33,064 nt of DNA from Desulfobacterales bacterium. GTDB taxonomy: Bacteria > Desulfobacterota > Desulfobacteria > Desulfobacterales > JALSRD01. Location of the stretch: contig JALSRD010000101.1 of the NCBI GenBank assembly GCA_026984935.1, positions 1-33,064 on the forward strand. Reading direction: 5' to 3'. A program made the position numbers and the translations under genes. The notes beneath the pieces are model-generated. The model made no database searches. It was not told where the DNA came from and saw only the letters and a list, made by a program, of their open reading frames with translations. Each line of letters begins with the position of its first letter. The first letter of the stretch is position 1. Positions 1 to 33,064 of this stretch are shown piece after piece.

Positions 1-140
1 AGTACGCCCGCATCAAGGACATTGTTCAGGAAAACAGCGTGCCCTGGAACGACCACTACCTCGACCAGGTGCCCATCGACGAGCTTTTCGGCCGTTCTGC
101 GGAAAAGATCGGCGAAATGATCGTTGGCGCCCGGCGCTAG
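1..140 (+). CDS. C-terminal fragment of an unrecognised protein (5' end outside window)
   Basis: Reading frame 3 is open from the window edge to a TAG at 138-140 and encodes 45 residues ending ...EKIGEMIVGARR. The tail is charged and looks like the end of a soluble protein. It converges on dapB, whose stop lies 50 bp away. No domain can be recognised from so short a tail, so no function is assigned. That it is a real gene end is inferred from the clean frame and protein-like composition. Confidence 0.5.
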   Translation, partial: YARIKDIVQENSVPWNDHYLDQVPIDELFGRSAEKIGEMIVGARR

Positions 141-189
141 CTGCGGGGAATCTGCAACGGTTTTGGAGCCGGCTGCCGGCCAGGCGGCG

Positions 190-1017
190 TCAACCCTTCA
201 GCACATCGATCATGCTGTACACTCGGCCCCGGATGCCGGCCGCGGCTTTGGCCGCCAGAAAGGCCGCGGCATCCAGCGTGCCGTCGGCATAGATGTCACG
301 GCCGTTGACATTGTGCCGGAACTCGAACAGCACGCTGCCATCCGCCGAGCGCAGGCGGTAGGTATGCCAGCCGTGCCCTGCCAGGTGCTCCGCCGGCACG
401 CCCCAGATGTTTCGCTGCCTTTCAGGATCCCTTTCCTTCTGAATCTGGGATACGGCGAAATCGAGACCCAGGCGGTTGAAGTAGGTGACCATGGCCTTGG
501 CCGTTCCGCTGGTATCGGCCTTTCCCTGTTGGTGGCTTTCCCGGATTTCGAGCGTATAGCCCTTGAAAAGGCCGGGAAAGTTGTCGGCGGCAAAGGCCAT
601 CATGGCCTGGAAACCCACGATCTGCTTGGCCATGTTGGGCGCAATGACGGCCGGCACCGCAGAGGCGGCAACGGTGTCGTTCAGTTTGCGCCGGTCGCCG
701 CCGGTGGTGCCCATCACGAAGGGCAGGCCCTTTTCGCAGAAAAAGGCCGCGTTGTCATTGACGGCCGAGGGGTGGGTGAAGTCGACGACCAGCACCGGCC
801 CGAACTTTTGCTTGATTTTTGCGACAGCCTCCCCGCGGTGGTTCGGCCGCACCAGTTCGAACGTCACGCCGTCGATATCGTGGGTGGCGGCGGAGATCTC
901 CGGGCCTGTCAGGACCATCGGCAGGACCTCGAAACGCTCGTCGGAAAGGGCATGACGGGCCACGGTAGCGGCCATGCTGCCCGGTATGCCGCTGATCATC
1001 AGGCGTATTTTTTTCAT
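190..1017 (-). CDS. dapB: 4-hydroxy-tetrahydrodipicolinate reductase, plant type
   Basis: A 275-aa cytoplasmic enzyme that reduces hydroxy-tetrahydrodipicolinate with NAD(P)H in the diaminopimelate/lysine pathway, supplying peptidoglycan precursor. The N-terminal nucleotide-binding segment is near residues 5-16. Two stretches match the plant-type subfamily (TIGR02130) rather than the E. coli type: MGTTGGDR at 102-109, and SHQQGKADTSGTAK at 161-174, where E. coli-type enzymes have a HHRxKxDAPSGTA motif. The C-terminal half (RHNVNGRDIYADGT, then VYSMIDVL near the end) also resembles my memory of the Arabidopsis enzyme. The start is supported by GGAGG (complement of 1024-1028) six bases upstream. 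It is the last gene of the plsB, murU-amgK, dapB operon, 27 bp behind its neighbour. Confidence 0.93.
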   Translation of the reverse strand: MKKIRLMISGIPGSMAATVARHALSDERFEVLPMVLTGPEISAATHDIDGVTFELVRPNHRGEAVAKIKQKFGPVLVVDFTHPSAVNDNAAFFCEKGLPFVMGTTGGDRRKLNDTVAASAVPAVIAPNMAKQIVGFQAMMAFAADNFPGLFKGYTLEIRESHQQGKADTSGTAKAMVTYFNRLGLDFAVSQIQKERDPERQRNIWGVPAEHLAGHGWHTYRLRSADGSVLFEFRHNVNGRDIYADGTLDAAAFLAAKAAAGIRGRVYSMIDVLKG

Positions 1018-1044
1018 TTTGCACCTCCGTTGGCTGCAGGGTTT

Positions 1045-2733
1045 TTATAAAGCTATGCGGTTGACGAGCTTGGCCAGCCGGGGCAGTGGATTGGGCGCCA
1101 GTGCACCCAGGCGCTGTTGCAGGCCCTTTACGGCCGCCGGGATGTGGCGTGCAAAGCCGGTTTTGCCCTTTACGCGGCTCAAAAAGGCGAAAGCGCCCAG
1201 CATCTGCAGATTCCTGGCCAGTGCACAAAAGGTGTAGCTTTGACCGAAGCGCACGGGATCGATGCCTGCCACCTCCTCCAGGCGGCGGACGGCATGGGAG
1301 AGCAGCGCCTGCTGCAGGCCGGGCGACAGGTCTACGTAGGGATCGATGAGCAGCGATGCCAGGTCGTACTGCAGCGGCCCCAGGCGGCCGGCCTGAAAGT
1401 CGATGAAAAAATAGTTCCCGTTGCGGTGCATGATGTTGCGCGACTGCATGTCCCGGTGCATGAATCCGGTGTGCGCAAATTCCAGTGCACCGTCGGCCAG
1501 GGCTTCGAATTCACGCCGCAGGCTTTCAAAATCCACCGACCATCCCATCCAGGCATTTAAAAAGGCCTCGGTGAAGTAGCGGCATTCCCGTTCCAGGATC
1601 AGGGCACGATCGTATGCCGGACCCTGAAAGGCCCAGGCCGGATCGAAGCCCCGGGCCCCGTTGAGGTTGAGGTCGATGGCCTGGTCGACGATGCGGCGGT
1701 AGATGGCAGCCACCGTCCGCGCACTGGCACACTGCCGGACCACCTGCTGCAGGTGCGTGTCGCCTAGATCCTCGCACAGCACCTGACCGGCAAAGGTGTC
1801 GGCGGCATAGATGCGGGGGACCGCGATGCCGCGACGGTGCAGATGGGTGCCGATTTTTACGAAGGCGGCGGCTTCCGACGGACGTTGCTGGGCGCAGATG
1901 CCGTGATCGACGCATATCAGACTGTGATTGGCGGATGCCAGGCGGTACCAGCGCCGGTCCGACCCGTCTCCAGAGAGCATTATGCGCCGCACGGGGGTCT
2001 GCGGAAGATACCCAAAAGCCTTTTTAAAGGCTTTTGGCACCAGGGCCTCATAAACCGCCCGGCGATACCTTGCGGGGGTGCCGATGTCCGTCCAGCGTGG
2101 GTTTTCTACCATGTAAGCGCGGATCCGCCGTCCGGCTGCAAGCAACCGGCGGTAAGCGTCGATGCTGCTGGAAAACCGCCCGGCGGGGATCCAGTCGAGC
2201 ACTTGGGGATCGAGCACCTGAATGCCGGTAAAGGCCAGGTAGGCCAGCGCCGGGTCGTGCTGCAGCACAGGTTGGCTGCAGAAATCCACCACGTGCCGCC
2301 GGTTGCGGACCAGCACCCGGTTGAAGGCCGGGCAGTCGTGCATCACCAGCGTAACCGGTTGGCGGTGCTGCAGGTGGAAGCGGTAAACACGGCTCAGATC
2401 GATATCGGTCAGGATGTCGGCGTTGATTACCATGAAGGGGCGCGCCCCGAAAAAGTCAGCGGCGTTTTTAATGGCGCCGCCTGTTCCCAGGATCGCCGGT
2501 TCCCGCCGGGTTTGCACCGGAATGCCGAACCGCCGCCGGCGGATGAAGGCTTCGATCTGGCCGGACAGGTGATGGGTGTTGACCATGACCGCCGTGCAGC
2601 CGGCCTTTTCCAGTTGTTGGATGGTGATCTCCAGCAGTGTGCGGCCGGCGACGGTAAACAGCGGTTTGGGAACATGCCGCGTGTACGGCTGAAGGCGCTT
2701 TCCGAAGCCGGCGGCTAAAATGAGCGCTTTCAT
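1045..2733 (-). CDS. Fused N-acetylmuramate-1-phosphate uridylyltransferase / anomeric MurNAc (GlcNAc) kinase (MurU-AmgK type)
   Basis: A 562-aa two-domain protein. Residues 1 to about 230 are a sugar-phosphate nucleotidyltransferase: LAAGFGKRLQPYT at 6-18, PKPL at 22-25, GTGGAI at 83-88 and the metal-site NADILTD at 104-110. Residues about 245-562 are an APH-fold kinase: catalytic loop HRDMQSRN at 426-433, metal-binding DFQ at 445-447 and QYDLASLL at 455-462. In Pseudomonas the equivalent MurU and AmgK are separate neighbouring genes that turn free MurNAc into MurNAc-1-phosphate and then UDP-MurNAc, bypassing de novo synthesis. Here one chain has both in the order MurU then AmgK. The gap to plsB upstream is 24 bp and a GGAAG sits before the ATG. 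Substrate specificity is inferred; other sugars (GlcNAc) are possible. NamZ nearby supports MurNAc. Confidence 0.82.
   Translation of the reverse strand: MKALILAAGFGKRLQPYTRHVPKPLFTVAGRTLLEITIQQLEKAGCTAVMVNTHHLSGQIEAFIRRRRFGIPVQTRREPAILGTGGAIKNAADFFGARPFMVINADILTDIDLSRVYRFHLQHRQPVTLVMHDCPAFNRVLVRNRRHVVDFCSQPVLQHDPALAYLAFTGIQVLDPQVLDWIPAGRFSSSIDAYRRLLAAGRRIRAYMVENPRWTDIGTPARYRRAVYEALVPKAFKKAFGYLPQTPVRRIMLSGDGSDRRWYRLASANHSLICVDHGICAQQRPSEAAAFVKIGTHLHRRGIAVPRIYAADTFAGQVLCEDLGDTHLQQVVRQCASARTVAAIYRRIVDQAIDLNLNGARGFDPAWAFQGPAYDRALILERECRYFTEAFLNAWMGWSVDFESLRREFEALADGALEFAHTGFMHRDMQSRNIMHRNGNYFFIDFQAGRLGPLQYDLASLLIDPYVDLSPGLQQALLSHAVRRLEEVAGIDPVRFGQSYTFCALARNLQMLGAFAFLSRVKGKTGFARHIPAAVKGLQQRLGALAPNPLPRLAKLVNRIAL
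2012..2037. repeat. Perfect inverted repeat at the MurU/AmgK domain joint
   Basis: Two perfect 12-base arms (CCAAAAGCCTTT and AAAGGCTTTTGG) are separated by TT. It encodes residues P233-G241 of the fused protein, exactly between the two domains. It lies inside the reading frame, which stays open across it. On RNA it would form a strong hairpin of terminator-like shape, but no long T run follows. Confidence 0.8.
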
Positions 2734-2757
2734 CGGGTACTTCCGGCACCTTTCGTA

Positions 2758-5451
2758 TCAGGATAAAAGCTGCAGGTAGCGTTGAATTTTCTGGTTGTAA
2801 TAGGCGATTTTTTCCGCATCGTTTGAGCTGGTGATGCCGTGGGCGTGGAAGTAGCTGGCGGCGTTTTCAAAATAGATCTTGGATAAAGCTTCCGGCCGCT
2901 GGATCTCGCCGCGTTTGTATAACTGGTTTCCGCGCGCCTGGATTTTCTTGATATTGATCCCTCCCGATGCATGTTTGGTTTTCCTGCGGCTGATGGCACC
3001 CAGAGCAACCCAGTAGGCTTCGAAATAGGTTTTCAGGAAGCCGGCCAGCAGGCGCAGCTTGCGCAGGCCGGCAGAGCTCAGGCTGTAGGTATCCGGCAGT
3101 GCCGGGTGGGGTGCCAGGATACTGTCGTCGATGAAAGCTTTGAGTGTCTTGCGCACGAACTGTTCGGGTGTCTTTTCCACATCATAGGCGAAATCGTTTT
3201 TGAAGAATTCCTCCAGAAACGTGTACCCGGCGTGCAGATCGGACGACGCGAAGTGGAAGGCCTCTTTTTCGAGAATTGCCAGCGCCGTGAACGCCGCGGG
3301 TATGAACAAGGCCACACAATTGTTTTTATAGTACTCCAGGAGAGCGCGCTTGTTTTCGACAATCCGGTAGGCGCTGTCGTCCGGTGGCGGTTTGGCGTTG
3401 TCCACAGCGCATTCGATGAATTTTCGCTGGATGTAGGCATCGATGACGCTTTGCGCGGCGCGCTCGGGGTCCATACGCAGCGTATCCGCCAGTGAAGCGC
3501 CACGCGCCTTGAGATATCTCAAGTAGGTTGCCAGGTCTTCCATCAGGCTGCTGCGGCTGAAATGGGGACGCGGCATGTTCAGCATGGCGGCGGCCACCAG
3601 GGCATGGGCCGTGACCACGGTCACGTTGTTGATGGCATTGATGACCCGGTAGCCGATGTTGCGCACCAGGGCATTTTGCTCCTTGGTGCTCATCTGGTCG
3701 AAGGGCTTGCTGCTTTGCGCCAGAATAGACTGCAGGCTGACGGGCTGGTGAAAGCGGATATAGATCCGGCCGTAGCGTTTTTTCAGGACCTTACGGGCCT
3801 TGATGACCTGGCGCATGCTTTCGGGTTCTTTTTTCCCGCCCTCCAGTTCGCGAAGGTAGGCGCTTTCTTCCAGCACGCGGTCGTAGCCCACGAAGATGGG
3901 GGCAAAGATCATGTCTTCGCAGGCGCCGTTTTTATAGGCGTTGATCAAGATGGAAAGCAGTCCGAGTTTGGGCAAAATGAGCTTGCCGGTGCGGCTGCGG
4001 CCGCCTTCGATAAAAAATTCGATGTTGAAGCCCTCTTCCAGCAGGCTGTGCATGTAGGCGGCGAACACCCGTGAGTATAAGACGGCGCCCCGGAAAGACC
4101 TGCGGATGAAAAAGGCGCCGCCGGCACGGAAAATGGGCCCCATAGGCCAGAAAGAGAGATTCTTGCCGGCGGCGATATGCGGGCAGGGCATGTTGTGGTT
4201 GTGAAAAACATAGGAGAGGATCAGGTAATCGATGTGGCTCTTGTGGCAGGGGATCAGAACCAGCGGTCCATGCTGGGAGGCGGCTTTGACACGGTCGAGG
4301 CCCTCGATGTTGACGCTGACGCCCTCGAACATCAGGTTGATGATCCAGCCCACGGCATTGGCCGCCACATCGATGAAAGCCGGGTTGTAGCGGGCGGCGA
4401 TTTCGTCCACATAGGCGGCCGCTTTCTTGCGTACTTTCTCGATGGGGGTCTGGCGGTTTTCAGCATGCTGGGCGATAAAATCCGCCAGCGGTCGGCTGGT
4501 CAGGATACGTTCCTTACGTTCCCACCCCGATTTGAGCACCGGCCCGGTAATGCTGCGGCGGTGGCGGTTGAGACGCCTCAGCACCCGGTTTCTCAGTGCC
4601 TGGGCGATATCGGCGGTGCTCTTCTCCTGGCCGGCTTCCGAGGCAAGGAATGCCTGGATGTTCAGCGGTTCGGCGATTTCGACAAAGACGCGGCCCGGAT
4701 TTTTAAACATGATGGCCACGCGCCTGAGTTTTCCGGGCCTCAGGCTGCTGCCGAAAATGGCATCCAGCAGATTCATGCGCGACCGTGGCGGCTTGTTGGT
4801 GAAAAACATCAGCAGCGGCACCAGGTAAACCGGGCGCTGCACGGCCGCCTGCAGCCGAACCAGGTATTCGGCCGGATCCTGCTGGGATTTGACAAAACGC
4901 CGGTAGATGCCCCCTTTTTCACCCAGTGCAAAAAACGCGGCGCGGTTGCTGAGCAGCGCCTCGCGGATGTATCCGGAGGCATAAGGATGCGGCAGTTTGA
5001 AATGTCTCAGGAAATAATAGCCCTGCGACAGGATAATGCGCAGCAGTCGCGACACCGGCTGCAGCATGATGAAGCGGAGATTGAGGCCGATTTCAGGGCC
5101 GGGCAGGCCTTTTTGCGGAAAACGGCTGTGGCAGAAAAAAAATTCGAAGTAGCTTTTGAACTTGGTGGTATAGACGATGATGGCATCTTCCGGCAGCGCC
5201 TTGACGATGCGGATCTGCTTTTCCTCTAGAGTGATGCCGGAGTAAAAAAGGCGCAGCAGCCAGGAGGTCAGAAAGCCGGTGCGCTCCGGCAGGCGGCAGG
5301 AAAAGTAATAGCGTTTGCCTTTGAGAAGCCTCAGCGTAAGACGCCGCAGCCGGTGCTTAAACGATTTCAGGAGTTTTTCTGTCATGGCAAAAGCGGCGTC
5401 GGACCCACCGGTATCGGGTGCCAGATTGCAGGAAAAGGTGTGTTGGCGCAT
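2758..5451 (-). CDS. plsB: Glycerol-3-phosphate 1-O-acyltransferase (PlsB family)
   Basis: An 897-aa membrane-associated enzyme that acylates sn-glycerol-3-phosphate at position 1, the first step of phospholipid synthesis. Acyltransferase signatures are clear: HKSHID at 403-408 (HX4D catalytic motif), the FRAGGAFFIRRSF block near 441-453 (glycerol-3-phosphate contact region) and EGGRSRTGK at 482-490. The protein is about 90 residues longer than E. coli PlsB (807 aa). The start is uncertain: the upstream ATG at 5451 has only a weak AGG, and an in-frame ATG at 5385 (MTEKLLKS...) gives a more typical N-terminus but also lacks a ribosome binding site. It heads the minus-strand operon with murU-amgK and dapB. 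Confidence 0.93.
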   Translation of the reverse strand: MRQHTFSCNLAPDTGGSDAAFAMTEKLLKSFKHRLRRLTLRLLKGKRYYFSCRLPERTGFLTSWLLRLFYSGITLEEKQIRIVKALPEDAIIVYTTKFKSYFEFFFCHSRFPQKGLPGPEIGLNLRFIMLQPVSRLLRIILSQGYYFLRHFKLPHPYASGYIREALLSNRAAFFALGEKGGIYRRFVKSQQDPAEYLVRLQAAVQRPVYLVPLLMFFTNKPPRSRMNLLDAIFGSSLRPGKLRRVAIMFKNPGRVFVEIAEPLNIQAFLASEAGQEKSTADIAQALRNRVLRRLNRHRRSITGPVLKSGWERKERILTSRPLADFIAQHAENRQTPIEKVRKKAAAYVDEIAARYNPAFIDVAANAVGWIINLMFEGVSVNIEGLDRVKAASQHGPLVLIPCHKSHIDYLILSYVFHNHNMPCPHIAAGKNLSFWPMGPIFRAGGAFFIRRSFRGAVLYSRVFAAYMHSLLEEGFNIEFFIEGGRSRTGKLILPKLGLLSILINAYKNGACEDMIFAPIFVGYDRVLEESAYLRELEGGKKEPESMRQVIKARKVLKKRYGRIYIRFHQPVSLQSILAQSSKPFDQMSTKEQNALVRNIGYRVINAINNVTVVTAHALVAAAMLNMPRPHFSRSSLMEDLATYLRYLKARGASLADTLRMDPERAAQSVIDAYIQRKFIECAVDNAKPPPDDSAYRIVENKRALLEYYKNNCVALFIPAAFTALAILEKEAFHFASSDLHAGYTFLEEFFKNDFAYDVEKTPEQFVRKTLKAFIDDSILAPHPALPDTYSLSSAGLRKLRLLAGFLKTYFEAYWVALGAISRRKTKHASGGINIKKIQARGNQLYKRGEIQRPEALSKIYFENAASYFHAHGITSSNDAEKIAYYNQKIQRYLQLLS

Positions 5452-6015
5452 GCCTGGAAAACGCGACAGAGGCTAACAGACCCCATCGGCAATTGCAACC
5501 TGAAAGTCGAAGGCCGCCGGCGGCCATACCCTCTGCAGTTGGGAGCAAAAGCGCCGGGGCAGAAAGGTTTTCTGAGCCGCGCCGCGGCCTGCGAAACAAC
5601 CCATGGGAATTGGCGCCTGCGGACATTTTCGTGGCATCCGGACAAGATAGCCGGGGTGCGGTTAATCCCGATTTTTTAGCTTGCGTTGCGCCAGATGATG
5701 TGGTATTGCCTCAAAAAATAAAATTCTGCTCTGGTAAGGTTGACCGGCCGCGTAAAAGACCCTTGTAAGACGTTCTGACGACGTTCCAATTTGGGGAAGA
5801 CGAGAAATCAGACCGCAGCACCAGAGGGCACTTCGAGGTTTGGATTTTGAGTCGGGTACCGAAATCGGGCGCCGGGGGGATGTCTGCCGGCGGTGTACGA
5901 CTGATGTGGTGCAAAGGGGCGGCTTCCGCCCGTCCGGTTCTGATCGCGTTTAGGTGTGAATCTACATTTCCTTAAGGATTATAACGCGTTAATAGTTAAA
6001 GGAGGATGATTTTTT
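5452..6015. other. 564-bp non-coding gap between divergent plsB and a small membrane gene
   Basis: Open frames here are short and lack protein-like composition or ribosome binding sites, so I call no gene. The gap holds a 14-nt self-complementary stretch, GGCCGCCGGCGGCC at 5512-5525. Just before the next gene it holds two small palindromes, CCTTAAGG at about 5970-5977 and TAACGCGTTA at 5982-5991. Promoters for both flanking genes must lie here, but none matches consensus well enough to place. Confidence 0.5.
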
Positions 6016-6300
6016 ATGAAAACGTTAATTGGTGGTGCGGTGGCAGCAGTTCTGGGTTTGATCGGTGTTTCGGTGTGGTTCAGCGAGTTCTTGCAGGTTC
6101 TGGCCGGCGTGGTTCCCATTATGCTGCTGCTCGGCGGCGGCCTGGCCCTTTATCTGGGTTTTGACGAACTTAAAGACACCTGGAAAAAGGACGAAGCACC
6201 CGCGGCAAACCCTGTTGACACAGATGACAGCGAAAAATATAAACAGGAAATCGACGACCTGAAAAAAGAAATCGAAACCCTGAAGGCCGAAAAAGCCTAA
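6016..6300 (+). CDS. Small membrane protein with C-terminal coiled coil, function unknown
   Basis: A 94-aa protein with two hydrophobic helices (about 4-22 and 27-47) separated by a short polar turn. A Pro/Ala/Asp-rich linker follows, then a charged heptad-like tail (about 70-94, repeats of DDLKKEIETLKAE type) that should form a coiled coil. The likely arrangement is a helical hairpin in the inner membrane with a cytoplasmic coil. A strong AAAGGAGG ends at 6005, ten bases before the ATG, and an intrinsic terminator lies at 6428-6456, so it looks like a well-expressed single-gene unit. I do not recognise the family. Confidence 0.82.
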   Translation: MKTLIGGAVAAVLGLIGVSVWFSEFLQVLAGVVPIMLLLGGGLALYLGFDELKDTWKKDEAPAANPVDTDDSEKYKQEIDDLKKEIETLKAEKA

Positions 6301-6397
6301 CCGTATCTGCTTGTTATAGCCCAAAAGTTTATTTGATCCGGAAATAAATCTTCGCCGACGCCGGCGGAGCCGGATGCGTCAGATATAAAGTATACGC

Positions 6398-6415
6398 GCC
6401 CGTGGGCCAACGGGC
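6398..6415 (+). repeat. Small hairpin upstream of the terminator
   Basis: GCCCGT and ACGGGC are perfect 6-bp arms around a six-base loop, 13 bases before the terminator hairpin at 6428. In the 3' untranslated part of the small membrane gene it may protect the transcript end. This is inference. Confidence 0.45.
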
Positions 6416-6427
6416 CTGGAGAAAAGA

Positions 6428-6456
6428 GCCCCAGCTTATTCCAAGCGGGGCTTTTT
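6428..6456 (+). terminator. Rho-independent terminator of the small membrane gene
   Basis: GCCCC pairs with GGGGC, then after one bulged A GCTT pairs with AAGC around the loop ATTCC, followed directly by five T. It is the clearest intrinsic terminator in the window. The A-rich left flank could let it work in reverse for the convergent RNase H gene, whose stop lies at 6475. Confidence 0.87.
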
Positions 6457-6474
6457 CAGTTGGCATAGGCGCTT

Positions 6475-7128
6475 TTACTGTCGCCGGCGAATGGCAGAGG
6501 TGGCCAGCTGATCCGCGCGCTCGTTGTCGTCGATGCCGGCGTGGCCTTTGACCTTGATCAGCCGCAGGTCCCTGAAATCCCGCATCTGGTTTTTAATCTC
6601 CTGTACGAGCTCCTGGTTGCGGCGGGCCTTCCAGCCGAGACTCAGCAGTCCGTGAGCGTAGCTGCTGTCGGTGAAAAGCCTCACCGGAAGATCTTTGCGC
6701 TGTACAGCGGACAAGGCCTGCCGAATGGCTTCCAGCTCGGCGATGTTGTTGGTGGCATGGCCGATGTAGCGGGAGATTTCCCGGACGCGGTCCTGGTAGC
6801 GCAGCACGACACCGATGCCCGCGGGGCCCGGATTGCCGGAAGACGCGCCGTCTGTGTAAATGCAAATGGCGTTGGGCGGTATGTTTTCGGCAGGGCGCTG
6901 TGTGGCCCGCCGGGCCCTTGAAGTTGCGGACGATTTGCCCGCTGCCGCTGCCGCTGCCTCCAGAGGCCGGATATTTGCGGGATTGACCCAGTATTCGTGA
7001 TCCTGTGTGAGCTGGTATTTGATCAACTGCCGGTTGCCGCGTGTCAGGGGACGACCCTGGTCGTCCGTCGCCAGCCAGACCTTGTTCGTTTTGAATTTGC
7101 GGCGTACCCAGTTGATTTTGCGGCTCAA
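6475..7128 (-). CDS. rnhA: Ribonuclease HI with an extra N-terminal module
   Basis: Cleaves the RNA strand of RNA-DNA hybrids. The C-terminal 145 residues are a standard RNase HI: YTDGASSGNPG, NNIAELEAI, FTDSSYA and DNERADQLA supply the four carboxylates (D, E, D, D) in the expected order. Before this is a basic module (start region KINWVRRKF, then KVWLATDDQG and YWVNPANIRPL) joined by an Ala/Arg-rich linker. I chose a TTG start at 7128 because GGAG (complement of 7136-7139) lies seven bases upstream and the conserved-looking text begins there. An upstream ATG at 7302 would give 275 aa, but the added residues look non-coding. The N-terminal module is not the classic hybrid-binding domain as far as I can tell. 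Confidence 0.9.
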   Translation of the reverse strand: MSRKINWVRRKFKTNKVWLATDDQGRPLTRGNRQLIKYQLTQDHEYWVNPANIRPLEAAAAAAGKSSATSRARRATQRPAENIPPNAICIYTDGASSGNPGPAGIGVVLRYQDRVREISRYIGHATNNIAELEAIRQALSAVQRKDLPVRLFTDSSYAHGLLSLGWKARRNQELVQEIKNQMRDFRDLRLIKVKGHAGIDDNERADQLATSAIRRRQ

Positions 7129-7366
7129 TGTATCGCTCCGGATTCCATATGCCCGGTGGTTGGGTTCGGCTTTTTGATGATTTCGCAAAAAGTCCGGATT
7201 TTTCGCTTGCGCAAGCCTGTCCGGCAGCCGTGCAACGTTGCGCCAAATCCCGGGAGCGCTGCCGCTTTGCTCCCCGAACGGCTTGGGGTGGTTAACGCGC
7301 AACGCTGTATGGCGCTTTGACCGAAACGTCTTGAAATCCGCTCGACAACGGATTTCTACGCGTCTG
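7129..7366. other. 238-bp gap between namZ and rnhA with two inverted repeats
   Basis: Both flanking genes are on the minus strand. A perfect 8-bp inverted repeat (GAAATCCG at 7333-7340, CGGATTTC at 7349-7356) lies ten bases after the namZ stop and could be a weak terminator or transcript-end hairpin, although no T run follows. A 12-nt palindrome GCTTGCGCAAGC lies at 7205-7216. No gene is seen unless rnhA starts at 7302. Confidence 0.45.
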
Positions 7367-8545
7367 TCATCTTTCGTAAAGGTAGAAGCGGCGGCCGAGG
7401 TCGAGAAATTTTTTCAATTCAGGCTGCCAGGCGGCCCTCAGGTCGTCCAGACTCGCGTTTTCTTCGATGCAGCGGCGGATTTGGCGGTCGCCGCTGATCA
7501 GGTCGAAGGGCGCTTTTACATGCTCGTATTCATAGGGCGGCGGTTTCCACCGGAACTGCTCCGGCCAACAGGCGTAGACGGCCTTGAGGATCTCGAGTGT
7601 GCTGAAATAGGGGTTGTAACGGCCGGGGTCGGTGACGTGCAGCTGAAAACCGTTGCAGCGGCGGCCGCGCCATTTGTTGAATGTCGGCTCGAAAACGTGT
7701 TCACGCAGCCTAAAACCGTCCGAACTTGCCCCGGCCAGCGATGACCGCAGACGCCGCGGGTCGATGAAAGGGGCGCCGAACAGCTCGAAGGGCTGGCAGG
7801 TGCCGCGGCCTTCGGATACGTTGGTACCTTCCCACAGCACCTGGCCCGGATAGACCATCGCGCTGGCCGGTGTCGGCAGGTTCGGTGACGGGGCGACCCA
7901 TATTCTGCCGGTGTCTTGAAAAAACATGCGCCGCCGCCAGCCCTTCATGGGAATGACTTCCAGACGGCAGTTGATGCCGTAATGCGCATTGAAAAGTCCG
8001 GCCAGTTCGCCGATTGTCAGACCGTGGCGCATGGGGATGGGATAGAGCCCCACGAAAGACGTCAGGTCGTCGTGCAACAGGTTGCCCTCCACACGATGGC
8101 CGCCGATGGGGTTGGGGCGGTCGAGTACCAGAACGCTCTTGCCGAGTCGTTTCGCTGCCTGCATGCAGTAGGCCATGGTGTAGATGAACGTGTAGACGCG
8201 CGTGCCGACATCCTGCAGATCGACAATCAGCGTGTCGATCAGGTCGAACATCGCCTCCGTGGGCCGCCGCACCCGGCCGTAAAGGCTGAATACCGGGATG
8301 CCGAGATGTTCATCTGACAGGTGGCCGGATTCCACCATGTTGTCCTGTTTTTCGGCGTAAAAGCCGTGCTGAGGGGAAAACAGGGCCTTCAGCTGTCCGG
8401 GAAGGCGCTGTGCCAGCAAGTCGCGGGCGTGCCGCAGGCGGCTGTCTACAGAGGCCGGGTTGCACAAAAGGCCCAGGCGTTTGGCGCGTATGGATGACGG
8501 CGGACTGGCGATAAAATTTTCCAGACCGACCCCGATGGCTGTCAT
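7367..8545 (-). CDS. DUF1343 / NamZ-type exo-beta-N-acetylmuramidase (GH171 family)
   Basis: A 392-aa protein of the YbbC/NamZ family, whose characterised B. subtilis member releases MurNAc from the non-reducing end of peptidoglycan fragments. The family blocks are all present: FSPQHGFYAEKQDNM, SLYGRVRRPT, VDLQDVGTRVYTFIYTM, VLDRPNPIGGHRVEG, SFVGLYPIPMRHGLTIGELA and LWEGTNVSEGRGT. Many relatives, as I remember them, have PEHG where this has PQHG, so the catalytic acid may be the nearby Glu. No signal peptide is visible (it begins MTAIGVGLENFIASPP), so it probably acts in the cytosol on imported fragments. The MurU-AmgK fusion 4.6 kb away could use its product. The activity is by homology only. 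Confidence 0.85.
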   Translation of the reverse strand: MTAIGVGLENFIASPPSSIRAKRLGLLCNPASVDSRLRHARDLLAQRLPGQLKALFSPQHGFYAEKQDNMVESGHLSDEHLGIPVFSLYGRVRRPTEAMFDLIDTLIVDLQDVGTRVYTFIYTMAYCMQAAKRLGKSVLVLDRPNPIGGHRVEGNLLHDDLTSFVGLYPIPMRHGLTIGELAGLFNAHYGINCRLEVIPMKGWRRRMFFQDTGRIWVAPSPNLPTPASAMVYPGQVLWEGTNVSEGRGTCQPFELFGAPFIDPRRLRSSLAGASSDGFRLREHVFEPTFNKWRGRRCNGFQLHVTDPGRYNPYFSTLEILKAVYACWPEQFRWKPPPYEYEHVKAPFDLISGDRQIRRCIEENASLDDLRAAWQPELKKFLDLGRRFYLYER

Positions 8546-8727
8546 GCTGCACCTGTCCCATGACGGTGGTTTATGTGCCGAAACTGCTCCGAGGATAACC
8601 GAAGTCGGCGGTAAAAATCAAAACATTTTACGCTTGTCGGCCGGTATTTCCATGCCCCGGTCGTGTTCCGGCGCAAAATGGACCCCGCATCGCCGCCATC
8701 CCATTCAGGGCCTGACTTCAAATCTCC

Positions 8728-8756
8728 TTGACAACACCGGATGCTGAAAATAAAAG
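8728..8756 (+). promoter_or_regulatory. Sigma-70-type promoter for the P-loop ATPase/kor operon
   Basis: A perfect -35 TTGACA at 8728-8733, a 17-base spacer, and a -10 TAAAAG at 8751-8756 (four of six consensus bases). It lies 50 bases before the ATG at 8808, in the divergent gap facing namZ. Confidence 0.65.
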
Positions 8757-8807
8757 AATAGGTTCATTGTTTTGTGGTTGGGGTGTTTGGGGGGGATTGT
8801 AATCCGC

Positions 8808-9521
8808 ATGTCGATATTGCTCAAGGGCCTGGTGATCATTGCCGGCGATTTCGGCAATGGAAAAACCGAAGTGGCCATCAACCTGGCCGTCCATCAGAAA
8901 GCTGCCGGACGTAAAGTCAGCGTGGCCGACCTGGATCTGGTGAACCCGTACTTTCGCACCCGGGAAGCCCGCCGCCTGCTCGCCGCCCTGGGGATCGAGC
9001 TGGTGATGCCCGATCCCCAATACCTGCAGGCCGATCTGCCCATTTTCAATCCGCGGGTAACCGGGCTGATGCGCGACCCCTCCCGACTGACGCTCCTCGA
9101 TGCCGGCGGAGGGGATGCCGGCGTAACGGTCCTGGCGGCCCTGGCAGACGCCTTGCCGCACGACAGTGTCCGCATGCTGCTGGTGGTCAATCCGCTGCGG
9201 CCGTATTCCAGCACACCGGAAGCCTGTCTGGAACGCTGCCGCAAAATCGAAAAGGCAGCGAAACTGGCGGTTACCGGCATCATCGGCAATGCCAATCTGT
9301 TGGAAGACACCGTATTGGAGCACGTGCTGGCCGGCCATGAATTTGCCCGTTCTCTTTCACAGCGTATGGGACGGCCGCTGGAGTTCATCACGGTTCCCGC
9401 CAGCCTGCTCGAGGCGGCCAGGCCCCACCAATTTTCCTGCCCGGTGCTTCCCATATATCGGCAGTTGGTGCCGCCCTGGCGCAAGCCTGAACCGTTGACG
9501 GTACCTGGCGGGGCCGCTTGA
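8808..9521 (+). CDS. P-loop ATPase (MinD/CobQ-like) leading the 2-oxoacid oxidoreductase operon
   Basis: A 237-aa soluble NTPase. The Walker A loop GDFGNGKTE covers residues 13-21. DLDLVNPYF follows, like the switch/Asp region of MinD/ParA/CobQ-type NTPases, and [10 protein letters not shown] is the Walker B-like strand. No partner domain or membrane segment is seen. The ATG at 8808 is preferred; upstream in-frame TTG codons lie in a G-rich, non-coding-looking run. It sits 26 bp before the ferredoxin gene and shares its operon, so a role in maturing, regulating or supplying the ferredoxin oxidoreductase is a reasonable guess. Its substrate is unknown. Confidence 0.8.
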
Positions 9522-9547
9522 TTTTTACACCAAAAGGAGTTGAAACC

Positions 9548-9778
9548 ATGACATATCAGCACCACATCGACCCAGACCGATGCAAGGGGTGCGGGCTGTG
9601 CGTAGCCGTGTGCCCGAAAAATGTTCTGGAGATTTCAGACCAGGTCAATGCCAAAGGATACTTCCCGGCCTATCAGGCCCGGCCCGAAGACTGTATTTAC
9701 TGTGCCATCTGCTGCACCATGTGCCCGGACGTGGCCATCTGCATCAGCGAAACCGAGGGCACGCAAGAGAGCAGCTGA
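9548..9778 (+). CDS. korD: 2-oxoacid:ferredoxin oxidoreductase, ferredoxin (delta) subunit
   Basis: A 76-aa 2x[4Fe-4S] ferredoxin. Both cluster motifs are intact: [12 protein letters not shown], and [12 protein letters not shown], which has an extra Cys. The start at 9548 follows AAAGGAG with eight bases spacing; an upstream in-frame ATG at 9518 overlaps the ATPase stop and lacks such a site. The protein carries electrons from the KorAB core to cytoplasmic ferredoxin. It is followed by korA after 12 bp. In relatives this subunit is called VorD or KorD; the substrate cannot be told from it. Confidence 0.9.
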
Positions 9779-9790
9779 ACGGAGGAATCT

Positions 9791-10861
9791 ATGAGCAAAG
9801 TATTGATGAAAGGCAATGAGGCCATTGGCGAGGCCGCCATTCGGGCCGGTGCCCTGAACTATTTTGCCTATCCCATTACACCGCAGTCCGAGGTCGCCGA
9901 GTACCTGTCGCGGCGCATGCCCGAGGTGGGGGGGCACTTTCTGCAGGGGGAAAGCGAAGTTGCGGTTTCCTACATGATCTTTGGCGCGGCCGGATGCGGC
10001 GAACGGGTCTTTACCACCTCCTCGAGTCCCGGGATCAGCCTGATGAGTGAAGGCATCAGCTACATCATCGGCGCCGAATGCCCGGCCGTGTTTGTCAACA
10101 TCATGCGCGGCGGTCCCGGCCTGGGCGGTATCCTGCCGTCGCAGGCCGATTACCTGCAGGCCACCCGTGGTGTCGGTCATGGAGACTGCCGGCTGCTGGT
10201 GCTGGCGCCGGCCAGTGTGCAGGAGGCCGTGGAAATGGTGATGACGGCTTTTCCCCTGGCCGAAAAATACCGCAATCCGGTGATGGTGCTCGGGGACGGC
10301 TTGATCGGGCAGATGATGGAACCGGTGGAATTTCCGGATAATTTGAAAAGCGCACCCTCCAACAAAGACGACTGGGCGACCAACGGCATGGACACGCGCG
10401 GGCGCAAGACCCGCAACCTGGTCAAATCGCTTTTCTTAGACCCTGTAGAACTCAACGAACACAACCTGAAAATCAAACGCAAATACGAGCAGATGGAACG
10501 TGAAGAGGTGCGTTTCGAAGGCTACAATCAGGATGGTGCCTACCGGGCCTTGATTGTCAGTTTCGGCACCATGAGCCGTGTCTGCCGCACGGCCATCGAC
10601 ATCATGAAGGCCGATGGACTGGAAGTGGCCATGATCCGGCCCCAGACCCTGTTTCCCTATCCACTGCAAGCGGTGCGGGATGCCGCCTGGAAAAAAGGCT
10701 GCCAGGCGGTGTTTTCCATCGAGATGAACATGGGGCAGATGGTCGAGGACGTCCGGCTGGCGGTCCAGGGCCGCTGCCCGGTGCACTGGTACGGCAAGTG
10801 CGGCGGCGAGGTGCCCACACCCGAAGAGGTCGTGGAAACCGTCCGCGCCGTTGTGCAATGA
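9791..10861 (+). CDS. korA: 2-oxoacid:ferredoxin oxidoreductase alpha subunit (KorA/VorB type)
   Basis: A 356-aa alpha subunit of the CoA-acylating 2-oxoacid:ferredoxin oxidoreductase. The block YPITPQSEVAEYL near residues 28-40, ESEVAVSYMIFGAA and the TSSSPGISLMSEG segment are typical of the pyrimidine/CoA-binding domain. The C-terminal part (IVSFGTMSRV, MIRPQTLFPYP) is domain II. With the separate ferredoxin and gamma subunits it forms the four-subunit KOR/VOR architecture: either 2-oxoglutarate to succinyl-CoA (anaerobic TCA or reductive TCA) or branched-chain 2-oxoacids. Sequence alone does not separate these. GGAGG at 9781-9785 precedes the ATG. Confidence 0.9.
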   Translation: MSKVLMKGNEAIGEAAIRAGALNYFAYPITPQSEVAEYLSRRMPEVGGHFLQGESEVAVSYMIFGAAGCGERVFTTSSSPGISLMSEGISYIIGAECPAVFVNIMRGGPGLGGILPSQADYLQATRGVGHGDCRLLVLAPASVQEAVEMVMTAFPLAEKYRNPVMVLGDGLIGQMMEPVEFPDNLKSAPSNKDDWATNGMDTRGRKTRNLVKSLFLDPVELNEHNLKIKRKYEQMEREEVRFEGYNQDGAYRALIVSFGTMSRVCRTAIDIMKADGLEVAMIRPQTLFPYPLQAVRDAAWKKGCQAVFSIEMNMGQMVEDVRLAVQGRCPVHWYGKCGGEVPTPEEVVETVRAVVQ

Positions 10862-10863
10862 AA

Positions 10864-10893
10864 GGCCGCTCGCGGTCTCCGCGCGCGGCGGCC
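10864..10893 (+). repeat. GC-rich hairpin in the korA-korB gap
   Basis: GGCCGC (10864-10869) pairs with GCGGCC (10888-10893), and CGCGG pairs with CCGCG inside, with small bulges and a TCT loop. It begins three bases after the korA stop in a 156-bp gap that is unusually long for this operon. No T run follows, so processing or stability control is more likely than termination. Confidence 0.5.
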
Positions 10894-11017
10894 TGCGGAA
10901 ACGACCGGCCACTACACATTAGCCCGGTCGGCAACCCGCCGGGGTTCGCGCGGCGCCTGCACGGGACAGACAACCATTTCACCTTTTGGGGTGAAAACGA
11001 AGCAAGGAGTATCCAAT

Positions 11018-11755
11018 ATGGGGAAGACATTTCAAAAACCAGAGGCCCTGTCTGATCAGCCGACGCATTACTGCCCCGGATGCACCCACGGCGTAGCCCA
11101 CCGGCTGGTGGCGGAAGTCATCGACGAACTGGGGATTCGTGGCCGCACGGTGGGAATCGCGCCGGTCGGCTGTGCCGTTCTGGCCTACAATTACTTCACC
11201 TTTGATTTCCAGGAAGCGGCCCATGGACGGGCGCCCGCCATGGCCACCGGCATCAAGCGCTCCCGCCCGGATCTGGTGGTGTTCACTTACCAGGGTGACG
11301 GCGACCTGGCCAGCATCGGCATGGGGGAAATCGTGCATGCCGCCAACCGGGGCGAGAAATTCACCACCGTGTTCATCAACAACGCCGTATACGGCATGAC
11401 CGGCGGCCAGATGGCACCCACCACGCTGCCCGATCAGCGCACCACGACTTCACCGTTCGGGCGCAATGTGGATGAAGTCGGCATGCCCATAAGGGTTTCG
11501 GAACTGTTGGCTTCGCTGCAGACGCCGGCGTACATCTCGCGGCAGACCGTCATTTTGCCCAAGTATATCGTAAAAGCCAAAAAAGCCATTAAAAAGGCGT
11601 TTACTTACCAGCTGGAAAACCGCTGCTACGGCTTTGTGGAACTGGTCAGCACCTGCCCCACCAACTGGGGCCTGACACCGGTCGATGCCGTGAAGTGGGC
11701 CCAGGAGCACATGCTGCCCTACTATCCGCTGGGCGACTTGAAATCACCCGAGTAA
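11018..11755 (+). CDS. korB: 2-oxoacid:ferredoxin oxidoreductase beta subunit (thiamine-diphosphate binding)
   Basis: A 245-aa beta subunit that binds thiamine diphosphate. HYCPGCTHG near the N-terminus carries the conserved Cys pair. The TPP/Mg motif is GDGDLASIGMGE, continuing to INNAVYGMTGGQMAPTT. The start at 11018 has AAGGAG (11004-11009) eight bases upstream; an in-frame GTG at 10991 is less likely. It lies 156 bp after korA with a hairpin between, and 18 bp before korC. It makes the catalytic core with KorA. Confidence 0.9.
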   Translation: MGKTFQKPEALSDQPTHYCPGCTHGVAHRLVAEVIDELGIRGRTVGIAPVGCAVLAYNYFTFDFQEAAHGRAPAMATGIKRSRPDLVVFTYQGDGDLASIGMGEIVHAANRGEKFTTVFINNAVYGMTGGQMAPTTLPDQRTTTSPFGRNVDEVGMPIRVSELLASLQTPAYISRQTVILPKYIVKAKKAIKKAFTYQLENRCYGFVELVSTCPTNWGLTPVDAVKWAQEHMLPYYPLGDLKSPE

Positions 11756-11773
11756 ACGCAGGAGGCACTGCAC

Positions 11774-12313
11774 ATGCAAAACGAAGTGAAAATTACCGGT
11801 TTCGGAGGCCAGGGGGTCATGCTGATGGGCAAGATCGTGGCGCACGCAGCCATGGAACAGGGATTCGAGGTCGTCTGGATCCCGTCCTATGGCCCGGAGA
11901 TGCGCGGCGGAACGGCCTACTGCACAGTGGTGATCAGCGACCGGCCCATCGGCTCGCCGATCATCCAGAACCCGCGGCACCTGGTGGCCATGAACCGGCC
12001 CAGCCTGGAAAAGTTTGCGCCCACCGTAAAGCCGGGCGGAGTGATTTTCGTCAACGGTTCACTGATTTCCGTGCGCTGCGACAGGGACGACGTGGACGAG
12101 TTCGTGGTGCCGATTATCGAGATCGCCAAGGAAGTCGGAAACGTGAGAACCGCCAATATCGTGGCCATCGGCGCTTTTGTGGCCCGCTCCGGCTTTGTCG
12201 ATTTTGAACGCCTCCGGGAGTCGGTCAAGACCGAGTTCGCGGCCAAGGCCAAACTGATCCCCATCAACTTGAAAGCCCTTGAAGCCGGCCGGCAGGCGGC
12301 TGAAAAATACTGA
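11774..12313 (+). CDS. korC: 2-oxoacid:ferredoxin oxidoreductase gamma subunit
   Basis: A 179-aa gamma subunit with the family signature GFGGQGVMLMGKIVAHAA near residues 9-26 and PSYGPEMRGGTAYC near 37-50. It completes the four-subunit complex encoded just upstream. AGGAGG precedes the ATG by about eight bases. hisC follows after only 15 bp, so transcription probably runs on into amino-acid and nucleotide genes. Confidence 0.9.
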   Translation: MQNEVKITGFGGQGVMLMGKIVAHAAMEQGFEVVWIPSYGPEMRGGTAYCTVVISDRPIGSPIIQNPRHLVAMNRPSLEKFAPTVKPGGVIFVNGSLISVRCDRDDVDEFVVPIIEIAKEVGNVRTANIVAIGAFVARSGFVDFERLRESVKTEFAAKAKLIPINLKALEAGRQAAEKY

Positions 12314-12328
12314 TCACGGGATGTCACC

Positions 12329-13420
12329 ATGAAAATTGCGGTTCCCCAACATATCCGCGCCTTGAAGCCGTATGTGCCCGGGAAACCCATCGCGGCGCTG
12401 GAGCAGGAATACGGCATCGCCGATGCCGTTAAATTGGCCTCCAATGAAAATCCCCTGGGGCCTTCGCCCAAAGCGCTGGCTGCGCTGGCCGCAGAAACGG
12501 CCGGACTTAACCGCTACCCCAACGGCGGGAGTGAAAAACTGGTTGGCGCTATCAGCGCCAGGCTCGGCGTAGCGCCGGAATGCATCATCCTGGGCAGCGG
12601 CTCCGATGACGTCATCAGCATGCTGACGCGCGCACTGCTGTCGCCCGGCGACGAAGTGGTCATTCCCCAACCGACGTTTTTGATGTACGAATTTTACGCA
12701 CGCTGTGCCGGTGCCACGCCGGTCTTCGTGCCGCTGTCCAAGCGCGCCATCGATCTTGAGGCCGTCGCCAGGTCCGTTACGCCCAATACCCGCATCATCT
12801 TTCTGTGCAGCCCCAATAACCCCACCGGCCAGGTAATTGCCGGCGCGCAGTTTGCGCACTTCCTGGCGCGTATCCCGAAAAACATACTGGTGGTTGTCGA
12901 TCAGGCCTATGCCGAGTATATGCGCGACCCCGGAGCCCTGGACGGCCTGAGCCACGTCCGACAAAAGCATGCGGTCGCGGTGCTGCGGACGTTTTCGAAG
13001 GCCTACGGCCTGGCCGGTCTGCGCATCGGGTACGGTATCATGCCGCCCGAACTGGTGCGGCTGCTCCAGCGCGTACGCCAGCCGTTCAATGTGAATTCAC
13101 TGGCCCAGGCTGCGGCGGCCGGGGCGCTGGCCGATGATGATTTTCTGGAAAAGAGCGTACGCCTGGCCCATGAGGGGCTGGATTTCCTCTGGTCGCAGCT
13201 GGACCGTATGGGGGTACGCTATCATGACAGTCAGGCCAATTTTTTTCTCATCGACGTCGGCCGTGACGCCGACCGCTTCTACGAAATGATGCTGCGCCGG
13301 GGGGTTATTGTGCGCTCCATGCGTGCTTACGGATATGCCCGGGAAATCCGGCTGAGTGTCGGCCTGCCTGCGGAGAACCAACGCTTTCTGGATGCCTTTG
13401 AAACCGTCTTAACTACCTGA
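12329..13420 (+). CDS. hisC: Histidinol-phosphate aminotransferase
   Basis: A 363-aa PLP-dependent class I/II aminotransferase that makes histidinol phosphate from imidazole-acetol phosphate with glutamate. It has LASNENPLGPSP near the N-terminus, CSPNNPTG in the middle, VVDQAYAEY for the PLP-ring Asp/Tyr, and the Schiff-base Lys K224 in TFSKAYGLAGLRIGYG. The C-terminal Arg for substrate carboxylate is in EIRLSVG. No other his gene is in the window. Relatives also accept aromatic substrates, so a second role in tyrosine/phenylalanine synthesis is possible. Confidence 0.92.
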   Translation: MKIAVPQHIRALKPYVPGKPIAALEQEYGIADAVKLASNENPLGPSPKALAALAAETAGLNRYPNGGSEKLVGAISARLGVAPECIILGSGSDDVISMLTRALLSPGDEVVIPQPTFLMYEFYARCAGATPVFVPLSKRAIDLEAVARSVTPNTRIIFLCSPNNPTGQVIAGAQFAHFLARIPKNILVVVDQAYAEYMRDPGALDGLSHVRQKHAVAVLRTFSKAYGLAGLRIGYGIMPPELVRLLQRVRQPFNVNSLAQAAAAGALADDDFLEKSVRLAHEGLDFLWSQLDRMGVRYHDSQANFFLIDVGRDADRFYEMMLRRGVIVRSMRAYGYAREIRLSVGLPAENQRFLDAFETVLTT

Positions 13421-13431
13421 AGCTTGATTTC

Positions 13432-14151
13432 ATGACTTCACATGCCATGGACGACACGCGCCCCCTGGTCATCACCATCGACGGCCCCTCGGGCGCCGGC
13501 AAGACCACGGTCAGCCGGCGGCTGGCCGATCGGCTGGGATGCCGCTACGTGGACACCGGTGCCCTGTACCGTGCGGTGGCCTGGAGAGTCGATGCGGCCG
13601 GTGCTGATTACCGGGATGCGCAGGCGCTCAAGCGGCTTTTAGCGGAATTGAAACCGGCGGTTTCCTGGAAGGAAGGCTGCATGCGCATCCACATCGGCGG
13701 GCGCGATGTCACGGACGGGCTGCGCAGCCCTAAAATCAGCATGCTGGCCTCCCGGCTTTCGGCCCTGCCCTTGGTGCGCGCCTACCTGCTGGACCTGCAG
13801 CGCGCCCTGGGCCGCCGGGGAAGGGTGGTTTTCGAGGGCCGCGATATGGGTACGGTGGTGTTTCCGCGGGCGACCCTCAAGATTTTCCTGGACGCTTCAC
13901 CGGATGCCAGGGCCCGACGGCGCTACCGGGAGCTGGCGGCCGCCGGAAACCAGAGTCTGGAAGAGGTCAGACGGGACATGCAGCAGCGTGACCGAAATGA
14001 CAGTACGCGGGACCTGGCGCCGCTGAAAAAAGCGCCTGACATGCTCTATATCGACTCCACCGGGCTTTCTGTCGATGAAGTGGTCGACCGCATCCTCGCC
14101 GGCCTGCCCCGGAGGGGTGATTTGGCGCGGCGTGGAAACGGGCCCGCGTGA
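13432..14151 (+). CDS. cmk: Cytidylate kinase
   Basis: A 239-aa kinase that phosphorylates CMP and dCMP. Its P-loop is GPSGAGKTT, followed by YVDTGALYRAVAW, the CMP-binding region around GRDVTDGLRSP, and the lid FEGRDMGTVVFP. The Arg-rich RRRYRELA and QRDRNDSTRD segments are typical of the family. The start is ambiguous between 13432 and an ATG at 13447; neither has a clear ribosome binding site, so translation may be coupled to hisC 11 bp upstream. The order cmk then rpsA is widespread in proteobacteria. Confidence 0.93.
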   Translation: MTSHAMDDTRPLVITIDGPSGAGKTTVSRRLADRLGCRYVDTGALYRAVAWRVDAAGADYRDAQALKRLLAELKPAVSWKEGCMRIHIGGRDVTDGLRSPKISMLASRLSALPLVRAYLLDLQRALGRRGRVVFEGRDMGTVVFPRATLKIFLDASPDARARRRYRELAAAGNQSLEEVRRDMQQRDRNDSTRDLAPLKKAPDMLYIDSTGLSVDEVVDRILAGLPRRGDLARRGNGPA

Positions 14152-14268
14152 TTTTTACGGTTTTATCGGATTTTAGTTGTCTTTCTGTATAGAATCTGGT
14201 AATTTTTGCGGTTATGCTGATTATAGGTCAGCCAGTAGTCAAATAAGGGTCAAGGGGGTTGTTGTTTA

Positions 14269-16272
14269 ATGGAAAATTTGGTGGAGAAGGACTCAACACA
14301 AAAAGACGTCCCGGTACAGGAAAGCGGCCAGACGCCGCTTACGCCACCGGCTAAGGCGCAGGCCGAAGCCGACATGCCGCCGGCAGAGGAGGCGCCAGCG
14401 CAGGAAACGCCTTTGGAATCGGCTGCACCGCCGGCGGGTGCCGAACCGGAAGCCGCACCGCAAACGGATACTGAGCCAGAGGCAGCGGCGGATGCGGATG
14501 CGGAAGCGGATGCGGCAGCCGGGCCGGAGACAGCAGCGGAAGCCGGGCCGGAGCAGGCGTCAGCGCCGTCCGAAATGGCGGCCTCCGAGGACAGCGACAG
14601 CATGGACAACCTGATGCAGCTGTACGAAGAGAGCTTCAAGCAGTTTGCAGAGGGTGAAGTCGTCACGGGCGAGATCATATCCATCGATAAAGACCACGTG
14701 CTGATCGATATCGGATACAAGACCGAAGGCCAGGTCCGCATCCATGAGTTCATGGATGAGGAAGGCAATATCAATACCCAGATCGGCGATCGGGTGGAAG
14801 TGATGGTCGAGTGGCTGGATGATGAGAATGAGATGCTCATCCTCTCCAAGGAGAAAGCCGCGCAGGTCAAGATCTGGGAGGAAATCAAAAGGGCCTACAA
14901 CGAAAATGAGGCCATCCAGGGGACCATCTCCAACCGCGTCAAAGGGGGCTTTTCGGTCGATGTCGGCATCCAGGCTTTTCTGCCGGGCTCCCAGGCCGAC
15001 CTGCGGCCGGTGCGCAATCTGGATGAAATGGTCGGCAAGACCTTTGACTTCCGCATCCTGAAGTTCAACCGCAAGCGCAGCAACATCGTCCTGTCGCGCC
15101 GCGTAATCCTTGAGGAAGAGCGGGAGGCCAAACGCGCCACCACGCTGGCCAGCATCTACGAGGGCAAAATTGTGGACGGCGTGGTGAAAAACATCACCGA
15201 GTACGGGGTATTTGTCGACTTGGGCGGTGTTGACGGCCTGCTGCACATTACCGACATCTCCTGGGGACGTGTCAAGCACCCCTCGGAGATGTTCAGCGTG
15301 GGCGACGAAATTTCGGTGAAAATCCTGAATCTGGATCTCGAGCGGGAACGCGTCTCGCTGGGCATGAAACAGCTGACGCCGGACCCCTGGTCGACGGCCG
15401 CCGAACGGTATCCCGTGGGATCGCATGTACATGGAAGAATTGTCAGCCTGACCGATTACGGGGCTTTTGTGGAGCTGGAAGAGGGCATCGAGGGGTTGAT
15501 TCATGTCTCTGAAATGTCCTGGACGCGCAAGATCCGGCATCCCTCCAAGGTCGTTTCCGTGGGGGAAGAGGTTGAAGCGGTGGTGCTGAACATCAAGCCC
15601 GAAAACCGCCGCATTTCCCTGGGCATGAAACAGGTGGAACCCAATCCCTGGAATGTGATCAGCGAAAAATACCCGGTGGGCACGACCATCGAGGGCAAGA
15701 TCAAGAACATCACCGATTTCGGCCTGTTCATCGGCATTGACGAAGGCATCGACGGCCTGGTGCACATCTCGGACATCTCCTGGACGCGGCGCATCAAACA
15801 TCCTTCCGAGCTGTACAAGAAGGGCGATGTGGTACAGGCCATTGTGCTCGATATCGAGAAAGAAAACGAACGCTTCTCACTGGGCATCAAGCAGCTTGAG
15901 ACAGACCCGTGGAAGACCGTGGCCGAGCGTTACCAGGTGGGCAGCGAAATCACCGGGACCGTCACCAACGTCACCGATTTCGGTGTTTTTATAGAATTGG
16001 AAAAGGGCATCGAAGGGCTGGTGCATGTTTCCGAGATCAGCAAGGAAAAGATCAAGACGCCGGCAGACCAGATCAACGTTGGCGATGTAATTACCGCCAA
16101 GGTGATGAATATCAACAGCGAGGAGCGGCGCATCGGCCTGTCCATCAAGCGCCTTGAAATGGATGACGACAAAGGGCTGCTCAGTGAATACGTTAACAAC
16201 ATGCGGCCGCCGACCTCCACTTTCGGCGAAATCCTGCGTGAAAATCTGCAGGACAAGCTTGGGGATGAGTAA
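14269..16272 (+). CDS. rpsA: 30S ribosomal protein S1 with acidic N-terminal extension
   Basis: A 667-aa protein with six S1 RNA-binding (OB-fold) repeats at about 128-195, 213-278, 299-368, 385-455, 470-542 and 558-628, as in E. coli S1 (557 aa). Repeats 3-5 carry the strong GxFV/IxL...GLxHxSD/EMSW pattern. S1 helps mRNA bind the 30S subunit. Unlike E. coli, about 115 residues rich in Ala, Glu, Pro and Asp precede the first repeat, with no predicted fold. The start is supported by AAGGGGG at 14252-14258. No in-frame ATG with a better site lies near the first S1 repeat; Met112 exists but has no ribosome binding site. Confidence 0.95.
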   Translation: MENLVEKDSTQKDVPVQESGQTPLTPPAKAQAEADMPPAEEAPAQETPLESAAPPAGAEPEAAPQTDTEPEAAADADAEADAAAGPETAAEAGPEQASAPSEMAASEDSDSMDNLMQLYEESFKQFAEGEVVTGEIISIDKDHVLIDIGYKTEGQVRIHEFMDEEGNINTQIGDRVEVMVEWLDDENEMLILSKEKAAQVKIWEEIKRAYNENEAIQGTISNRVKGGFSVDVGIQAFLPGSQADLRPVRNLDEMVGKTFDFRILKFNRKRSNIVLSRRVILEEEREAKRATTLASIYEGKIVDGVVKNITEYGVFVDLGGVDGLLHITDISWGRVKHPSEMFSVGDEISVKILNLDLERERVSLGMKQLTPDPWSTAAERYPVGSHVHGRIVSLTDYGAFVELEEGIEGLIHVSEMSWTRKIRHPSKVVSVGEEVEAVVLNIKPENRRISLGMKQVEPNPWNVISEKYPVGTTIEGKIKNITDFGLFIGIDEGIDGLVHISDISWTRRIKHPSELYKKGDVVQAIVLDIEKENERFSLGIKQLETDPWKTVAERYQVGSEITGTVTNVTDFGVFIELEKGIEGLVHVSEISKEKIKTPADQINVGDVITAKVMNINSEERRIGLSIKRLEMDDDKGLLSEYVNNMRPPTSTFGEILRENLQDKLGDE

Positions 16273-16342
16273 TTCCTGAACGCCGTGACCTGAAGGCGGG
16301 CGTGCGCCAGGGATTCGCGGCCGCCGTCGCCTGATCAACGCA

Positions 16343-16384
16343 GGGCCGGGAGCGCACACCATGCCTTCCGGCCCGCCTGTTTTA
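16343..16384 (+). terminator. Possible terminator after rpsA
   Basis: GGGCCGG (16343-16349) pairs with CCGGCCC (16368-16374) over an 18-base loop, followed by GCCTGTTTTA. The T run is short and separated from the stem, so this is a moderate candidate. It lies in the 197-bp gap before sppA, which also has a tandem ATTCGTA repeat near 16410. Confidence 0.4.
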
Positions 16385-16469
16385 TCGGATTTATCGGGCT
16401 CTTCGATTCGTAATTCGTAATTATTTTCTTTGGGTTTGCCCCGGGCGAATCTGTGGAAAGGAAGCCGCC

Positions 16470-17375
16470 ATGTTCAGCCGCCGGCACCCCTACCTGTTTT
16501 TCCTGTTGGTTTTCAGCACCATCGTGGCCGCGACACTGGTGGTCATCGGCATACTGATCGTCACCGGATCCGGGCGCTCTGAGCTGGAATTCGGCCGGCG
16601 AGTGGCCATTGTGGATGTGGCCGGGCCCATCACCGATGCACGTGAAACCATTGAAGCCCTCAGACGCTACCGCCGGGCCGAGGCGGTCAAGGCCATCGTG
16701 CTGCGTGTCAACTCGCCGGGGGGCGCGGTGGGCCCTTCCCAGGAGATCTATCGCGAGATACGCAAGACCCGCAAGAAGAAAAAAGTCGTGGCTTCGCTGG
16801 GCACGGTGGCCGCTTCCGGCGGTTACTATATTGCCGCCGCCGCCGACCGCATCGTGGCGGATCCCGGGACCCTTACCGGCAGCATCGGCGTTATCATGGG
16901 ATACACCAATGTCCGCCAACTGCTCGACAAGATCGGCTTGTCCCCCGTTGTGATCAAATCCGGGCGCTTTAAGGATATCGGCTCGCCGGTTCGGGAAATG
17001 ACCGCCGAAGAAAGAAAAATGCTGCAGGCTTTTGCCGATCAGATCCACGAGCAGTTCATCACGGCCGTGGCCGACGGCCGGGGCCTGCCGCTTAAAAAAA
17101 TCCGCTCCATCGCCGATGGACGCATTTTTTCCGGACAGACCGCCAAAAGGCTCGGTTTGGTGGATCGGCTGGGCAATCTGGATGACGCCGTGCAGTGGGC
17201 CGGTCAGCTGGCCGGCATCCAAGGGCCGGTGGAGTCAGTGCGTGAACCTGTGGAAAAATTCCACTGGCTGAAGTATATTACCGAAACTGCCGTGCGGAAA
17301 GCGGTGGAAGCGCTGGCGCAACGGCGCATATATGCCGGATATCTGTACCGCGCGCCGGTCTCAGGAGCGCACTAG
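16470..17375 (+). CDS. sppA: Signal peptide peptidase SppA (short, single-domain type)
   Basis: A 301-aa inner-membrane serine protease that degrades cleaved signal peptides. One N-terminal membrane segment spans about residues 9-32. The ClpP-like fold holds the nucleophile S116 in TVAASGGYY and the general base K168 in KSGRFKDIGSP; NSPGGAVGPS at 81-90 shapes the oxyanion region. This is the short form, like the Bacillus enzyme, rather than the duplicated 67-kDa E. coli form. An AAGGAAG precedes the ATG. It is tail-to-tail with the yciO-like gene, 31 bp away. Confidence 0.93.
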   Translation: MFSRRHPYLFFLLVFSTIVAATLVVIGILIVTGSGRSELEFGRRVAIVDVAGPITDARETIEALRRYRRAEAVKAIVLRVNSPGGAVGPSQEIYREIRKTRKKKKVVASLGTVAASGGYYIAAAADRIVADPGTLTGSIGVIMGYTNVRQLLDKIGLSPVVIKSGRFKDIGSPVREMTAEERKMLQAFADQIHEQFITAVADGRGLPLKKIRSIADGRIFSGQTAKRLGLVDRLGNLDDAVQWAGQLAGIQGPVESVREPVEKFHWLKYITETAVRKAVEALAQRRIYAGYLYRAPVSGAH

Positions 17376-17406
17376 ACCCGGAAGGGTTCAGCGCCTTTTC
17401 CCCAAA

Positions 17407-18015
17407 CTATTCAAAAATACCGACGTCGCCGATTCCCCGGCGCAGCACCTCCGGCCGGTCGCCGATCAGTGAAATCACCGAAGAGGGCTTGCCGGGCACC
17501 GGTCCGCCGTCGATCACCATGTCGATGCGCGTACCGAAAAAGTCGTGCAGCAGGGACGGATCGTCAAAGACCCGGTTATCCGGTGTTTTGGCGCTGGTTG
17601 AAATCACCGGATGCCCCAGGGCTTCGACCAGCGCCAGGCAGATGAGATTTTGCGGTACCCGGATGCCGGCGGTCTTGCGTTTGGTAAGCATGATTTTGGG
17701 CACCAGCCGCGAGCCTTCCAGAATAAAGGTGTAGGGACCCGGCAGAAGCCTCTTCATGGTTTTGTACGCATAGTTCGTGACTTTGGCGTAAAGGCTGATG
17801 TTTTTCAAGCCGGAGCAGATGAAGCTGAACGGTTTGTTGGGATTGCGCTGGCGCAACTGATAGATCTTCTGGATGGCGCGTTTGTTCATGATGTCGCAGC
17901 CGATGCCGTAGAAGGTGTCCGTGGGATAGGCAATGATGCCGCCTTTCTCCAGGACCTGGGCGACCCTGGCGATCAGGCGCTGCTGGGGTGTGAGGGGATT
18001 GATTTTAATCAGCAT
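17407..18015 (-). CDS. YrdC-domain protein of YciO type (threonylcarbamoyl-AMP synthase-like)
   Basis: A 202-aa YrdC/Sua5-fold protein. Its opening (KINPLTPQQRL), YPTDTFYGIGCD, the basic KRKTAGIRVP block and the ending LRRGIGDVG follow E. coli YciO more closely than YrdC as I remember them. YrdC/Sua5 make threonylcarbamoyl-AMP for the t6A tRNA modification. YciO has the same fold, but E. coli YciO does not replace YrdC. The exact role is therefore open, and a separate tsaC/sua5 gene may lie elsewhere. The gene is convergent with sppA and divergent from guaB. Confidence 0.85.
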   Translation of the reverse strand: MLIKINPLTPQQRLIARVAQVLEKGGIIAYPTDTFYGIGCDIMNKRAIQKIYQLRQRNPNKPFSFICSGLKNISLYAKVTNYAYKTMKRLLPGPYTFILEGSRLVPKIMLTKRKTAGIRVPQNLICLALVEALGHPVISTSAKTPDNRVFDDPSLLHDFFGTRIDMVIDGGPVPGKPSSVISLIGDRPEVLRRGIGDVGIFE

Positions 18016-18069
18016 GGACAGGTCCCGTTGGTTGTGAACTGCATCGGTTGAGATCCTTAAAAAACCAAA

Positions 18070-18098
18070 AAACTATTACGTGCCTTCCACCTTGTCAA
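18070..18098 (-). promoter_or_regulatory. Candidate promoter for the yciO-like gene
   Basis: On the minus strand TTGACA (complement of 18093-18098) is followed after 17 bases by TAGTTT (complement of 18070-18075), which has three of six -10 bases. The -35 box sits inside an 11-nt palindrome CCTTGTCAAGG (18090-18100). Confidence 0.4.
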
Positions 18099-18158
18099 GG
18101 CCACAAATAAAGGATTGCGAAACCAGGGGCCATTTGTTATGGGCAGAGGCAAAAATCA

Positions 18159-18174
18159 GATATCGAACGATATC
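18159..18174. repeat. 16-nt palindrome in the guaB leader
   Basis: GATATCG and CGATATC flank AA, a perfect inverted repeat 87 bases before the guaB ATG in the divergent gap. Its shape and size suit an operator for a dimeric regulator. No regulator can be named from the sequence. Confidence 0.45.
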
Positions 18175-18260
18175 CCAGCAATTGCCGCCCGGCTGGCGTG
18201 CCCCGGCGCCACTCTCCCGCCTTGGGAACCTGCGGCCGGACGGCAATACGGAGGAATACC

Positions 18261-19724
18261 ATGGACAACCGAACACCTGACGAGGGGTACGCTTTCGATG
18301 ATGTGCTGCTGTTGCCCGGCTACTCCGATGTTCTGCCCAAAGACGTGAATGTTCAGACCCGCCTGACCCGCAACCTGACGCTGAACATCCCCATCGTCAG
18401 TGCAGCCATGGACACGGTGACCGAGGCGTTGACGGCCATCTGCATGGCCCGCGAAGGCGGTATGGGCTTTATCCACCGCAACATGAGCATCGTCAGCCAG
18501 GTCCGCGAGGTGGACAAGGTCAAGAAATCTGAAAGCGGCATGATCGTCGACCCCATCACCGTACACCCCGATCAGATCATCTCGGAAGTTTTAGGGCTCA
18601 TGCGGCAGTATCGCATCTCCGGCCTGCCGGTGAAAAGGGGCGAGCAGCTGGTGGGCATCGTGACCAACCGGGATCTGCGCTTTGAAGAGAATCTCGACAG
18701 GAAGGTGTCGGAGGTAATGACCAAGGACGACCTGGTGACGGTGTCCGAGGGGATTTCGCTGGAAGACTCAAAGAAGCTTTTGCATCGGCACCGCATCGAG
18801 AAGCTGCTGGTGGTCGACAAAGAGGGACGTCTGACCGGGCTTATCACCATCAAAGACATCGAGAAAATCAAAAAGTACCCCAATGCCTGCAAGGACAGCA
18901 TGGGACGTCTGCGCGTGGGCGCCGCCGTGGGCGTCGGCTCCGACATGCAGGCGCGCACCGAACAGCTTCTCAAGGCCGGCGCGGACGTGATTCTGATCGA
19001 TACATCCCACGGACATTCCAAGAATGTGCTGCAGGCCGTGCGGACACTCAAAAGCGATTTTCCGCAAATCGAACTGATTGCCGGCAATGTGGGCCGCGCC
19101 GAAGGCGCCGCAGACCTGATTGAAGCCGGTGTCGACGGCGTCAAGATCGGCATCGGGCCCGGCTCCATCTGTACGACGCGCATCGTGGCCGGTGTGGGGG
19201 TACCCCAGATCAGCGCCATTTTAAACTGCCGCGACATATGTGACCAGACGGGAATTCCGCTGATTGCCGACGGCGGCATCAAGTTCTCGGGCGATGTCGC
19301 CAAAGCCATCGGCGCCGGCGCGCACTGCGTGATGATCGGCGGCCTGTTCGCCGGCACCGAGGAAACCCCCGGCGAAACGATTCTTTACCAGGGCCGCAGC
19401 TACAAGGTGTACCGTGGCATGGGGTCCCTGGAGGCCATGAAAAAGGGAAGCAAGGATCGCTACTACCAGGGTGACCAGGCCGAAGAAGACAAGCTGGTGC
19501 CCGAGGGGATCGTCGGCCGCGTGCCCTACCGCGGCTCGCTGTCGGGCAACCTGCTGCAGCTGGTTGGCGGCCTGAAAGCCGGTATGGGATACGTGGGCAG
19601 CCGCAGCATCCAGGAGCTGAGGGAAAAGGCGCGCTTTATCCGTATTTCTGCCGCCGGCCTGCGTGAAAGCCACGTCCACGATGTGATAATTACCAAAGAA
19701 GCGCCCAACTACCGACTGGACTAG
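18261..19724 (+). CDS. guaB: IMP dehydrogenase
   Basis: A 487-aa enzyme that oxidises IMP to XMP with NAD+, the committed step to GMP. The TIM barrel is interrupted by a pair of CBS domains at about 92-205. The catalytic Cys304 is in [18 protein letters not shown], with the phosphate-binding [10 protein letters not shown] and the YRGMGS flap segment after it. Length is normal for bacteria. The ATG at 18261 has GGAGG six bases upstream (18250-18254), so an upstream frame opening at 18198 is not used. guaA is not in the window; dnaE follows after 150 bp. Confidence 0.96.
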
Positions 19725-19760
19725 CCCGCTGTTGCACAGGCCGTTTTAACCCCCGGACTT

Positions 19761-19805
19761 GGCGGCGGCGATTCAAAAAGCGGGGCCGCAATACGGGCCG
19801 CCGCC
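19761..19805 (+). repeat. GC-rich stem in the guaB-dnaE gap
   Basis: GGCGGCGGC (19761-19769) pairs with GCCGCCGCC (19797-19805) around a 27-base loop that can itself fold. It lies 36 bases after the guaB stop. No T run follows, so it may stabilise or process the transcript. Confidence 0.4.
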
Positions 19806-19874
19806 TCGAAGCGGCTTCAACCCTTTCCCGGCGCAAAGCTGGCCGAAGCGTTTCTTCAGGGAGAAATCAAACCC

Positions 19875-22800
19875 ATGTCCAGCCATCAGTCTCCATTCGT
19901 CCATCTGCACGTGCACACCGAGTACAGCCTGCTGGACGGCGCCATCCGCATCGACGCACTGCTTGAGCGGGCCGCTGCCTACGGCATGGACGCCGTGGCG
20001 ATTACCGACCACGGCACCATGTTCGGCTGCCTGGAGTTTTATGAAAAATCCATCGCTGCCGGCATCAAACCCATTATCGGCTGTGAAACCTACCTGGCGC
20101 CACGCTCCATCGACGACCGGAGCCCGGATGACAAGAAGGGTATGTCGCACTTGGTCCTGCTGGCCCGCAATCTGGAAGGCTATCACAACCTGTGCAAACT
20201 GGCCAGCATCGCCCAACTGCAGGGGTTTTACTACAAGCCGCGCATCGACAAGCAGGTTTTGCGGGCCCACAGCCGGGGGTTGATCGGGCTTTCCGCATGC
20301 CTGCACGGTGAGATTCCGCGCAGCATCAAGGCCGGGCGCATGGAACGGGCCGAGGCCGCCGCCCGCGAGTATCTGGACATTTTCGGGGAGGGCAATTTCT
20401 ACCTCGAGGTCCAGGACAACGGCATGGAAATCCAGACCAGGGTCAACGCCGGTCTGCGCGAGCTCAGCCAGCGGCTGTCGCTGCCACTGGTGGCCACCAA
20501 CGACTGCCACTACCTCGACAAGCAGGATGTGCGCGCCCATGATGTTCTGCTGTGTGTGCAGACGGGCAAGACCGTGCATGACGCCAACCGCTTCAAGTTT
20601 CGTACGGATCAGCTCTTCTTCAAATCCGGCCGCCAGATGCACGCGGCCTTCGGCGACTTTCCCGGCGCAGTCGAAAACGCGCTGGAGATCGCCGGGCGCT
20701 GCAACCTGGAGATGGCTTTTGAAGGCTACCATTTCCCGAAGTTTGACAGCGGCTCGGACGTCAGCGTGGAAGCCCTGTTTGAAAAGCAGGTGCGTGACGG
20801 ATTTGAAAAGGTCTGGCAACGCGTGCAGCGGAAAAACCCGCGTGCCGGGCGCGAGATTTACCAGCAACGCCTGGACTACGAGATTGCGGTGATCAACGAG
20901 ATGGGATTCCCGGGTTATTTTCTCATCGTGGCGGACTTTATCCGCTATGCCAAGGAAAACGGTATTCCCGTGGGGCCCGGCAGGGGTTCGGCGGCCGGGA
21001 GCCTGGTGGCCCACGCACTGGGGATCACCGGCCTGGACCCCATCGAGCATGAACTGATCTTTGAGCGCTTTCTCAACCCTTCCAGAAAGAGCATGCCCGA
21101 CATCGATGTGGATTTTTGCATCAACGGCCGCGACCGCGTCTTTAAATACGTGGTCGACAAGTACGGCGGCGGTGACTACGTCGCCCAGATCATCACATTC
21201 GGCAAGCTCAAGACGCGGGCGGTGATCCGGGATGTGGGCCGGGCGCTTGACATCCCCTTGCGCGAGGTGGACGCCATCGCCAAGATGGTGCCGGACAGAC
21301 TCAACATCACCCTGGAGCAGGCCCTGGCCCAGGAGCCGCGCCTGGCTGAACTGGTCGCGACCAAACCCGAGATTGCCGATCTGATCAACGTCTGCCGCGT
21401 GCTGGAGGGACTGCCGCGGCATGCTTCCACGCACGCCGCCGGCGTGGTTATCGGGGATAAGCCGCTTAAGGAGTATCTGCCGCTGTACCGCGGTAAAAAA
21501 GGTGAGGTCGTCACGCAGTTCGACATGAAGCGCGTGGAGCAGAGCGGGTTGGTCAAGTTCGATTTCCTGGGGCTGCGCAACCTGACCGTGATCGCCGATG
21601 CCCTGGCACTGATCGCCAAAAGCGGACGTCCCGTACCGGACCTGGAGAACCCCGATTTTCAAGACCCCGAAACGTACCGGCTGCTGGCATCCGGCGACAC
21701 CACCGGTGTCTTCCAGCTGGAGAGCAGCGGCATGAAGGACCTGCTGACACGCCTGAAGCCCGAGTGCTTTGCCGATGTGGTCGCACTGGTGGCCCTCTAC
21801 CGGCCCGGTCCGCTGGACAGCGGCATGGTGGATGACTTTGTGGAGCGCAAGCACGGCCGTAAAAAGGTAAAATACCTGGTGCCGGCCTTGGAACCCATCC
21901 TCAAGGAAACCTACGGCACCATCGTCTATCAGGAACAGGTAATGCGGATTGCGGCCGAACTGGCCAACTATTCCATGGCCGAGGCGGACGACCTGCGCAA
22001 AGCCATGGGGAAAAAACTCACCGCTGTGCTGGCCGGACACCGCCAGCGGTTTTTGGAAGGTGCCGCCAAGAACGGGATCGAGCCGGCCAAGGCCGGTCAG
22101 ATTTTCGACTGGATCGAGAAATTCGGCGGCTACGGCTTCAACAAGTCGCACAGTGCGGCCTATGCGCTGATCGCGTATCAGACGGCCTACCTGAAGGCCC
22201 ACTACCCGGTGGAGTTCCTGGCAGCGCTGCTGACATCCGAAATTCATTCCACCGACGGGGTGCTGAAATACGTCGGGGAATGCCGCAGCCGTGGCATCCA
22301 GGTGCTGCCGCCGGATGTCAACTGCAGCGACAGCACCTTCTCGGTGGACGGAGACAAGATCCGTTTCGGTCTGGTGGCCGTCAAGAATGTGGGTGAGGGC
22401 GCTATAAAGGCCATTCTCGACGTACGGCGCCAGGGAGAATTCACCTCCATTTTCGATCTCTGCGAGCGTGTGGATTTCAAGAAAGTCAACAAGCGGGTGA
22501 TCGAGAGCCTGATCAAATGCGGTGCTTTCGACTGCACCGGCACCTACCGTTCGCGCCTGATGGCGGTTCTTGAAGATGCCATGGACTACGGCCAGCGGAT
22601 TCAGCGTGAACGCGCGGACCCGCAGATGGGGCTTTTCGACACCGGTGCTGCTGGGGCCGTATCCATCAATGCGCCGGTGGTGCCGCCCATTGATGAATGG
22701 GACGAAAAACAACGTCTGGCCTATGAGAAAGAAGTGCTGGGATTCTACGTTTCCGGGCACCCGCTGCAGCGCTACGAGGACCTGCTGCAACGCTACACCT

Positions 22801-23408
22801 CGGCCGATGCGCTGAAGCTGGCCGAAATGCCAGACGGCAAGGCCGTGCGGCTGGGAGGCCTGATTTGCGACATGCGGACCATCACCACGCGCAAGGGACG
22901 GCCCATGGCCTTTGTCACCATCGAGGATATGCATGGCAATACCGATGTGACCGTTTTTTCAGACCTTTATGAAGAGGTGCGCCACGATCTGCAAAAGGAT
23001 CGCGCCGTCATCATCGAGGGCCAGGTCCAGAGGGACGAAAACGTGGTTAAACTACTGGCCGAAAAGATTGTGCCCATTGAAAATGCGGCTGAAACCTGGA
23101 CGGCCAGCGTTCATTTTCACCTGGACATGACGGTTCTCAAGCGGGAGGGGCTGCAGGCCCTGAATGACATTTTGCAGCAGCACCCCGGTTCCTGCCGTGC
23201 CTTCATTCATCTCAAAGACCCCGGAAAAACGGAAACCGTCGTTCAGCTGGCCGACAGTATCGGTGTGCGGGTCGATATGTCCCTGGACCGCGAAGTCCGC
23301 AATCTCTTCGGTGCCGCCGCCATGCAGACGCAATGCCAGCAGGTTTCCTGCGGCAAGGGAAACGGCAAAAACGGTAAGCGCAGGGGGAGATTTTCGCATG
23401 CAAACTGA
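19875..23408 (+). CDS. dnaE: DNA polymerase III alpha subunit
   Basis: A 1177-aa replicative polymerase subunit. The PHP domain opens with HLHVHTEYSLLDG and ITDHGTMFG. The catalytic Asp residues D409 and D411 lie in PDIDVDF and D563 in KFDFLGLRN, matching the E. coli D401/D403/D555 layout. GPGRGSAAGS and the fingers region with NKSHSAAYALIAYQTAYLKAH are present. A helix-hairpin-helix region and a C-terminal OB fold (VRLGGLICDMRTITTRKGRPMA) follow. It is the DnaE1 (E. coli) type. Its last 11 bases overlap the manC start, so manC is probably translated by coupling. Confidence 0.97.
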   Translation: MSSHQSPFVHLHVHTEYSLLDGAIRIDALLERAAAYGMDAVAITDHGTMFGCLEFYEKSIAAGIKPIIGCETYLAPRSIDDRSPDDKKGMSHLVLLARNLEGYHNLCKLASIAQLQGFYYKPRIDKQVLRAHSRGLIGLSACLHGEIPRSIKAGRMERAEAAAREYLDIFGEGNFYLEVQDNGMEIQTRVNAGLRELSQRLSLPLVATNDCHYLDKQDVRAHDVLLCVQTGKTVHDANRFKFRTDQLFFKSGRQMHAAFGDFPGAVENALEIAGRCNLEMAFEGYHFPKFDSGSDVSVEALFEKQVRDGFEKVWQRVQRKNPRAGREIYQQRLDYEIAVINEMGFPGYFLIVADFIRYAKENGIPVGPGRGSAAGSLVAHALGITGLDPIEHELIFERFLNPSRKSMPDIDVDFCINGRDRVFKYVVDKYGGGDYVAQIITFGKLKTRAVIRDVGRALDIPLREVDAIAKMVPDRLNITLEQALAQEPRLAELVATKPEIADLINVCRVLEGLPRHASTHAAGVVIGDKPLKEYLPLYRGKKGEVVTQFDMKRVEQSGLVKFDFLGLRNLTVIADALALIAKSGRPVPDLENPDFQDPETYRLLASGDTTGVFQLESSGMKDLLTRLKPECFADVVALVALYRPGPLDSGMVDDFVERKHGRKKVKYLVPALEPILKETYGTIVYQEQVMRIAAELANYSMAEADDLRKAMGKKLTAVLAGHRQRFLEGAAKNGIEPAKAGQIFDWIEKFGGYGFNKSHSAAYALIAYQTAYLKAHYPVEFLAALLTSEIHSTDGVLKYVGECRSRGIQVLPPDVNCSDSTFSVDGDKIRFGLVAVKNVGEGAIKAILDVRRQGEFTSIFDLCERVDFKKVNKRVIESLIKCGAFDCTGTYRSRLMAVLEDAMDYGQRIQRERADPQMGLFDTGAAGAVSINAPVVPPIDEWDEKQRLAYEKEVLGFYVSGHPLQRYEDLLQRYTSADALKLAEMPDGKAVRLGGLICDMRTITTRKGRPMAFVTIEDMHGNTDVTVFSDLYEEVRHDLQKDRAVIIEGQVQRDENVVKLLAEKIVPIENAAETWTASVHFHLDMTVLKREGLQALNDILQQHPGSCRAFIHLKDPGKTETVVQLADSIGVRVDMSLDREVRNLFGAAAMQTQCQQVSCGKGNGKNGKRRGRFSHAN

Positions 23409-24759
23409 CCGCGGCAGTATTTTCGGGCTTCTTCTGGCCGGAGGCTCCGGCACCCGTATGTGGCCGGTGTCACGGCAGCTGTACCCCAAACAGTTCGTCA
23501 GTTTTCTGGGCGCCGAGTCGCTGGTGCAGACCAGCATCAAACGCCTGGCACCGCTTATCGACATGCAGAATGTCCGGGTCGTCTGCGGCCGGCAGCATCT
23601 CGCCGAAACCGCGCGTCACCTGCAGCAGATCGGTCTGGACCCCGAGGGGGCCATCATCAGTGAGCCCTGCGGACGCAATACGGCGCCCGCCATCCTGCTG
23701 GCTGCACTCAAATTGCGGTCGGCGGAACGCGATCCGGTGTTGTGCGTTTTCCCGGCCGATCACGTCATTCGCGACACGCAGACGCTGCATCGGCGTATTG
23801 CAGACGCGCTGCGCCTGGCGCAGGCGGGGTATATCGTCACTTTCGGCATCCAGCCGGCCTATCCGGAAACCGGGTACGGCTACATCGAGGCCGGCGCAGC
23901 GGTGGGCGGCAACGGTTTCAAGGTGAAGCGCTTTGTTGAAAAACCGGCCCTGGCCGTGGCCAAGAGCTACCTGCAGCGTGGAAACTTCTTCTGGAACAGC
24001 GGCATGTTCTGCTTTAAACGTTCGGTGATTCTGCAGGCATTTGCCGAGCTCCAACCGCAGCTCTATGAGCGGATGCGCACCCTGGTGGCCGCCGGGGATC
24101 CGGTCAGTCCGAGTGCCTATGAGCAACTGCCGGATATTTCCATCGACTACGCCATCATGGAAAAGACCGACAACTGTGTAGTGCTGCCCTCTGATTTCGG
24201 CTGGAGCGATATCGGCTCGTGGAAGTCACTGTACGACTACCTGCCCAAGGACGATCTCGGCAATGTCGTTGGCGGCGATGTGATTTTGAATCAGACCAAA
24301 GACTGTTTCATCCTGGCCCACGACCGGCTGATTGCCGCCAATTATCTCCACGACCTGGTGGTTGTTGAAACCCCGGATTCGGTCTTCGTGTCAGACCTTG
24401 AAAACAGCCGTGAGGTCAAGTCCATAGTCCAGCAGCTCAAAGGGCAGGGGCGCAGGGAGTATCAGCAGCACACCACCGTTTACCACGGCTGGGGCAGCAG
24501 CACCGATCTTGCGAGACAGGCGGGATTCTGCATCCGGCGGCTTGAAATTTATCCGGCCGGCGACACCCGCCTGACAGCCGGCGGACAGCAGACGGTGCAT
24601 CTGTGTGTGCTGGACGGTGAAGTGAAGGCCTGTGGCCAGGAAGAAATCCTGATGCAAAAGGGCGCCCTGCGGATGCTGTCGCCCGGCCAGGGCCTGTTGC
24701 TGAAAAACGTGTCCAAAAAGAATGCCAGTTTGCTGCAGACCGTGATCAATACGGGCTGA
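23398..24759 (+). CDS. manC: Mannose-1-phosphate guanylyltransferase with degenerate C-terminal cupin
   Basis: A 453-aa enzyme that makes GDP-mannose from GTP and mannose-1-phosphate. The pyrophosphorylase signature LAGGSGTRMWPVSR is at 13-26, with YPKQF next, EPCGRNTAPA, FPADH, FVEKP and WNSGMF, all diagnostic. Residues about 360-453 correspond to the phosphomannose-isomerase cupin of bifunctional enzymes (VYHGWG at the start, then a CIRRLEIYPAG strand). The usual QxHxHRxEHW metal-binding block reads TAGGQQTVHL, lacking the HxH, so isomerase activity is doubtful. The start at 23398 has AGGGGGAG (23382-23389) upstream and lies inside the dnaE end. Confidence 0.9.
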   Translation: MQTDRGSIFGLLLAGGSGTRMWPVSRQLYPKQFVSFLGAESLVQTSIKRLAPLIDMQNVRVVCGRQHLAETARHLQQIGLDPEGAIISEPCGRNTAPAILLAALKLRSAERDPVLCVFPADHVIRDTQTLHRRIADALRLAQAGYIVTFGIQPAYPETGYGYIEAGAAVGGNGFKVKRFVEKPALAVAKSYLQRGNFFWNSGMFCFKRSVILQAFAELQPQLYERMRTLVAAGDPVSPSAYEQLPDISIDYAIMEKTDNCVVLPSDFGWSDIGSWKSLYDYLPKDDLGNVVGGDVILNQTKDCFILAHDRLIAANYLHDLVVVETPDSVFVSDLENSREVKSIVQQLKGQGRREYQQHTTVYHGWGSSTDLARQAGFCIRRLEIYPAGDTRLTAGGQQTVHLCVLDGEVKACGQEEILMQKGALRMLSPGQGLLLKNVSKKNASLLQTVINTG

Positions 24760-24782
24760 TGCAGACAAAAAGGAGATGTCGC

Positions 24783-25916
24783 ATGCAAGTCCCACTGCTG
24801 GATCTGAAGGCCCAGTATGCCGGTATTCGTGCAGAAGTGCTGGAAACCGCCGCGCAGATCTTTGAAAGCCAGCACTTCATCCTCGGCCCACATGTGCAGG
24901 CACTGGAAACTTCCATTGCCCAATACTGCGGCACGGCCCATGCCGTCGGTGTATCTTCGGGCAGCGATGCCCTGCTGATCGCCCTCATGGCGGCCGGTAT
25001 CGGCAATGGCGATCTGGTATTGACGACGGCATACACCTTTTTCGCCACGGCCGGGGCTGTCGCGCGTGTAGGGGCGACACCGGTTTTTGTGGATATCGAT
25101 CCGGACACCTTCAATATCTCTGCGGCGGAACTGGGCGACACCCTGGCGCGCATACCCGCCGCGCGGCGCGACAAGGTCAGGGCGGTCATCCCCGTGCATC
25201 TGTACGGGCAGTGTGCCGACATGGACCCTATTCTGGAGATCAGCCGGCAGCACGGCCTGACGGTCATCGAGGATGCGGCCCAAGCCATCGGCGCCGAATA
25301 CAAGGGCCGACGGGCGGGGTCCATGGGCGATTTCGGCTGCTTCTCCTTTTTTCCTTCCAAGAATCTGGGGGCCTTCGGGGACGGCGGCATGGTGACCACG
25401 CAGTCGCCGGCGGCCGATGACAAACTGCGCATCCTGAGGGTGCATGGCTCGCGCCCCAAGTACTTTCACAGCGTCATCGGCGGAAATTTCCGCCTAGATG
25501 CCCTGCAGGCGGCCATTGTGCAGATCAAGCTCAAATACCTGGACCGGTGGACGGCGGCGCGCCAGCAGAACGCGCGTACCTATCGGGACTATTTCAAAGC
25601 CGCCGGGCTGGATACGGTCATCAGGCTGCCCGTGGAACGTGAAAGCCGCCACATCTACAACCAGTTTGTCATCCGTGTGCCGCAAAAGCGCGATGATCTG
25701 CGCCAGTTTTTAAAGGCCGCCGGCGTGGGCAGTGAAGTCTACTACCCGGTGCCCATGCACCGACAGGCCTGTTTTATGCAGAAGGGCCGGCAGCCGCAGG
25801 TTCTGCCGGAGGCCGAAAAAGCCGCCCGCGAGACCCTGGCGCTGCCCATCTACCCCGAACTTTCCGATGCACAGCAGGCATATGTGGTCGAGCAGATCCG
25901 GGCTTTTTTCACCTAA
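24783..25916 (+). CDS. DegT/DnrJ/EryC1-family sugar aminotransferase
   Basis: A 377-aa PLP enzyme of the sugar-nucleotide aminotransferase family, which usually aminates a keto-sugar nucleotide for surface polysaccharide or antibiotic sugars. PLLDLKAQYAG opens the protein, VGVSSGSDALLIAL is the PLP phosphate site, and VIEDAAQAIGAEYKG follows. The Schiff-base Lys is K193 in FFPSKNLGAFGDGG. The start at 24783 has AAAAAGGAG ending eight bases upstream; an earlier ATG at 24759 overlaps the manC stop. Its neighbour manC suggests polysaccharide synthesis. The sugar substrate is unknown. The gene end overlaps the convergent RNase Z-like gene by four bases. Confidence 0.9.
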   Translation: MQVPLLDLKAQYAGIRAEVLETAAQIFESQHFILGPHVQALETSIAQYCGTAHAVGVSSGSDALLIALMAAGIGNGDLVLTTAYTFFATAGAVARVGATPVFVDIDPDTFNISAAELGDTLARIPAARRDKVRAVIPVHLYGQCADMDPILEISRQHGLTVIEDAAQAIGAEYKGRRAGSMGDFGCFSFFPSKNLGAFGDGGMVTTQSPAADDKLRILRVHGSRPKYFHSVIGGNFRLDALQAAIVQIKLKYLDRWTAARQQNARTYRDYFKAAGLDTVIRLPVERESRHIYNQFVIRVPQKRDDLRQFLKAAGVGSEVYYPVPMHRQACFMQKGRQPQVLPEAEKAARETLALPIYPELSDAQQAYVVEQIRAFFT

Positions 25917-26917
25917 CCCTGTTCAAACGCCGCCAGCGCCTCTTTCTCGAGCAGCACACCCCTGCCCGTGTAGCGCGGAGAAAAGTGAAATACCGTCAGC
26001 CGCTTGACGTGCGCCCTGGCGGCCAGGCGGCCGGCCTGGCCGGCGGTCAGATGATGTTTGGCGGCGGCCAGGCGGGCATGGGCGTCGGCAAAAGCCGCCT
26101 CGATGAATAGGTGGTCGGAATCTTGGGCCAGTTCGACGATACGCGTTGCATTGGACGATGTGTGGCCCACATCTGTGATGTAGGTGACCTTCTGGCCGGG
26201 GGTGACGCGTGCGATCTGCGGCAACAAGTCCCCCAGCGCCGGGGCGCGGCCGGCACGCGCGGACCCGCCGCCGGCTATCTGGATTGGGGTGTCCGGGGGG
26301 GCCTGGCTGAAAACGGCGCGTTTGAAGGTTCCCAGCCAGGGTCCTACGGGCAGTCCCAGTTCGTCCAGACGCGCTTTTAAGATGTTGATGTGAAAGCGCT
26401 CCTTTACGGAAAACCCCAGGCAGCTGGTGCCGTGATCCAGTATGGCCGCCGAAACCGTAAAGGCCGGCTCTGAAACCAGCGTGCGGTCGCAAGTGGCCTG
26501 TTCCCGAATTTCAGCCGGACGAAACCTGTCGCGGCAGCGGTAGACCGCGTGCAGCCGGCTTTGCGGCCGGACCTCGGTGACGTGCAGCGCCAGCGGATTT
26601 TCATAGCGCTGCACCAGGTTCCAGGTGTAAGCGGCCAGTTTCCCGCGTACGTTTTCCTGAAATCCCGCCGGGCCATACAGGTGCAGTTTTTTGCTGCGGC
26701 CCAGAGAGAGCCGCAGCAGGCGGTCGAAACCGATGAAATGGTCCATGTGGGTGTGGCTCACGAAAACATGGCTGACTTTGAGAATGTCCCGGGAGCTCAA
26801 GGCGGAAATGTCGCCCAGATCGAACAGCAGCGCTCTGTTTTGAAGCTGAAAGGCGAGGTACAGGCCGGGGTCACCGAAGGGACCGTTGACCAGCCGGGGA
26901 CGATAGGAGGGGCGCAT
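25913..26917 (-). CDS. RNase Z-like metallo-beta-lactamase-fold hydrolase
   Basis: A 334-aa protein with the metal-binding HTHMDH motif. The later RNase Z elements are present in order: ILDHGTSCLGF, YITDVGH, AKHHLTAGQAG and FHFSPRY, resembling the tHFSxRY end of ElaC/RNase Z. The N-terminus is divergent: NGPFGDPG replaces the usual LGTG...P opening. tRNA 3' processing is the best guess, but another phosphodiesterase role is possible. It follows the 139-aa gene by two bases in the minus-strand set headed by recJ. Confidence 0.82.
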   Translation of the reverse strand: MRPSYRPRLVNGPFGDPGLYLAFQLQNRALLFDLGDISALSSRDILKVSHVFVSHTHMDHFIGFDRLLRLSLGRSKKLHLYGPAGFQENVRGKLAAYTWNLVQRYENPLALHVTEVRPQSRLHAVYRCRDRFRPAEIREQATCDRTLVSEPAFTVSAAILDHGTSCLGFSVKERFHINILKARLDELGLPVGPWLGTFKRAVFSQAPPDTPIQIAGGGSARAGRAPALGDLLPQIARVTPGQKVTYITDVGHTSSNATRIVELAQDSDHLFIEAAFADAHARLAAAKHHLTAGQAGRLAARAHVKRLTVFHFSPRYTGRGVLLEKEALAAFEQG

Positions 26918-26919
26918 GT

Positions 26920-27339
26920 TCAGGGCAGGTAGTTTTTGACCTGCTGGTGAATGGCGACGTAGATGTCTTCATCCGATCCGTAAATATCCACAGTGTCTTT
27001 GTGGTTGATCACCTCTTCCAGTACGCAGGCCGTCAGGTACAGGCTGACGACGTGCGGCTGTGCCGTGATTTTCCGGAAAGGGGAAATCTTGTAGTCCACG
27101 TCAAAATCATCGGCCCGGTGCAGGGTTTCGAGGCAGGTGTGGATCTGTTCCTGCAGGCCGTTTTTATTCGTGGTCTCCACCAGGCTGTTCTCCACGAGTT
27201 TCATGGAGATGGCGTTGCTCAAGGCCTCGATGCACTCCGGGATGGCGCTGATCGCCTGGCGGCGGGCGCGCTCTTTGGTGGATTCGATTTTAGACAGGAT
27301 GCTGGCCTCGCGTGTGCTGGGCCGAAATACTTTCGCCAT
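26920..27339 (-). CDS. Unrecognised 139-aa protein
   Basis: A soluble, mildly charged protein beginning MAKVFRPSTREASILSKIES, with helix-forming N-terminal and central parts and no signal peptide or membrane segment. I see no catalytic motif and recognise no family. The ATG at 27339 has AAGGGA (minus strand) about nine bases upstream. A longer frame from 27507 adds non-coding-looking residues and overlaps recJ, so it is rejected. It lies between recJ (113 bp upstream) and the RNase Z-like gene (two bases downstream), so a nucleic-acid role is suggested only by neighbours. Confidence 0.75.
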   Translation of the reverse strand: MAKVFRPSTREASILSKIESTKERARRQAISAIPECIEALSNAISMKLVENSLVETTNKNGLQEQIHTCLETLHRADDFDVDYKISPFRKITAQPHVVSLYLTACVLEEVINHKDTVDIYGSDEDIYVAIHQQVKNYLP

Positions 27340-27452
27340 GTCATTTTCCCTTGATTGGTAATGCCGTATGAGTCTTTTGTACAGACACGGGGACCGCTGC
27401 GACCCCCAACCGGTACACATAGACATGCCCATGGCAGATTGCAAGCAAAAAA

Positions 27453-29168
27453 TTAGACTGCGTCGATGACGAGTTGGGCTTTCTTGCGGCCGTTCCAGCG
27501 GTTCCACTGCAGCCGGTAGGCCATACGTCCGAAAACCTTTTGCCGTGCAAGAGCGGGGTCGGCGTTGAACCAGATGGCCTCTAGGGATCCGTCAGAAGAT
27601 CGGCCACCCGGGCACAGCCGCATGCGACGGTGCCCTTCACCCACGACTTTCGATGACAGCACACGCACGTTTTGGGCCATGAAGAGCGGTTCCGGGTTTT
27701 GCATACCGAAGGGCTTCAACTGCTCCAATTCATCGATCAGGCGGTCTGAAACCCGGTCCAAGGGCAGTCGACAGTCGATTTGCAGATCCGCACGACCGGC
27801 CTGCGGCGTGCCCGTGGTACGCACGGCGGCTTCGAACTGCCGGCTGAAACGCTCGATTTCGCCGGGTGTGATCTCGAGACCGGCGGCAGCGGCATGGCCG
27901 CCGAATCCCACCAGGCACCCGGCAGTGCGCGACAACGCCTGGTACAGGTCGATGCCCGGGATACTGCGGGCAGATCCTTTGCCGGTTGCGTGCTTGGTGG
28001 AGATCAGCACCACCGGCCGATTGTAGCGCTCCACTAGACGCGAAGCCACGATGCCGAGCACGCCGAGATGCCAATCGGCATGGCAAAGCACGATGCTTTT
28101 TATATTTGCCAGCTCCGGATTAGATTCGAGCTTTTGTTCAGCCTGATCCAGGATGATTTTTTCCAGGATCTTGCGCTGGGTGTTCATGCGGTCCAGCGGG
28201 CCGACGAGTTGTCTGGCCGTGCGCAGATCCTGTGCCGTCAGCAGGTCCACGGCGTAGCTTGCATGTTTGATGCGGCCGGCGGCGTTGATCCTGGGCGCCA
28301 TGCGAAAGGCGATGTCCGCGGCATCGATATGCAGCGTCTGCATGCCGCAGATTTCCATCAGCGACTGAATGCCCGCGCGCGGCTTTACGGCCATCAGTTC
28401 GAGACCGGCGCGCGCCAGAATACGGTTTTCCGCCACCAGCGGCACCATGTCGGCGATGGTCCCCAAGGCGACCAGGTCGCAGTACTGTTTCAGGTTCGGC
28501 TCGCCCCGGCCCCTGAAAAATCCCTGCCGCCGGAAGTGACGGCGCAGGCCGATGAGCAGGGCGAAAACGACGCCCACACCGGCCAGGTGGCCGAAGGCGG
28601 CGTGACAGTCCGGCCGTTTGGGGTTGACGAAGGCCAGGGCATCGGGCATGGGCGCACCGACGCTGTGGTGGTCGGTAATGATGACGTCGATGCCGGCTCG
28701 GCGGGCCGCGGCCACCGCCGGCTGGCTGCCGGAACCGCAGTCCACCGTAATGATCAGGCGGGTGTCGGGCGGCAGCACCCGGTCTGAGATGTGTTCGGCC
28801 TTCAGCCCGTAGCCTTCGCGGATGCGGTGGGGGATGTAATAGCTGACGCGTGCCCCGAGGTGCTGCAGGAAATCCAGCAGCACGGCGGTGGAAGTCACGC
28901 CGTCCACGTCGTAGTCGCCGAAAATCAGTATTCTTTCGCGACGGTCGACCGCCCGGTAAATCCGATTGACAGCCCTGTCCATATCCCTTATGGAAAAAGG
29001 GGGACGCAGATCTTTGAGGGAAGCGCTTAAGAACCCACGTGCCTTGTCGACGGTGTCCAGACCGCGGTTGAACAGCACCGCCGCCGTGGCAGGCTCACAG
29101 CCCATGGCGCGGCACAGGCGGGCGACTTTTTGCGCCGGAGGGCGTGCGATGGACCACGAAGTCGACAT
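27453..29168 (-). CDS. recJ: Single-stranded-DNA-specific 5'-3' exonuclease RecJ
   Basis: A 571-aa nuclease of the DHH family used in recombination and mismatch repair. The metal-binding motifs are clear: DYDVDG at 85-90, TVDCGSG near 141-147 and DHHSV at 166-170. The DHHA1 domain signature GFGGHAAAAG and the terminal OB-fold region (LEQLKPFGMQNPEP) are also present. Length matches E. coli RecJ (577 aa). The ATG at 29168 is divergent from, and touches, the likely DUF4911 gene start. Downstream genes on the same strand are the 139-aa gene and the RNase Z-like hydrolase. Confidence 0.95.
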   Translation of the reverse strand: MSTSWSIARPPAQKVARLCRAMGCEPATAAVLFNRGLDTVDKARGFLSASLKDLRPPFSIRDMDRAVNRIYRAVDRRERILIFGDYDVDGVTSTAVLLDFLQHLGARVSYYIPHRIREGYGLKAEHISDRVLPPDTRLIITVDCGSGSQPAVAAARRAGIDVIITDHHSVGAPMPDALAFVNPKRPDCHAAFGHLAGVGVVFALLIGLRRHFRRQGFFRGRGEPNLKQYCDLVALGTIADMVPLVAENRILARAGLELMAVKPRAGIQSLMEICGMQTLHIDAADIAFRMAPRINAAGRIKHASYAVDLLTAQDLRTARQLVGPLDRMNTQRKILEKIILDQAEQKLESNPELANIKSIVLCHADWHLGVLGIVASRLVERYNRPVVLISTKHATGKGSARSIPGIDLYQALSRTAGCLVGFGGHAAAAGLEITPGEIERFSRQFEAAVRTTGTPQAGRADLQIDCRLPLDRVSDRLIDELEQLKPFGMQNPEPLFMAQNVRVLSSKVVGEGHRRMRLCPGGRSSDGSLEAIWFNADPALARQKVFGRMAYRLQWNRWNGRKKAQLVIDAV

Positions 29169-29502
29169 GGCTGCACCTTATAGCCGAAAACAGGGTTTGG
29201 GACAACTGCCTTTTCATGGACACCCGCCGGTGGTATGCGGCTTTGCGGCCGAAGGGTGCGCCCCGACCCGAAGCATACTCTATCATTACCGGGTCGACCG
29301 GCGCCAGATCGGCTTTGTGCGCTTTATCTTCGAGGCCTACGAGGGGATTGCCTTCATTGAGACCCTGGACGCGGCGCAGGGCCTGGTGCTGCTGCACGTG
29401 GCGCCGGGTTGCGAAGCCATTGCCCGTCAGGTGATCCGCGGTCTGCAGCAGACGGTGCGCATCGAATGCGTATTGACGAATGCCGGAGAAGCCGTATTTT
29501 AA
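29167..29502 (+). CDS. DUF4911 domain protein
   Basis: The conserved part, from about 29284 (LYHYRVDRRQIGFVRFIF, then EAYEGIAFIETLD and VLLHVAPGCEAIA), is a small DUF4911 domain of roughly 65 residues, a family of unknown function. The start is uncertain: the ATG at 29167 gives 111 aa and overlaps the recJ start codon, while a GTG at 29230 gives 90 aa and is closer to the usual size. Neither has a good ribosome binding site. It lies directly before miaB, 44 bp away. Confidence 0.7.
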   Translation: MAAPYSRKQGLGQLPFHGHPPVVCGFAAEGCAPTRSILYHYRVDRRQIGFVRFIFEAYEGIAFIETLDAAQGLVLLHVAPGCEAIARQVIRGLQQTVRIECVLTNAGEAVF

Positions 29503-29546
29503 AAAGAGAAGCGGCGGTCAGAGACGCTAACCGCTTTGTGACGACC

Positions 29547-30956
29547 ATGAAACAGCTATACATTCACACCATCGGATGCCAGATGAACGTGTATGACTCC
29601 GGTCAGATCGCAGCGCTGCTGGTGCCGCTGGGGTACCGGCTGACGTCGCAGCTGGCGTCCGCTGACCTCATCGTGGTCAACACCTGCGCCATTCGGGCCA
29701 AGGCCGAGCAGAAGGTTTTCAGCTTCCTGGGCCGGTTGGCGGCTTTGAAGCGTCGCCGCAAGACACTGCGCATTGCCGTGGGAGGCTGCGTGGCGCAGCA
29801 GCAGGGCGCCGCCATCCTGGCGCGGCAACCCTGTGTGGACCTGGTGTTCGGTACCCAGGCGCTGCAGCGCCTGCCGCGACTGGTGGCAGCCGTTGAAGCC
29901 GGCGCCCGACGTCTTACAGACACCGAAACCGCCGCTGCCACGCAGATCGACGGTCGCTTTCCGGCAGTCGCCCGAGGTGGAGCACCCAGCCGCTTTGTCA
30001 CCGTTATGCGCGGCTGCGACAACTACTGCACTTACTGTGTGGTGCCCTATGTGCGCGGCCGCGAAGCCAGCCGTCCGCCGGAGCACATTCTCAGTGAAAT
30101 CAATGCGATGGTGGTTGACGGTGCGCGCGAGGTGACGCTGCTGGGGCAGAACGTCAACAGCTACGGGCTCAAGGAGGGATGGTGCAGCTTTGCCGAACTG
30201 CTGGCGCGGGTCAATGCCGTTGAAGGACTTTCGCGGATTCGTTTTACGACGTCGCACCCCAAGGACCTGTCCGATGCCCTGATTGCCGCCTTCCGTGATC
30301 TCGGCAAGGTCTGTCCCCATCTGCACCTTCCCGTGCAGTCGGGCGCCGACCGGATTTTAAAGAAGATGAACCGGCGCTACACGCGTGACGGTTACCTTCG
30401 GAAAATCGAGCGCATCCGCCGCATGGTTCCGGAAATCGCTTTGACAACCGATATTATCGTGGGTTTTCCCGGCGAGGGGCGTGCTGATTTCGAAAAGACC
30501 CTGGATCTGGTGCGTACGGTTCAATACGACGCATTGTTCGCCTTTATCTATTCGGATCGTCCGCAAGCGCCGGCGGCGCGATTCGCGGAAAAGATTTCGG
30601 AAGAGGAGAAAAAGGATCGTCTCCGGCAGGTGCTCGATCTCCAGGAGGGGATTACGCGCCGCAAAAACGAGGCCTTGGTCGGCACCACGCAGACGCTTCT
30701 GGTGGAGGGGACCAGCAAAAGAAAAGACGCTCCCGGAGATGAATCCGGTCTTGTGCAATACCATGGCCGTACGCCGACCAACCGCATCGTGCATTTCCCT
30801 GCACCCGTCGATGCCGGCCTGCAGCCGGTCCTGGTGCCGGGACTGCTGGTCGAGGTGCGCATCGAGGGGGCTTATGCGCATTCGCTGCGGGGCCGGCTGT
30901 TGAGCATCCAGGCGCCATTAAAGCGCGCGAAAGGAGGTACCTGCCATGCTGCATAG
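29547..30956 (+). CDS. miaB: tRNA-2-methylthio-N6-dimethylallyladenosine synthase
   Basis: A 469-aa radical-SAM methylthiotransferase acting on i6A37 of tRNA. The N-terminal UPF0004 domain supplies C11 (TIGCQMN), C47 (VNTCAIR) and C81 (GGCVAQQ) for the auxiliary cluster. The radical-SAM cluster is C157, C161 and C164 in MRGCDNYCTYCVVP. The C-terminal TRAM domain ends near 460. The ATG at 29547 starts the conserved text but lacks a strong ribosome binding site; a GTG at 29538 is also in frame. Its last 11 bases overlap the nuclease gene downstream. Confidence 0.95.
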   Translation: MKQLYIHTIGCQMNVYDSGQIAALLVPLGYRLTSQLASADLIVVNTCAIRAKAEQKVFSFLGRLAALKRRRKTLRIAVGGCVAQQQGAAILARQPCVDLVFGTQALQRLPRLVAAVEAGARRLTDTETAAATQIDGRFPAVARGGAPSRFVTVMRGCDNYCTYCVVPYVRGREASRPPEHILSEINAMVVDGAREVTLLGQNVNSYGLKEGWCSFAELLARVNAVEGLSRIRFTTSHPKDLSDALIAAFRDLGKVCPHLHLPVQSGADRILKKMNRRYTRDGYLRKIERIRRMVPEIALTTDIIVGFPGEGRADFEKTLDLVRTVQYDALFAFIYSDRPQAPAARFAEKISEEEKKDRLRQVLDLQEGITRRKNEALVGTTQTLLVEGTSKRKDAPGDESGLVQYHGRTPTNRIVHFPAPVDAGLQPVLVPGLLVEVRIEGAYAHSLRGRLLSIQAPLKRAKGGTCHAA

Positions 30957-31443
30957 AGTAAACGTGGCGGGTCTGACCATGGACCCGGCATCCAACACAC
31001 CGATCATTATTCTAAAGTCCGAAGATGACGGCCGCATGGTGCCCATCTGGATCGGCCTGCTGGAGGCCACGTCCATTGCATCGGCACTCAAGGATATCCA
31101 TTTCGAACGTCCCATGACCCATGACCTGTTTAAGCATTTCATCGACGCCATGCACATGCGCATCACCAAAATCGAAGTTTGCGATATCCGTGACAACACA
31201 TACTATGCCAGGATCTATTTCGCCTCCGGTGAAGCGGAATTTGACATGGATGCGCGCCCCAGCGACGCCATCGCACTGGCGCTGCGCTTTCAGGCGCCCA
31301 TATTCGTGGACGAAAAAGTCATCGAGAAGTCGGTCCAGCCGGATGAAAAGGTTGAACCCGTCGACATGAGTGAAGAAGGCCGCAAATGGGCGGACTACCT
31401 GAAAAACCTCTCCCCCGAGGATTTCGGCAAGTACAAGGTGTAA
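30946..31443 (+). CDS. BFN/DUF151 bifunctional nuclease family protein
   Basis: A 165-aa protein of the BFN (DUF151) family. VNVAGLTMDPASNTPIIIL, then MVPIWIGLLEATSIASAL, and MDARPSDAIALALRFQAPIFV are the family blocks. Plant and some bacterial members have DNase/RNase activity; function in bacteria is little known. AAAGGAGG at 30930-30937 lies eight bases before the ATG. The gene overlaps miaB by 11 bases, so the two are co-translated. The C-terminal tail (EEGRKWADYLKNLSPEDFGKY) is charged and probably separate from the BFN fold. Confidence 0.9.
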   Translation: MLHRVNVAGLTMDPASNTPIIILKSEDDGRMVPIWIGLLEATSIASALKDIHFERPMTHDLFKHFIDAMHMRITKIEVCDIRDNTYYARIYFASGEAEFDMDARPSDAIALALRFQAPIFVDEKVIEKSVQPDEKVEPVDMSEEGRKWADYLKNLSPEDFGKYKV

Positions 31444-31486
31444 AGTCCGTGGCGCCCGTGACGCGCGCCGCCGCCTACGCCCGGCG

Positions 31487-32464
31487 TCAGCTGCCGTTGC
31501 GCATGTGCGCGATGACCTTGCGCAGCATGCCGTCGAAATCGACACGCGGGGCAAAGCCGATGAGCGCGCGGATTTTGGCGATGCTGGGAACCCGGCGCTG
31601 CATGTCTTCGAAATCCTTGCCGAAGGCTTTTTCATAAGGGATCAGTTCAACCGCAGAAGCCGAACCGGTGAGGGCGATCACCCGCTGCGCAAGCTCCAGG
31701 ATAGTCGTTTCTTCGGTTCCCCCCACGTTGAACACTTCACCCACGGCCCCATCGCATTCCATCAGCCGCATGAGCGCTTCCACCACGTCTTTGACGTAGG
31801 TGAAGGTGCGTGTCTGGCGGCCGTCCCCATATACCGTCAACGGACGGTCACGGAGCGCCTGTGAGACGAAGCGGGGGATCACCATACCGTAGGCACCGGT
31901 CTGCCGGGGACCGACTGTGTTGAACAGCCGGGTGATGATGACCTGCAGGCCGCGCGTGCGAAAGTAGGCCAGCGCCGTGAATTCGTCCATCAGTTTGGAA
32001 GCCGCGTAACTCCAGCGGAACTTGCTGGACGGGCCGTAAATGATGTTGTCGGTTTCCACCAGCGGGGCGTGGGTGTGCTTGCCGTAGACTTCGGAAGTGG
32101 ATGCGATCAGGACGCGTTTTTTGAATTTGGCGCACATCTCCAGCACCTTTTCGGTTCCCTGGATGTTGGTGCGAATGGATTCCAAGGGGTTTTCCAGGAT
32201 GTAGCGCACCCCCACGGCCGCCGCCAGGTGAAACACCACGTCACAGATACCGGTCAGTTCCAGCAGGTTGTGGTGTTCCAGGATGGTGTTGACGGTGAGA
32301 AACAGGCGGTTTTTGAACTGTGGATTCTGCTGCAGCGCTTTGATGTTGTCCAGTGATCCGGTGGACAGGTCGTCGATGATATAGACTTCGTCGCCTCTTT
32401 GAAGATAGGCTTCGGCAAGGTGCGATCCGATGAATCCGGCACCACCGGTGATCAAAATTTTCAT
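31487..32464 (-). CDS. NAD-dependent epimerase/dehydratase (nucleotide-sugar SDR)
   Basis: A 325-aa extended short-chain dehydrogenase. The NAD-binding GGAGFIGS is at 7-14, VFHLAAAVGV follows, and the catalytic triad region is STSEVYG with the Tyr/Lys pair in SYAASK. FNTVGPRQTG, YGDGRQTRTFTYV and FNVGG are typical of UDP-sugar 4-epimerases and UDP-glucuronate decarboxylase. The exact sugar cannot be fixed. With manC and the DegT gene it fits surface polysaccharide supply. It is co-directional with the small gene upstream (30 bp). Confidence 0.9.
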   Translation of the reverse strand: MKILITGGAGFIGSHLAEAYLQRGDEVYIIDDLSTGSLDNIKALQQNPQFKNRLFLTVNTILEHHNLLELTGICDVVFHLAAAVGVRYILENPLESIRTNIQGTEKVLEMCAKFKKRVLIASTSEVYGKHTHAPLVETDNIIYGPSSKFRWSYAASKLMDEFTALAYFRTRGLQVIITRLFNTVGPRQTGAYGMVIPRFVSQALRDRPLTVYGDGRQTRTFTYVKDVVEALMRLMECDGAVGEVFNVGGTEETTILELAQRVIALTGSASAVELIPYEKAFGKDFEDMQRRVPSIAKIRALIGFAPRVDFDGMLRKVIAHMRNGS

Positions 32465-32494
32465 TTGCTGCTCCTTGGCGCGGCTGCGCCGGTT

Positions 32495-32752
32495 TCAGGC
32501 ATGATGGTCGTCCTTCAAAAACAGCCGGTGGTATTCGGCTTCGCTCAGATGCTTTTTCAGCAATGCGGATACGAAGGAAAAGACTTTTTCCAGATCCGGA
32601 TCCGACAGCCTGGGCAGCAGCGTCTGCATAAGCCGGTCATCGGAAAGCTTCTGCAGGTAGCAACAGACCGTATGCTCATCGGTGGGACGGTCGTAGCCGA
32701 ACCCGATAAAGCCGTCGTAGCTTTCAACAAAATCATGCGTATGCTTTTTCAT
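32495..32752 (-). CDS. Small conserved cytoplasmic protein, function unknown
   Basis: An 85-aa acidic, His-rich protein (HTHDFVESYDGFIGFGYDR at the start, SDDRLMQTLLPRLSD in the middle, HLSEAEYHRLFLKDDHH at the end). It resembles a small family I remember from Desulfobacterota, often called only 'cytoplasmic protein'. No motif for catalysis is seen, though His residues and a Cys pair (TVCCYL) could bind metal. It lies 30 bp before the epimerase on the same strand. Confidence 0.75.
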   Translation of the reverse strand: MKKHTHDFVESYDGFIGFGYDRPTDEHTVCCYLQKLSDDRLMQTLLPRLSDPDLEKVFSFVSALLKKHLSEAEYHRLFLKDDHHA

Positions 32753-33064
32753 CGTTCTTCTTCGCCGGACCGGCAGGCACGGTAAATGGGGCGCTGCCGG
32801 CCATTATTTCCCGCGGCCTGCAGGGAAATGGTCAGTGTGGCCCCGTACATAGTCGAAAAGCTCTGCGAGGTCAAGGCATCATGCCCGACCTGTTGACGGC
32901 GGGTCGGGGCTTGCCGGCATGGCAGCGTTAATTCCTGAATTTTGCAAGCGTCGCGTTTGCCGCCTATACAAGGCGCAGGGCATGCAGCTGTAGAATACAG
33001 ACGCAAATGCCCTGCAACACAGTAGAGGCGGTAAAATCGGCGCTCCCGCAGGGCAGACAATTTT
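32753..33064. other. 312-bp non-coding edge region rich in inverted repeats
   Basis: A 103-aa open frame here has no protein-like composition and is not called. The region holds ATTTCCC/GGGAAAT (32806-32812 and 32823-32829), CCCGACC/GGTCGGG (32884-32890 and 32902-32908) and the nested cruciform at 32956-33035. It is probably the upstream region of the small-protein/epimerase pair, but no convincing promoter is seen. Confidence 0.55.
32956..33035. repeat. Three-tier nested inverted repeat (cruciform-like element)
   Basis: The outer arms TTTGCCGCCT (32956-32965) and AGGCGGTAAA (33026-33035) match at nine of ten pairs. The middle arms GCAGGGCAT (32975-32983) and ATGCCCTGC (33007-33015) are perfect. 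The inner hairpin CTGTA-GAA-TACAG (32988-33000) is perfect. The whole 80-bp unit would fold as one long interrupted stem. It could be a palindromic extragenic repeat, a miniature element or a structured RNA. Confidence 0.65.

Follow-up and report, generated by a model that had tools for sequence, protein, structure and literature searches.

A MurU-AmgK fusion protein of Desulfobacterales, probably a bifunctional enzyme of peptidoglycan-sugar recycling supplied mainly by NamZ

A single gene in a 33,064-nucleotide stretch of DNA from a Desulfobacterales bacterium (hereafter the window) encodes a MurU-type nucleotidyltransferase joined to an AmgK-type kinase, and the fusion was confirmed as real. 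We consider it probable that the protein is a bifunctional enzyme of peptidoglycan-sugar recycling that converts MurNAc to UDP-MurNAc, with MurNAc derived mainly from NamZ and not from AnmK and MupP. The gene was located on the minus strand; the plus strand at 1045-2733 contains stop codons. It was the single match to the fusion in the genome, which holds no second copy of the pair and only one other APH match, weak and unrelated. The features of the gene are as follows:

1045..2733, minus strand: MurU-AmgK fusion protein, 562 aa, one uninterrupted chain with an ATG start
2053..2733, minus strand: nucleotidyltransferase domain of MurU type, spanning residues 1-227 (NTP_transferase in Pfam, 2-227; MurU the top NCBIfam model)
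2659..2712, minus strand: nucleotide-binding signature AGFGKRLQPYTRHVPKPL, residues 8-25 (invariant residues, n=18 diverse members)
2002..2052, minus strand: linker, residues 228-244 (the model shows an unbroken helix at 220-240)
1099..2001, minus strand: AmgK-type kinase domain, residues ~245-545 (Pfam APH; NCBIfam AmgK models best; 3csv)
1435..1458, minus strand: catalytic loop HRDMQSRN, residues 426-433 (by conservation)
1393..1401, minus strand: metal-binding DFQ motif, residues 445-447 (by conservation)

The motifs of both halves were intact. The MurU half has the fold and motifs of its family, with the signature GxGxR...PKPL and the conserved Asp residues; G9, G11, R13, P22, K23, and L25 were invariant in 18 diverse members. 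The kinase half likewise combines the APH fold, the HxDxxxxN loop, and the metal-binding Asp of AmgK. Within its catalytic loop, H426, R427, D428, Q430, and N433 were invariant in 13 fusions of the order, and the D, Q, and N of the loop, like the D and Q of the DFQ motif, were invariant in 20 diverse members.

Both halves were assigned by comparison with Pfam, with 18,950 NCBIfam models, and with the sequences of solved structures. In Pfam, both domains exceeded their cut-offs: NTP_transferase at residues 2-227 with 91 bits, and APH at 254-478 with 53.8 bits. The best NCBIfam model for the N-terminal half was MurU (NF045761, 134 bits), followed by mannose-1-phosphate guanylyltransferase (103 bits); the C-terminal half scored best against the two AmgK models (NF045759, 76 bits; NF045698, 64 bits), and the next family, Bud32, reached 25 bits. 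These scores fall far below the equivalog cut-offs, both for MurU (NF045761, 134 bits with a cut-off of 250; NF045697, 74.5 with a cut-off of 370) and for AmgK (NF045759, 76 bits with a cut-off of 550; NF045698, 64 with a cut-off of 500), and thus place the halves in the neighborhood of MurU and AmgK without a formal equivalog call; for the same reason, specificity for MurNAc is inferred from context. Both AmgK models matched all 20 members tested, with AmgK the best family in every case. Another model was narrowly ahead of MurU for the N-terminal half of two distant fusions (L161, L188). The best matches among PDB sequences were the MurU chains 4y7t (104 bits) and 8hhd (87), and 3csv was the sole kinase match.

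An AlphaFold model built from 13 sequences of the order had a mean pLDDT of 93 and a pTM of 0.90, with a single helix (220-240) joining the two domains. Foldseek returned P. putida MurU (4y7t) as the top match of the model. In VIA-align, 4y7t superposed on residues 1-235 with a Z of 27.6 (rmsd 2.0, 217 residues, 33% identity) and the AmgK-like 3csv on residues 223-562 with a Z of 29.6 (rmsd 2.5, 304 residues). The model thus predicts two domains in a defined arrangement; the arrangement as such would be no sign that MurNAc-1-phosphate is channelled between them. The initial annotation, which had placed a MurU-like half (residues 1-230) and an AmgK-like half (245-562) on one chain, is upheld by the Pfam, NCBIfam, PDB, and structure matches, with its domain limits correct to within a few residues. 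We asked whether a different kinase or nucleotidyltransferase family was a better match for either half of the window protein; none was.

The full-length fusion was found in 27 of 30 Desulfobacterales genomes, the window genome among them; of the other three, one carries an interrupted fusion, another has no more than a distant nucleotidyltransferase, and the third, which is incomplete, has nothing. Relatives in the order align to the fusion from end to end at 40-59% identity, so the fusion is not a product of chance. The phylum named at the outset, Desulfobacterota, was correct, and the named relatives are Desulfobacteraceae, Desulfosarcinaceae, and other Desulfobacterales. The fusion is not the rule in that phylum: it holds for Desulfobacterales and a few other lineages, while most other members have murU and amgK as separate neighboring genes, murU first. 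The separate MurU of the phylum is usually longer at its C-terminus by about 80 residues, which show weak similarity to hexapeptide repeats, and the linker of the order's fusion stands in place of this extension. Other fusions were found in Thermodesulfobacteria (L077, L144, L148, L194), in genomes G045 and G199 together with two Nitrospirota records (L188, L078, L161, L185), and in G184 (L081). Those of G045, G199, Thermodesulfobacteria, and Nitrospirota have retained the extra segment between the domains and therefore reach 610-690 aa. One locus (L132) was left out of the fusion count, its MurU part being covered by masked N bases. Open frames of about 650 aa in some families were considered as fusions and rejected; each consists of two adjacent genes that share a reading frame but are separated by a stop codon. 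Another architecture of the pair is that of Melioribacter (Ignavibacteria; L181, 8953-10374), an AmgK-like kinase with a RapZ C-terminal domain followed by a MurU-like gene. Three further AmgK-like kinases (L198, 4920-6914; L199, 5744-7618; L200, 5484-7259) have a putative 290-330 or so extra N-terminal residues and adjoin a MurU-like gene; the extra part in L199 had no Pfam match.

In a tree of the kinase domain (n=151), 54 Desulfobacterales fusions and L132 formed one clade (100%), the fusions of Thermodesulfobacteria, Nitrospirota, G045, and G199 formed a second (99%), and the G184 fusion stood apart from both. On thinned sets, each domain required the state to switch three times between split and fused. 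A single fused clade was rejected on the same kind of sets (p-AU 0.0003 for the kinase, 4e-19 for MurU), in tests chosen after the tree had been viewed and with quick trees throughout; the two halves agree. AmgK and MurU may thus have been fused about three separate times, and fission or transfer may have played a part. Repeated fusion would argue that coupling of the two proteins is favored.

The surroundings of the fusion in the window form a block (190-8545) with the order DapB, fusion, PlsB-like protein, small coiled-coil-type protein, RNase H, and NamZ:

190..1017, minus strand: DapB, plant-type dihydrodipicolinate reductase (TIGR02130, above cut-off), directly downstream of the fusion across a 27-bp gap
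2758..5451, minus strand: gene for a PlsB-like acyltransferase, next to the fusion on its upstream side across a 24-bp gap
6016-6300, strand opposite to the fusion: small coiled-coil-type protein, a conserved member of the block
7367..8545, minus strand: NamZ, exo-beta-N-acetylmuramidase family (formerly DUF1343), 392 aa (Pfam)

Beyond NamZ, on the other strand, lie a ParA-like gene and a 2-oxoacid oxidoreductase gene. Across the order, PlsB adjoined the fusion upstream in 51 of 52 loci and DapB adjoined it downstream in 41 of 49. An overlap of four bases between the PlsB and fusion genes is common in Desulfobacterales, which suggests an operon. Of the 39 order loci with enough flank, 32 had NamZ on the strand of the fusion and 3.3-4.8 kb upstream; in the window the distance is 4.6 kb. 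The window NamZ matches both Pfam domains above cut-off (NamZ_N, 275 bits; NamZ_C, 165 bits), and the family has solved relatives in 4k05 and 4jja. No convincing signal peptide was seen in the NamZ N-termini of these loci, the window copy included, and the protein is thus probably cytosolic. A second kind of NamZ, whose open frame of roughly 680-870 aa includes other sequence fused to it, was also encountered (G108, G068, G035, G086, G177, G201, G218, and others).

The link between NamZ and the pair extends across the phylum. Among 198 genomes, 135 have AmgK, and NamZ accompanies it in 102 of these; of the 63 that lack AmgK, 11 have NamZ (Fisher p 8e-15, kinship ignored). In 17 genomes of the phylum NamZ and AmgK were no more than 10 kb apart, and in all 17 they shared a strand. 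NamZ directly adjoins murU-amgK or the fusion in L075, L076, L078, L100, and L188, and in the two Nitrospirota records L161 (with a 4-base overlap) and L185; the surroundings in these lineages differ from those in Desulfobacterales. AmpG adjoins the AmgK-MurU pair in 10 genomes of the phylum, and in G045 and G199 the gene row reads NamZ, fusion, AmpG. The initial proposal, drawn from the fusion, of a single pathway for the two activities is backed by the adjacency of the separate genes throughout the phylum and by the linkage to NamZ and AmpG.

The likeness to the Pseudomonas pathway, judged by gene content (AnmK, AmpG, NagZ), was partial: the final MurU and AmgK steps are shared, but the route as such is not present, AnmK having no match in the window genome. 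AmpG (C106) and NagZ (C2) both scored above cut-off there. Of the 198 genomes in the phylum, 20 had AnmK above cut-off; among those with AmgK, it occurred in 7 of 33 without NamZ as compared to 3 of 102 with NamZ (p 0.002, kinship ignored). Such scarcity of AnmK where NamZ is present is what one would expect if MurNAc is supplied by either the one enzyme or the other, and NamZ seems to stand in for AnmK. AmgK was present with both NamZ and AnmK absent in 26 genomes (G036, G053, G059, G063, and 22 others); in some AmgK genomes lacking NamZ and AnmK, AmpG was located directly upstream of murU-amgK. The only surveyed genome with AnmK near AmgK was G085 (L191), where the genes lie 2.2 kb apart on opposite strands and may represent a cluster of Pseudomonas type within the phylum. 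An E. coli-type MurQ route was considered for the order and rejected: no MurQ etherase scored above cut-off in any of the 30 order genomes, which gave weak SIS-domain matches only.

The proposed order of events is as follows: AmpG would import cell-wall fragments, on which NamZ, apparently in the cytosol, and NagZ would act to release free MurNAc, mainly via NamZ. The C-terminal AmgK domain would then use ATP to phosphorylate the anomeric hydroxyl of free MurNAc, and the N-terminal MurU domain would join MurNAc-1-phosphate to UMP from UTP, yielding UDP-MurNAc. With flux in this presumed direction, UDP-MurNAc would rejoin cell-wall synthesis downstream of MurA and MurB. On balance, we favor extending this scheme to Thermodesulfobacteriota and some Nitrospirota as a three-enzyme route from NamZ to AmgK to MurU, needing neither AnmK nor MupP, in which AmgK and MurU were fused about three times and one lineage has NamZ and AmpG as immediate neighbors of the fusion. 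Among the points against this reading are the 26 AmgK genomes that lack both NamZ and AnmK, and a chemical one. Lytic transglycosylases make anhydroMurNAc ends, and NagZ acting on GlcNAc-anhydroMurNAc imported by AmpG would leave anhydroMurNAc, which, to our knowledge, neither NamZ nor AmgK opens. Either muramidase-type products would dominate, or NamZ or another enzyme would open the anhydro ring.

Three other explanations of these data were weighed. The two domains may work as described while the NamZ link reflects an old chromosomal block shared within the order and without functional meaning; the whole dapB-fusion-plsB-rnhA-NamZ block is indeed conserved in Desulfobacterales, including genes of unrelated function. 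We regard this as unlikely, given that elsewhere, in further families as well as in Nitrospirota, NamZ sits right beside murU-amgK amid other genes, and that NamZ and AmgK co-occur phylum-wide even where they are unlinked. A second question is the substrate. The protein might serve salvage of GlcNAc, via GlcNAc-1-phosphate to UDP-GlcNAc, rather than or as much as that of MurNAc. The AmgK of Pseudomonas, a MurNAc/GlcNAc kinase by its NCBIfam name, also phosphorylates GlcNAc (PMC5411481), so that GlcNAc is possible as a second substrate of the fusion; NagZ in the window genome releases GlcNAc, and models of the GlmU type match the nucleotidyltransferase half, more weakly than MurU. However, that half is closest to MurU by NCBIfam, PDB sequence, and Foldseek alike, and the neighbor retained in several lineages, NamZ, belongs to a family that releases MurNAc, which leaves GlcNAc salvage a rather poor prospect.

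Production of another nucleotide sugar (of mannose, heptose, or glucose type) for lipopolysaccharide or exopolysaccharide would accord with the second place of mannose-1-phosphate guanylyltransferase for the N-terminal half, with the narrow lead of that model in the Nitrospirota fusion L161, and with the glycan genes (GMP/PMI, aminotransferase) elsewhere in the window. The C-terminal half, however, shows no affinity to heptose or hexose 1-kinases, AmgK being closest throughout the 20 members, and the genes linked to the fusion or pair are NamZ and AmpG rather than those of glycan clusters; we judge this explanation very improbable. Recycling of MurNAc through NamZ, AmgK, and MurU is the reading that we prefer.

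The enzymes themselves are of known kinds; what differs is the fused architecture and the route fed by NamZ. The whole MurU chain of P. putida and P. aeruginosa (4y7t, 8hhd) aligns to residues 1-235 and has the signature and Asp residues in common, but the window protein is fused to a kinase and scores below the equivalog cut-off, and the fusion of the order lacks the hexapeptide-type C-terminal extension frequent in the separate MurU of the phylum. AmgK of Pseudomonas and Caulobacter shares the APH fold and the HRD and DFQ motifs, with 3csv as the nearest solved chain, whereas the window kinase is fused behind MurU and scores low on the narrow AmgK models. Compared with the Pseudomonas route (NagZ-AnmK-MupP-AmgK-MurU), the window genome has the final two steps, AmpG, and NagZ in common, but AnmK is absent, NamZ is present and co-inherited, and the final two steps reside on one chain. 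The NamZ (GH171) of Bacillus subtilis and Bacteroidetes shares both Pfam domains with the window NamZ, which differs in having no evident signal peptide and in its link to AmgK-MurU; B. subtilis NamZ is secreted. The literature searched invariably treats AmgK and MurU as separate proteins and makes no connection between them and NamZ; no description of a natural AmgK-MurU fusion or of a NamZ-AmgK link was found there, which is weak evidence of novelty with few subscription papers included.

A single gene for AmgK and MurU would be a convenient tool for labelling cell walls with MurNAc probes. If the proposed route is correct, NamZ, known as an enzyme that digests cell walls, would gain a role in recycling as a source of MurNAc, and it would explain how AmgK and MurU work without AnmK. 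The recycling route would be shorter than that of Pseudomonas, and the UDP-MurNAc shortcut would reach a large group of anaerobes for which the literature searched describes no recycling pathway.
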